IMG/VR virus record: IMGVR_UViG_3300043429_000224
Location: 1 to 39,433 of that record
Strand: one strand, 5' to 3'
Length of the DNA stretch: 39,433 bases
Source: a virus
Shown here: one piece after another, positions 1 through 39,433 of the stretch
Numbering within the stretch: the stretch's first letter is position 1
How the letters are laid out: each line of letters starts with the position of its first letter
Position numbers and translations under genes: made by a program
The notes under the pieces: generated by a model
Told to the model about the DNA's origin: nothing
The model's input: only the letters and a program-made list of their open reading frames with translations
Database searches by the model: none

Positions 1-127
1 GTAGACACGGAGTAGGTCAAGCCGCCGCCGATGGTAGTGATGGCAGGGAACGTGGACGGGTAGGCAATAACGACCACACCAGACCCGCCGTTCCCGCCGG
101 GTCCGCTTGTCGTCGTGACCATGCCGC
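1..127. repeat. Terminal direct repeat, left copy (assembly overlap)
   Basis: These 127 bases are identical to the last 127 bases of the window. The open reading frame running off the left edge continues in frame into the right end only if the copies are merged, which gives a 39,306-bp circle. The length of 127 equals a common maximum k-mer of de Bruijn assemblers, so this is most likely an assembly overlap of a circular or circularly permuted molecule rather than a biological terminal repeat. Confidence 0.9.
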
Positions 128-830
128 CACCGCCGCCGCCACCACCGGTATTCGGGGTGCCGTTCTGCCCGACGCCTGCCGTTGATGCGCCACCACCGCC
201 AGTGCCACCAGTGCCACCAGCGCCCGTAGCGGAACCTCGGCCGCCACCACCGCCGCCCGCGTAGGTTACGGACGAGCCCGTGATGCTCGACGCAGTGCCG
301 TTGCCGCCGTTGCCGCCCGTGTCCAAGTTTGCGCCGGTCGGATTGCCGCCGACTGCACTTGCGCCACCGCCGCCACCGCCTGCGCCGTTCGTGTTTGCGC
401 CGCCGATGCCGCCGTTGTTGCCCTGGCCCGCCGTTCCTGTGCCGCCAGCGTTTGCAGCACGACCGCCGCCGCCTCCACCAGAGCCTCCGTTACCACCAGT
501 GACGGTGCCGGAATAAGTGCCGCCTCGGCCGCCGCCGGTGCTGGTGATAGACGAAAAAACAGAATCGCTACCCGGATTGCCAGCGTTTGCCCCGGCCGCG
601 CCTCCAGCGCCACCTGCTCCAACCGTGACCGTGTAGGAACTGCCAACAGAAACTGCCAGCGACCCAGTGCGAAAACCACCAGCGCCACCAGCGCCACCAC
701 CGCCGTTCGTGTTGTCGCCACCGCCACCGCCACCACCGCCAGCAACGACAAGGTACTCAACGGAGGAAAGCGGAGCAGAGCCGGTCGGGAAAAACCGGCT
801 CCTGCTTCGGTGGCGGGTCAGCGGGTACAC
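1..830 (-). CDS. Glycine-rich tail/adhesin protein (5' part; continues at the right end of the window)
   Basis: This is the first 276 or so codons of a protein of about 297 residues. Its last part lies at 39243..39306 across the circle junction. The proposed GTG start (828-830) lies 2 nt after the stop of the upstream gene, with a GAGGGG Shine-Dalgarno sequence inside that gene. After a short basic leader comes the motif VEYLVVAGGGGGG, then long runs of Gly with Ala/Asn/Thr, as in phage glycine-rich tail-tip or receptor-binding proteins that fold as polyglycine-type bundles. The C-terminus is a compact beta-rich piece. Its place between virion genes supports a tail role. Receptor binding is inference. 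The start is uncertain because no ATG is available and a hairpin lies in the 5' coding part (778-801). Confidence 0.75.
   Translation of the reverse strand, partial: MYPLTRHRSRSRFFPTGSAPLSSVEYLVVAGGGGGGGGDNTNGGGGAGGAGGFRTGSLAVSVGSSYTVTVGAGGAGGAAGANAGNPGSDSVFSSITSTGGGRGGTYSGTVTGGNGGSGGGGGGRAANAGGTGTAGQGNNGGIGGANTNGAGGGGGGASAVGGNPTGANLDTGGNGGNGTASSITGSSVTYAGGGGGGRGSATGAGGTGGTGGGGASTAGVGQNGTPNTGGGGGGGGMVTTTSGPGGNGGSGVVVIAYPSTFPAITTIGGGLTYSVS
778..801 (-). other. Hairpin in the 5' end of the glycine-rich gene
   Basis: A perfect 8-bp stem (GAGCCGGT with ACCGGCTC) encloses an 8-nt loop that reads TTTTCCCG on the coding strand. It lies about 30 nt after the proposed GTG start. There is no following T-run, so it is not a classical terminator. 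It could act on translation of the glycine-rich gene or trim transcripts, but neither is shown. Confidence 0.4.
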
Positions 831-832
831 GC

Positions 833-1135
833 TCAGTACCCCTCGCCCTGCATTATGTGGATTGAGCCGCCGCCAGCCGGGGCGATGTAAGCCACCGTGT
901 TCTGGTCCTGCGCCTTGGACAGCACGATCTGCGTGTTCGGCAGCACGGGATAGTCAGCAGTCGTGGCGGTCTGAGCGCCCTCTCCCACGCGGACGTATGA
1001 CAGCACAGTTGTGCTCAGGTTCGTGATGACCAGCGCCTTCGCGCCAAAGCCGACCGTACTGGAGGCCGACGCCACACCAGGTGCCACGGTAACGCCCGAG
1101 CCATAGGTCGGGTTGAATGCTGCTTGGACGGACAT
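833..1135 (-). CDS. Small virion-associated protein, 100 aa
   Basis: The protein has no Cys and is rich in Val, Ala, Thr and Ser, with a predicted all-beta character (for example ALVITNLSTTVLSYVRVG near residues 34-51). This resembles small head or tail decoration proteins of podoviruses. It starts at ATG 1135 with a GAGG Shine-Dalgarno sequence 7 nt upstream. It sits between a 151-residue structural protein and the glycine-rich tail protein, in the same transcription direction. No catalytic motif is visible. The structural role rests on context and composition only. Confidence 0.7.
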   Translation of the reverse strand: MSVQAAFNPTYGSGVTVAPGVASASSTVGFGAKALVITNLSTTVLSYVRVGEGAQTATTADYPVLPNTQIVLSKAQDQNTVAYIAPAGGGSIHIMQGEGY

Positions 1136-1147
1136 GGTGTTACCTCG

Positions 1148-1603
1148 TCAGGAAATGCGATACCACGAGTTCGTCGCGGCGTACCAGCGCAGCCGAGCGA
1201 ACCCGCCAGCCGCGAGCGTTGTGGGCGAGCCGTACACCTCCGTAGCGCCGCTCAGGGCCACGGTCAGCGCGGTGATGGTCTGAGTGCTCGTGAGCAGGAT
1301 CTCGGTGCCGTCAGCCACTCCCGTGTTGAGCGGCAGCGTGATCGTGCCAGTGGCGAGCGTGCCAGCGGGCTGCAGCAGCACCCACAGCGCCTGCGTGGTG
1401 GGCGTGGGCAGAGAGATCGAGAAGCCCGTCGTGGGGACGTACAGGCTCGTTGCCATCGTCGGCGCGGCGAACGTCTGCTGGAAGTATTGCAGCAGTGTGT
1501 TCAGACTGGAGCGCCGTGCGTCACCGTTGGCGGTGTTGTAGACCGCGATCTGGTCGCCGCTGGATAGCTGCGAGACGATTGGGAGTTGATTGATCAGCGG
1601 CAT
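1148..1603 (-). CDS. Putative tail/head fibre-like structural protein, 151 aa
   Basis: The N-terminus (LPIVSQLSSGDQIAVYN followed by DARRSSLNTLLQYF) matches the pattern at the start of many phage fibre and head-fibre proteins. There a short segment introduces a default state and a helical piece. Residues 50-151 are beta-rich, with Thr/Ala/Gly/Leu repeats, and end in a Trp-containing strand (LRWYAATNSWYRIS), as is common in small trimeric virion proteins. It lies directly downstream of the gp4-like gene. Its position between head-closure and tail genes suggests an accessory tail protein. The function is inferred. Confidence 0.65.
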   Translation of the reverse strand: MPLINQLPIVSQLSSGDQIAVYNTANGDARRSSLNTLLQYFQQTFAAPTMATSLYVPTTGFSISLPTPTTQALWVLLQPAGTLATGTITLPLNTGVADGTEILLTSTQTITALTVALSGATEVYGSPTTLAAGGFARLRWYAATNSWYRIS

Positions 1604-1639
1604 GGTGTGCGCCTTGTGTGTTTCGGTGCGGTGTGCGCC

Positions 1640-2119
1640 TCAGTAAAGCTCGATGGGGCCATCAGGCCCAGCCAGCACCTGATCGACCGGCCCCGGCATG
1701 AACGGCGTGTCGTAGCGCCACGGCTTCTGCCCTGCGCCCAGCGGCAGCGTGCGGGGGAACTGCTGCTCGGCGGGGAACGTGGCTCGAGCCAGCAAAGTGT
1801 CGTAGCCGCTCTTGGCCGTCGTGCGCGTGTCGATCTGTACCTGCTTGCCGTACTGCGGCGCAAGGCGAATCGCCAGGTTCGCCACGATGGCCTCGTTGGC
1901 GCTGTCGGGCACCTGCGTCTCGGTGTCGAGGTCGCTGTCTTCCGGGCTGCTTGGAATAGGGTAGCCCAAACGAATGCCCTTGGCGTTCCAAGTCGCCATC
2001 ATCGCATCCAGCCGGCGCAGCGCGGTGTCAAGCTGCTGCGGCTGGAGGTCGAAGGTGTAGTTCGCCATGCCGAGTTCGGCAAAGGCCTCCTCCACAAACT
2101 GACGCTTGGTGTAGCTCAT
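1640..2119 (-). CDS. P22 gp4-like tail accessory / head completion protein
   Basis: This 159-residue protein resembles the P22 tail accessory factor gp4, which binds below the portal ring and begins closure of the DNA-filled head. The N-terminus MSYTKRQFVEEAFAELG is typical. It is followed by helices containing LDTALRRLDAMMATWNAKGI (about residues 31-50) and the conserved segment VPDSANEAIVANLAIRLAP (about residues 71-89). P22 gp4 has 166 residues, so the length fits. The start at 2119 was chosen because the extra upstream codons are Arg/Pro-rich and overlap the preceding 53-residue gene. It lies 4 nt after that gene's TAA, which suggests translational coupling. Confidence 0.88.
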   Translation of the reverse strand: MSYTKRQFVEEAFAELGMANYTFDLQPQQLDTALRRLDAMMATWNAKGIRLGYPIPSSPEDSDLDTETQVPDSANEAIVANLAIRLAPQYGKQVQIDTRTTAKSGYDTLLARATFPAEQQFPRTLPLGAGQKPWRYDTPFMPGPVDQVLAGPDGPIELY

Positions 2120-2123
2120 GCGG

Positions 2124-2285
2124 TTACGCCGCCTGCAGCGCGTCCAGCGTGGCCTGGGTGGTGGCCGTGTCGGCGTCCAGGGACGCAACTAGAGCGACGT
2201 CGCCCCGCTGCACCGCAGCGACTCGCTGCGAGGCGTTGAAGGCGAGTCGGTTCTGCAGGAGGGCGATCAGTTCATCGAGGCTCAT
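2124..2285 (-). CDS. Conserved small phage protein, 53 aa
   Basis: The ORF starts with ATG at 2285 and ends with TAA at 2124-2126. The product begins MSLDELIALLQNRLAFN and is probably all-helical (two helices with a GDVALVASLDAD turn and a TTQATLDALQAA end). It fills the gap between the 725-residue virion protein and the gp4-like gene. Similar short helical proteins accompany head-closure genes in many phages. I know of no assigned function. It may be a small virion or assembly factor. Confidence 0.7.
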   Translation of the reverse strand: MSLDELIALLQNRLAFNASQRVAAVQRGDVALVASLDADTATTQATLDALQAA

Positions 2286-2294
2286 GGTGTGTCC

Positions 2295-4472
2295 TTACGG
2301 AGCGGTGTAGCCCTGGAAGTTGGCCCGCACGGTGCCTGCTGCGCTCAGGTTCGCGTTCAGCGCCGTATTGGCCGTGGTGACGATTTCGGTCGGGAACGCG
2401 AACGCCACGGGCACGTTCTGCGGCAGCGTCAGACGCCAGCGTTCCGTTGCGCCATCCAGAATGATCAGGTCCACCGCCGTTCCGGTGTTGATCGCCTGCA
2501 CAGCCGTCAGGTGCCGCTTGAGGCCAGCGCCAGCCGCAGCCTGGATCGCAACCGCAGTCGTGGCGGTCAGGGCCAGCGAGGCGTTGAACCCGGCCTCAGG
2601 GATCGCGTAGGGCTTCGTCACCGGGACGCCGATCAGCGTGCCGATGGCCTGCTGCTGGCGTGCCGTCGTGCCCGCTGCGGGGTTCGCGCTGACGCCGACG
2701 ATAGACGTCAGCACCGGCTGAGGGACAGTCGTGGCGTTGTTGGCCTGTGCGCCCTGCACGTTGGCCGTCGCGCTGGTGATCGTGCCGCCAGTGATGTACA
2801 CCGGGGCAGACGCCGAGACGTCGGTGATCGGCCGCTGCGCCCACTCCACCCGCTCGCGTGCAAAGTCAAACGCGCGGATGTAGCTGACGCGCATCTCGGT
2901 GCGGCGCACCAGGCCGCCACCGCAGTTCACGGTCGTGAAGTCGGCTGGCAGTTCCATGCTGCCCGCATATGGCAGCACGAGCGTCAGGTTCGTGGTGGAG
3001 ACGTTGGCGATTTTCCACGCGCCGTCGATGCCGAGGGACGCCCCCGTTGCGATGTCGCGGCAGCCGATCAGGTCGAGCGTATCGCCGATGGTCGCGGCCG
3101 GCGCGGCCCAGGTCGCCGACCCCACCAGGAGCAGCTGACGGGTACCGTTAGCCAGCGTGGACAGCGCGGCAGACTGCACGGTCTGACCGACCGCGCCGAG
3201 CGCAGACATCAGGTTGCCGCCCTGCACCCGGGCGACATAGCCGCCGTAGGTCGTGGCCATGACAGCCGTGCCCCACACCACCGTGATCTGCGTCGCGTTG
3301 ACCACAGACGCTACAGCGGTGGCCGTGGCGAGGTTGGCAAAGTTCGTCTGGTCCCGCGTACCGTAGGCAACGATCACGTCGGCCGTGGTCAGGCCGTGCG
3401 GCCGGTCGAACGTGATGGTCGCCGTCGTGGTGCCGGTCTTGACAGCCGTCACCATCTGGCCAACCGGGACCGGCATGGAGTCGGCGTTGCGAGCCCGCAT
3501 CCGCAGCCGGTATTGCTTCGTCGGATTCGGCACCACGCTGGTACGGATCAGACGGCTGGTCGAGCCCGTGAGGACATCGATGGCCTGATCCTGTACTTGG
3601 ATGCGGTCGCTCTGGATGATGAGCTTGTACTCGGTCGTCGGCGCGAATGCGTACTGGTATGCCGAGTTGACGACCTGCACCGAGGCGGTCGTGCCGATGG
3701 TCAAGCTGTGGTTGCCCGCCACAGTTCCAGTCGGGTAGGCGTCGCCCGCTTCGCTGCGCGTGTAGAAACTCGCGTTGGTGGCCGTGGCGTTTTCCATGAT
3801 CATGGAGACGCCATCATTCGCTCCGCCCAGGCGGGGGCGATGGAAGACATAGCCACCAGTGAACGGGCCGGCAGAGACAGACGGAATGGTGCCGCCAGGT
3901 CCTGCGGTGACGGTGAACTGCGTCGGGGTAGGCACCGAGGCCACCACGAGCGAGTTGTAGTTGAACCGCGAATCGCTCACGCCAGCGATGCCGATGCACT
4001 TGCCCACGCTCAGGCCGTGCGGCACGGTCGTGTTGACCGTTAGCGTCGTCGTGGCCTGCGTGACGTTCAGGATCGGAATGTTGGAGCTGCTGATGGTGGA
4101 CGGGTCCGTGCTCACCAGTTCCAGCGAGAAGTCCTGCCCCAGCGTGCGCTGCGACATCGACATGCCGATCGCAATCTCGACGGGCATCGTCAGTTCGAGC
4201 TGGCCCTCGATGATCGTCTCGGTGCCCGCGAACAGCGAAGACTTCGACAGCACCAGATAGCTCGCCGCGGCTGCGTTGCCGTCGGCGTATGCCAGGTCGC
4301 CTTGGCCGAGAATCTGCGTGTAGCGCCCGTTGGTCGGGTCATACGTCTCGAATGCGTCTCGGGCCTTCGTGGTCACGTTGCCGGCGCTGGCAACGACCTC
4401 GGCGTAGGTGCCGTTGTTGAGATCGATGTTGCGACGGTTGACCTGATCGCGGCTCTTGATGATGTCGGCCAT
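2295..4472 (-). CDS. Large virion structural protein with repeated HGL-type beta domains, 725 aa
   Basis: A long, Thr/Ala/Val-rich beta protein without obvious enzymatic motifs lies in the head module between the small head genes and the gp4-like adaptor. Two related segments can be seen. One is near residues 145-210 (PHGLSVGKCIGIAGV). The other is near residues 320-400 (QYRLRMRARN leading to PHGLTTADVIVAYG). They look like the small beta domains often labelled 'E1 FCCH-like' in phage tail proteins. Start ATG 4472 has a GAGG Shine-Dalgarno sequence 7 nt upstream. Its size and place suggest a major accessory capsid or neck-associated fibre protein. P22 itself has no obvious counterpart here. 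The second segment is echoed in an early gene at 22318..23550. Confidence 0.75.
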   Translation of the reverse strand: MADIIKSRDQVNRRNIDLNNGTYAEVVASAGNVTTKARDAFETYDPTNGRYTQILGQGDLAYADGNAAAASYLVLSKSSLFAGTETIIEGQLELTMPVEIAIGMSMSQRTLGQDFSLELVSTDPSTISSSNIPILNVTQATTTLTVNTTVPHGLSVGKCIGIAGVSDSRFNYNSLVVASVPTPTQFTVTAGPGGTIPSVSAGPFTGGYVFHRPRLGGANDGVSMIMENATATNASFYTRSEAGDAYPTGTVAGNHSLTIGTTASVQVVNSAYQYAFAPTTEYKLIIQSDRIQVQDQAIDVLTGSTSRLIRTSVVPNPTKQYRLRMRARNADSMPVPVGQMVTAVKTGTTTATITFDRPHGLTTADVIVAYGTRDQTNFANLATATAVASVVNATQITVVWGTAVMATTYGGYVARVQGGNLMSALGAVGQTVQSAALSTLANGTRQLLLVGSATWAAPAATIGDTLDLIGCRDIATGASLGIDGAWKIANVSTTNLTLVLPYAGSMELPADFTTVNCGGGLVRRTEMRVSYIRAFDFARERVEWAQRPITDVSASAPVYITGGTITSATANVQGAQANNATTVPQPVLTSIVGVSANPAAGTTARQQQAIGTLIGVPVTKPYAIPEAGFNASLALTATTAVAIQAAAGAGLKRHLTAVQAINTGTAVDLIILDGATERWRLTLPQNVPVAFAFPTEIVTTANTALNANLSAAGTVRANFQGYTAP

Positions 4473-4485
4473 GATGTGTCCTCAG

Positions 4486-4827
4486 TTACACCGGCTCTTC
4501 GGCGGCCGGTGCGGGGGCGGCCATTGCCGCGTTGATCTTTGCCAGCAGCGTTTCGTCGTTCCAGCGCTTGTCCACCTTAAGGCCAAGCAGGCCAGCCTGC
4601 TGCAGCATCTCGTCGCGAGTCGGGGGCGCGTCGGCGGCGGCCTCGGGATGCACTTCGGCGGCCGGCGCACCCTCGGGCTCCAAGCCCAGCGCGGCGAGGA
4701 ACGACTCGTGCCAGCCATCGGCGAGCGCGGCGGCCAGTTCTTCGGGCTCCACGCCTTTGCAGTCGTATGACTTGCCGGGGGGCCCGAAGTGCGGGCCTGG
4801 GCTGCGGTAGACGGCGATCTGACTCAC
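4486..4827 (-). CDS. Head-region protein with LEM/HeH-like C-terminal motif, 113 aa
   Basis: The N-terminus contains YRSPGPHFGPPGKSYDCKGV. A Glu/Ala linker follows. The C-terminal part, TRDEMLQQAGLLGLKVDKRW followed by NDETLLAKINAAM (about residues 71-103), has the helix-extended-loop-helix pattern of LEM/HeH/SAP-like modules that are common in phage head-region proteins. The GTG start (4825-4827) overlaps the stop of the upstream small gene as GTGA, which indicates coupled translation. The function is unknown. DNA or protein binding near the head-tail interface is inferred. Confidence 0.7.
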   Translation of the reverse strand: MSQIAVYRSPGPHFGPPGKSYDCKGVEPEELAAALADGWHESFLAALGLEPEGAPAAEVHPEAAADAPPTRDEMLQQAGLLGLKVDKRWNDETLLAKINAAMAAPAPAAEEPV

Positions 4828-4982
4828 TTCTTGCCCTTCTTGGCTGTCTTGGCTGACTCACGGAACGCAGCCGCAGTCGGTGCGCCCTTCGAACCAGGCT
4901 TGCGCATCTTCTCGCCGCTGCCAGCGGCGATGCGCTCGCGCTTGGCGTTAATGTTTGCGTACAGGCCGGGAGGCGTCTTCAT
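4824..4982 (-). CDS. Small basic conserved phage protein, 52 aa
   Basis: This Lys/Arg-rich protein begins MKTPPGLYANINAKRERIA and ends KTAKKGKK. It is one of two consecutive, strongly basic, probably disordered proteins between the decoration protein and later head genes. Its ATG (4980-4982) overlaps the preceding stop as TGATG and its own stop overlaps the next GTG start. The basic composition suggests contact with packaged DNA or acidic capsid surfaces. No function is established. The pattern, with a GEKMRKPGSKGAPT core, recurs in many phages of Proteobacteria. Confidence 0.75.
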   Translation of the reverse strand: MKTPPGLYANINAKRERIAAGSGEKMRKPGSKGAPTAAAFRESAKTAKKGKK

Positions 4983-5161
4983 CACTTCTTGCCCTTCGGA
5001 GCAGGCCCGGGGCCCTTGCTCGGCTTGCCTGCCTTCATGGCCGCCGTGCGCGCCGTGTTCAGCGCGATGGCAACGGCCTGCTTCTGCGGCTTGCCGGCCT
5101 TCATCTCCTTCGAGACGTTGGCACTGATCGACTTCTGCGAGTAACCCTTCTTCAGCGGCAT
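4982..5161 (-). CDS. Small basic conserved phage protein, 59 aa
   Basis: The product begins MPLKKGYSQKSISANVSKEM, continues with KAGKPQKQAVAIAL, and ends in a Lys/Pro/Gly tail. The core looks like a short helix-turn-helix-sized unit found in many phage and prophage small proteins next to capsid genes. Start ATG 5161 has GGAG 7 nt upstream, and the stop overlaps the next start by one base. Strong positive charge and position suggest a head-associated or DNA-binding role, which is inference only. Confidence 0.75.
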   Translation of the reverse strand: MPLKKGYSQKSISANVSKEMKAGKPQKQAVAIALNTARTAAMKAGKPSKGPGPAPKGKK

Positions 5162-5239
5162 CTCAGACTCCAGATGTGAAAACGCGGACGGCGGCCGGGA
5201 GCCCCCAACCCATACCGCCCACGTTTCAGGTCGAGCCTA

Positions 5240-5845
5240 TCAGCCCAGGCGATAGGTCACGAAAATATCGACCGCAGTCTTGCGGGTGCGGAACTGCCCC
5301 GAGGCGCCACCGGCCACCGTGCCAGAACCCACGACAGTGTGGCTGGCACCAGGCGAGGTCACCACGAAGTTGTTGCCGCCCGTGTTGATCACGGCCCAGT
5401 CGAACGAATCGTTCACCGCGAACTGCGAGGCCAGTTCCATCACCGAGCCCGTGTCGAGCGTGGCGGTGGTCAGGGCACCCGTGGTCGAGGTAACGATGCC
5501 GCTCAGGCACAGCGCAGCGGTCAGCGTGCCCGTGGCGTTCAGCACGCCGGGGGCGACCTGAACCGGGGCCAGCAGGCGCTGCTGCTGCACGACGGGGGCC
5601 GCGCCCACTTCGTACAGCACCTGCACGCCACCAGAGGCTTCGATGACGATCTCTGCGCCCGAGGCGTAAGGGCCGAAGACCGTCTGCCCGTTGTTGACCA
5701 CGCCCAGCGGGCCGGACTGCGTCGGGTAGTTGGGGAAGCCCAGCAGGCGCGAGACGGTGCACGAGCCCTGCGAGAAGACGGCGATGGACTCGCCGGCCGG
5801 GACGGACACCTGAGCGGTGCCAAACGGGAGGAGAAGGGACGACAT
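5240..5845 (-). CDS. Putative capsid decoration/stabilising protein, 201 aa
   Basis: This is the first gene after the coat protein. It has two beta-rich halves: residues 1-95 form a jelly-roll-like segment, and residues 100-201 end in the conserved-looking NFVVTSPGASHTVVGSGTV segment and an RTRKTAVDIFVTYRL tail. Similar C-terminal halves are found in small structural proteins next to the coat gene in several podovirus groups. The start ATG 5845 has AAGGA 8 nt upstream, and translation ends with tandem TGA TAG stops. A decoration role is inferred from position and size. P22 lacks a decoration protein, while its relative phage L has one (Dec), which is not obviously related to this protein. Confidence 0.65.
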   Translation of the reverse strand: MSSLLLPFGTAQVSVPAGESIAVFSQGSCTVSRLLGFPNYPTQSGPLGVVNNGQTVFGPYASGAEIVIEASGGVQVLYEVGAAPVVQQQRLLAPVQVAPGVLNATGTLTAALCLSGIVTSTTGALTTATLDTGSVMELASQFAVNDSFDWAVINTGGNNFVVTSPGASHTVVGSGTVAGGASGQFRTRKTAVDIFVTYRLG

Positions 5846-5875
5846 GGTCGGAATCCTTTCGGTGATAAGTGCGAT

Positions 5876-5899
5876 GCGGGCCGGTGTTACCCGGCCCGC
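5876..5899 (-). terminator. GC-rich hairpin between coat and decoration genes
   Basis: A perfect 9-bp stem (GCGGGCCGG with CCGGCCCGC) has a 6-nt loop and lies 6 nt past the coat stop codon. There is no U-tract, so it is not a textbook intrinsic terminator. Its position suggests a partial terminator or a 3' end that stabilises coat mRNA and makes coat message more abundant than downstream genes. Confidence 0.5.
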
Positions 5900-5905
5900 G
5901 ATTCA

Positions 5906-7180
5906 TCAGGGCTGCGAGAACATGATGACGCCCGTCATCTCGGGCTGCTTGTTCACCACCCCGTAGAGCGTGTCCAGGCGATAAAGCGTCTTCATGGTCT
6001 TGATGTCGTACTGCTTCGTCATCACCAGTTCGATGCCCTGGTCGGTCGAAGCACGCATCACCGCAGCGCCAGCGTCGCTCGGCACCGCATAGCGGCCCGG
6101 CAGGATTTCGATGGCGTCCTTCTGCCAGAACGGGTTCAGCGCGCCAGCGGCCGTGTTCAGGAACACCACGGGGGCCGTGGCCGAGGCCGTGGTCACCACG
6201 CAGTTCTGGTACTGAGCTTCGGCGTCGCTGCCGCCCTGGTTGGAGATGATCGGCGGGCTGATGACCATCGTCGTCGCGCTCGGAACCGAGATGACGCGGA
6301 AGGTCTTCAGGATGCCGGTGCTCTGCTTCGTGATCAGGTGGACCTGGAACACGTTGCCGATGGTGAACGCGTCGCCGGGCTGGACGTTCGCGGTCGAGTT
6401 GACCGTGATCGTCTGGTAGCGGTTGTCCACGTTGGACACTTCGCCCGTGGCGGCCACCGAGGTCGCCTTCGGCACCCAGTAGTTGCCGGCGGCCGGGAGC
6501 GTGGACACCTGAATGCCAGCGCCACCGGCAGCAGCGGCCTTGCGCACCGCGTAGTCGAGCTTGTAGGTGTCGAACGAAGCCAGACGGCCGACGAACGCGC
6601 GGCGCAGGGCGTTGTCGCTGATCTCGTTGCCGAAGCTGCGCGAAGCCTTGCTCAGGTCGCTCGCCATGCCGTTGTAGTCGCGGGTGCTCAGGGCGAGGTT
6701 GCGGTCCATGTCGGGCACGCCACGCTCGTTGAACGCCGCTTCGATCTCGGCCACATCGTCAAAGCCCGACGCAGCGCCGAGGCGCTTCACGAACACGGTG
6801 CCCTGCAGCGAGGCCACGTTCATGACGGCGACGTTGATGTCGGAGGCCAGCTTCTGCTTGGCGGCGTCGCCCAGGCGGCCCTCCTGCAGCGCGTCGCGCA
6901 GTTCGGTCGCGGTCATCGACCACGGCACCGAGCGGCTGAAGCCGATGGTGGCCGGCACGGTCAGCTGGGTGTAGTCGTCGAAGTTGGTCGTCATGTCGGT
7001 GCCGCTGTAGGACACCGAGATGTACGGCTGCGGACGCCAGATGACGTTGTTGGTCCGCTCCATCATCGTCTGATCCGTGTTGTACACGGCGACGTTGCGG
7101 GAGAGCACGAGCGCGTCCTGAAAGCCTTCGAGGAGATTCTCGAAAGCGATGCGCTCTTCCTTGGAGAAATTGTTGGCCAC
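5906..7180 (-). CDS. Major coat protein, P22 gp5-like
   Basis: At 424 residues the length is close to P22 coat (430). The start reads ANNFSKEERIAFENLLEGFQ. The sequence follows the P22 coat family pattern: N-arm, the segment VNTDQTMMERTN-like (residues 33-44), the VPATIGFSRSVPWSMTATEL region (about residues 75-94), an inserted beta domain near residues 240-330 containing NVQPGDAFTIGNVFQVHL, and a C-terminal LDTLYGVV segment. It forms the icosahedral shell around the scaffold. The GTG start (7178-7180) is preceded by AGGAG 8 nt upstream. A promoter candidate lies in the 195-bp gap upstream and a strong hairpin lies directly downstream, consistent with separate high expression. Confidence 0.93.
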   Translation of the reverse strand: MANNFSKEERIAFENLLEGFQDALVLSRNVAVYNTDQTMMERTNNVIWRPQPYISVSYSGTDMTTNFDDYTQLTVPATIGFSRSVPWSMTATELRDALQEGRLGDAAKQKLASDINVAVMNVASLQGTVFVKRLGAASGFDDVAEIEAAFNERGVPDMDRNLALSTRDYNGMASDLSKASRSFGNEISDNALRRAFVGRLASFDTYKLDYAVRKAAAAGGAGIQVSTLPAAGNYWVPKATSVAATGEVSNVDNRYQTITVNSTANVQPGDAFTIGNVFQVHLITKQSTGILKTFRVISVPSATTMVISPPIISNQGGSDAEAQYQNCVVTTASATAPVVFLNTAAGALNPFWQKDAIEILPGRYAVPSDAGAAVMRASTDQGIELVMTKQYDIKTMKTLYRLDTLYGVVNKQPEMTGVIMFSQP

Positions 7181-7375
7181 GGTGTGGGCTCCTGATCGGA
7201 ATGAGTGAACGATTGCGGCTACTGCCGCGCCTGCTTACTCACCCCGTCGGAGTCGGGCGGCCACTCGTGATCTGGTCGCTACTGCCGATTCAGGGCTGGC
7301 GAAACCCGGTGCGATTGGGCCGAATGTACCACACTCGGCCGGGGCGTCAAGCCCTATGCGTAATCGGTCGCAGCG
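7181..7375 (-). promoter_or_regulatory. 195-bp leader region of the coat gene
   Basis: No gene is visible here. The stretch holds a sigma70-like promoter candidate (7323-7350), one copy and part of the second copy of a 12-bp repeat (GCGTCAAGCCCT at 7344 and 7373, containing TTGACG on the minus strand), and a small hairpin with a GCGGC/GCCGC stem and TACT loop near 7215-7228. A decamer GCTACTGCCG also occurs twice (about 7218 and 7288). It probably forms the 5' leader of the coat message. Confidence 0.5.
7323..7350 (-). promoter_or_regulatory. Putative leftward promoter upstream of coat
   Basis: On the minus strand TTGACG (7345-7350) and TACATT (7323-7328) are separated by 16 nt. The TGG just before the -10 makes it an extended -10 element. 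It lies about 140 nt upstream of the coat GTG. Hexamer matches are 5/6 and 4/6 to the sigma70 consensus. This is sequence-based only. Late genes may also be read through from upstream promoters. Confidence 0.45.
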
Positions 7376-8299
7376 TCAAGCCCTCGCGCCCGCCTTCGCC
7401 GCCAACTGCCGCTTGTACGCCACGACCTTCGTCATGTCGCCCGTGCGCGCCGCCTCCTCGCGCAACCGCTCCAAGGTCGAGTCTGACCCGCCGCTTACAG
7501 GCGCGGTGCCGACAGGCAGGCTGCGCTCAGGCGCGGGGGGCTTGGTTCGGGGAGTGACTTTCAACTGTGCCTCCAGCTTGGCTACTGCAAACGCAAACCG
7601 CACGGGGTCGGTGATCGCGGCGAGTTCCTTGGCGCGCCTGGGGTTCTTGCCCAGCGCGTAAACCACGAGCGCGGGATTTTCCGCGCCCTGCAGCACGACT
7701 CCCTGCTGCGTGACGTTCAGCGTCTCCATGACCGTGTGCTCGGCCTCGTCGTAGTCGCGCACCTTGAGGTCGGCCTTAGCCTTGCCGTAGCCGTCGAGCT
7801 TGGCCTGCCACGCCTTCTGCGCCTCCTCAGCCTGGCGCTGTGCCTCGCGCTCGGCCTTGTCGGCTGCGGCCTTCTGGGCGTACCAGGCTTCGAGCGCCGT
7901 CTCGTACCGGTCGGTGTCGTAGTCGTGGTCCTCGAGCTTGGGCTTCGGGCCGACCGGCTTCGGGCCTGCCGGCGCGGCCTGCTCGCGGGCCTCGTACTCG
8001 CGCACCCGCTTCTGCAGTTCGCGGTGCTGCTTGCGCAGTTCGCGCACCCACTCCGGGGCGCGTTCGCCATCGTCAGCCGGGGGCGTCTCGTCCCCGATAC
8101 TGATCACAACCTCGTCGGGCTCCGTGTCAGGTGCGGCGGCTGCAGGGGCATCAGCCTGGGGAGACGGATCAGGCGTGTCTGGTGCGCCCTGAGCCGCCGC
8201 ATCCTGTTCGCCCTCGTCTGCCTCGGGCGTGGTGTCCTCGTCGCCCTCATGCACTTCCGTGCCGCCATCGGGCTGCGTTACTTCGATCCTGATTCCCAT
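7376..8299 (-). CDS. Scaffold protein, P22 gp8-like
   Basis: This 307-residue, highly charged, low-complexity protein (P22 gp8 has 303) sits between portal and coat, the P22 gene order. Residues 1-80 are acidic and Pro/Ala-rich. Residues 80-175 are a long heptad-rich helical region (ELRKQHRELQKRVREYEARE and WYAQKAAADKAEREAQRQAE). The C-terminal end forms a basic helix-turn-helix-like hairpin (LERLREEAARTGDMTKVVAY, then KRQLAAKAGARA) that in P22 binds coat protein. It would nucleate procapsid assembly and leave before packaging. The ATG start at 8299 has a GGGAAG-type ribosome-binding site. Confidence 0.88.
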   Translation of the reverse strand: MGIRIEVTQPDGGTEVHEGDEDTTPEADEGEQDAAAQGAPDTPDPSPQADAPAAAAPDTEPDEVVISIGDETPPADDGERAPEWVRELRKQHRELQKRVREYEAREQAAPAGPKPVGPKPKLEDHDYDTDRYETALEAWYAQKAAADKAEREAQRQAEEAQKAWQAKLDGYGKAKADLKVRDYDEAEHTVMETLNVTQQGVVLQGAENPALVVYALGKNPRRAKELAAITDPVRFAFAVAKLEAQLKVTPRTKPPAPERSLPVGTAPVSGGSDSTLERLREEAARTGDMTKVVAYKRQLAAKAGARA

Positions 8300-8359
8300 C
8301 CGTCTTCCCTATGCTCGCGCATTACCGGCTGCGAGGATGCCGTTCGGCGTGGTGCCGTG

Positions 8360-10399
8360 TCAGAGTTCAGGTCGCGGCGGCGTCTGCTCAGGCAGGCCGA
8401 TCATCTCGACCGCGTCCATCGCCATCCGCGTCTGGTCCATGTCGATCTTGGAGACCGTCTCGAGCGTCTTCGCTCGTGCCAGTTCGCTGTCTGCGACGGT
8501 CTTCACCACGCCGGCACGGGCCTGCGCGGCCTTGGCGAGCGCCTCCTCGGCCGCAGCCTGGAGGAACACCGCATTCGGGTCGGGCTGCGCGCCGGCCCGG
8601 GCCATCGCTGCGGCCTCCTCCTCGGTCGGCTTCACCACGCCCATCTGCACCAGCTGATTGCGGAAGAACTCGCTGATCTCGCTCAGGCCTTCTCCTTCCA
8701 TGTTCATGAGCGCAGCAGCTTGCAACACGCGCTGGGCCTCGGGATCTTGCGTTACAGCCATCATCTGCGTGAGCGCGCGCACCGTAGCAGCGCGCTTGCT
8801 GCTCGATGACGGCCCGACCTCGACGGCAACATCGAACTCGGCTTCGGTCAGGTCGTTCTCGTGCTCGAGTTCGCCCTCGTCGTTCACCATCGGGCGCATC
8901 AGTTCGATGCTCGACATCTGGCCCTGCGCGCCGATGCCCTTCATCTTCCGGCCAGGCTCTGCGTACACCTCGCGGGCCATGCCGAGCCATACCTCGCCAG
9001 CGCGGCGCACGGCCTTGGCGTAGTTCGACATGTAGATGAACGTCTGCATGTCCAGCCGCTGCTGGACCATCTCGACGGCCTTTCCGCTGACGTTGGCGAC
9101 CACCTTGTCGCCTTGCTCCTGATTCCCGAGAACGTCCTTGATGTCCTGCTCGGTGATCTGCAGGAGTGCAGCCATCGCAGGGGGAATCTGGGGCGACTTC
9201 GTGTAGGCCAGCGGGCCTGCAGCCTGTGCGCTGCCGTCAGGCCCCGTGATCGGGTTGATCAGCAGGTACGGGTAATTGCGCAGGTTGTCGTCCTGCCACA
9301 TCACCTGATGACCGGCTACCTGCTCGGGCGTCAGGATGGGCTTCTCGACGCTCGACAGAGCGGCGATCTCGGCCAGCTTCGACCGCTGCATGTTCGCCAG
9401 CCTTTGGGCGTCCTTGGCCAGCCTGACATGCCCCGCGCACCGCTCCACGTTGTCCACGAACCAGCGGCGGCCGTACACCGGAACGACGGGGATATGCCGA
9501 CCGGCGATGAACCCGGAGTCTTCAAGCACCTTCGCGCCGCTGAGTACGTACTTGCGCACCCGCTGGCGCCTGATGCGCTTCTGTCGCACCTCGACGCTGC
9601 CTACAGCCTCCAGCTCGGCCAGCATCTCATCGTCCAGCTCGCTGTCCCGGTAACGCTCCTCCTCGCCGTCCAGGCTGCGGAAGATGCGCACGGTTTCGGA
9701 CACCATCTCGACTCGGAAATACTCCGCGACGTACACAACGTCAGGCGTGAGCCAATCAAACTCGTACTGGTGGATTTCTTTCGGCCAGCTTGCCGGATCG
9801 TCACCGTACTCGGCCTTGTACGCCTCGCGCGTCATGCTGGTCAGCACGAAGCATCGCTTCGCGTCGGCCTTGTCCTGGCGCTTGGCCTGGAGGTCGAAGA
9901 ACACAGACGAGTCGGCGTCGAAGATCGGCTCGATCCGGATGCGCTGGCGCTCGTCCTCGTCGTCCTCCTCGTTCTCGTAGGCCGTGCGCAGTCGGAACGC
10001 CCCGAACCCGCCGCCGACAGCCTCCTCGAAAGCGTTGTCGTAGGCTTCCTCGGCCCCGCTGTCCTGCTCGTCGGCGCGGTACAGGTCGTCGCAGGTTTCG
10101 GCGAGGGAGTCGTATTCCTTGCCTTCCTTGCTGACGAAATCGACCGTGACGCGGTTGGCGCGGTACTCGCTGAAGATGCGCTGCACAGCCAACGCGATCT
10201 TGTTGACCTCCATCTTCGGCTTGTTCTCGAACTGCGCGCCCAACGGCCCTTCCCACTGGGCTCCGGCGATGCTGTAGAACCGGCGATCCTGCAGGCACTG
10301 CAGCCGCTCGTCGCGCAGCGCGCTCTGGATGGCGTCGAACTCTGCCATCGCCTCCTGATGGATGCGTGACAGCCTCTGCTCGTTCGATTCTCTGGCCAT
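8360..10399 (-). CDS. Portal protein, P22 gp1-like
   Basis: The 679-residue protein follows the P22 portal pattern. It has an N-terminal segment with LSRIHQEAMAEFDAI, then RFYSIAGAQWEG, KPKMEVNKIALAVQRIFSEY and RANRVTVDF (residues 40-110). The wing and stem region follows (YPYLLINPITGPDG, ITEQDIKDVLG near residues 390-440). The helical C-terminus contains ALAKAAQARAGVVK, comparable to the P22 barrel region but shorter than the full 725-residue P22 protein. It would form the dodecameric DNA channel and docking site for terminase and the gp4-like adaptor. ATG 10399 is preceded by GGAG 8 nt upstream, and a good promoter candidate lies just upstream of the gene. Confidence 0.93.
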   Translation of the reverse strand: MARESNEQRLSRIHQEAMAEFDAIQSALRDERLQCLQDRRFYSIAGAQWEGPLGAQFENKPKMEVNKIALAVQRIFSEYRANRVTVDFVSKEGKEYDSLAETCDDLYRADEQDSGAEEAYDNAFEEAVGGGFGAFRLRTAYENEEDDEDERQRIRIEPIFDADSSVFFDLQAKRQDKADAKRCFVLTSMTREAYKAEYGDDPASWPKEIHQYEFDWLTPDVVYVAEYFRVEMVSETVRIFRSLDGEEERYRDSELDDEMLAELEAVGSVEVRQKRIRRQRVRKYVLSGAKVLEDSGFIAGRHIPVVPVYGRRWFVDNVERCAGHVRLAKDAQRLANMQRSKLAEIAALSSVEKPILTPEQVAGHQVMWQDDNLRNYPYLLINPITGPDGSAQAAGPLAYTKSPQIPPAMAALLQITEQDIKDVLGNQEQGDKVVANVSGKAVEMVQQRLDMQTFIYMSNYAKAVRRAGEVWLGMAREVYAEPGRKMKGIGAQGQMSSIELMRPMVNDEGELEHENDLTEAEFDVAVEVGPSSSSKRAATVRALTQMMAVTQDPEAQRVLQAAALMNMEGEGLSEISEFFRNQLVQMGVVKPTEEEAAAMARAGAQPDPNAVFLQAAAEEALAKAAQARAGVVKTVADSELARAKTLETVSKIDMDQTRMAMDAVEMIGLPEQTPPRPEL

Positions 10400-10432
10400 C
10401 TCGGGGTCTCCGGGTATTGCGCGGCTGGCGGG

Positions 10433-10461
10433 ATTATGCTACGCGAGGCGTTCGGTGTCTA
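10433..10461 (-). promoter_or_regulatory. Putative late promoter upstream of the portal gene
   Basis: On the minus strand TAGACA (10456-10461) and CATAAT (10433-10438) are separated by exactly 17 nt, with each hexamer matching 5 of 6 sigma70 consensus positions. The -35 overlaps the terminase stop codon and the portal ATG is about 34 nt downstream of the -10. This is the best-scoring promoter candidate I found by eye in the leftward block. Confidence 0.55.
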
Positions 10462-11799
10462 TCGCCAGCGGTGAGCGGTGGGCAGGACGAGGCCCGCGAG
10501 GTCAGGTTTCTTCGTCGTCGCCCCGGTAACAGCCGGGAACAGCGCCGCCAGGCCCCAGATCAGCGCGTCGGCCCGGTTCGGGCTCCGCGAGCCGGTGTAT
10601 CCTGTCGTGGCGAACCCGCTCAGTTCGTCCTCTAGTTCCGGGAACATCCCGACATGGCGTACCTTGCCCTGCTCGTACAGCGACGAGAACGGTTCGGCGC
10701 GCACTACCTTACCCCGGCTGGCGTTCACCGGCCTAAACGGCGTGCGCGGGCGGGCAGTCTCGATCACCTGGCGCACCATCGCCCCGCCGTAGTTCGTCTC
10801 AGCCACTACGCAATCAGCCTTGTGCCGGTCGAACGCCTCGGCCGCCACTCGGCCCCAGGTTGCAGGGCCGGCCTTGACGGTCAGGTCTTCCAGCAGGTAG
10901 CACGCTCCGTCCGTGGCCAAGCCGACCACCACGATGCCGATGGGGTCGTTGTCCGCACTTGCTTCGTCGTCAGCTCCGCTTGGGTCCACAGCGACCACCA
11001 CGCGCACCAGCTGCGGCACGGCTCCGTCCAGCACGCGCCATCGGTCGATGTGTTCCTCCGGGAACAGCGCATTCGGGTTCGCATCGGCAAACCGGCCCTC
11101 GAGGAATCGCGCCCGCATCCTGGCCGGAAGCGACTCAAGCATCCGCAGGTACTCGGGAGATAGGTTCGCGGAGTTGTCTGTCGGGTTGATGGCAAAGCAG
11201 GCATAATCCTCCGGCCGCGGCAGGCCGAGCCGGGTATCGGGATCGCGCTTCTCGACGAACCTGCGGTACGTCCAGTGCGTCTTGCTCGGCGGGTTGCAGT
11301 CGTAGTAGGCCCGCAGCCTGAGTGTGACGGGCTCGCGGCCTTCGATGACCTGCGTGGCCTTCTGCGCAAGGCGCGTCAGGGCCGTGTCGATGCTCGAGAG
11401 CGGTATCTGGCTGCACTCGTTGAAGTACAGCGTGGCGAACTCCTGGCCGAGAATTTTCTCGGTGCGGTCTTTGTCGTCCAGGCCAGCGAACCAAATCTGC
11501 GATCCGCCTGGAAGGCTGACGTATCCGTCCTGCTGGTGCATGTCCCACGCCACACCGGGGAACGCTGCGCGCATCACCTTGGGGAACGTGTCCAGAACGA
11601 CGCTGGCTTTCAGGTGGTTGTAGCGGAACCGGAAGATCGCGTGCCTCGAGTTCGGTGCCTTGAGCGCACGCATCACCACGTTGCGGGTCAGCAGGAACGT
11701 CTTGCCCGAGCGCGAGCCGCCGAACAGCATCAGGTGCGTGGCGTCGCCGCTCAGGATGCGCTGGGCCTCCTGCTGGCGGGCGGTTAGCTGGAATGCCAT
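10459..11799 (-). CDS. terL: Terminase large subunit (ATPase and nuclease)
   Basis: The packaging motor of 446 residues cuts concatemers and pumps DNA into the procapsid. Walker A is GGSRSGKT at residues 27-34. A Walker B-like strand, FATLYFNEC (121-129), follows. The RNase H-fold nuclease shows VAVDPSG (269-275, D272), VVAETNYGG (331-339, E334) and the late acidic position in NRADALIWG (about D411). It lies directly downstream of the small subunit, overlapping no gene. The family corresponds to the headful type used by P22-like phages, which agrees with the circular assembly. The ribosome-binding site is weak, so coupling to the small subunit is likely. Confidence 0.94.
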   Translation of the reverse strand: MAFQLTARQQEAQRILSGDATHLMLFGGSRSGKTFLLTRNVVMRALKAPNSRHAIFRFRYNHLKASVVLDTFPKVMRAAFPGVAWDMHQQDGYVSLPGGSQIWFAGLDDKDRTEKILGQEFATLYFNECSQIPLSSIDTALTRLAQKATQVIEGREPVTLRLRAYYDCNPPSKTHWTYRRFVEKRDPDTRLGLPRPEDYACFAINPTDNSANLSPEYLRMLESLPARMRARFLEGRFADANPNALFPEEHIDRWRVLDGAVPQLVRVVVAVDPSGADDEASADNDPIGIVVVGLATDGACYLLEDLTVKAGPATWGRVAAEAFDRHKADCVVAETNYGGAMVRQVIETARPRTPFRPVNASRGKVVRAEPFSSLYEQGKVRHVGMFPELEDELSGFATTGYTGSRSPNRADALIWGLAALFPAVTGATTKKPDLAGLVLPTAHRWR

Positions 11800-11808
11800 C
11801 AGACGCGC

Positions 11809-12231
11809 TCAGATTTTTTCGTCGTCATTCTGCGCAATGAGTTTCACCGCGCCGCCGTCGTGGCCTGCGAGTTTCAGGGTATCGCCATATTTCTTCGGCG
11901 CGAGTTTCGACAACAGCCACTTGCGAGTATCTACCTGCAGTTTGTGTTTCTGAATCGCGGCCCAATCCTTTTTGCCATCGACAATCTCAGGGTCTTGGTC
12001 GGATATATCCATCAGGTCGGCCGCGATTTTCTCGATGAAATTCTCGCGTGCGTGTGCGTACTTCTCAGCCAGCGCCGAATCCTGACTCACCCACAGCAGG
12101 AACGTGCTGTTCTTCACGCCCGCCTTCTCGCACGCCTTCCAGCAGCTCATGCCGGCTTCCATGTTCGCCAGGACGGCGTCGGCCTGCTTGGCGCGCTCTG
12201 GGCTTCCGGGCTTCGTTCGTTGGTTTGCCAT
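11809..12231 (-). CDS. terS: Terminase small subunit
   Basis: This is a 140-residue DNA-recognition subunit. It has an N-terminal helix-turn-helix (ADAVLANMEAGMSCWKACEK near residues 17-36, then AGVKNSTFLLWV), a helical oligomerisation middle and a basic stretch (DTRKWLLSKLAPKKYGDTLK near residues 100-119). The last pattern is widespread in small terminases of Proteobacteria phages. It ends 9 nt before the large subunit start. GAGGAG lies 8 nt upstream of ATG 12231. A 240-bp non-coding region with repeats and a promoter candidate precedes it and may include pac or regulatory sites. Confidence 0.88.
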   Translation of the reverse strand: MANQRTKPGSPERAKQADAVLANMEAGMSCWKACEKAGVKNSTFLLWVSQDSALAEKYAHARENFIEKIAADLMDISDQDPEIVDGKKDWAAIQKHKLQVDTRKWLLSKLAPKKYGDTLKLAGHDGGAVKLIAQNDDEKI

Positions 12232-12285
12232 CGTAGTGACTCCTCAAACACTCAGATCATGGCCCAACGCAGGGAGTCGGGCAAT

Positions 12286-12298
12286 GTTGACTTTGTTG
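12286..12298 (+). repeat. 13-bp direct repeat, copy 1
   Basis: GTTGACTTTGTTG is identical to 12423-12435. Each copy contains TTGACT, a -35-like hexamer on the plus strand, but no good -10 follows at proper spacing. A protein-binding iteron is more likely than a promoter. Confidence 0.6.
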
Positions 12299-12309
12299 GA
12301 CGTACGCGC
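12295..12309 (+). repeat. Inverted repeat, left arm
   Basis: GTTGGACGTACGCGC pairs with the reverse complement of 12376-12390 (GTTGTACGTACGCGT) at 13 of 15 positions. The arms enclose the AT-rich core. Confidence 0.6.
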
Positions 12310-12361
12310 GAATAAATAAAAAACACTCGCACGAAGGAAAAAGAGAGAGAAAAACCAAAAA

Positions 12362-12389
12362 TGTATATTGATCTTACGCGTACGTACAA
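12362..12389 (-). promoter_or_regulatory. Putative leftward promoter for the terminase/late operon
   Basis: On the minus strand TTGTAC (12384-12389) and TATACA (12362-12367) are separated by 16 nt. The -35 lies inside the right inverted-repeat arm, so a protein bound there could control it. Matches to consensus are modest. It lies about 130 nt upstream of the small terminase start. Confidence 0.35.
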
Positions 12390-12390
12390 C
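12376..12390 (-). repeat. Inverted repeat, right arm
   Basis: ACGCGTACGTACAAC is the right arm paired with 12295-12309. It contains the self-complementary ACGCGT and TACGTA motifs and overlaps the -35 of the leftward promoter candidate. Confidence 0.6.
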
Positions 12391-12422
12391 ATCGACAACA
12401 TTTGCCACATTTTGCGGCACAC

Positions 12423-12435
12423 GTTGACTTTGTTG
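12423..12435 (+). repeat. 13-bp direct repeat, copy 2
   Basis: This is an exact second copy of GTTGACTTTGTTG, 137 bp from the first copy and close to the primase/helicase stop codon. Confidence 0.6.
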
Positions 12436-12473
12436 TCCTGTAACGCGGTGCGCCTGCGGCATGTACAACATCT

Positions 12474-14990
12474 TCAACGCCCAAGCTCCCGCATGCGCTC
12501 GGTCAGCCGTTGGCGCTTCTCACGCTCGCGTTCGGCAAGCTGCTCGTAGTGCTCATGCGCGGTCGGGTTGACGTCCCAAACGGTCGGAGGCTTCTTGCCG
12601 ACGACCGGCTGGCCTGCCGCTGGCATGATCCAGCCAAGCTCTTGCAGGGTCGCCAGCACGCGCGTTCTGACCCACTCCTGCAGGCCGCGCCACTGCTTGT
12701 AGGCCTGGACGATGTCACGGTTCTCAAGGCGTTCGACTTTCTTGCTCAGGATATGCCCAGCGATCCAGCGCACATGCTCGAGATGGGATTCTTGCCCTAG
12801 TATATCCGTGTAGTAACTCATCGAGTGCGGCAGCAGATATTCCCGCATCAGGCGCTCTACGCACTCAGCTGTCTTGCCTGAAATATTCTCCGCGTTCGGG
12901 TGTTTTCCTCGCGCCGAGCAGTCAATCACATGGTATGTCAGGGCGATGCGTGAGAATAGTCCAGGCCATTTGCCAATATGCGACTTCAGCCCATTCGGGA
13001 TGGCGTCGTACTCGGTCATTTCCTTGGCGTAGTCGAACACCCGTTCGCGCACGAGGTGGGCCTCCTCGCTCATCATCACGGGATCGCTCCCTGGCTGGAT
13101 GCCGTACAGATGGTCGATAAGCCCGTTGTATGCCCGCTTGGCGCGCTCGTCCTCTGGCCTGTCCTGCTCGTTGCCCGCGTTGCGCCCCATGATGACCATG
13201 AACCGCTGCATGAGGCCGTCTTCGCCCATCTGCGAGGCGATGCGACGGATCATGTCGGGCTGGATACCGCCGACCATGCAGGCCGACCAGTTCGGAACAT
13301 GGATGCTGCCGCGCAGTACGCGGTCGACCATGTGATGCCCGCCGTTGTACATCTCCAGCCAGTGCGCCCGGTCTTTGCCTGCCGCCTTGCCAGCGTTGTA
13401 CGCGTCCATCGCACCGAACCATCCGGTAAGCTCGTCCTGCACGCACAGCACGCCACGAGCATTGTGCTTGAGGATTTCGCTCATCGCCTCGACGGTGATG
13501 TCTTCGACAATCAGGCGCTCCTTGACGGGCTCTTCTGGGGGCTGCGGAGGCGTCTCGTTGTGCCGCTTGGCTGCGCGCTTGGCGTCCTGCCATTCCTCGA
13601 CCTCGTGCACATACGATGCCTGCTTGCGGTCGTTGGCCTCGCAGAGTTCGCGGTTGATCTTCTTGAGGCGCGAGATCGCACGGCGCAGGCTAGGAGACTT
13701 GCGCACCGATGGCGATCCGACCACGGCGCACCATAGGCGAGCAGACTCGCGCCATCCCGTCTCGTGACGCTTGGGCTGCAGTTCAATGCCGTCGTGGATC
13801 ACCGACGCGCAGGCCACGATGCACGGCATGGCGATCATGCCTGGAGCCACACCCATCAGTTCGGCTTGGTCGAAGGCGTAGTCCGCGATTGCGGCCGGAA
13901 GCATTGCGCGGTCAATCTCAGGCACGGGGGCGTCCCCGAAAACGTCGATCGGCGGGCCTTGGAACTTGGCCGGAAGGTTCATGCGTTCGACCTCATCGGC
14001 GGTGCGGTACTCGGGCACGGACGGGTTGATTTCTCCGGTGTCGGGGTCGATGGATTCGGTCGGAGGAGCATAAAGGCTGGCCCGCTCGAGCGCCCATACC
14101 TTAAACGCATTCCACGAACTGAATCCAGCGTCGGCTGCATCCCATCCGTCAGGCTGGCCGGATATGTCAATCACCTTGACCTCGGCCGCATATACGGCGA
14201 TGATCTGTGCCACACGTTGCATGGCCTTTTTGCCAGGCTCATCTGCGTCCGGCCACAGCAGCACCTTGCGGCCCTTGAGCGGCGTCCAATCGGCTTTATC
14301 AACCGCCATCGCTCCTGCGGGCCACGTAACGACCACGTAAGGCGTAGCGAACCTGCGCGCGGCGTCTGCGGCTTTCTCTCCCTCGACCACCAGCACGGCG
14401 GCATTGGGACGCGCTGCAAGTTCCTGCAGCCCGTACAGCGGCCTCGGAGCGGGCCACTGGCCCATGCCCCAGGCATCTCCGTCCCATGTCCACGGGATGA
14501 TCTGCTTGCGCTCGCCTGCAGGGTCGTAGCGTGCGACGTAGCCCAGAACCTCGCCGTTGCCATCGAAGTACGTCCAGCGCTGCGATGGACGCCCCAGATG
14601 CGGATGCACACAGGCGCAGTCTGCGCTGGCTTCCGGCACGGGCGTTACGACGCGCCGAACAGGTTCTGCTGGCGGCTGCGGCCGGTGCGTGCCGTTGACG
14701 CGCTGGGCGGGCTTGGCTTCTCCGCCCAGCTGCTTGTAGGCGTCGCCCATTGGCAGGCCGTGGATAGCGGCATACAGGCTGATAAGGTCGCTGCCGTGGT
14801 CGCCTGTGGCGAAGTCCGACCATGCGCCGTTGGACAGGTTGATCTTGAGCGACTGACCAGCAGCCCCGCTCAAGTCCCCAGCCACCCATGCGTTACCGCG
14901 TTTGCGGCCAGCAGGAAGCCAGGATGCGAGGTGTGATTCAGCCGATGCGAGCAGTTGACGGGCCAGGCCATCGAAGTCGAGGCCGGCCAT
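12474..14990 (-). CDS. Primase/helicase: TOPRIM plus DUF3987-like ATPase, 838 aa
   Basis: A replication protein combining a primase and a helicase-like part. Residues 30-90 form an N-terminal domain (WSDFATGDHGSDLISLYAA). A TOPRIM domain follows with VVEGEKAAD (201-209) and PDADEPGKKA (247-256). Then comes a DUF3987/YfjI-like NTPase with Walker A VGSPSVRKS (424-432) and Walker B VLCVQDE (514-520). A central charged coiled segment (about 440-495) carries KINREL and HEVEEW. The C-terminal part has a winged-helix-like ILSKKVERLENRDI region. I chose ATG 14990. A TTG two codons earlier overlaps the preceding stop. It is the only replicative enzyme seen in this genome, so the phage likely uses host polymerase. 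Confidence 0.85.
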   Translation of the reverse strand: MAGLDFDGLARQLLASAESHLASWLPAGRKRGNAWVAGDLSGAAGQSLKINLSNGAWSDFATGDHGSDLISLYAAIHGLPMGDAYKQLGGEAKPAQRVNGTHRPQPPAEPVRRVVTPVPEASADCACVHPHLGRPSQRWTYFDGNGEVLGYVARYDPAGERKQIIPWTWDGDAWGMGQWPAPRPLYGLQELAARPNAAVLVVEGEKAADAARRFATPYVVVTWPAGAMAVDKADWTPLKGRKVLLWPDADEPGKKAMQRVAQIIAVYAAEVKVIDISGQPDGWDAADAGFSSWNAFKVWALERASLYAPPTESIDPDTGEINPSVPEYRTADEVERMNLPAKFQGPPIDVFGDAPVPEIDRAMLPAAIADYAFDQAELMGVAPGMIAMPCIVACASVIHDGIELQPKRHETGWRESARLWCAVVGSPSVRKSPSLRRAISRLKKINRELCEANDRKQASYVHEVEEWQDAKRAAKRHNETPPQPPEEPVKERLIVEDITVEAMSEILKHNARGVLCVQDELTGWFGAMDAYNAGKAAGKDRAHWLEMYNGGHHMVDRVLRGSIHVPNWSACMVGGIQPDMIRRIASQMGEDGLMQRFMVIMGRNAGNEQDRPEDERAKRAYNGLIDHLYGIQPGSDPVMMSEEAHLVRERVFDYAKEMTEYDAIPNGLKSHIGKWPGLFSRIALTYHVIDCSARGKHPNAENISGKTAECVERLMREYLLPHSMSYYTDILGQESHLEHVRWIAGHILSKKVERLENRDIVQAYKQWRGLQEWVRTRVLATLQELGWIMPAAGQPVVGKKPPTVWDVNPTAHEHYEQLAEREREKRQRLTERMRELGR

Positions 14991-14992
14991 GG

Positions 14993-15253
14993 TCAATCGG
15001 CGGGATTGTGTTCGATGCAGTCATGCGGCTCGCCGACGATTTCCCAGGCGATCCCCCATGCTCGGCATTGTTCTGGTGTCGGGCCGCTGACCCAATGCAC
15101 CGACAGATTGCCCTTGTGGTCGTGGATGCGCTCGATGAGCAGCTTGGCTTGTTCTTCTGAGATGCCGTAGACGCGGCAGAACGCATCAAAGGCTTTCTCA
15201 AGGCGGTCGATCCGCCATCCTTCGGTCTCCGACCGATTGGCACTGATGAGCAT
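14993..15253 (-). CDS. Conserved small phage protein, 86 aa
   Basis: This unrecognised 86-residue protein has a mixed helical N-terminal part (WRIDRLEKAFDAFCRVYGIS followed by EEQAKLLIERIHDHKGN). Its end is rich in Trp and Cys, with HWVSGPTPEQCRAWGIAWEI. ATG 15253 has GGAG 8 nt upstream. Its stop lies just before the primase/helicase start, so the two genes are likely co-translated. It is the first gene downstream of a promoter candidate at 15330-15360. A role in replication is suggested only by the neighbourhood. Confidence 0.7.
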   Translation of the reverse strand: MLISANRSETEGWRIDRLEKAFDAFCRVYGISEEQAKLLIERIHDHKGNLSVHWVSGPTPEQCRAWGIAWEIVGEPHDCIEHNPAD

Positions 15254-15329
15254 GGCTCACTCCTTCGGGCACTACGGTTGCGCTTCTGCGCGCCCGCTGG
15301 CCGGCCCAAACAACCAGCGGGGGGTGGGA

Positions 15330-15360
15330 AGTATAGCCCGCCTACGCGGGCCTCCGTCAA
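15330..15360 (-). promoter_or_regulatory. Putative leftward promoter for the primase operon, with embedded hairpin
   Basis: On the minus strand TTGACG (15355-15360) and TATACT (15330-15335) each match 5 of 6 consensus positions, with a long 19-nt spacer. The spacer holds a perfect hairpin, GCCCGC-GTAG-GCGGGC (15336-15351). The hairpin could alternatively serve as a weak terminator of the upstream SSB-like gene, whose stop is at 15364, though no U-tract follows. The adjacent 15254-15329 holds no gene. Confidence 0.4.
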
Positions 15361-15363
15361 GAC

Positions 15364-15744
15364 TCAGAACGCCAGATCGTCCGGCATGTCATCGAACCCC
15401 GTCCCGCTAACCGGCCTCGGCGCAGCCTCCCGAGCCCTGCGCTCCGCGATGGCCCGAGCGTCCTGCTCGGCCTGGGACATGCGACGTGGTGCGGCCGGTG
15501 CTGTCAATGCCACGGGAGTCGGCGCGGGCGCGTACGCCGGCTGGGCGTCCTTGGGCTGGACGGACAGGCTCATGTACTTCTGCCCCTCGAGCTTCGTGCC
15601 CTCGCGGCCTTCCCTGATCCAAGCCGAGAGCCAGTATTCGACCCCGGCCACGTTAATGCTGCCCCGGTAATCGGGCCTTGATTCGTTGCCCTGCTTGTCG
15701 TTGCGGGCCAGAATCCCGCGATTCGCGTTCTCATACGTCGTCAT
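15364..15744 (-). CDS. SSB-like / DUF736-like protein with acidic C-terminal tail
   Basis: The 126-residue protein starts with a small OB- or DUF736-like beta domain. Visible segments are NRGILARNDKQGNESRPDYR, VAGVEYWLSAWI and KYMSLSVQPKDA (residues 8-67). A Pro/Ala linker and a charged helix follow. The tail FDDMPDDLAF (117-126) ends in acidic residues plus Phe, like the DDDIPF tip by which bacterial SSB recruits partner proteins. It sits between a Zn-finger/nuclease pair and the primase/helicase, consistent with single-strand DNA handling. Family assignment is tentative. The acidic tail is seen directly. Confidence 0.6.
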   Translation of the reverse strand: MTTYENANRGILARNDKQGNESRPDYRGSINVAGVEYWLSAWIREGREGTKLEGQKYMSLSVQPKDAQPAYAPAPTPVALTAPAAPRRMSQAEQDARAIAERRAREAAPRPVSGTGFDDMPDDLAF

Positions 15745-15964
15745 CTATCGTCTCTCTGCGCTTCTGGCGCGGTTGTGCGGGCCTGCGCCCGAGGTGAAAC
15801 TGATGGCAGAACGTGCAGTGATACACCTGCCTCGACTTGCCGCGTCGGGTGCCGCGCACGGCGATTAGCTGGGCCTGAGTGAACGATGAAAAACTGACCT
15901 TGCCATCGCACGCCGATGCCCGGTACGTGTCGCGTGGCGAGTGCGCGGGCTGGTGGTCGCTCAC
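15731..15964 (-). CDS. Small zinc-finger phage protein, 77 aa
   Basis: The GTG start (15962-15964) overlaps the stop of the nuclease gene as GTGA. A first Cys occurs in RASACDGKVSFSSF. A second site is YHCTFCHQFHLG, giving a C...C-x2-C...H pattern typical of small Zn-binding phage proteins that accompany VRR-NUC nucleases. Its 3' end overlaps the SSB-like gene by 14 nt. A nucleic-acid-binding helper role is inferred from context. Confidence 0.7.
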   Translation of the reverse strand: MSDHQPAHSPRDTYRASACDGKVSFSSFTQAQLIAVRGTRRGKSRQVYHCTFCHQFHLGRRPAQPRQKRRETIDDDV

Positions 15965-16455
15965 GGCTCCCCCAGCAACTCGATGGCATCCTCCACCGAC
16001 TGCACAATGCCCGCAACGCCGCCGTTGGCCTGACACGCGCCGATAAGCATCTCCTGCTCGACTGTGCCCTTACGCACACCGGGCCGCTTGCACTCCAGCA
16101 GGAACAGCCGCCCGTCCGTGAGCTGCCCAAGGTAATCGCTCGCGCCCTTGGTGCGCCCAGGCTCGCCCCGCATGTACAGCCGGTAGAACACCGTGTACCG
16201 ATCCCCGTCCTGCATCGCACCAGAGTTCAGGCGCATGAACCACGCCACGCGCCGATGCGCCCGCAGCAGGTCGAACACTGCGCGCATGACGTCGGCTTCG
16301 ATGCCGTCTGTGCTCGGTGCGCGTTTCGCACGCGGCTTCGGAGGAGGCGGTGCGGTGAGCTCGACTCGTGGCCGGTCGCTGAGGGCGGCGTAGAGGTCCA
16401 TGCTCTGCTGGTTGCGGGCGATGGTTTCGCGGAGGGTTTCGCGGCGGCGGGTCAT
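15961..16455 (-). CDS. VRR-NUC domain nuclease
   Basis: This 164-residue PD-(D/E)XK-type endonuclease begins with a basic/proline-rich N-terminal 50 residues. The VRR-NUC core shows GIEADVMRAVFDLLRA (E53), then KGASDYLGQL (D107), LLECKRPG (E121, K123) and Q134 in VEQEM-x-A-C-Q spacing. Phage VRR-NUC proteins are thought to resolve branched DNA such as recombination or replication intermediates before packaging. ATG 16455 overlaps the methyltransferase stop as ATGA, so the two are translationally coupled. Confidence 0.85.
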   Translation of the reverse strand: MTRRRETLRETIARNQQSMDLYAALSDRPRVELTAPPPPKPRAKRAPSTDGIEADVMRAVFDLLRAHRRVAWFMRLNSGAMQDGDRYTVFYRLYMRGEPGRTKGASDYLGQLTDGRLFLLECKRPGVRKGTVEQEMLIGACQANGGVAGIVQSVEDAIELLGEP

Positions 16456-17399
16456 GCGAAGAGTTCCGACTGTAGCGGCAGGCCGATGCGTTCCCGCTGC
16501 AGAGGTTCGTATTCCGGGTTCAGTTCGCAGCCTAGGTACTGCCGCCCATGTTGCTTGGCTATGGCGGCCGTCGTGCCGCTGCCCATGAACGGGTCAAGCA
16601 CGGTATCACCCTGCCGCGATCCGGCGAGGATGCACGGCTCTATCAGGTCGGGCGGGAAGGTGGCGAAGTGTGCGCCCTTGTAAGGCTTAGTCGTGACCGT
16701 CCACACGCTGCGCTTGTTGCGAGTTTCGTTAATGGTCACGAACGACTGCTGCCCGTTTGCTTTTGCATCGCCTTCGGTTCGCTTGCCCTCGTATCGGATG
16801 TTCCCTTTGCCGCTGCGATTGTCTTTGCCGAAGTGTTGAGCAGGCTCGGCAATCGCATGGCTGTCGAAGTAGTACCGCTCCGACTTCGACAGCAGGAAGA
16901 TGTACTCGTGCGCCTTCGTGCAGCGGTCGCGCACCGACTCGGGCATCGGGTTCGGCTTGTGCCAGATGATGTCCTGGCGCAGATACCATCCATCGGCGCG
17001 GAGGGCGAAGGCCAGCATCCAGGGGATGCCGATCAGGTCTTTCTCTTTCAGGCCATCGATACCGCGTTTCTTGCTCAGAACGTCAGGTTTGCCGTTCAGC
17101 TTGTTGCGCCCATGGACTGCCTGTCCCGGCCCCATCTGGCTGCGGAAGTTGTTGTAGCTATCCCCAATGTTTACCCACAACGTCCCATCGTCGGCCAGCA
17201 CATTCCACACGCAGCGGAACACCTCGACCATCGCGGCGATGTACTGCTCGGGCGTTTGCTCCAGCCCGATCTGGCCTGGATGTCCGTAGTCTCGCAGGCC
17301 GAAGTAGGGCGGCGAGGTCACGCAGGTCTGCGTTTTAAACCCGAGAGTGGCCCATCGCCGCATCGTCTCGCGGCAGTCACCGAACTCGATGCGGTTCAC
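16452..17399 (-). CDS. Site-specific DNA methyltransferase, beta class (N4-C or N6-A)
   Basis: The 315-residue enzyme transfers a methyl group from S-adenosylmethionine to an amino group of DNA. The catalytic motif TSPPY (28-32) comes first, and the SAM-binding DPFMGSGTT (269-277) is near the C-terminus. This is the beta-class order. SPPY leans towards N4-cytosine, but N6-adenine cannot be excluded. Middle motifs include GIPWMLAFALRADGW and DIIWHKPNPMP. The GTG start (17397-17399) overlaps the preceding stop as GTGA, and GGAG lies upstream. A longer reading from 17480 would overlap the upstream gene. No restriction endonuclease is nearby, so it is an orphan, probably protecting phage DNA from host restriction. 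Confidence 0.9.
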   Translation of the reverse strand: MNRIEFGDCRETMRRWATLGFKTQTCVTSPPYFGLRDYGHPGQIGLEQTPEQYIAAMVEVFRCVWNVLADDGTLWVNIGDSYNNFRSQMGPGQAVHGRNKLNGKPDVLSKKRGIDGLKEKDLIGIPWMLAFALRADGWYLRQDIIWHKPNPMPESVRDRCTKAHEYIFLLSKSERYYFDSHAIAEPAQHFGKDNRSGKGNIRYEGKRTEGDAKANGQQSFVTINETRNKRSVWTVTTKPYKGAHFATFPPDLIEPCILAGSRQGDTVLDPFMGSGTTAAIAKQHGRQYLGCELNPEYEPLQRERIGLPLQSELFA

Positions 17400-17602
17400 C
17401 ACCTCGCCTCCCCCACATCCTCCGGCGTCTCGCGGAGATACCTCGACGGCATCCGCTTTACGCTGACCCGATCCACCCACTCAGGCGGCGCAGGAAACGG
17501 CCAGTTCGGCACGATGACCGACACATGCAGTGAGAGGTCAGTTGAGCCGATGACGAGCGCCTCGCGGCCGTCCTGCAGGCGCACGCGGGTGCCTGGTGTC
17601 AT
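17396..17602 (-). CDS. Small SH3-like phage protein, 68 aa
   Basis: The product begins MTPGTRVRLQDGREALVIGS, continues with strands (LHVSVIVPNWPF) and WVDRVSVKRMPSRYL, and looks like a small beta barrel of the SH3/KOW type. The ATG at 17602 overlaps the upstream stop as ATGA with AGGA abutting it, indicating coupled translation. Its stop overlaps the methyltransferase GTG start. Its first 23 nt nearly equal those of the gene at 18500 (22 of 23). The function is unknown. Confidence 0.65.
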   Translation of the reverse strand: MTPGTRVRLQDGREALVIGSTDLSLHVSVIVPNWPFPAPPEWVDRVSVKRMPSRYLRETPEDVGEARW

Positions 17603-17937
17603 TCCTGCCATAGATGAGGGCATCCACACGAACCGCTAATTATGTTGAGAGAAATGCGCCAGTTGTGCAACAGGTTAGCATCACCAATCAACAGCATCTT
17701 GCTGGCCGGCGTTCCCACACAACGATCCAGCGCCTGATCTTCCATCCCATGCAGAATGCGTCGAATCTCGGCGATGTTGCGCAACAACACGCGCTGGCAC
17801 TCCTCGCGGCTGTCGCGCATCGTTGCCCGCTCCATTAGCAGCGGATGTGGAAACTTTGCCTTGGCCTCGGCAAACGTCATGCTGTCTCGGCCATAAAGAT
17901 AGGTCTTCGGAATCGGTTTCACTGTTTTTCCTTTCAT
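17599..17937 (-). CDS. Unrecognised phage protein, 112 aa
   Basis: The protein is mostly helical (FAEAKAKFPHPLLMERATMR, CQRVLLRNIAEIRRILHGME), followed by a Cys-containing end (SGSCGCPHLWQE). ATG 17937 lies 10 nt after the upstream stop but lacks a clear Shine-Dalgarno sequence. GTG at 17922 has AAAGGA at good spacing and may be the real start, removing five residues. It is part of a chain of small coupled leftward genes ahead of the methyltransferase. No function can be given. Confidence 0.6.
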   Translation of the reverse strand: MKGKTVKPIPKTYLYGRDSMTFAEAKAKFPHPLLMERATMRDSREECQRVLLRNIAEIRRILHGMEDQALDRCVGTPASKMLLIGDANLLHNWRISLNIISGSCGCPHLWQE

Positions 17938-17947
17938 AACTTAGGCA

Positions 17948-18154
17948 TCATGCCGCCCCCGTCTGATCCATCATCACCGCGCGAGCCAATGCTTCGCATG
18001 TGGGGCAGGTGTCAAACGGTGTTTTCAATGGCGGCGATGCCTGCTCCATCGCCAGATATATGCGTTTAAGCAGTTCGGCGGACAAAACAACATCCCCTCT
18101 TGACAACATGACATCGTGCGCTGCCCCAATCATTTCTCGCGTTACTTTTGTCAT
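17948..18154 (-). CDS. Small phage protein, 68 aa
   Basis: The product reads MTKVTREMIGAAHDVMLSRG, DVVLSAELLKRIYLAMEQ and ends with a CPTCEALARA segment. It is a short helical protein of a kind common in phages of Burkholderiales. ATG 18154 overlaps the preceding stop as ATGA, with GGAG a few bases upstream, so translation is coupled. A longer reading from 18232 would overlap the upstream gene. The function is unknown. Confidence 0.65.
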   Translation of the reverse strand: MTKVTREMIGAAHDVMLSRGDVVLSAELLKRIYLAMEQASPPLKTPFDTCPTCEALARAVMMDQTGAA

Positions 18155-18282
18155 TCGTTCGCTCCAAACATCAACCAGCATTTGTGACACACAATTAGCC
18201 CGCGCATCGCTGGTCGTCCGCAGTGTTCGCACTTCATCGTTTTGCGTCCAAGATGCATAGCATGTTGGTTAAGCACGATCAC
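18151..18282 (-). CDS. Small zinc-ribbon protein, 43 aa
   Basis: A short ORF with two CxxC pairs (CEHC and CHKC, 15 residues apart in MKCEHCGRPAMRGLIVCHKC) that would bind one zinc ion. The preferred GTG start (18280-18282) overlaps the stop of the upstream gene as GTGA. A shorter product from the internal ATG of MKCEHC (28 residues) is also possible. It is coupled by ATGA to the next gene. It may bind nucleic acid or a host protein. Confidence 0.55.
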   Translation of the reverse strand: MIVLNQHAMHLGRKTMKCEHCGRPAMRGLIVCHKCWLMFGANE

Positions 18283-18500
18283 AGCAGCGTTCCATTTCGC
18301 TTTGGCTGCAGCGCCATCGCCACGGCCGCGCACAGACTTTCTAGCCGATAGCTTTCGTCGCTGTCGTCGGGCTCAATCGTGCGCAGCACGGCAAGCGCGT
18401 CAGACAGCAGTCGGCGCAGCACAACGGCCTGTCCGCGCAATTCCACAATTTCGGCGTCATCCTCGTTTAGCAGACGACGCACGCGGGTGCCGGGTGTCAT
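18279..18500 (-). CDS. Small helical phage protein, 73 aa
   Basis: The protein begins MTPGTRVRRLLNEDDAEIVE and continues as a helical region with heptad-like leucines (LRGQAVVLRRLLSDALAVLR), then an acidic stretch and a basic end. ATG 18500 overlaps the stop of the HTH gene as ATGA and has GGAG 7 nt upstream. Its first 23 nt nearly match those of the gene at 17602 although the rest differs, which suggests exchange of gene starts. The function is unknown. Confidence 0.65.
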   Translation of the reverse strand: MTPGTRVRRLLNEDDAEIVELRGQAVVLRRLLSDALAVLRTIEPDDSDESYRLESLCAAVAMALQPKRNGTLL

Positions 18501-18688
18501 CGCTGTGCTCCAGCGAATACCACCGTCAGAAACACCCCCGCATGATCCAGTTTCACCCTCGGAGGGATGCCCCGCCTACGCCAGTTCGCCACCCGCTGCG
18601 GGCCGCCCGAGCCGTAGCCGAGCCGCCGCGCCAGAGCAGTCGGGCCGCCGAGGTTGTCGATGATCTGCGAGTCTGGGTGGAGGCTCAT
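18497..18688 (-). CDS. Cro/YdaS-like helix-turn-helix regulator, 63 aa
   Basis: A small DNA-binding protein. DSQIIDNLGGPTALARRLGY (residues 6-25) and RVANWRRRGIPPRVKLDH (about 32-49) form the HTH pattern of YdaS/Cro-like phage regulators. ATG 18688 has a G-rich ribosome-binding site. ATG 18724 would add 12 residues. It is the first leftward gene from the divergent control region, opposite the early block. This is the usual place of a Cro-type repressor that balances two transcription units. The palindrome at 18824-18838 is its likely operator (inference). Without an integrase, its role may be lytic timing. Confidence 0.7.
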   Translation of the reverse strand: MSLHPDSQIIDNLGGPTALARRLGYGSGGPQRVANWRRRGIPPRVKLDHAGVFLTVVFAGAQR

Positions 18689-18872
18689 GCTGTGAGCCAC
18701 CCCGCGTGATATGGTCGTGGTCATGGGATGGGACTGTAACACGGCGTGGATACGGATGGGAAGGGGTCGGCGCGCGGAGTGGCGTAAAACCTTGCGATTC
18801 TGTCGGATACTGCCCCGGACGGGTAAACTGATCGTTTATGATGCCGTCACCGCAACGCACACAGGAGTCCAC
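18689..18872. promoter_or_regulatory. Divergent control region
   Basis: This 184-bp stretch lies between the leftward HTH gene and the first rightward gene and holds no convincing gene. It includes the palindrome TAAACTGATCGTTTA, a candidate rightward -10 TATGAT (18837-18842) 30 nt before the early ATG, and a leftward TACAGT near 18738. No good -35 accompanies either one, so these promoters may need an activator or be extended types. Confidence 0.45.
18824..18838. promoter_or_regulatory. Palindromic operator candidate
   Basis: TAAAC-TGATC-GTTTA has perfect 5-bp arms around a 5-bp centre and overlaps the candidate rightward -10 elements (TAAACT, TATGAT). Its size and placement fit binding of the small HTH dimer encoded next door. 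Confidence 0.4.
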
Positions 18873-19289
18873 ATGCACTACACCACCCTCGGCCCCGGCG
18901 ACAGCCCCACATGGGGCCCATACCTCGGCGATCCCAACGACCCCCGCAATGTCGGCATCGAAGACGACGGCCTCGCCCAGTGGGAGGCCGACGAAATCGC
19001 CGCCGAGCAGATCGCCAGCACCGCCGCCGCTGTCGTGGACTGGCTAGGCAACGTCTGCAACGACGAAGCCAGCGGCGAGCCCGTCGAGACGCATCTGATC
19101 CGCGACGCCGACCTGCAGGACGCGCCCGTTGCCGTGCTGCTGGCCTGCATCATGACCGGCACCGACCGGCAAGCGACGTTTGCGCGCATGTTCCTGCGGG
19201 ATCGTTTCCAGGCAGCCCGCGCAGACGAGATCACCGAGCGCAGCGCCGAGCTATACGAAGCTGCGAATCCCACCTACGACGAGGAGTAA
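18873..19289 (+). CDS. First early protein, unknown, 138 aa
   Basis: An acidic protein beginning MHYTTLGPGDSPTWGPYLGD. A helix-rich body follows (EADEIAAEQIASTAAAVVDW, FARMFLRDRFQAARADEITE) and the end is acidic. ATG 18873 has AGGAG 6 nt upstream. An upstream extension to 18711 would run through the control region and is unlikely. As the first gene of the rightward block it would be made earliest, a position that often holds host-takeover or anti-defence proteins. No family is recognised. Confidence 0.7.
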   Translation: MHYTTLGPGDSPTWGPYLGDPNDPRNVGIEDDGLAQWEADEIAAEQIASTAAAVVDWLGNVCNDEASGEPVETHLIRDADLQDAPVAVLLACIMTGTDRQATFARMFLRDRFQAARADEITERSAELYEAANPTYDEE

Positions 19290-19295
19290 CCCAGC

Positions 19296-19514
19296 ATGAC
19301 CACCAGCATCAGCATCCACAACGTTTCGGCCATCAAGGCCGGCGCCGTGCGCGAGGAGCGTTACCAGTACAGCGGCCGCGAGTACTTCGTGCGCACGATC
19401 GACATCGTGGACGACAGCGGCCACAAGTTTTGCCTGACGCTGTTCAGCGACCTGATGGTCGGCCTCGCCATCGAGATGCCCGCGTTTGTTGCTCTCGCCA
19501 AGGGGGAAGCATGA
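19296..19514 (+). CDS. Small early protein, 72 aa
   Basis: A beta-rich protein (SISIHNVSAIKAGAV, then YQYSGREYFVRTIDIVDDSG and HKFCLTLFSD). ATG 19296 has GAGGAG overlapping the stop of the previous gene, and its own stop overlaps the next ATG. It looks like a compact beta-sandwich protein. The function is unknown. Confidence 0.7.
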   Translation: MTTSISIHNVSAIKAGAVREERYQYSGREYFVRTIDIVDDSGHKFCLTLFSDLMVGLAIEMPAFVALAKGEA

Positions 19515-20128
19515 CCACCTACACCACCCTCAACAAAATCCGAGCACACGGCCCGTGCGCCCACGGTTGGTCTAAGCTGCTGCGGCACTTGGGCAAGACG
19601 CAGGCAGACGACGAGCCGATGGCACTGACGACGATCCTCGACAGCAACGGTCTGGACGACGCGCTGTGGTGCCTGCGCTCCTGCGACGGCATCGACCGAG
19701 AAACGCGGCTGTACGCGGTGTGGTGTGCCAGACAGGTGCAGCACCTGATGACGGACCCGCGCTCGCTGGCCGCGCTGGATGTGGCCGAGCGGCACGCTAA
19801 CGGCGAGGCGACAGACAAAGAGCTGACCGCAGCGAGGGACGCAGCGTGGGCCGCAGCGTGGGCCGCAGCGTGGGCCGCAGCGAGGGACGCAGCGTGGGCC
19901 GCAGCGAGGGCCGCAGCGGGGGCCGCAGCGAGGGACGCAGCGTGGGCCGCAGCGTGGGCCGCAGCGTGGGCCGCAGCGAGGGCCGCAGCGAGGGACGCAG
20001 CGTGGGCCGCAGCGAGGGACGCAGCGTGGGCCGCAGCGAGGGACGCAGCGTGGGACGCAGCGTGGGCCGCAGCGAGGGACGCAGCGTGGGACGCACAAGC
20101 CGCTGAATTTCGCAGGAGATTTGCATGA
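19511..20128 (+). CDS. Early protein with Ala/Trp tandem repeats, 205 aa
   Basis: Residues 1-105 are a conserved phage domain starting [20 protein letters not shown] with [14 protein letters not shown] and [20 protein letters not shown]. Residues 107-194 consist of 22 four-residue units of the types [16 protein letters not shown] and AAWD, encoded by 12-bp tandem repeats. The end AAEFRRRFA is basic. ATG 19511 overlaps the previous stop and is preceded by GGGGGAAG. Similar phage proteins with Ala/Trp/Arg repeats exist, with varying repeat number. The repeat region is predicted to be one long helix with tryptophans every fourth to eighth residue. The role is unknown. Confidence 0.8.
19829..20092 (+). 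repeat. Tandem array of 22 twelve-bp units
   Basis: Units follow GCAGCG-(T/A/G)GGG-(C/A)C with only two variable positions. I count 22 uninterrupted copies (264 bp). The repeat length is a multiple of three, so the reading frame survives copy-number change. All six frames stay open here, which explains several spurious ORFs. Confidence 0.92.
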
Positions 20129-20781
20129 CCACCGAGCACCTTGAGCAACGCACCGAAGAGTGGCTGCAGGCCCGCGTGGGCAAGGTCACGGCGAGCGGGT
20201 TTAAGCATGTCATCGACCGCAAGAAGGCAGGCAAGCGCAGCGCGGACGGTCAGAAATATCTGTGGCAACAAGTCATCGAACGCCTGACCGGCCAGCCCGC
20301 CCCTGTGGCCCGCACCGTCGCCATGCAGTGGGGCACCGATCAGGAGCCCGTCGCGCTGCAGGCATACGTCGATGCGCACCTCGTCACGGTTGAGGCCGTG
20401 GGCTTCGTGCAGCACCCGACGCTTGCCGTTGGCTGCAGCCCTGACGGGCTTGTCACCGAACGCAGCCCTGCGACCGGCTCGGCGTCCGATGGCCTCATCG
20501 AGATCAAGTGCCCCTTCAACTCTGCCAACCACCTCGAGACCTGGCTCTCCGGGATGCCCGAGGAGCATCAAGCACAGGTGCAGGGTCAGATGTGGCTAAC
20601 GGGCCGCGAGTGGTGCGATTTCGTGTCGTTCGACCCGCGCATGCCTGACGATCTGCAGCTCTACGTGCAGCGTGTTCAGCGTAATCCCAAATACATCGCG
20701 GGCCTGGAACGCGAGATCATCACGTTCCTCGGCGAGGTCGATGCCATCGTCGGCAAGCTGCAGGCGAAGACCTCTTTCTAG
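20125..20781 (+). CDS. YqaJ-family viral exonuclease (lambda Exo-like)
   Basis: This 218-residue nuclease resects double-strand ends so that an annealing protein can recombine phage DNA. The family motifs are seen in order: [19 protein letters not shown] (6-24), QWGTDQEP (E74 region), VGCSPDG (D107) and LIEIKCPF (E126, K128), ending with Q-rich [15 protein letters not shown] 20125 overlaps the stop of the repeat gene. The following gene encodes a likely RecT-type partner, the normal arrangement of a two-component recombination module. Confidence 0.92.
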
Positions 20782-20806
20782 TCACCCACCACTACAGGAG
20801 TCACAC

Positions 20807-21511
20807 ATGACCGCTCTCGTACCCGTCTCTGAAATCGAACGCATGGCCGCATCCGTCGCCAAGTCGGGCCTCTTTGGCATGAAAACCCCCGAGCAGGCAA
20901 TGGCACTCATGCTCATTGCACAGGCCGAGGGCATGCATCCGGCCAAGGCGGTGCAGGAGTTCCACATCATCAACGGCAGGCCAGCCCTCAAGGCCGACGC
21001 CATGCTGGCCCGGTTCCAGGCCGCAGGCGGGTCGGTGCGCTGGGGCACCTACACCGAGCAGGCCGTCTCGGGTGTGTTCACGCATCCGCAAGGCGGCAGC
21101 GTCGAGATTGAATGGACCTACGCGATGGCCGAACGCGCTGGGCTGACGAAAAACCCAACGTGGCGGCAGTACCCGCGCCAGATGCTGCGTGCCCGCGTGG
21201 TGTCCGAGGGCATCCGCACGGTGTTCCCTGGCGTGGTCGTCGGCGCGTACACCGAGGAGGAGGCGCAGGACATGGCCCCGCCCTCGCGCCAGCAGGTGGT
21301 CGAGATCGTGCCTGCCGCCCCCGAGTCCGAACCCGCCGACCTCCTCGCGGCCATCGACGCCGCGCAAACGGTGGACGAACTCAACGCCCTCAAGCCCCGC
21401 ATCCGCACGCTGCCCGCCGATCTCCGCGCCGAGATCACCGACGCCGCCAAGCAACGCGCCCAGCAGATCCGCGAAAACGCCACCGTGGATGCCAGCGATG
21501 ATCCGATCTGA
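20807..21511 (+). CDS. RecT-like single-strand annealing protein (putative)
   Basis: The 234-residue protein follows the exonuclease and begins MTALVPVSEIERMAASVAKS. The core segments AMALMLIAQAEGMHPAKAVQ, FHIINGRPALKADAMLARFQ and YPRQMLRARVVSEGIRTVFP (residues 30-145) are typical of a widespread phage family usually annotated as RecT-like. The C-terminal third is a flexible Pro/Ala linker followed by helices and an acidic end. ATG 20807 has CAGGAG 7 nt upstream. Partnership with the exonuclease is supported by adjacency. The exact fold class is not provable here. Confidence 0.8.
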   Translation: MTALVPVSEIERMAASVAKSGLFGMKTPEQAMALMLIAQAEGMHPAKAVQEFHIINGRPALKADAMLARFQAAGGSVRWGTYTEQAVSGVFTHPQGGSVEIEWTYAMAERAGLTKNPTWRQYPRQMLRARVVSEGIRTVFPGVVVGAYTEEEAQDMAPPSRQQVVEIVPAAPESEPADLLAAIDAAQTVDELNALKPRIRTLPADLRAEITDAAKQRAQQIRENATVDASDDPI

Positions 21512-21713
21512 CGAATGGAACGAGCCGCAGCCGCAGATCAGCCTGCAGGACGGCCCGTATCGTGTCGCGTTCAGCCCCGACCCCGAAAACGGAGACCATC
21601 GATACCTCGTCGTGCGCAGCATCATGCGCATACAGGTCGAGGCTGATTGCAAGACCCGTGAAGCCGCCGAGCGCGTTGCGGCCGAACTGAACGCAGGAGT
21701 ATCCCGTGAGTGA
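21498..21713 (+). CDS. Small early protein, 71 aa
   Basis: The product starts MIRSDEWNEPQPQISLQDGP, then has strands (YRVAFSP, YLVVRSIMRIQ) and a helix (CKTREAAERVAAELNAG). The ATG lies within the end of the RecT-like gene (14-bp overlap), so it is probably translated by coupling. This beta-beta-alpha small protein type is common in phages. The function is unknown. Confidence 0.7.
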   Translation: MIRSDEWNEPQPQISLQDGPYRVAFSPDPENGDHRYLVVRSIMRIQVEADCKTREAAERVAAELNAGVSRE

Positions 21714-21843
21714 CCGCCATCCGTACATCGCCGACAACCGCGCCTGCCGCGCCCGTCGCCCGCGCCCGTTGGCCGACATCGCCCTGGCCGCAGCCATCGC
21801 CACAGGTCTCGCCTGGGTTCTCGTCAGGTGGGCCGCAGCATGA
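21706..21843 (+). CDS. Small single-pass membrane protein, 45 aa
   Basis: The GTG start (21706-21708) has AGGAG 7 nt upstream and overlaps the previous stop. The first 21 residues are rich in Arg. Residues 22-42 (LADIALAAAIATGLAWVLVR) form one transmembrane helix. The positive-inside rule places the N-terminus in the cytoplasm. Small early membrane proteins in phages may act in superinfection exclusion, but nothing here proves it. Confidence 0.6.
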   Translation: MSDRHPYIADNRACRARRPRPLADIALAAAIATGLAWVLVRWAAA

Positions 21844-22130
21844 TCGCCAACCACATGACCCAGCGCATGCTGGACACGCTCCAGATCGTTAGGCGTCTGG
21901 AGCCCTGCACCGCGCAACAGGTTGCCGACGAACTCGGTGTGCGTATGGCCTCCGCTCGCACGTACCTGCAGAACCTGCGCGCCACGGGCCACGCTCGCCC
22001 TATGGGCTGCAACCGCTGGTCCAAGTGGGTCACCTGCCGCGTCGAGTCCAACATCCCCGAGATTGTGCAGGTCTCGAGCGTCTGGGAATACGCGGCACGT
22101 TGCCGCATGCAGCAGGAGAGCAGAGCATGA
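21840..22130 (+). CDS. Winged-helix DNA-binding protein, 96 aa
   Basis: The product begins MIANHMTQRMLDTLQIVRRL. The region TAQQVADELGVRMASARTYL, then QNLRATGHARPM (residues 24-55), is a winged HTH of the MarR/DeoR-like type, in which a recognition helix is followed by a wing. ATG 21840 overlaps the previous stop as ATGA. It could regulate early or late genes. Phage middle regulators often look like this. Its targets are unknown. Confidence 0.75.
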   Translation: MIANHMTQRMLDTLQIVRRLEPCTAQQVADELGVRMASARTYLQNLRATGHARPMGCNRWSKWVTCRVESNIPEIVQVSSVWEYAARCRMQQESRA

Positions 22131-22321
22131 AAATCATCGACACCATCCGCGCCTGGTTCACGCCGCCCGCCGCCTTGGTGCTGGCCGCCCGCGAGCTAGA
22201 GGACGCCAAGCGCGGCCTGCTGTCGGCGCAGTCGAGTAGGGAATATGCGGATGGCCTCGTGAGGTATTACGAGGCGAAGATTAAGCGGTTGACGGGTTAT
22301 CTGAAGGAGGCTGGGGAATGA
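22127..22321 (+). CDS. Small conserved phage protein, 64 aa
   Basis: The product begins MKIIDTIRAWFTPPAALVLA and continues with a long charged helix (ARELEDAKRGLLSAQSSREY, then EAKIKRLTGYLKEAGE). The amphipathic N-terminus may bind membrane and the rest forms a coiled coil. Homologous small helical proteins are common in betaproteobacterial phages. ATG 22127 follows CAGGAGAGCAGAGC and overlaps the previous stop. Confidence 0.7.
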   Translation: MKIIDTIRAWFTPPAALVLAARELEDAKRGLLSAQSSREYADGLVRYYEAKIKRLTGYLKEAGE

Positions 22322-23550
22322 GCACCATCACCATACCGCGAGCCCTGCTGGAGCAGGCGCTGGAGGCGTTGTGGTTTGCGAACGCGCGGGATTTTTTTGG
22401 CTCGCAGACCATTGAGAAGGCCATCGCTTCTCTCCAAGCCGCGCTGGAGCAGCAGGCCGAGCCCAAGGTGCCAACCGATTCCGAAGAGTTGGCTTATGCA
22501 GCAGGTTGGCGAGCCGCACATCATGCTTATGCAAGAGGCTGGATCGCCGCGCCGCAGCGCAATATGACGGACGAAGAGATTGCCAAGAAACTCGCCTCGA
22601 TAGATTTTGCTGCGCTTTCCAAGGCCCAAGACGAGTGCCCTGCCGTGAAGTGGGCTAAAAACGGGCTGAAACAAGAACAGAAATGTGAGTGTGGCGAGCG
22701 GGCCGCAAGCGAATGCGGCGAGCCGTGGGGGCCTGAGTGTGACCTTGGGCACAACAAAGCGTATGCGCGAAGGGCGGTTCTGACTCCTGAGCAGCAAGCA
22801 CTGCTTGACGATGCGCTAAAGCAAAAGGAGCCGAGTGCCCGGTGGGAAGACCAGCGCGTACAGGCTGTCTACGAGGTGCTGGTGTCCTTCGACCCGCCGC
22901 CGCCCGAGCAGCATTGGGAAGGGTGGACTGCACGGAGGATCGTAGACAGGCTGGCCGCGCTGGCGCAGCAGGAGCAGGAGCAGGAGCAGTACAAGCTGCG
23001 CATCAGGGCGACCAATAAGTCGCTGACGATGCCGACCGCGCAGATCGTCTCTGTCACCAAGTCTGGCACGACGACCGGCACGTTCGTGACTGAAATGCCG
23101 CACAAGCTCGTGCCCGGCGATCTGGCGGTCTACTACGGCCCCAGCGACACGGCACACGATGGGGATCAGGATCAGGAGCCGTTGTGCAAGGGCATACCCA
23201 GGCGCGGATGCAACTACCTCGCCCCGTGTGACACTGTGTGCAACAAGTGCGGCGAGATTCACCACCATCACCAGATGGTCGCTCAGTTCCAGGCCGCGCA
23301 GGAGGAGCAGGAGCCGGTGGCGTGGTACGACGGCAGGAAATTTTACGGCAGCCAAGAGGCGGCCAGCTTGGACTGCGCAGACATGGCGGCGCTGATGCCC
23401 CTCTACACCCACCCACCCCGCCGCGAGTGGCAGTCGCTGACGGAGGAGGAGATCGTCAAGTTTGCGGATGAAGTTAGCGGCGAAGAACACTCTGTTGAGG
23501 ACTTTGCCCGCGCCATCGAGCAGGCGCTGAAGGAGCGAAACAATGGATAA
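22318..23550 (+). CDS. Mosaic early protein carrying a virion-protein domain, 410 aa
   Basis: A chimera of several modules. Residues 1-45 begin TIPRALLEQALEALWFANAR. Residues 55-85 include EELAYAAGWRAAHHAYARGW. A Cys-rich piece (CECGERAASECGEPWGPEC) lies near 122-142. An AAA-free helical part ends with LAALAQQEQEQEQ. Residues 224-281 (QYKLRIRATNKSLTMPTAQI, GTTTGTF, PHKLVPGDLAVYYGP) resemble a domain of the 725-residue virion protein at residues 320-373. The end has another Cys cluster (CKGIPRRGC...CDTVCNKCGEIHHHH) and a helical tail also found in unrelated early phage proteins. ATG 22318 overlaps the previous stop. Such mosaics arise by illegitimate recombination. The function is unknown. Confidence 0.75.
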   Translation: MSTITIPRALLEQALEALWFANARDFFGSQTIEKAIASLQAALEQQAEPKVPTDSEELAYAAGWRAAHHAYARGWIAAPQRNMTDEEIAKKLASIDFAALSKAQDECPAVKWAKNGLKQEQKCECGERAASECGEPWGPECDLGHNKAYARRAVLTPEQQALLDDALKQKEPSARWEDQRVQAVYEVLVSFDPPPPEQHWEGWTARRIVDRLAALAQQEQEQEQYKLRIRATNKSLTMPTAQIVSVTKSGTTTGTFVTEMPHKLVPGDLAVYYGPSDTAHDGDQDQEPLCKGIPRRGCNYLAPCDTVCNKCGEIHHHHQMVAQFQAAQEEQEPVAWYDGRKFYGSQEAASLDCADMAALMPLYTHPPRREWQSLTEEEIVKFADEVSGEEHSVEDFARAIEQALKERNNG

Positions 23551-23935
23551 GCCCGAAGCCCTGCGGCTGGCTGATGCGCTGGATGCCGAAATCGTGCGAA
23601 CAGTGAAACTCGACGTGATGCATAACGACGCCGCCGCCGAACTGCGCCGGTTGCACGACCTAGTCGCCGCCTGTGAACCGTACTTGAAGGAGGGTGAGAC
23701 GCCTGCCGAGCGCATCGAGCGTGAGCGCGGGGACACGGAGGCCGTGTGTCGGCTGTACGCCAAGGAGCGGGAGAAGAATGTGGAGTTGCTGGAGGCGGCC
23801 AAGCAGGTGATCGCTTGGTACGAAGCAGAGGACGACCATTCCAAAGCCGACTTTTACCAACGCCTTGAGATGTGTCGCACATCGGAGGCCGCACTCCGCG
23901 CCGCCATCGCCAAAGCAGAAGGAGAACCGAAATGA
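23543..23935 (+). CDS. Coiled-coil early protein, 130 aa
   Basis: A charged, helical protein beginning MDKPEALRLADALDAEIVRT. Heptad-like sections are DAAAELRRLHDLVAACEPYL and LYAKEREKNVELLEAAKQVI. It ends AAIAKAEGEPK. It starts 8 nt inside the mosaic gene. Its terminal sequence closely resembles that of the next gene, both at the DNA and protein level, forming a shared junction. No function is known. Confidence 0.7.
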   Translation: MDKPEALRLADALDAEIVRTVKLDVMHNDAAAELRRLHDLVAACEPYLKEGETPAERIERERGDTEAVCRLYAKEREKNVELLEAAKQVIAWYEAEDDHSKADFYQRLEMCRTSEAALRAAIAKAEGEPK

Positions 23936-24240
23936 GTCACACACCGGGGCCGTGGAAAGCTGACGACAAAGGTAAGGCAGTGTTTATCCCGTTGCGGGCA
24001 CATCATTGCGAGCAGCTTGGCATTCAAGTGGGCTTCGTAAGCTGGGAGGATGATAAAGAGTCCCTTGCCAACGCCCGCCTGATCGCCGCCGCGCCGGAAC
24101 TGCTGGAGGCGTTGAAAGAGCTGGATAGTTGGCTGGTGTGCGCGTGCATCGCCACGCCGGAAGACATGGCGCAGAGCTTTCCACACATGCAGCAAGTGGT
24201 GAGCGCCGCTATCGCAAGGGCAGAAGGAGAACAGACATGA
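23932..24240 (+). CDS. Conserved early phage protein (HTPGPW type), 102 aa
   Basis: The product begins MSHTPGPWKADDKGKAVFIP and contains the widely seen NARLIAAAPELLEALKEL segment (residues 52-69). It ends AAIARAEGEQT. Members of this family occur in many phages and prophages of Proteobacteria, with no assigned biochemical role. ATG 23932 follows GAAGGAGAACCGAA and overlaps the previous stop. Confidence 0.8.
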   Translation: MSHTPGPWKADDKGKAVFIPLRAHHCEQLGIQVGFVSWEDDKESLANARLIAAAPELLEALKELDSWLVCACIATPEDMAQSFPHMQQVVSAAIARAEGEQT

Positions 24241-24494
24241 CTGACAAATTCAAGGCGCTGAAATCGTGCGCTGGCGCATTGGAGCGTCTGAAGTTCTTTG
24301 GGTGTGACCACCCCAAATGCCCACATTGTGGACACGACTGCGACATCTCTGAAAACGGATGGTGGTGCCTGTATGACGAGGGCGAACACGAAGTGACTTG
24401 CCCCTCCTGCAACAACGAGTTCACGGTAGGCGTGCGGGTCAGCTATTCGTTCTCAACTGACCAGCAGGATGATGACGAGGAGGATGAAGCATGA
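24237..24494 (+). CDS. Zinc-ribbon protein with acidic tail, 85 aa
   Basis: Visible zinc ligands are CPHCGHDC (residues 28-35) and CPSCNNEF (about 55-62), spaced as in zinc ribbons. The C-terminus is a run of Asp and Glu (DQQDDDEEDEA). The middle has DISENGWWCLYDEGEHEV. The acidic tail could mimic nucleic acid or bind a basic host protein. ATG 24237 follows GAAGGAGAACAGAC. Similar Lar/restriction-alleviation-like phage proteins share a CPxCG layout, but that assignment is tentative. Confidence 0.7.
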   Translation: MTDKFKALKSCAGALERLKFFGCDHPKCPHCGHDCDISENGWWCLYDEGEHEVTCPSCNNEFTVGVRVSYSFSTDQQDDDEEDEA

Positions 24495-24721
24495 CCAAAT
24501 GGCACAAAGGCCCGCCGCCCAGCATCGGCTGGTGGCCTGCGAGTAACTGTCGCAACCCCGACGCGCATCGCTGGTGGAACGGCGAATGGTGGTCCGAGGT
24601 GGCGTATCCAGAATACGCGGTCAACACAGCCGCAGCGATGGCGCACTTAAAAGACGCATGCCAAGACCGCATCCGATGGACAGACCGGCCCGCATCGTGG
24701 CCGGAGAGGAGCAAGACATGA
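24491..24721 (+). CDS. Trp-rich early protein, 76 aa
   Basis: This short protein has nine tryptophans (for example KWHKGPPPSIGWWPASNCRN and HRWWNGEWWSEVAYPEYAVN). A helical part AAAMAHLKDACQDRIRW follows. It ends SWPERSKT, and its 3' end carries the junction sequence GAGGAGCAAGACATGA also seen after the next gene. ATG 24491 overlaps the previous stop. Similar small Trp-rich proteins are found in phage early regions. The function is unknown. Confidence 0.7.
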   Translation: MTKWHKGPPPSIGWWPASNCRNPDAHRWWNGEWWSEVAYPEYAVNTAAAMAHLKDACQDRIRWTDRPASWPERSKT

Positions 24722-25056
24722 CCGACCGCGAACTGCTGGAGGCCGCTGCGAAATCGGCTGGGCTGCTGATCGGATTCAGCGAATCAACCCACGATTACGG
24801 TCGCCCGTACGTCTGGAACGACGACAACAAGACCAGCCGCTGGTGGAACCCCCTCACCGACGATGCCGACGCTTTGCGGCTGGCGGTGAAGTTGGGAATG
24901 TTGGTGGATGTATGGCTACAGCAGAAGGTGTGCACTGCCAGCAATCAAGGCGAAGAAGTGGTGGACGCCAAGGTAGAGTTTGGCGCCGACCCCTACGCCG
25001 TTACCCGCCGCGCCATCGTCAGGGCTGCGGCTGAGATTGGGAGGAGCAAGACATGA
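24718..25056 (+). CDS. Conserved early phage protein, 112 aa
   Basis: The product begins MTDRELLEAAAKSAGLLIGF, has RWWNPLTDDADALRLAVKLG (residues 41-60) and ends AVTRRAIVRAAAEIGRSKT. The WNPLTDDGDALRLAVKL-type motif marks a family abundant in Burkholderiales phages. It is a mixed alpha/beta small protein without catalytic signs. ATG 24718 follows GAGGAGCAAGAC and overlaps the previous stop as ATGA. Confidence 0.75.
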   Translation: MTDRELLEAAAKSAGLLIGFSESTHDYGRPYVWNDDNKTSRWWNPLTDDADALRLAVKLGMLVDVWLQQKVCTASNQGEEVVDAKVEFGADPYAVTRRAIVRAAAEIGRSKT

Positions 25057-25223
25057 AGTACGTGGTTCACATGCTAGTGATGGCGCTGTTCGGCTACCCA
25101 GCACTCGTGGTGGGATACGTGTGGAACGAGATCGTCTCGGGGTTCTCGGTGGGCATGAGGCTGTGCGACGAGCACGAAGCCGCCGCCATCGACAAGTTTG
25201 TGGACGGGAAGGGCAGAACATGA
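25053..25223 (+). CDS. Small membrane protein, 56 aa
   Basis: The ATG (25053-25055) follows GAGGAGCAAGAC and overlaps the previous stop. Residues 1-25 (MKYVVHMLVMALFGYPALVV, then GYVWN) form one hydrophobic segment that could be a membrane helix or uncleaved signal. The rest is soluble (FSVGMRLCDEHEAAAIDKFV). The stop overlaps the next ATG. A membrane-targeted early function such as exclusion is conceivable but unsupported. Confidence 0.65.
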   Translation: MKYVVHMLVMALFGYPALVVGYVWNEIVSGFSVGMRLCDEHEAAAIDKFVDGKGRT

Positions 25224-25441
25224 CCGACACCCCCACAACCACAGCCCAGCCCCCGAGGCACTGCATCGCCTGCGGATCGCCTGCTGGATCGCATCTGTCA
25301 TGGTGCCCAACGCTGCACCCGCCGCAGCAGATGTACGTCGTTCAGAGCGGCTGGCTCTGCCCCGCCTGCGGACGCGGCAACGCGCCGCTGAACATGACTT
25401 GCCCGTGCAAAGGCTGGCCGAAGATGGAGGTTACATGCTGA
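25220..25441 (+). CDS. Small zinc-ribbon protein, 73 aa
   Basis: Cys pairs occur as CIACGSPAGSHLSWC and LCPACGRGN...CPCKGWP. This would bind one or two zinc ions. The N-terminal 13 residues are Thr/Pro-rich. ATG 25220 overlaps the previous stop as ATGA. It is one of at least four zinc-type small proteins in the genome. The role is unknown. Confidence 0.65.
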   Translation: MTDTPTTTAQPPRHCIACGSPAGSHLSWCPTLHPPQQMYVVQSGWLCPACGRGNAPLNMTCPCKGWPKMEVTC

Positions 25442-25728
25442 GTAGAGACGACATCATCCGCATGGCGCGTGAGGCGGGGTTCTTCATACCGCGTAACGGC
25501 ATCCCGGAGAACGGCGCACTGATGCGCTTCGCCGCCCTCGTCGCCGCAGCCGAGCGCGAGGCGTGTGCGCGGGTGTGTGAATCGGTCATAGAGGAGATAC
25601 GCGAGATAGCGGACAACGTGTTGTCTCACGAGGATTGGCGATCAATCCAAGCAGCACAAGACTGCGCCGCCGCCATCCGCGCCCGAGGTCAACAACAGGA
25701 GCCCGAAGATGAAAACCCTTCGTTCTGA
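25435..25728 (+). CDS. Conserved early phage protein, 97 aa
   Basis: The product begins MLSRDDIIRMAREAGFFIPR and has the conserved stretch RFAALVAAAEREACARVCES (residues 31-50), then a helical end with CAAAIRARGQ. This family is common in phages, usually one or two copies in early regions. ATG 25435 follows GGAGG and overlaps the preceding stop. The function is unknown. Confidence 0.75.
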   Translation: MLSRDDIIRMAREAGFFIPRNGIPENGALMRFAALVAAAEREACARVCESVIEEIREIADNVLSHEDWRSIQAAQDCAAAIRARGQQQEPEDENPSF

Positions 25729-26131
25729 CAAAAACCGATGGCTTGATCGGCGCATCGCTGCGCCTGGGCCGTACCTCACGCTGTGCCTGACCGAAGACGA
25801 GTACGAGGCCGCCATGCGGGACTTGAAGTGCAGGCATTACGGGGCTTGGATTTCAACACCGCAGGCGTCGGCCACCACGCACCATCTCAGCAACCACGAC
25901 GGGAACCTATGCTCCGTGGTCTGCTTGAAAGACTACGCGGGCGGAAACCCCGTTGAAGTGGCTGGGCTGCTGGTGCACGAGGCGGTGCACGTGTGGCAGG
26001 AATACTGCGACTGGTACGGTGAGAAGCTTCCGGGAAGCGAGCAGGAGGCGTACGCGGTTCAAGTTATTGCTCAGGAACTGATGGCGGAGTTTGCAAGGAG
26101 GATGCAGTGCAGATCGACGGCAGATTCCTGA
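25709..26131 (+). CDS. Putative zincin-like metalloprotease, 140 aa
   Basis: A phage protein with HEAVH (residues 90-94) in the helix AGLLVHEAVHVWQEYCDWYG. This fits the HExxH zinc-binding motif of gluzincin-type metallopeptidases. A downstream Glu in PGSEQEAYAVQVIAQEL (about residue 113) would be the third ligand. The N-terminal part is a small beta/alpha unit (PYLTLCLTEDEYEAAMRD). There is no signal peptide, so it acts in the cytoplasm if active. The ORF overlaps the previous gene by 20 nt. Substrate unknown. Catalysis is inferred from the motif alone. Confidence 0.7.
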   Translation: MKTLRSDKNRWLDRRIAAPGPYLTLCLTEDEYEAAMRDLKCRHYGAWISTPQASATTHHLSNHDGNLCSVVCLKDYAGGNPVEVAGLLVHEAVHVWQEYCDWYGEKLPGSEQEAYAVQVIAQELMAEFARRMQCRSTADS

Positions 26132-26358
26132 AACCCCACCCCGCCACGGCTCTGTGGTGGACCCAGCGCGAGCAGTGCGCCCGGTGTGCGCATGTGCTCA
26201 ATCAACTGGAGAATTTCCCCCGCGCCATGCCCGTGATGCGCTGCAAAATCACGCCGGTCAGCGTGGGGCGGCAACCGCATGCATACTGCATTGACGCACG
26301 ATCCGAGGGCTCGGCGTGCGGACCAGAGGCGACACTGTTTCAGGAGGCTACGACATGA
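26107..26358 (+). CDS. Small Cys-containing protein, 83 aa
   Basis: The GTG start (26107-26109) has the strong AAGGAGG ribosome-binding site 5 nt upstream, inside the end of the zincin gene. Cysteines occur in CARCAH, MRCKIT, AYCIDAR and SACGPEA, spaced so that four could bind one zinc. The N-terminus is QIDGRFLKPHPATALWWTQR. NinF-like or other late-early phage zinc proteins have similar size. The function is unknown. Confidence 0.65.
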   Translation: MQIDGRFLKPHPATALWWTQREQCARCAHVLNQLENFPRAMPVMRCKITPVSVGRQPHAYCIDARSEGSACGPEATLFQEATT

Positions 26359-26702
26359 TCCGCATCATCGCCGCGCTGGCCTTCGCAGCTGCATCGACGG
26401 CCTCACACGCTCAGTTCATTGACGGCAACAGGCTGCTGGAACGCATGTCGGACGAGTCCACCGTAAAGCAGATGGTGGCACTGGGATACGTGCTCGGTGT
26501 GGCAGACTCCTTCGCTGAGTCGGAAATCTGCATCCCGCAGAACGTCCAGGCGAGCCAGTTGGCAGACATCGTGCGAAGGTGGCTGCAGAACAATCCCGAC
26601 AAACGCCACGTATCGGCCGCAGCCATAGTGCTGGTGTCACTGCGCAGCGTGTGGCCTTGCAAACCTCAGCAACCCCAACTGAACCAAGGGAGCAAACTAT
26701 GA
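26355..26702 (+). CDS. Secreted Rap1a/Tai-like protein, 115 aa
   Basis: Residues 1-19 are a signal peptide (MIRIIAALAFAAASTASHA, then QF), with an A-x-A type cleavage site. The mature part has GNRLLERMSDES, ALGYVLGVADSF, C59 (SEICIPQNV), QLADIVRRWLQNNPDKRHVS and C102 (VWPCKPQ), which follow the Rap1a/Tai family pattern. In bacteria that family neutralises effectors of type VI secretion. The two cysteines could form a disulfide in the periplasm. ATG 26355 is coupled to the previous stop, so the gene belongs to the early operon. Confidence 0.7.
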   Translation: MIRIIAALAFAAASTASHAQFIDGNRLLERMSDESTVKQMVALGYVLGVADSFAESEICIPQNVQASQLADIVRRWLQNNPDKRHVSAAAIVLVSLRSVWPCKPQQPQLNQGSKL

Positions 26703-26887
26703 TCCCCAAAGGCTGCGACCAGCAAGGCCGCTACCCCCAGGCGGCAGAGGCAGCCACCGACCTTGGCATCGAGGAGCCCGACATCGACCCGGTGCGCGTG
26801 GTGGTCGAGGACACGCTGCTCGCGATGGCGCTGCTGGCGGTCGTCGGCGTGATGGTGCTGGCGGCCGTTGGAGCGCTCTATGGCTGA
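26699..26887 (+). CDS. Small membrane protein, 62 aa
   Basis: The soluble N-terminal half is MIPKGCDQQGRYPQAAEAAT and an acidic stretch. Residues 38-62 (LLAMALLAVVGVMVLAAVGA) form a C-terminal membrane helix, giving a tail-anchored layout. ATG 26699 has GGGAG 7 nt upstream and overlaps the previous stop. A role near the membrane, such as superinfection exclusion, is a guess. Confidence 0.6.
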   Translation: MIPKGCDQQGRYPQAAEAATDLGIEEPDIDPVRVVVEDTLLAMALLAVVGVMVLAAVGALYG

Positions 26888-27071
26888 CTTCGACTCATGG
26901 AGCAAGGAGTCGCTCGTCATGTTCGCCCGCGACGCCCAGGCCCGCATGCGCGACCAGCAGGACGAGATCGACAGGCTACAGGCCCGCGTCGATTGGGCCG
27001 AGCAGGACACGCAGACCTGCTTGCTGGCCTACAGGGAGTTGCTGCGGGGGTTGCCGCAGGAGAGGCACTAG
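26880..27071 (+). CDS. Small coiled-coil protein, 63 aa, last gene of the early block
   Basis: A charged helical protein (MADFDSWSKESLVMFARDAQ, ARMRDQQDEIDRLQARVDWA, then AYRELLRGLPQ) with heptads near residues 20-40. ATG 26880 has GGAG 7 nt upstream inside the previous gene. It ends with TAG three bases from the stop of the opposing holin gene. The function is unknown. Confidence 0.65.
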   Translation: MADFDSWSKESLVMFARDAQARMRDQQDEIDRLQARVDWAEQDTQTCLLAYRELLRGLPQERH

Positions 27072-27074
27072 GGC

Positions 27075-27476
27075 CTACTTCGCCACACCCTTCGTCTTCT
27101 CGAACGTCCTGAGCCCACCGATCCCCAGCATGCCCGTAACCACGACCCATAGCAGGTCGAGGTTCAGGGCCGGGGGCGCGGGCCAGCCCTTGATCGCTGC
27201 GCCCCAGGCCAGCACGGGCTGCCCGATGGTGGCGTAGAGGAACCCGAGCGCCCCGCACCAGCCGAACGCCGGCCGCCAGCCGGCGACGAACACGCTCGCG
27301 TGCGTGGCCTCGCGGGCGTTGATCTCCAGCTGCGCAATGACCTGCTTGAGTTCGCCATCGGCCGCCATGCGCACCAGTTCCATCTCGGCCTGGCGCTTGG
27401 CCTCCGGGTCAGGAACGAAGCGGTCAAGCAGGGTCTTGCCCATCTCAAAAAGCGGGCCGAGGATCAACGGGTTCAT
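27075..27476 (-). CDS. Holin, 3TM family, 133 aa
   Basis: The N-terminal soluble part (DPEAKRQAEMELVRMAADGE, then LKQVIAQLEINAREATHASV) is followed by hydrophobic segments at about residues 62-84 and 106-122 plus a Trp-rich link (AGWRPAFGWCGALGFLYATI, LDLLWVVVTGMLGIGG). This pattern is typical of the 3TMP holin family seen in many phages and gene-transfer agents. It would form the membrane lesion that frees the endolysin. It ends the leftward late block and lies next to the endolysin. Confidence 0.85.
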   Translation of the reverse strand: MNPLILGPLFEMGKTLLDRFVPDPEAKRQAEMELVRMAADGELKQVIAQLEINAREATHASVFVAGWRPAFGWCGALGFLYATIGQPVLAWGAAIKGWPAPPALNLDLLWVVVTGMLGIGGLRTFEKTKGVAK

Positions 27477-27478
27477 GC

Positions 27479-27955
27479 TCAGGTCTCCATCAGATCCGCG
27501 ATGCGCCGCGCCCAGCCGCGGCTGAACGCAGGCCAGTTCGACAGACCGGACATGAACCGCAGGCGCTGGGCCAGCAGCCTCATGCGCAGCGAGTCGGCCG
27601 ACAGGGCGCCGGCCGCAGCCATCGTGCGCGGGCCGAGGATGCCATCATCCGCCACGCCCACAGCCCGCTGCAGCCAGCGCACGGCCTGGCGGGGGCCGGA
27701 GTTAACCGCGGCGTCGAACATCGCGTAACGGATACCGGCCGGCAGGATGTCGGCTTGCACCTCGTCCCAGTACTTGGCCCGGTAGATGCGCTTGGCGAGG
27801 TCCAGCGGCAGTTCGCGCATGTCGCCCCGATAGCCCACCTCGCGCGCCACCGCCTCGGTGACGCCGTAGCGGGTCTTGCCGCCCGGATCGTCCGGGTGGT
27901 CAGAAAAATCCCCCTCGTGACCGAGCAGTTTGCTGAATGCGGTGTCGAAGTTCAT
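27479..27955 (-). CDS. Endolysin: glycoside hydrolase family 108 with PG-binding domain
   Basis: The N-terminal catalytic part begins MNFDTAFSKLLGHEGDFSDH with E14 in GHEG, then PDDPGGKTRYGVTEAVAREV. This is the GH108 lysozyme pattern. The rest (AMFDAAVNSGPRQAVRWLQR and GVADDGILGPRTMAAA) matches the PG_binding_3 domain. The protein would cleave peptidoglycan at the end of infection. There is no signal peptide, so the holin is needed for release. ATG 27955 overlaps the previous stop as ATGA. A longer start at 28027 would overlap the upstream gene. Confidence 0.9.
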   Translation of the reverse strand: MNFDTAFSKLLGHEGDFSDHPDDPGGKTRYGVTEAVAREVGYRGDMRELPLDLAKRIYRAKYWDEVQADILPAGIRYAMFDAAVNSGPRQAVRWLQRAVGVADDGILGPRTMAAAGALSADSLRMRLLAQRLRFMSGLSNWPAFSRGWARRIADLMET

Positions 27956-28158
27956 TTGCCCCCCACATGCGTCGCAACCCACGACACCGCGCCGCCTACC
28001 ATTGAGGCGATGGTCATGCCCATCCAAAAGCCGCCCTTGGACTTGTTCGCCAACTCGAGCAGCGCCTTCATGTCCTTCTGCAGATCTTCGACTTGGGTTT
28101 CCAGCGTGCGCACCTGTCCGATCAGCAGGCCGAACTTCACGGGGTCGATGTCGCTCAC
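27952..28158 (-). CDS. Small coiled-coil membrane protein of the lysis cassette, 68 aa
   Basis: A helical stretch (FGLLIGQVRTLETQVEDLQK, then DMKALLELANKSKGG) is followed by a membrane segment (WMGMTIASMVGGAVSWVATH). This layout is similar to XhlA-type haemolysin/holin helpers. The GTG start (28156-28158) overlaps the previous stop as GTGA. It lies directly before the endolysin and probably modulates lysis. That role is inferred from order. Confidence 0.75.
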   Translation of the reverse strand: MSDIDPVKFGLLIGQVRTLETQVEDLQKDMKALLELANKSKGGFWMGMTIASMVGGAVSWVATHVGGK

Positions 28159-28436
28159 TTCATCATCTCCAAGGCGAGCCACGCCAGCCATCCGGGCGCA
28201 GCGGTTGCAACGGCGTCCAACAGAGAGGGCTCTCCCTCACCGCGCACGCCCTGATTGACCTCGTACAGCAGCGCGTACACGGTCGAGTGGTACGCGATGA
28301 ACGCGCCCACGTTGAACAGCATCAGCACCCAGTAGCTGACCATCGCGGCTGCCACCCAAATGACGCCGAGCGCCAGGTGCAGCCACTTGTCGGCAGGCAT
28401 CAGCCGGGTGAGGATGTCAGGGATGCGGGGGATCAT
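28155..28436 (-). CDS. Membrane protein of the lysis region, 93 aa
   Basis: The product begins MIPRIPDILTRLMPADKWLH and has two hydrophobic segments, LALGVIWVAAAMVSYWVLML (about residues 20-40) and a second weaker one at the C-terminus (VATAAPGWLAWLALEMM). ATG 28436 overlaps the tailspike stop as TAATG. It fits a second holin or antiholin. Similar proteins with the PADKWLH motif occur near lysis genes of other phages. Confidence 0.7.
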   Translation of the reverse strand: MIPRIPDILTRLMPADKWLHLALGVIWVAAAMVSYWVLMLFNVGAFIAYHSTVYALLYEVNQGVRGEGEPSLLDAVATAAPGWLAWLALEMMK

Positions 28437-30823
28437 TACTTCAGCACCCCGGCCGTCTGCAGGTCAGCGATCAGCGTGCCGAGCACTGCCGCGACCTGTG
28501 CCGTTGTGTCGGCCGACACGTTCAGCGCCCGGTCTGTGCTTGGGTTGGTCACCGTGTAGGCATTTGACAACTGCACCACGCCAAACGGCACCCAGGTTCC
28601 AGGCGTGCCTGACACAAGGCAGACCCAGCCGAGGTTCCCGTTGGCCGCAGGTGTCTGCAGCCATACGCGGTCGCCCTGAATCCAGGTTCCAGCAGCAGGG
28701 ACGGCGCTGCCGAAGAAATCGCGCCATGTCGTACCGCGCCCCGGCACGGCGGTGGCCAGCCCGCTGTATGCATTCGGCCCAGCTGCGGCCTCGGAAATGT
28801 TGCGCAGCAGGGACTTGAGCGGGTAGACGTTGGGCGTGTCGTTCCACAGCACGATGCCCGCGCTCTCGGCACGCTGGATCACGTTGTGGTCGATGACGAA
28901 CTGCCGCTTGTCCCCGCTGGCAAGCTGGATGCCGTAGAACATCTTCGTCTGTGTGGACTCACCGACAATGGTGTTGTTCAAGATGTACGAACCACCGTTG
29001 CCGTCAATCAGCATGCCCGAGCTTCGACCACTGGTGTCGATTCCGGCCGCGCCGCAATTGAAGAGCGAGTTGCTTCGGATGAAAGTCGGCTTCAGCGGAG
29101 CGAACGCCGAGATGCCGTTCTCCTGCACGTTGCTGATGCTGTTGTTGTCGATGTTGACGTTGTACAGGTACAGCCCGGAGAACCCAATGCGCGACACGGT
29201 ATCGACAACGTTGTCGGACACAACGCCGTTCTTGACGTAGCGCACGCTGATGCCGTCTTGCGTCACGGTGCGCACCGTGTTGCCGACGATGGTGAAGTTC
29301 ACCCCGTAGACCGGCTTCGTCACCGCGCCGCCGCTGCTGTACGCGCTCCAGCCCGTCGTATTCAGCACTGTGTCGGCGTAGGTGTTGACGGTGAACGTAG
29401 TGGACAGCGGGGTTGTGGCGACGACGAACGTGTCATTGACGACGTTGCCGACCGCGCTTGCACCATTGACCATCCCGACAACGCCGCTGATGGTGATGAT
29501 GTCACCAGCCGTCAGACCGTGCGCCGCCGCCGTGGTGAACACGGCTGGATTGGCTGCGGTGATGCCGGTGATTGTCGCGACAGTGTTCTGCACCGAGTTC
29601 AGGCAGACGATGCCGTCGCCGTTCGTGGTCGGCTCGGTGCCGACGTTCTGCACCACGTTGCCGGTAATCGTGACGTCGCTGGGAATCGTGGTGATGTCGT
29701 CGTACCACTGCACCTTGATGCCGTTGCTGCAGCAGTTGGTCACCGTGTTGTTGGCGATGGCGATGCGGCGCACACCCGAGTCGATGTACATCCCATGCTC
29801 GACCAGCGTGTTGAGGATGGTGTTTCCGCTCACCACGACATCGGTGCATTGCTGGCCGATGATGAGCCCTTGCGCGGCGTCTCGGATGATGTTGTTGCTG
29901 ACCACAACACCCGTGCTGCTGACGATGGTCACGCCCGTGCAGTTGCGGTTGCCTGCGGACGGCACGCCCAACACTGCCGCACCTGGGCCACTGACAAAGT
30001 TCTCAACGAACTCGATGCTGTTGCCACCGCTGGAGACCATCAGCGCCGAGTAACAGAACCCTGTGAATACGTTGTTGCGCACCGACAGCCTGGCCGCCGA
30101 AGTGGCCCACACGCAGATGGCAAGCGACACCGGAGTGTTGACGAACGGGCTTTCGGCGAGGCCGATGAATCTTCCTCCGTGGATCGACACGCGGATGGTG
30201 TTGCGAGCGTCCCACATGGGCGTCTGGTAGGCCGTCTGCGTGACGGTCGCGCCACCGAAGACCAGATGCGAATCGTTTTGCAGGACGATTGATCCGCTGA
30301 TCTTGTAGCTGTTGTTCGCGCCTCCGAAGTAGACGTTCTTCGCTGCCGTCGTGGCCCGCTGGAGGGCGAGCGTGTCGTCGGCCACACCGTCTCCGACTGC
30401 GCCGAAGTCCTTGACATGCACGAAGTCGCGCAACTTGTCCTGCGCGGTGCGCGGTTGAGCCCCGGTGCCCGCCTGCAAGAACGCGACCTGCGAGGAGTCC
30501 ACACCGCTGATCACGACTTCGCTGAACCGATCCGTTGCGGCCGGCGCGCTGTAGACCAACGAGCCCTTGGCGTCCTGCACCGTGATCGAGAAGTCGCTGT
30601 TGACGTACAGCCTCCCAGGCGTGCCGCTGTTGGCCGGGTAACCATTGATCGTGCGAACTGGCTGGGCGGCGGGTTGCGTGAGCGCCGCATCCCAGAACAC
30701 CGCAATCTGGTTCGTGATCGGGTTCAGGTTTGCCGTGCCGATCCAGACGTAGCCGTTCTCCAGCGGACTGCCGTCACGGTCGCTGAACGTCGGGAACGGC
30801 GGGGAGATGGAGAGGGTGGTCAT
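28436..30823 (-). CDS. Tailspike with P22-type head-binding domain and beta-helix, 795 aa
   Basis: Residues 1-110 resemble the P22 tailspike N-terminal virion-binding domain (SDRDGSPLENGYVWIGTANL, then VFWDAALTQPAAQPVRTING and PANSGTPGRLYVNSDFSI). A linker leads to VKDFGAVGDGVADD (137-150), the start of a pectate-lyase-type right-handed beta-helix. Its rungs have N-rich turns (VVSNNIIRDAAQGL, VVSGNTILNT) through about residue 690. An HGL-type domain (AAHGLTAGDIITISG) is inserted near residues 425-440. The C-terminal 100 residues form a trimerising beta domain. The protein binds and probably cleaves surface polysaccharide. The catalytic residues cannot be placed by eye. Confidence 0.9.
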   Translation of the reverse strand: MTTLSISPPFPTFSDRDGSPLENGYVWIGTANLNPITNQIAVFWDAALTQPAAQPVRTINGYPANSGTPGRLYVNSDFSITVQDAKGSLVYSAPAATDRFSEVVISGVDSSQVAFLQAGTGAQPRTAQDKLRDFVHVKDFGAVGDGVADDTLALQRATTAAKNVYFGGANNSYKISGSIVLQNDSHLVFGGATVTQTAYQTPMWDARNTIRVSIHGGRFIGLAESPFVNTPVSLAICVWATSAARLSVRNNVFTGFCYSALMVSSGGNSIEFVENFVSGPGAAVLGVPSAGNRNCTGVTIVSSTGVVVSNNIIRDAAQGLIIGQQCTDVVVSGNTILNTLVEHGMYIDSGVRRIAIANNTVTNCCSNGIKVQWYDDITTIPSDVTITGNVVQNVGTEPTTNGDGIVCLNSVQNTVATITGITAANPAVFTTAAAHGLTAGDIITISGVVGMVNGASAVGNVVNDTFVVATTPLSTTFTVNTYADTVLNTTGWSAYSSGGAVTKPVYGVNFTIVGNTVRTVTQDGISVRYVKNGVVSDNVVDTVSRIGFSGLYLYNVNIDNNSISNVQENGISAFAPLKPTFIRSNSLFNCGAAGIDTSGRSSGMLIDGNGGSYILNNTIVGESTQTKMFYGIQLASGDKRQFVIDHNVIQRAESAGIVLWNDTPNVYPLKSLLRNISEAAAGPNAYSGLATAVPGRGTTWRDFFGSAVPAAGTWIQGDRVWLQTPAANGNLGWVCLVSGTPGTWVPFGVVQLSNAYTVTNPSTDRALNVSADTTAQVAAVLGTLIADLQTAGVLK

Positions 30824-30834
30824 AGGTAATCCGA

Positions 30835-32817
30835 TCAGTCTGTGGTGATCTGCCCGCGCAGGGCGGCATCGATGCGGGCGCGGGTCTTGCGGTCGCGGAC
30901 GTAGCGTGAGGCTTCGCGCAGCGCAGTAACGGCAGGTGCTGGGATCCCGGTCGCCGCACCGGTAGCAATGGAGTCCAAGACGATGCGCAGTGCGCTGGCC
31001 GTATTGCTGTGGTTAACCGCTCCAGGCGGGGCAGTGAACATCATATTCCCGAGTTCGGACAGGTCGCGCAGCACTTGGGCCTGCCGCTTTCCGTACAGCG
31101 CCTCGAGTTTTCCATCTTGATCCATCGAACGCACGACCTTAGCCATCGCGTTGGGAGAGAACAGGGGATTTCCTGCCGAATCACGCTGCGAAGGCGAAAA
31201 TGCTGTGTCCTTGATGTACTGGATGCCTGCACCCTTGAGGTCGCTCCACGCCTGCCGACCATCTGGGCCAGCACGCAGCAGCGTGCCGCGCAGCTTGTTC
31301 ATCTCCTCGACGGGCGAGGAAATGATGATCTTGTCGAAGACGTCTGCGAAGGCCACCTGACGCTCATCAGTGCCACGCTTGGTGCCGAGCAGCTTTGACG
31401 TCAAACCGACGTTCTCAAACTCCTCCGCAAACCGCTGGCGAGTCCGTCGCGCGTTCTGGTATGCCTGCCCGCCTGCGCCTTCTGTCGCAGCGTCGATTGA
31501 CTGCTTCAGGTTGCGGCCGACCATCGCGCTGCGCGGGTCTTGCCAGTCGGTGGCTTCGTTGATGAATTGGCGAAGGAGTTCGGCCGTGTCAAGCGTGATC
31601 GTGCCGGGGCGAAGATTTCCATCAGCATCAGGCACTAGCGCACCGAGTCGAACAGCCTGCCGACGAATCGGGTCGATGGTGTTAACCAGCCCTTCAAACC
31701 GCTCCGCAGCAGCCAACCCAGAGACAAGCGGCGCCATTTCCACCGGAGCCTCTAGTGCGCCAGCTTCGCGTGCAGCCTGATACGCCTCGCGCACACGATT
31801 CCTCATCACCTCGACGCGGTTTACCAGCGCACGATCCACGGCCTGCCCGATGGCCCGAGGCTCCACATTCAAACGCCCAGGCAGATCAACCAGAGCATCA
31901 AAGTTCTGGATCATCACCGCCGTTTGGTTTTCCATGCGCTCGCGCAGCGGCGCGCCGAGTTCCGGCAACTTCGCCGACTCACGCTCAAACTGCAGTTGCG
32001 CAAAATCTCGAGATGCCTGCCCAGCCGTCAGGCCGGCGCGGCCCTCAAACGGCACGGGCATCATGCTGGCAACGGTCTGACGCTCTGCGCCTACCGTAGC
32101 CCCAGACGCCCCCATTGCCCCACGCTGCATGGCCGCACTGGTCTGCGATCCAGCGGCAAGCGACCCCTCGTCAGGCGGCAGCAGCCCCACGACCCTGCCA
32201 GCTGCTCGAGCGGCACGCACAGGAGCCTGCATTACGGCCCGAGCAGCGGGAGCCGCCGCCGCAACGGCACGCCCAGCCGTAGCCGCCGCCAGCGGAGCCT
32301 GCTGCGCAACGGCCTGCATCGCCATCCCAGGTGCCGCGATCTGAGGCAGCACAGGCGGCGCAACCTGCTGGACGAACTCGCCCATCGCCTCGGTGGCCTC
32401 GCGGCCCGCTCGCGTGCGCGGCTGATACGTGAACCGTTGCGCCTGCTCAATCGCAGCGCGCTCGACTTCCTGCGCAGCCTCTGGCGTGCCGAACTGGCCC
32501 GACAGGATTGACCCGGCGAGGCCGCCGACGGTGCCGCCGATCATGCCGGCCGCACCACCCGTTGCACCTGTGAGCGCAGAGAGCGCGGCCTCTCCAACCC
32601 CGACGATGCGCTGCCCGAGCGTAGGCGCTGGGCCTGTCTCGACGGGACGAACGGCGGGAGGTGCGGTGTAAGGCTGCTCCGGTACAACAGGCGCGGCAGG
32701 CGCAGCCCCAGCAGCCTGTGGAACGAGTCCGCGCCGACGCGCCTCGGCCAGCAGCGCGGCCCTGTCAGGCGGCAGGATTCCGCGCCGCTCGGCTTCGAGG
32801 AGCAGTTCCCAGTCCAT
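30835..32817 (-). CDS. Ejection protein (internal virion protein), P22 gp16-like position, 660 aa
   Basis: A large protein with an Ala/Gly-rich N-terminal third that includes possible membrane-active helices (SALTGATGGAAGMIGGTVGG and LAAATAGRAVAAAAPAAR). The later part is helical (MRNRVREAYQAAREAGALEA, QSIDAATEGAGGQAYQNARR). It follows the gp20-like gene in the order gp7, gp20, gp16 of P22. Such proteins leave the head with DNA and form a channel across the host envelope. Start ATG 32817 overlaps the previous stop as TGATG. The sequence resemblance to P22 gp16 is weak, so the name rests mainly on order and size (P22: 609). Confidence 0.75.
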   Translation of the reverse strand: MDWELLLEAERRGILPPDRAALLAEARRRGLVPQAAGAAPAAPVVPEQPYTAPPAVRPVETGPAPTLGQRIVGVGEAALSALTGATGGAAGMIGGTVGGLAGSILSGQFGTPEAAQEVERAAIEQAQRFTYQPRTRAGREATEAMGEFVQQVAPPVLPQIAAPGMAMQAVAQQAPLAAATAGRAVAAAAPAARAVMQAPVRAARAAGRVVGLLPPDEGSLAAGSQTSAAMQRGAMGASGATVGAERQTVASMMPVPFEGRAGLTAGQASRDFAQLQFERESAKLPELGAPLRERMENQTAVMIQNFDALVDLPGRLNVEPRAIGQAVDRALVNRVEVMRNRVREAYQAAREAGALEAPVEMAPLVSGLAAAERFEGLVNTIDPIRRQAVRLGALVPDADGNLRPGTITLDTAELLRQFINEATDWQDPRSAMVGRNLKQSIDAATEGAGGQAYQNARRTRQRFAEEFENVGLTSKLLGTKRGTDERQVAFADVFDKIIISSPVEEMNKLRGTLLRAGPDGRQAWSDLKGAGIQYIKDTAFSPSQRDSAGNPLFSPNAMAKVVRSMDQDGKLEALYGKRQAQVLRDLSELGNMMFTAPPGAVNHSNTASALRIVLDSIATGAATGIPAPAVTALREASRYVRDRKTRARIDAALRGQITTD

Positions 32818-34409
32818 CAGCGCCCTCCGGGCGGCATCGCCAGCCGCCGCAGGATTTCGTCATTGGACAGGCCGGTGTAAGGCGAGGCAGGAGCGGGAGC
32901 ACGCGGTCCGCCTGCCGGAACCTGCCCAGGCTGAACTGGCGCACCAGGGATCGCCGGTGCCGGCTGGCGAGGAGCACCGCCCGCGCCAGCTGCATAGCGG
33001 TTGGAGATGTCCTGCGAGATGCGCGCCGTGAGGTCCACGAACGTCTCGCCGGGATTGGCCGTGAACTCGCCAGCCTGGAAGCCGCTGCGTGCGCGTGCCA
33101 GAGAGCCGCGATTGTTGGACAGCCAGTCCACGCGGGCGTTTTCGACGGCGCTGTTGATGTCCTGCAGCTTGGCCATGCCGCGAAGGAAACTCGCCATCGT
33201 GCGCGAATCCGCGTTCGCAGGCGGGAATCCTTCAAGCACCAGCGCAATGTCTCGGTCTGTGGCAGGTCCGGGCGGCAGCGATTGCACAGCGGCACTGTTG
33301 CGCAGGCGGGTGAACTCTTGACGGAGTTCGGTCATGTAGTCCTGTCGGCCGGTGTTCTTTGCTACCCACTCAGCGGCCGACGAGAAAACGCCATAGCCAC
33401 CGCCAGCCGCTTGCAGCCGATCAGCCAACGAATTGAACTGCACCGCCTGCTGCTTCGCCGTCCCAGCCGCCACAGCAGCCGTATTGATGTCCTTCTTCGC
33501 CTGATCTGGCAGGCTGTTGGCGATCTCACCCACGCGAGCAAGCGTCAGCGCGATGTCGGAGGTCGTCTTTTCGCGATCCAGTCCAAGGCGGGCAGTTGCC
33601 ACATTGATCTGGTTCTGCGCGGCGCGGATGTTCCAAGTCTTCTCGGTCAGGCCGGCCTGGTTCAGTTGGTCGGCAAACTTGGCATCCGATGCGGCCTTGA
33701 TGGCCTCTGCCTGCGCCTTGCCAAGCCCAGCCACGGCCAGCGCGGGGGCGTACTGTGCATCGACGCCGGCCTTGATGGCATCTGAAACCGCCTTGTCCGC
33801 ATCGGCTCGAGCCTTCGCCAGCCCAGGACCAAACATCGCTGCTTGCCGCTGCTGTTCCTGAACCTTGCCGACGGACTCAATTACCTTTTCGCCACCTGGC
33901 AGCTGTGCCACCAGCGTGCCGATAGTCACACGGGCCGAGTCTGGATCGCGTTCTGCCAGCGTGGCCCAAGTCTCGTATGCCTTTGCCTGATCCTCGCGCC
34001 CACGGTTGCGCTCTGCTGTTGCCCGCTCGCGCAGCATGGTGACGGCCACATCTGGGCTCTTGTTCACAGCAGACAGCACTTGACCGCCGAAGGCCAGATC
34101 GTTGCCCTTCTGCTCGGCGCTGAGTTTCTCCCACCCCGACATCAGTGTCGCCGCCTGATCCTTCGGAAGCAGCACGGCCACGTTCTGATAGTCGCGGAAC
34201 GTCGGATTCGGGTTTGCCATCAGCCCCGCGAGCGCCTGCTGCATCGCCTGCTGCTGCTGCGCAGCTTGCTGCTGGGCACGCGCCTGCGCCTCCCGCTGCA
34301 TACGCGCCGCCTCGATGTCCGCCAGCTTCGCACCAGCAGTCATCCCCTGCAGCACGCTCTCAAACGGCGTGGCAACCTGCATCTGGTAGTTGATCGGGCC
34401 GAGTGCCAT
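32817..34409 (-). CDS. Ejection protein, P22 gp20-like position, 530 aa
   Basis: The protein is long and helical, rich in Gln and Ala at the N-terminus (MQREAQARAQQQAAQQQQAM). The middle has coiled repeats (ATAERNRGREDQAKAYETWA, KAVSDAIKAGVDAQYAPALA), and the Pro-rich C-terminus (APAIPGAPVQPGQVPAGGPR) leads into a short motif SNDEILRRLAMPP. P22 gp20 (471 residues) is similarly helical. ATG 34409 overlaps the gp7-like stop as TGATG. A GTG one codon earlier is possible. It is ejected together with the neighbouring proteins. Confidence 0.75.
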   Translation of the reverse strand: MALGPINYQMQVATPFESVLQGMTAGAKLADIEAARMQREAQARAQQQAAQQQQAMQQALAGLMANPNPTFRDYQNVAVLLPKDQAATLMSGWEKLSAEQKGNDLAFGGQVLSAVNKSPDVAVTMLRERATAERNRGREDQAKAYETWATLAERDPDSARVTIGTLVAQLPGGEKVIESVGKVQEQQRQAAMFGPGLAKARADADKAVSDAIKAGVDAQYAPALAVAGLGKAQAEAIKAASDAKFADQLNQAGLTEKTWNIRAAQNQINVATARLGLDREKTTSDIALTLARVGEIANSLPDQAKKDINTAAVAAGTAKQQAVQFNSLADRLQAAGGGYGVFSSAAEWVAKNTGRQDYMTELRQEFTRLRNSAAVQSLPPGPATDRDIALVLEGFPPANADSRTMASFLRGMAKLQDINSAVENARVDWLSNNRGSLARARSGFQAGEFTANPGETFVDLTARISQDISNRYAAGAGGAPRQPAPAIPGAPVQPGQVPAGGPRAPAPASPYTGLSNDEILRRLAMPPGGR

Positions 34410-35113
34410 CACATCACCCCACCACCGCTAGCAGAGCCGAAGAACGCAGGGCCGCCACCACCCGGCGCACCCCCAAACGACGGGAACGGAATCTTGCCGC
34501 TGCCCACACCCATGCCGTACATCTGCATCGGCATCTGGAGCAGATTGGCAAACGGTGCCGCGCGGCCAAGCGTGCCGCCAGCGCGGGCTGCGCCTTGCTG
34601 CTGGAGCAACCCGGCGACATCGCGTCCCGTCTGCATACCAGCCGCACCCACGCCAGCCGCAGACTGCTGTCCGAGCGCGGTCAGGCCACCAAGGCGCTGG
34701 TACTGCTCGTCAAGAGCCTGTTGCAGCATCTGCGGCCGAAACTGAGCCAGCGCGCCCTGCAGGTTCCCACCTCGCAGGCCGCCCGTGGCCGATGCGTTCT
34801 GCAGCATCGCCTCCTCACCCTGACGAGTCAGGGCCTGGAGCAGGGGACTCTGCTCAACACCCGCGATGGCCTGCTGCTGCGCCTCGGTGCCCTGCAGCCC
34901 GAGCATCGCTTGCATGCCCTGCAGCGCGGGCTGGCCTGCCTGGACGTAGGGCTCCAACAGTTTTCGCATCTCGTCAAACTGACGGCGCTGCTCCTCAATG
35001 CCGGCCTGTGCGGCGTCGGCTTGCTGGCCTGCGGCTTTGCCCGCCGCGCGGGACTGCATGGCGCCGCCGAGTACGCTTGACCCGGCCACGATTCCGGTTA
35101 CTGGATCAGGCAT
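34409..35113 (-). CDS. Ejection protein, P22 gp7-like (DNA transfer protein), 234 aa
   Basis: The product begins MPDPVTGIVAGSSVLGGAMQ. It contains the segment GIEEQRRQFDEMRKLLEPYV (about residues 38-57), then LQGMQAMLGLQGTEAQQQAI, MLQNASATGGLRGGNLQGAL and LTALGQQSAAGVGAAGMQTG. This matches the P22 gp7 pattern (229 residues) with its QFN..L.PF and ATGGL..S features. The C-terminus is Gly/Ala-rich. A perfect AAGGAGG lies 5 nt before ATG 35113. It is the first of three consecutive ejection proteins. Confidence 0.85.
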   Translation of the reverse strand: MPDPVTGIVAGSSVLGGAMQSRAAGKAAGQQADAAQAGIEEQRRQFDEMRKLLEPYVQAGQPALQGMQAMLGLQGTEAQQQAIAGVEQSPLLQALTRQGEEAMLQNASATGGLRGGNLQGALAQFRPQMLQQALDEQYQRLGGLTALGQQSAAGVGAAGMQTGRDVAGLLQQQGAARAGGTLGRAAPFANLLQMPMQMYGMGVGSGKIPFPSFGGAPGGGGPAFFGSASGGGVM

Positions 35114-35549
35114 CGCTGCCTCCTTCGAATTCGTTCAGGTAGGCGTCAAACTTCTCGCCATACAGCGCCATGACGAACGGCGCAGCCTTCACCGCAGCCG
35201 CAGCGCCGTGGCACAGGCACACCACCGACAGCACAATGTCGTAGTACCCGGCACGCCACGCGAACGCCATCGCGGACGGCTGGCCGGCACGCTCGGCGGC
35301 GTCAGACGCCTGCCACTTCAGGATGGCCTGCGAGAGCAACGGTAACAGGACGGCGCTGTGCTGCTGGAAGAACGGCGACGCCGGCAGCGCGAAGAGCAGA
35401 TTCCAGATCGCCGCGTCCAGACTATCGCGCTCCACCTTGTCGCCATCGGCAACGTCGTCGAGCACCTGGATGCAGTCGTACAGCGCGAGCAGCCACTCAA
35501 CCGCCGGGGGCGGGAGCCGAAACATTTGCTCGAAATTCTCACGCAGCAT
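35106..35549 (-). CDS. Conserved structural-region protein, 147 aa
   Basis: The helical product begins MLRENFEQMFRLPPPAVEWL, then LYDCIQVLDDVADGDKVERD, SAVLLPLLSQAILKWQASDA and AFAWRAGYYDIVLSVVCLCH. Proteins of this pattern occur just before the gp7-like gene in several podoviruses and may aid the assembly or stability of ejection proteins. ATG 35549 was chosen because GGGAGG lies 5 nt upstream and the extra residues from 35600 look random. It overlaps the next gene's start by 8 nt. The function is unknown. Confidence 0.7.
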   Translation of the reverse strand: MLRENFEQMFRLPPPAVEWLLALYDCIQVLDDVADGDKVERDSLDAAIWNLLFALPASPFFQQHSAVLLPLLSQAILKWQASDAAERAGQPSAMAFAWRAGYYDIVLSVVCLCHGAAAAVKAAPFVMALYGEKFDAYLNEFEGGSDA

Positions 35550-35606
35550 GGCACCTCCCGGTGGCTGCTGGCGGCCGACAGACTCAGCGGATGCCATCAT
35601 ACCGCA

Positions 35607-36005
35607 TCAGTCCTCTTCGTCAAACTCGCGTTCCTCCCACGCCTGGCAGGAGCGTAGGTCATGGCAGATGAAGTCGAACTTGGTGCAGTAGCCACGGAAC
35701 CCAGCTGCAACGTCCCATTGGTTCCAAGGAATCGCGTCCATCTTGGCCTGCATGTCGGGGGTGTTGTTGTAGTACTCGCAGTTTGAGCACCGCCGACGAC
35801 GCGCCTCGGCTTCCGGCACCTGCATGGCCTTTCCGAGCGCCATCCAGTACGGCTTGTTTGCACCGCGCTCGTTGGACGGCTTCTCCGGCCCGAGCATCCA
35901 GTTGTCGATGACGCTCTGGGTGTTCTTGCGGTTCTGCGCCGCCGTGATGAACGGCTCTTCGACGGGTAGGCCATCAAAGTCCTTGGGGATGGCGATGAAC
36001 TTCAT
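35607..36005 (-). CDS. Conserved phage protein with Cys cluster, 132 aa
   Basis: The protein begins MKFIAIPKDFDGLPVEEPFI. The core is NWMLGPEKPSNERGANKPYW, MALGKAMQVPEAEARRRRCS and NCEYY (residues 35-80), then GYCTKFDFICHDLRSCQAWE with four cysteines at 85-122 in a CxxC plus CxnC pattern that could bind zinc or iron-sulfur. This family is frequent in phages near tail genes, without known activity. ATG 36005 overlaps the previous stop as TGATG and has GGGAGA upstream. Confidence 0.75.
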   Translation of the reverse strand: MKFIAIPKDFDGLPVEEPFITAAQNRKNTQSVIDNWMLGPEKPSNERGANKPYWMALGKAMQVPEAEARRRRCSNCEYYNNTPDMQAKMDAIPWNQWDVAAGFRGYCTKFDFICHDLRSCQAWEEREFDEED

Positions 36006-36340
36006 CAGGTGATCTCCCTGCCCGACACCCGCAGCGTGAGCGCCGTGGCCGCCGAGGCAATGGTCGAAATGAACCCACCCGGCGCAAGCACATGGCCCAC
36101 GAGTTCGGGGCATAGATATGTTTCGTCAGGCTGCACGGTGCGCGCGTCAATGACGATGTTCGACGCGCCGGCCGACCCGCCGCTCGTGACGATGTTCACC
36201 GAGAACGTGCGCGCCACCGTGTCCGTGTTCGTCACGGTGGCCTTGTCGATGATGGCCCGCACGCTCGTTGCGGTGTACTGCGTGGTCTGCACAGCCTCCA
36301 GCTGTTTTGGAGGCACGAGGACGGTAACGGTGACGGTCAT
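36005..36340 (-). CDS. Small beta-sandwich structural protein, 111 aa
   Basis: The sequence alternates hydrophobic residues (MTVTVTVLVPPKQLEAVQTT, ARTFSVNIVTSGGSAGASNI, then ICPELVGHVLAPGGFISTIA-like strands) and has no charge clusters. This matches the small beta-sandwich proteins seen between plug and ejection genes in podoviruses of this plan. ATG 36340 overlaps the previous stop as ATGA. It is probably a virion component. Confidence 0.7.
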   Translation of the reverse strand: MTVTVTVLVPPKQLEAVQTTQYTATSVRAIIDKATVTNTDTVARTFSVNIVTSGGSAGASNIVIDARTVQPDETYLCPELVGHVLAPGGFISTIASAATALTLRVSGREIT

Positions 36341-37206
36341 GAGTCGATGCCCCCAATGTTGTTAGCGACGGTCAAAATGATGGACGGGATTCCAGGCACA
36401 GGCGCAGTTGCGGCTGCGGCCAACAGTTGCACGCCGAGGTCAGTCACGCTGAACACGAGTTCGATGTAATCGCCGGCCTTGAGGTCGAAGAAGAAATTCA
36501 GCGATAGGAACACTTCGGCATTGTTTCCCTTGACGCGCACCTGGCTGGCAGAGTTTGCGACGTCAAACCCGTTTTTCCTGAACCAGAGGTAGAACTCCTG
36601 GTCTGTCGAGACGGTGGAGTCAAGCTGGATGCTGGTCTGAAAATTGTAAATGCCCTCGGTGTCCACCACGATGCGCGATGTCGGTGAGCCAATCGTCACC
36701 CCGCGCGATAGATCCGTCGTGTTGAACGTGATTTCCTTGGCCGTGTTGACAGCCGTAGCCGTCTGCGTGGCGGTGCTGTAAAACGACCCGTAGCGACTGC
36801 GCTTGAACTCGCGGTGCGGAGGCATCGTCTCCACCAGATCCGCGATGTGCTTAAGCGCGAGCACCTGCTGCAGCGCCAGCGTGGCCTTGGCATCGCACGC
36901 CGCGAGCATGGTTGCGAGCGCCTGCTCGACGTCCGGTATCTGCTGCAGCGCCAGCGACACCTTGGCATCCGTCGCGGCCTGCGATGCGGCGAGCGCTTGC
37001 TCTGCCGCCTGCACCTGATCCTGAGCCTGCGTAGCAGACGCCTGCGCGGTTCCGGCCGCGATCAGCACCTGTTGCACGAGGTCGGGCGCAATAGCCTCGA
37101 CAATGGCGAACAGATTCTCGAACGCCTTGATCTGCTTCTGATCCTGCAGGAACGAGGCAAGTTGATCGCGCGTCAGGCGCAGCGGTGGAGTCTGGGCGGC
37201 GGCCAT
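36337..37206 (-). CDS. Trimeric structural protein: coiled coil plus C1q-like domain, 289 aa
   Basis: Residues 1-130 are helical with heptad repeats (QAQDQVQAAEQALAASQAAT, DAKVSLALQQIPDVEQALAT). Residues 140-289 form a C1q/TNF-like beta jelly-roll: RYGSFYSTATQTATAVNTAK, GIYNFQTSIQLDSTVSTDQE, FYLWFRKNGFDVANSASQVR and FDLKAGDYIELVFSVTDLGV. Such proteins often form trimeric fibres or tail-tip knobs. It follows the gp10-like plug gene and starts at ATG 37206 with TGATG coupling. Host receptor binding or tail-needle-like roles are possible, which makes it a candidate functional counterpart of P22 gp26. Confidence 0.75.
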   Translation of the reverse strand: MAAAQTPPLRLTRDQLASFLQDQKQIKAFENLFAIVEAIAPDLVQQVLIAAGTAQASATQAQDQVQAAEQALAASQAATDAKVSLALQQIPDVEQALATMLAACDAKATLALQQVLALKHIADLVETMPPHREFKRSRYGSFYSTATQTATAVNTAKEITFNTTDLSRGVTIGSPTSRIVVDTEGIYNFQTSIQLDSTVSTDQEFYLWFRKNGFDVANSASQVRVKGNNAEVFLSLNFFFDLKAGDYIELVFSVTDLGVQLLAAAATAPVPGIPSIILTVANNIGGIDS

Positions 37207-38615
37207 CAGACGTTCAGCGCCTCAAGCCGCGCCTCAAGCCGCAGGAACGAGACATGCGCGTCCGAGTCGCCCCTGAAGCGCTGCATGCGGATCGACTCCA
37301 TATGGCCCTGCTGGAACCAGACGAGGCGCTTTCTCGTGTCTCCTGTGTTGCCGGCACCGATGAAGCGATCTTGGCTCCACGACATGCCATCGGTCGAGTA
37401 CGAGGTCGAAATGGTCGGATTCGTGCCGATGGTCACGCGCCCCGGCAGCGCCACGAGTTCAAGTTCGTGGAAGATCGCGCCCTTGGACTCGTTGTAGACG
37501 ATGGGCGTGACGAACTCCCAGCGGGCTTTCTGGCCCCACTGGTAGCTTGTGGTGCGGTCAAGGAACCCGACGCGCGGCTCGCTCGGGTGACCGACCTGCC
37601 AGCGGTCGTAGCACCAAACCAAGTTCTGCGCCGGGTACTGCTGGAAGCCCGCAACGCCGGCAGTCAGCGTGTACCAAATGCGCATCTGCAGCGCCTGGCT
37701 GGCCGCGTGGTCGTAGACCAGCGTGCGGTCGGGCAAATGGACGTACAGCAACTTGTGCGCCCGGTCGATGCGGGCCTCCAGCTTGACCGTCGCCAGCTGC
37801 GCCTCGGTGTAGGTCTGCAGCAGCAGATCGACGTCCTGCGTGGCCAGCGGAACGCTACTGGCGTTGCCGCCGAGGTAGATGCTGGGCGACTCGTTGCGAC
37901 CGTTGCCGAGGAACGCGATGCCCTCATCCCCGAAGGCGCAGCAGGCGTGCGTACCAACTGCGCCACGCATGATCTGCGCACCCTCAACGCGCTGGAACGG
38001 AAAGAGTTCGCCGCCGATGTTGTCAAACACCTCGATGGTGTTGCGGTTGACTGCGTAAATCTCGTTGCGCAGCTTGATCAGCGCCACCACCGGGTCTGGG
38101 CTGATTTCAGACGACCCGTACTTGAGCGGGTTGACGTTGAGCGGGTTGCTCAGGTCCGTGACGACGAGGAACTGGCCGTCTGTCGTCATGAAGTACCCGT
38201 CCACCCACACGACGTCGAGCGCCGTGCCGAGGTCGGGGTCGGTAACCTGCGTGAGCGTTGACCCGTTCCAGTAGAACAGGTTGCCGCCGCTGGCAATCGC
38301 CAGCCGGTCGAAGGAATAATCGAACGTGACGTATCCCGTCCCGCCCACGTCCCCCAGCACTGTGATTGAACCCACAGCAGACACCGTGACGAGCTTGGTG
38401 CCCATGATCCGGTAGCAGACGCCGTTCCACTCGATGCCTCCCCGGTCTGCGCCTGGAGCGCCGGCTGCAAGTTGCACCACGCCATCATGAGGGCGCAGGT
38501 ACTCCTGGCTCACGCCTGAGCCCTTCGGGACGGGCATCATGTTTACCGGGAACGCGGTGCGGATGTCCGGCCCGTTGTCCGAGTAGATGCCGGCGACGAT
38601 TGGGATGGCGGCCAT
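37206..38615 (-). CDS. P22 gp10-like packaged-DNA stabilisation protein
   Basis: The 469-residue protein equals P22 gp10 in length (472). It begins MAAIPIVAGIYSDNGPDIRT and has the family segments TAFPVNMMPVPKGSGVSQEY, LRPHDGVVQLA, NEIYAVNRNTIEVFDNIGGE and LFPFQRVEGAQIMRG (residues 180-215), followed by IRMQRFRGDSDAHVSFLRLE near the end. It would form the hexameric plug below gp4 that keeps DNA in the head. ATG 38615 overlaps the previous stop as TGATG. Confidence 0.92.
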   Translation of the reverse strand: MAAIPIVAGIYSDNGPDIRTAFPVNMMPVPKGSGVSQEYLRPHDGVVQLAAGAPGADRGGIEWNGVCYRIMGTKLVTVSAVGSITVLGDVGGTGYVTFDYSFDRLAIASGGNLFYWNGSTLTQVTDPDLGTALDVVWVDGYFMTTDGQFLVVTDLSNPLNVNPLKYGSSEISPDPVVALIKLRNEIYAVNRNTIEVFDNIGGELFPFQRVEGAQIMRGAVGTHACCAFGDEGIAFLGNGRNESPSIYLGGNASSVPLATQDVDLLLQTYTEAQLATVKLEARIDRAHKLLYVHLPDRTLVYDHAASQALQMRIWYTLTAGVAGFQQYPAQNLVWCYDRWQVGHPSEPRVGFLDRTTSYQWGQKARWEFVTPIVYNESKGAIFHELELVALPGRVTIGTNPTISTSYSTDGMSWSQDRFIGAGNTGDTRKRLVWFQQGHMESIRMQRFRGDSDAHVSFLRLEARLEALNV

Positions 38616-38866
38616 CAGCAGTTCCAGGCTTTGAGGGCCAGCGCTTTGCGTGTGGGCTTGCCCTTCTCATCCTTCATCGGACCCGGCATGCCGCCCATCC
38701 GCGCGCAGAACGACTTCCGGCGTGCGGCGTCCTTCTCGTTCTTGGGGTTCGGCGTGGGCGGCTTCAGGTTCATGCCCTGCGCCTTGGCCGACGCGCGACC
38801 CTTGGCGTTGAGGCCGCCCTTCGGGTCTTTGCCCTCCTTGCGCTGCCAAGCTGGCGTTTTTGCCAT
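38615..38866 (-). CDS. Small basic conserved protein, DUF6321-like, 83 aa
   Basis: The product begins MAKTPAWQRKEGKDPKGGLN and has the conserved segments AKGRASAKAQGMNLKPPTPN, RRKSFCARMGGMPGPMKDEK and GKPTRKALALKAWNC. It matches a widespread short phage protein family that often carries two cysteines and basic residues. It is found in podoviruses and cyanophages, usually near structural genes. The family role is not established. It precedes gp10 with TGATG coupling. Confidence 0.8.
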   Translation of the reverse strand: MAKTPAWQRKEGKDPKGGLNAKGRASAKAQGMNLKPPTPNPKNEKDAARRKSFCARMGGMPGPMKDEKGKPTRKALALKAWNC

Positions 38867-39240
38867 CAGATCACCTCGACCCAGGTTTGCACAACCTCAT
38901 CCCATGTGTATGGCTTGCCGCCACTAGGGCGCGGAACGGGAGCACTCCACAAGCATGTGCTTTCGTTCAGCACCCAGGATGGGTAAGGCTTGGGTGGGAT
39001 GAACGCATCGCGTTTTGCGTCGTAAGTGAAGCCGATTCCGGCGTAGTTCTTGCGAAACGGTGCGCCACCGAATTGACCATAGTAGACGCCGCCTCGGGTG
39101 TTGTAGCTCGTCTGCTTGCATGCCTGACCACGGAAAGCGCCATACCGCTGCTCCCAGTCAGCGCCTGCTTCGCCATCATCCTTGCCGACGATGACCTCGG
39201 TGACGATGTTGTCGGAGTCGAGGAATGCGTAATGCGCCAT
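38866..39240 (-). CDS. Conserved virion-region protein, 124 aa
   Basis: The product begins MAHYAFLDSDNIVTEVIVGK and continues with YGAFRGQACKQTSYNTRGGV, FRKNYAGIGFTYDAKRDAFI and PPKPYPSWVLNESTCLWSAP. Proteins with the NYAGIGFTYD and RDAFIPPKPYPSW pattern are found in many marine and freshwater podoviruses and related phages, encoded next to structural genes. A virion or tail location is likely, although the activity is unknown. ATG 39240 lies 2 nt after the glycine-rich gene's stop. Confidence 0.8.
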   Translation of the reverse strand: MAHYAFLDSDNIVTEVIVGKDDGEAGADWEQRYGAFRGQACKQTSYNTRGGVYYGQFGGAPFRKNYAGIGFTYDAKRDAFIPPKPYPSWVLNESTCLWSAPVPRPSGGKPYTWDEVVQTWVEVI

Positions 39241-39242
39241 GA

Positions 39243-39433
39243 TCAGAACGTGATGCTGTCGCTGCCGGCGGTGAATGTGTAGACCCGATATCCAGGCCTG
39301 CTGACGGTAGACACGGAGTAGGTCAAGCCGCCGCCGATGGTAGTGATGGCAGGGAACGTGGACGGGTAGGCAATAACGACCACACCAGACCCGCCGTTCC
39401 CGCCGGGTCCGCTTGTCGTCGTGACCATGCCGC
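39243..39433 (-). CDS. Glycine-rich tail/adhesin protein (3' part)
   Basis: This is the C-terminal end of the gene whose first part lies at 1..830. It ends in TGA at 39243-39245. The visible part has GPGGNGGSGVVVIAYPSTFP and RPGYRVYTFTAGSDSITF, a beta-rich tip after the glycine region. Bases 39307-39433 duplicate 1-127, so only 39243-39306 are unique to this end. Confidence 0.8.
   Translation of the reverse strand, partial: GMVTTTSGPGGNGGSGVVVIAYPSTFPAITTIGGGLTYSVSTVSRPGYRVYTFTAGSDSITF
39307..39433. repeat. Terminal direct repeat, right copy (assembly overlap)
   Basis: It is identical to 1-127. Joining the copies restores one uninterrupted glycine-rich reading frame of 298 codons including stop (894 bases), which supports circular closure and shows that no bases are missing at the junction. 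Confidence 0.9.

What the first reader, a model, noticed from the sequence alone, without database searches (positions are those of the whole stretch)
19829..20092. Twenty-two exact-length 12-bp repeats encoding an Ala/Trp helical array
The early gene carries 22 uninterrupted 12-bp units, each coding four residues (AAWA, AARD and variants). Only two base positions vary, and the unit length protects the frame from slippage. The product would be a long helix with regularly spaced Trp and Arg/Asp side chains. Rapid copy-number change could tune length, as in contingency loci.
Basis: seen in the sequence. Interest (0 to 1): 0.6.

Follow-up and report, generated by a model that had tools for sequence, protein, structure and literature searches.

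The report
Length-variable tetrapeptide array in phage protein
A phage gene carries 22 copies of a 12-letter repeat that adds four amino acids at a time to an arm of a protein resembling toxin-neutralising proteins; related phages carry very different copy numbers, and in one studied phage a change in number of the same kind of repeat lets it beat a bacterial defence.

Summary
Confirmed: 19829-20092 holds 22 uninterrupted 12-bp units (GCA GCG NGG GMC) in an ORF at 19511-20128 (205 aa). Only nucleotides 7 (T/A/G) and 11 (C/A) vary, both amino-acid-changing; no silent change occurs in 22 units. The gene belongs to a large family of phage proteins of unknown function (phrog_18326). Members have a conserved ~105-aa N-terminal domain, related to Imm5-like immunity proteins through bridging members, then an Ala-Ala-x-y array, then a conserved short tail. 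Copy number runs from about 3 to 33. Phages with near-identical flanks differ in their arrays: one pair is identical over 3273 bp except for one 21-bp unit. Across 37 independent arrays silent sites are almost frozen while x and y stay mixed. The same 12-bp array sits on several unrelated N-terminal domains, including mycobacteriophage Tweety gp54, where published escape mutants show that repeat number tunes counter-defence. Best explanation: a frame-safe, length-tunable helical-hairpin arm on an immunity-like (probably counter-defence) phage protein. Architecture, array turnover and the selection signature are shown here; the counter-defence role is inferred from Tweety and Imm5 and is untested. 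Novelty: new variant of a known kind.

The parts
19511..20128 (+). ORF of the array protein, 205 aa (phrog_18326 family); its start overlaps the stop of the gene before it and its stop overlaps ATG 20125 (ATGA)
19511..19828 (+). conserved N-terminal domain, residues 1-106; distantly Imm5-like
19829..20092 (+). 22 x 12-bp array GCA GCG NGG GMC, coding AA-[W/R/G]-[A/D]
20093..20125 (+). conserved C-terminal tail [11 protein letters not shown]; holds the AGGAGA ribosome-binding site of the next gene
20125..20781 (+). downstream YqaJ/RecE-like exonuclease gene (context)
20808..21511 (+). RecT-like single-strand annealing protein gene (context); start codon at 20808 judged by eye, the scan used the enclosing reading frame 20672-21508
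19296..19514 (+). small upstream gene, 72 aa, function unknown (context)

Best explanation
The array codes for a length-variable helical-hairpin arm between a conserved Imm5-like N-terminal domain and a conserved C-terminal anchor. Slippage or unequal recombination adds, removes and shuffles 12-bp units without breaking the frame; this homogenises silent sites, while selection keeps residues 3 and 4 of each unit mixed (W/R/G and A/D). Changing the unit number and order changes the reach and surface of the arm, and so which partner the protein engages. By analogy with Tweety gp54 and by homology to immunity proteins, the protein most likely neutralises a host- or prophage-encoded defence toxin, and copy number tunes it. 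Shown here: the array, the domain layout, the Imm5 relation through bridging members, array turnover and the selection signature. Predicted: the hairpin. Inferred: the binding partner and the counter-defence function.
For: Array and frame. Family: phrog_18326 at 1.4e-61; 477 related stretches in IMG/VR; every complete relative read has the Ala-rich array, about 3-33 units. Turnover: 24 of 26 gene pairs with >=90% N-terminal nucleotide identity have different arrays; L285 and L287 are identical over 3273 bp except one 21-bp unit; L154 and L172 differ by 1 of 290 nt in the N-terminus but their arrays are reordered with the same codons. Selection: in 37 of 37 independent regular arrays x/y vary more than Ala third positions (p=1.5e-11); 29 of 37 have no change at any Ala third position; no array is fixed for one xy type; pN/pS is 2.0 in arrays against 0.26 in N-termini. 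Imm5 relation: two N-termini without arrays exceed the PF21805 cutoff (27.6 and 30.3 bits against 25); L322, found with PF21805 at 42.7 bits, has this N-terminus (hhalign 99.3%). Hairpin: predicted with 22 units (pLDDT 90.3) and with 4 units (88.5). Tuning precedent: Tweety gp54, same kind of repeat, counter-defence tuned by repeat number. Tandem paralogs, up to four per contig, recall polyimmunity loci.
Against: No experiment on this family. The window protein itself has no Pfam hit and no PADLOC hit. Its N-terminus is not detectably related to Tweety gp54 (hhalign 0.1-0.2%). Foldseek finds no significant PDB match. No toxin or defence partner was identified. The hairpin turn has low confidence (residues 147-149), and repeats are easily over-modelled. 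IMG/VR arrays come from metagenome assemblies and may contain assembly errors.
Confidence: 0.55

Rival explanations
1. The array is a neutral by-product of replication slippage in a GC-rich gene, tolerated because poly-Ala helices are harmless.
For: Slippage clearly happens. Copy number is very variable. Some relatives have degenerate, static arrays (L291/L314, L148/L153).
Against: Silent sites are nearly frozen while amino-acid-changing sites stay mixed in 37 of 37 arrays. No array is fixed for one unit type. The Ala-rich array persists across 100 N-terminal clusters, and the C-terminal anchor is conserved.
Confidence: 0.15
2. The array is a structural linker or oligomerisation arm (for example in replication or recombination, next to the YqaJ/RecT genes) and its length variation has no specific target.
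For: The gene lies in the early replication/recombination region and directly precedes a YqaJ gene in several relatives.
Against: Neighbours are not conserved across the family (PPpW-3, Bcep176 and many loci lack YqaJ beside it). The N-terminus is immunity-like. A linker role does not predict x/y diversity with frozen silent sites.
Confidence: 0.2
3. The repeat acts as DNA (recombination site, G-rich structure, binding-site array) and the protein is incidental.
For: A GGG run in every unit; near-perfect DNA homogeneity inside each array.
Against: Ala codons differ freely between phages (12 different consensus hexamers in 37 arrays). The variable positions are exactly the amino-acid-changing ones. 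The protein pattern is conserved when the DNA is not.
Confidence: 0.04
4. Residues x and y are diversified by a diversity-generating retroelement or another targeted mutator.
For: Variation is confined to fixed positions, with A among the alternatives at both.
Against: No reverse transcriptase in the record. The silent A at unit position 3 is unchanged in 22 of 22 units, which adenine-specific mutagenesis would hit. Most variation is reshuffling of a few unit types.
Confidence: 0.03

Closest known systems
Mycobacteriophage Tweety gp54 (phrog_3416; Pham 2007 PMC2884959; reviewed in PMC9262239 and PMC8549241)
   Same: 12-bp unit coding Ala-Ala-x-y; first six nucleotides and third codon positions invariant in the array, variation at amino-acid-changing positions; conserved N- and C-terminal regions; large copy-number differences between near-identical isolates (Llama and AlpineSix: gene identical but for one mismatch and a 144-bp difference, identical 1-kb flanks).
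   Different: N-terminal domain unrelated by profile comparison; different PHROG family; x/y mainly G/W and S/Y rather than W/R/G and A/D; function tested only in Tweety.
Imm5_like (PF21805) and Imm5 (PF14423) immunity proteins
   Same: Part of the N-terminal domain matches PF21805 in bridging members; Imm5-like proteins also continue into an Ala-rich helix; paralogs in tandem.
   Different: The window protein itself scores below detection; extra N-terminal ~57 residues; long tandem array; no toxin gene seen beside it.
Bordetella phage BMP-1 VR2 in bbp36
   Same: A tandem repeat in a phage gene whose copy number varies between isolates (as cited in PMC2884959).
   Different: 24-bp element with spacers; non-essential gene; no sequence relation tested here.

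Membership tests
phrog_18326 | profile match over the N-terminal domain | tested here: met
   1.4e-61, residues 2-164; 6.3e-59 on the genome
Imm5_like (PF21805) | profile match above the curated cutoff, window protein | tested here: not met
   no hit at E<=1
Imm5_like (PF21805) | profile match above the cutoff in other members of the same family, array removed | tested here: met
   L089 paralogs 27.6 and 30.3 bits against cutoff 25; L322 bridge
Imm5_like (PF21805) | neutralises a toxin | not testable with these tools
   needs an experiment
Tweety gp54 family (phrog_3416) | 12-bp AAxy array with invariant silent positions | tested here: met
Tweety gp54 family (phrog_3416) | homologous N-terminal domain | tested here: not met
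   hhalign probability 0.1-0.2%
Tweety gp54 family (phrog_3416) | repeat number tunes counter-defence | not testable with these tools
   published for Tweety only
Contingency locus (phase-variable repeat) | copy-number change switches expression or frame | tested here: not met
   12-bp unit keeps the frame; parsed relatives have open arrays
Diversity-generating retroelement target | reverse transcriptase in the same record; adenine-directed variation | tested here: not met
   no RVT_1 match; silent A invariant in 22 units

The most novel reading that the evidence does not exclude
Ala-Ala-x-y 12-bp arrays are a portable, frame-safe tuning module that phages have attached to several unrelated early proteins, including immunity-like domains, so that repeat number and x/y order set the specificity of a general class of counter-defence proteins, in the way that variable residues of a repeat set specificity in other modular binders.
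Probability: 0.35. Interest if true: 0.88.

Novelty: new variant of a known kind. Interest (0 to 1): 0.68.

Why it matters
One tunable counter-defence protein (Tweety gp54) was known as a curiosity. This finding places the same repeat on a large, unstudied phage protein family with an immunity-like domain and on several other N-terminal domains. It suggests a general way for phages to adapt to bacterial defences by repeat-number change rather than point mutation, and gives testable candidates outside mycobacteriophages, including cultured Pseudomonas and Burkholderia phages.

Tried and rejected
Pfam and NCBIfam on the window protein: nothing. PADLOC: nothing. PDB by sequence and by fold: nothing significant; the weak repeated Foldseek hit 7jtu_B (deaminase toxin entry) was not used as evidence. 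Homology of the window N-terminus to Tweety gp54: rejected. Retroelement: rejected. Charge balance of arrays: basic and acidic fractions not clearly correlated (Spearman 0.19, p=0.054), so no claim. The primary Tweety defence paper (10.1038/nmicrobiol.2016.251) is not held; two reviews were used instead. Literature searches for other tunable arrays or Imm5-like phage proteins gave no further relevant paper.

Full report
Observation. The window (a 39,433-base virus record) holds at 19829-20092 exactly 22 uninterrupted 12-bp units, GCA GCG NGG GMC. Only nucleotides 7 and 11 of the unit vary and both change the amino acid: W/R/G and A/D. No silent position changes in 22 units. The coding frame is set by the ORF 19511-20128, whose N-terminus is conserved in many phages. 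The gene overlaps its neighbours by ATGA on both sides, and its tail codons hold the ribosome-binding site of the following YqaJ exonuclease gene. A RecT-like gene follows, so the gene sits in the early recombination region.

Family. The protein belongs to phrog_18326, unknown function. A scan of IMG/VR found 477 related stretches, and relatives occur in Pseudomonas, Burkholderia, Erwinia, Curvibacter and Vibrio phages. All complete relatives read out have the same layout: about 105 conserved residues, an Ala-rich array of period 4 (sometimes mixed 3 and 4), and a short tail with a conserved Q and often EFRR or LR. Unit number ranges from about 3 to 33, median about 16. Array length varies far more than N-terminal length (CV 0.35 against 0.05).

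Turnover. Of 26 gene pairs with at least 90% nucleotide identity in the N-terminus, 24 have different arrays. L285 and L287 are identical over 3273 bases with no mismatch, except for one 21-bp unit. L154 and L172 differ at 1 of 290 N-terminal bases, yet their arrays differ in number and order while using the same codons. These are metagenome assemblies, so isolates matter: mycobacteriophages Llama and AlpineSix, which carry the analogous Tweety gp54 gene, are identical in 1 kb on each side and differ in the gene by 144 bp (12 units) and one mismatch.

Selection signature. Inside an array Ala codons are nearly uniform, but between phages they differ: 12 consensus hexamers in 37 independent regular arrays. 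So silent sites are homogenised within arrays, not constrained in general. Residues x and y behave oppositely: departures from the array consensus are 46% and 39% of units at nucleotides 7 and 11, against about 2.5% at the Ala third positions; 37 of 37 arrays show this direction and 29 have no change at any Ala third position. No array is fixed for one xy type; the commonest type never exceeds half. pN/pS inside arrays is 2.0 against 0.26 between N-termini. Homogenisation alone would remove both kinds of variation, so selection for mixed x/y residues is the simplest reading. Pham et al. noted the same pattern in Tweety gene 54 in 2007 (PMC2884959).

Imm5 relation. The window protein has no Pfam hit. 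Two family members from one contig, with the array cut off, exceed the PF21805 (Imm5_like) cutoff, and L322, found by searching genomes with PF21805, aligns to the window family N-terminus at 99.3% probability. The window family is therefore a distant relative of Imm5-like immunity proteins, although the window protein alone does not pass the membership test. Imm5 is listed as an immunity protein for deaminase and CdiA-C toxins and in polyimmunity proteins (PMC3482391). Up to four tandem paralogs occur in one phage contig.

Structure. AlphaFold2 gives a confident N-terminal helical domain and two long helices for the array (102-147 and 149-204, mean pLDDT 90.3). A four-unit relative gives the same helix-turn-helix in short form. 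I read this as a hairpin arm whose length follows the unit number, with the conserved tail returning to the N-terminal domain; this is prediction plus inference, as no coordinates were inspected. No solved structure matches; among predicted viral proteins one Foldseek match is annotated Imm-5-like (2.4e-4).

Portable array. A pattern scan for five strict units stopped at its limit with 119 stretches. Of 105 with a readable N-terminus, 40 belong to this family and 28 to the Tweety gp54 family; the other 37 fall into 12 groups, four of them with 2 to 13 members, including domains with DUF7666, Imm5_like alone and DUF6197. The scan left nucleotides 3, 6 and 7 free, and all three classes show frozen 3 and 6 with 44-45% variation at 7. 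Single-member groups may include misread frames and are not relied on.

Function. Two reviews report that Tweety gp54 is a counter-defence protein and that mutants escaping prophage defences have more or fewer tetrapeptide repeats (PMC9262239, PMC8549241). Since the repeat is of the same kind and the window family carries an immunity-like domain, I propose that it is a length-tunable counter-defence protein. This step is analogy; the N-termini of the two families are unrelated by profile comparison and no partner is known here. Rivals are listed with what would refute them.

Noticed in passing
L059 2394-4522: Four tandem paralogs of the window gene in one phage contig, N-termini 70-84% identical in nucleotides, each with a different array.
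   Followed up: partly
L332 1001-1651 (Ardmore gp46): In this Tweety gp54 relative the array region is read in a shifted frame, so the usual C-terminus is lost.
   Followed up: no
L291 and L314; L148 and L153: Close pairs with degenerate, non-repetitive arrays that are almost unchanged between the two phages, in contrast to repetitive arrays.
   Followed up: partly
L316 1501-2770: Two tandem paralogs whose arrays contain a second repeat type, an 8-residue SDYRVIFA-like unit.
   Followed up: no
L333-L451 (loci): The same 12-bp array on other N-terminal domains (DUF7666, DUF6197, Imm5_like alone, and two unnamed recurrent groups).
   Followed up: partly
window 37217-37242: A short perfect 12-bp tandem repeat (GCGCCTCAAGCC, 2.2 copies) elsewhere in the record.
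   Followed up: no

Follow-up and report, generated by a model that had tools for sequence, protein, structure and literature searches.

Boundary or linker sequences, short conserved stretches of DNA that flank exchangeable units, can serve as exchange points in phage genomes. The gene described here departs from that arrangement in one respect: its conserved stretches are coding linkers inside a single gene and do not lie between genes.

Two published systems come closest. In the available part of the study by De Paepe et al. (2014; PMC3945230), Rad52-like phage recombinases are reported to work with homology that is short and diverged, and exchange of 100-bp intragenic pieces is reported to be frequent. 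As in that account, a RecT-type recombinase is encoded nearby in our case, and the anchors that border the family's cassettes share homology. Unlike that account, the capture of a virion sequence by an early gene would have occurred almost without shared sequence at the left edge, which suggests illegitimate joining, a process thought rarer there; our account, moreover, is a computational one. Unrelated phage proteins that share a homologous fragment, and modular proteins that diversify by recombination, are also described in the available part of Smug et al. (2023; PMC10684548). The emphasis in that part falls on homologous ECOD domains, tail fibres and endolysins, with sequence mosaicism treated as well, whereas the piece shared here is half a domain and resides in an uncharacterised early protein.

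The window, by which we mean the whole stretch of 39,433 nucleotides analysed (IMG/VR record IMGVR_UViG_3300043429_000224), contains two open reading frames that share a short segment. An ORF check of the window found both intact and carrying the motifs quoted in the original prediction: a 410-residue protein (window:22318-23550:+), presumably early judging from its place, and a 725-residue virion protein, P0001 (window:2295-4472:-). The early gene begins about 0.8 kb downstream of a gene for a RecT-like annealing protein, which is itself preceded by a YqaJ/RecE-like exonuclease gene. The features are as follows.

22318..23550, + strand: mosaic early gene, 410 aa, an intact ORF; its module family is found in 51 distinct ORFs.
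22318..22452, + strand: N-terminal cap (ALEALW..AIASLQAALEQ), with the same layout in relatives.
22855..22965, + strand: module RVQAVYEVL..HWEGWTARRIVDRLAALA, from the translation; no relative in a scan of viral contigs with residues 168-223.
22966..22989, + strand: (GAGCAG)n linker QQEQEQEQ, the left edge of the insert, made of direct repeats; L103 has this linker ahead of EPVAW.
22990..23157, + strand: insert, most likely virion-derived, residues 225-280 (profile E 4.2e-21; BLASTP; 23036-23157 identical in L091).
23158..23181, + strand: right linker DGDQDQEP, from the alignment with L091.
23185..23280, + strand: Cys/His module CKGIPRRGCNYLAPCDTVCNKCGEIHHHHQMV, from residue identity in seven insert-free contigs and L139/L091.
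23299..23325, + strand: anchor QEEQEPVAW, conserved at the codon level.
23326..23397, + strand: exchangeable interior module; a different module occupies this place in L091.
23398..23454, + strand: anchor PLYTHPPRREWQSLTEEEI, from blastn identity and codon identity above that of recT in 63 of 66 pairs.
2295..4472, - strand: virion protein P0001, 725 aa, with a modelled jelly-roll core and small beta regions (pLDDT 78; Z 18.7 to 3d6e_B).
3351..3515, - strand: counterpart of the insert, P0001 residues 320-374 (BLASTP; profile).
3228..3350, - strand: rest of the small beta region, residues 375-415, absent from the early gene (modelled strands 381-392, 395-399, 405-409 and 412-415).
20125..20781, + strand: YqaJ/RecE-like exonuclease (Pfam PF09588, E 4.9e-25; phrog_149).
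20672..21511, + strand: RecT-like annealing protein, ORF as listed with a provisional start (phrog_561, E 2.2e-30).

The similarity between the early protein and the P0001 family is real homology. Residues 224-280 of the early protein (window 22987-23157) are homologous to P0001 residues 320-374 and slightly further; Q224 belongs either to the linker or to the insert, and the similarity past residue 278 is weak. In a pairwise BLASTP comparison, early residues 210-277 align with P0001 residues 306-374 at 39% identity (E 9e-7). The Smith-Waterman score of the two proteins is 123, against a maximum of 64 and a mean of 35.8 for shuffled sequences (0 of 2000 at 123) and 46 for a reversed-protein control. 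A profile of the virion segment was built from 44 distinct virion ORFs chosen for spanning it, the window's own included. Run against the early protein alone, it gave a single match, at residues 220-278 (E 4.2e-21), and none elsewhere in the protein; among the 15,659 six-frame ORFs of the loci, a virion profile of the same segment matched the early protein at E 4.1e-17. The match ends at the well-kept RDQTNF loop of the virion proteins. The alignment drawn in the original prediction is thus borne out by both pairwise and profile comparison. The prediction had also described the flanks of the early protein as unrelated and the DNA as diverged; both descriptions hold, the profile match being confined to the segment and the insert being 57% identical in codon register to the window's virion gene. 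For annotators there is a warning here: a virion profile match on this early protein does not make it a structural protein.

What part of the virion protein does the segment represent? The original prediction called it a domain, which proved too generous: in the P0001 model it amounts to one strand plus roughly the first half of a small beta domain. That model has a mean pLDDT of 78.1 and a pTM of 0.67 (alignment of 27 sequences). Its core resembles the concanavalin-like jelly rolls of GH16 glucanases and L-type lectins; the best match in a structure search was 3d6e_B (Z 18.7, 2.6 A, 179 residues), and uncharacterised viral proteins were matched as well. From the GH16 and L-type lectin folds we make no catalytic claim. 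A distant relative of P0001 is annotated as a virion structural protein, and P0001 itself is possibly a sugar-binding virion protein, as predicted from the model. In the model its jelly roll is broken in two places, at about 143-211 and 336-415, by small beta regions of the PHGL type.

Strands in this part of P0001 are modelled at residues 320-329, 336-346, 350-355, 366-370, 381-392, 395-399, 405-409 and 412-415. Judging from this list, 320-329 would be a core strand, and a small inserted domain would take up 336-415. The insert takes in strand 320-329 and, of the later strands, no more than the first three; strands 381-415 and the RDQTNF loop have no counterpart in the early protein. The model of the early protein, made with virion segments given in the alignment, reaches a pTM of 0.24 and a mean pLDDT of 59.7. 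It contains no jelly-roll core, of which the profile match takes in one strand before the small region. The insert is modelled as a two-strand hairpin only (243-249 and 253-258), with a pLDDT of about 80 over residues 241-270; residues 222-233 fall below 50 and the first strand is unformed. On these models the insert is a truncated piece, an incomplete domain.

Where did this piece come from? Several phages carry a virion segment closer to the insert than does the window, whose own copy is 45% identical in amino acids. The segment of L057 is 65% identical over 54 residues, that of L046 58% over 57 residues, and that of L140 62% in amino acids and 66% in DNA (in codon register), the best DNA match. 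A quick tree of the segment, suggestive only with its 55 columns, places the insert beside L140 (support 0.79), among the copies of other phages and apart from the window's own. In third-position GC the insert (0.875, 56 codons only) stands nearer to the virion gene (0.855) than to the early gene (0.744). Because other phages hold closer copies, and in view of the tree and the third-position GC, transfer most likely ran from virion gene to early gene with another phage as the donor, the source that the original prediction had proposed. An intragenomic copy of the window's virion gene was rejected: its 57% nucleotide and 45% amino acid identity lie below those of several other phages. The locus is a clean case of a phage protein acquiring part of an unrelated structural gene, and the gene family in which this happened seems made for exchanging modules.

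The same comparisons bear on whether small beta motifs might have converged with no common descent. A second PHGL-like stretch in P0001, near residues 143-211, gives a weak self-match, as convergence might lead one to expect. However, neither the 65% identity to L057 over 54 residues nor the 66% DNA identity to L140 sits well with it, and the match runs collinearly through a strand of one region and half of the neighbouring one. We consider the probability of convergence negligible.

The early gene belongs to a family of mosaic genes. Collapsing identical sequences and taking out, by hand, one virion ORF (L048; 52 to 51) brought the 68 early ORF records that we gathered down to 51 distinct ORFs. 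In the family layout the cap (LREAAQQALEALE..ALRAALAQ) is followed by a Gln/Glu linker and EPVAW; a variable interior then leads to PLYTHPPRREWQSLTEEEI, after which come a variable tail and the KEKN end. The number and length of the modules vary greatly. For the 36 of 51 ORFs divisible into interior and tail, we asked what becomes of one part when the other is shared. Eight inter-locus pairs share an interior or a tail at 80% identity or above, and in every one of them the remaining part is different (13-44% identity); one module (L095, L096, L097) accounts for three of these pairs. Three groups of identical ORFs from different contigs (L108/L109/L110, L120/L122/L123 and L112/L113), which share both parts, had been collapsed before the count. 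This reassortment upholds the earlier description of the gene as a mosaic. At several loci (L104, L118, L130, L101, L116 and L097) family members occur next to one another in twos or threes.

The boundaries between modules are conserved as DNA. Within the anchors, codon agreement at identical residues lies for the most part at 0.75-1.0, with some lower values (0.47 at one Leu). The loci were found through amino acid octamers in the boundaries, a choice biased towards conserved residues but not towards conserved codons. Just outside the anchors, codon agreement is about 0.3-0.6, residues agreeing there only by chance. The comparison with recT used those loci, 12 out of 15, that have a recT match, and the first early ORF of each; codon identity at identical residues of the PPRREW boundary exceeds that of recT in 63 of 66 pairs, and recT is equal or higher in three. 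Short blastn matches confined to the PLYTHPPRREWQSLTEEEI boundary show about 88-98% nucleotide identity, against about 67-78% for longer matches that extend into the tail. The coding sequence of this boundary (window 23398-23454; L091-L138) is codon-conserved across phages with differing adjacent modules. Codon-conserved linkers with changing interiors offer a natural test case of how phage recombinases make new proteins.

Is the junction itself genuine? The insert was found in a second contig, IMGVR_UViG_3300043425_000206 (L091/L139), which opens partway through the insert and runs on into the Cys/His module. Its first 126 nucleotides are identical to the window, and about 122 of these (23036-23157) belong to the insert. 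The right linker that follows is 6 nucleotides shorter and altered, 29 of the 32 residues of the Cys/His module are the same, and a different module comes next, ahead of the shared PPRREW boundary. Recent sharing and constraint would both fit the identity within the insert, and its in-frame openness could mean selection. For the left junction there is a single observation, since L091 starts within the insert. The window being an IMG/VR-type virus record, one might suspect an assembly chimera of two metagenomic phages. Against this, the right junction is present independently in L091, with another downstream module and a 6-nucleotide difference in the linker, and the insert is joined in frame; we judge a chimera extremely unlikely.

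The insert is far from general among the members collected. It is present in two of the 51 distinct early ORFs, a proportion that does not stand for population frequency, the set having been collected with queries from the C-terminal half of the window's protein; virion counterparts of the segment are common. Counting the second carrier of the insert, eight contigs besides the window have the Cys/His module. In the other seven (L092, L093, L094, L095, L096, L097 and L088) it lacks the insert, stands directly behind a Gln-, Pro-, Ala- or Glu-rich linker and has 28-32 of its 32 residues the same. The module looks like a small, putative metal-binding unit; over this stretch the window's protein has no family match. 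For an empty site of the N-terminal half, the scan of viral contigs with residues 168-223 found no relative.

Since its capture the insert appears to have drifted. At 11 of 56 aligned columns, one of which is a deletion, its state is absent from all 33 non-redundant virion segments compared (reduced from 44; L017 and L037 were left out of the fragment references, their segment not being found as a single stretch). Left out in turn, each of the 31 ingroup virion segments showed 0-6 novel states, and two distant outgroup segments 11 and 17. L041 and L056, equally distant by best identity (0.64 and 0.62; insert 0.61), have five and four. Nine of the 11 novel columns lie in the second, hairpin half of the insert and two in the first. 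This excess fits relaxed constraint after capture; an unsampled virion lineage with the insert's residues could be an alternative source of them and would weaken the argument.

We consider it likely, taking the evidence together, that a truncated virion fragment was captured by recombination as one more cassette, probably a neutral one. The early gene would be a member of a 'cassette' family, in which Gln/Glu/Pro-rich linkers separate short modules unrelated to one another; phages would exchange these modules by recombining at linkers and boundaries conserved as DNA, probably aided by the phage's own RecE/RecT-type pair. In one event, about 168 nucleotides of another phage's virion gene would have been joined in frame behind the (GAGCAG)n linker. 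The captured piece would since have been carried as a cassette beside the Cys/His module, its sequence drifting, most likely without a specific role beyond keeping the frame open. Both the part played by the recombinase and the neutrality of the insert we infer. At the left junction only about 5 nucleotides (AGCAG) are common to some virion genes, and the nearest, that of L140, lacks them. With so little homology the original capture is not explained by the anchors, and the first joining of virion sequence to linker may have been illegitimate. Anchored exchange could account for the cassettes, the insert included, now moving between phages.

A bolder version would make the early gene a dedicated recombination platform and the insert a recent recruit, putatively active against other phages or host defences. 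If so, the conserved linkers would be exchange anchors by which new early proteins are constantly assembled, and pieces of any gene, even a structural one, could be recruited as working modules. We think this quite unlikely.

Does the insert act on virions? The original prediction had offered recombination debris or a decoy, and debris is favoured because the piece is truncated, has lost one codon and has 11 states unseen in the 33 virion segments. A full-domain decoy is disfavoured by truncation, drift and the early-protein model. A lesser form, a putative decoy or dominant-negative, would have the hairpin or a 320-329-like strand pair with P0001-family proteins and so interfere with a rival or superinfecting phage at assembly or ejection. 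The donor being another phage, the hairpin modelled at a pLDDT of about 80 over residues 241-270 and a first half still near the virion family (2 of the 11 novel columns) all suit this proposal. Yet only half the domain is there, with the RDQTNF loop lost; residues 222-233 stay below a pLDDT of 50 and form no strand, despite the virion segments in the alignment; one codon is missing and nine novel residues fall in the hairpin half; and two of the 51 collected members are carriers. Such a role seems very unlikely, and no feature of the sequence calls for it.

The insert might instead serve as a spacer or stability element, in which any soluble in-frame sequence would do and selection would act on length or openness, not on the sequence itself. 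The poorly packed model (pTM 0.24) and the highly variable number and length of modules in the family would accommodate this, but members without such a spacer are common and the Cys/His module sits directly behind a linker in seven contigs. We regard a spacer function as unlikely. The simplest reading remains that of a passenger sequence: half a domain, drifted, among loosely packed modules.

The early family is scarcely present in named phage records, and among the literature matches listed there was no description of it or of such an insert. At E <=0.01 the window's early protein matched no family in Pfam, PHROGs, NCBIfam or PADLOC; phrog_5434 was a weak match (E 0.087). Across the 51 ORFs, phrog_60, of unknown function, was matched by eight members at E <=0.01 (best 7.8e-5, over a short part of the 461-position profile), the window's protein not among them, and phrog_660, also of unknown function, by four. 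The family may therefore be related to the unnamed PHROGs entry phrog_60. Single weak matches in the 51-ORF scans, such as those to JetA, EspF, DUF6468 and RlmL_1st, were treated as chance. Against isolate phages, the whole early protein matched only MW202484, at the Cys/His module. The insert alone matched only Arthrobacter phage Atuin (E 0.2), where the gene in question is a match for P0001 too. A first scan of bacterial genome contigs for the insert and Cys/His module found no relative (it used six exact octamers, which diverged copies could escape). Four relatives of the early family do occur in genome contigs, two labelled beta proteobacterium, one Burkholderiales bacterium and one Methylobacter; the host is presumably a beta proteobacterium.

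One member of the family, L117:3515-4318, has a Lar-type restriction-alleviation module (PF14354) fused inside it (Pfam E 1.8e-4, PHROGs E 5.4e-5, NCBIfam E 0.0012), which suggests a second recognisable capture; the window's protein has no such module. The gene after the early gene (window 23543-23935; MDKPEALRLADALD..AAAELRRLH) has partial DNA matches in L102 and L121 and may belong to another shuffled early family. Elsewhere in the window, 28436-30823 on the - strand encodes a right-handed beta-helix tail spike (Beta_helix, E 1.1e-20).
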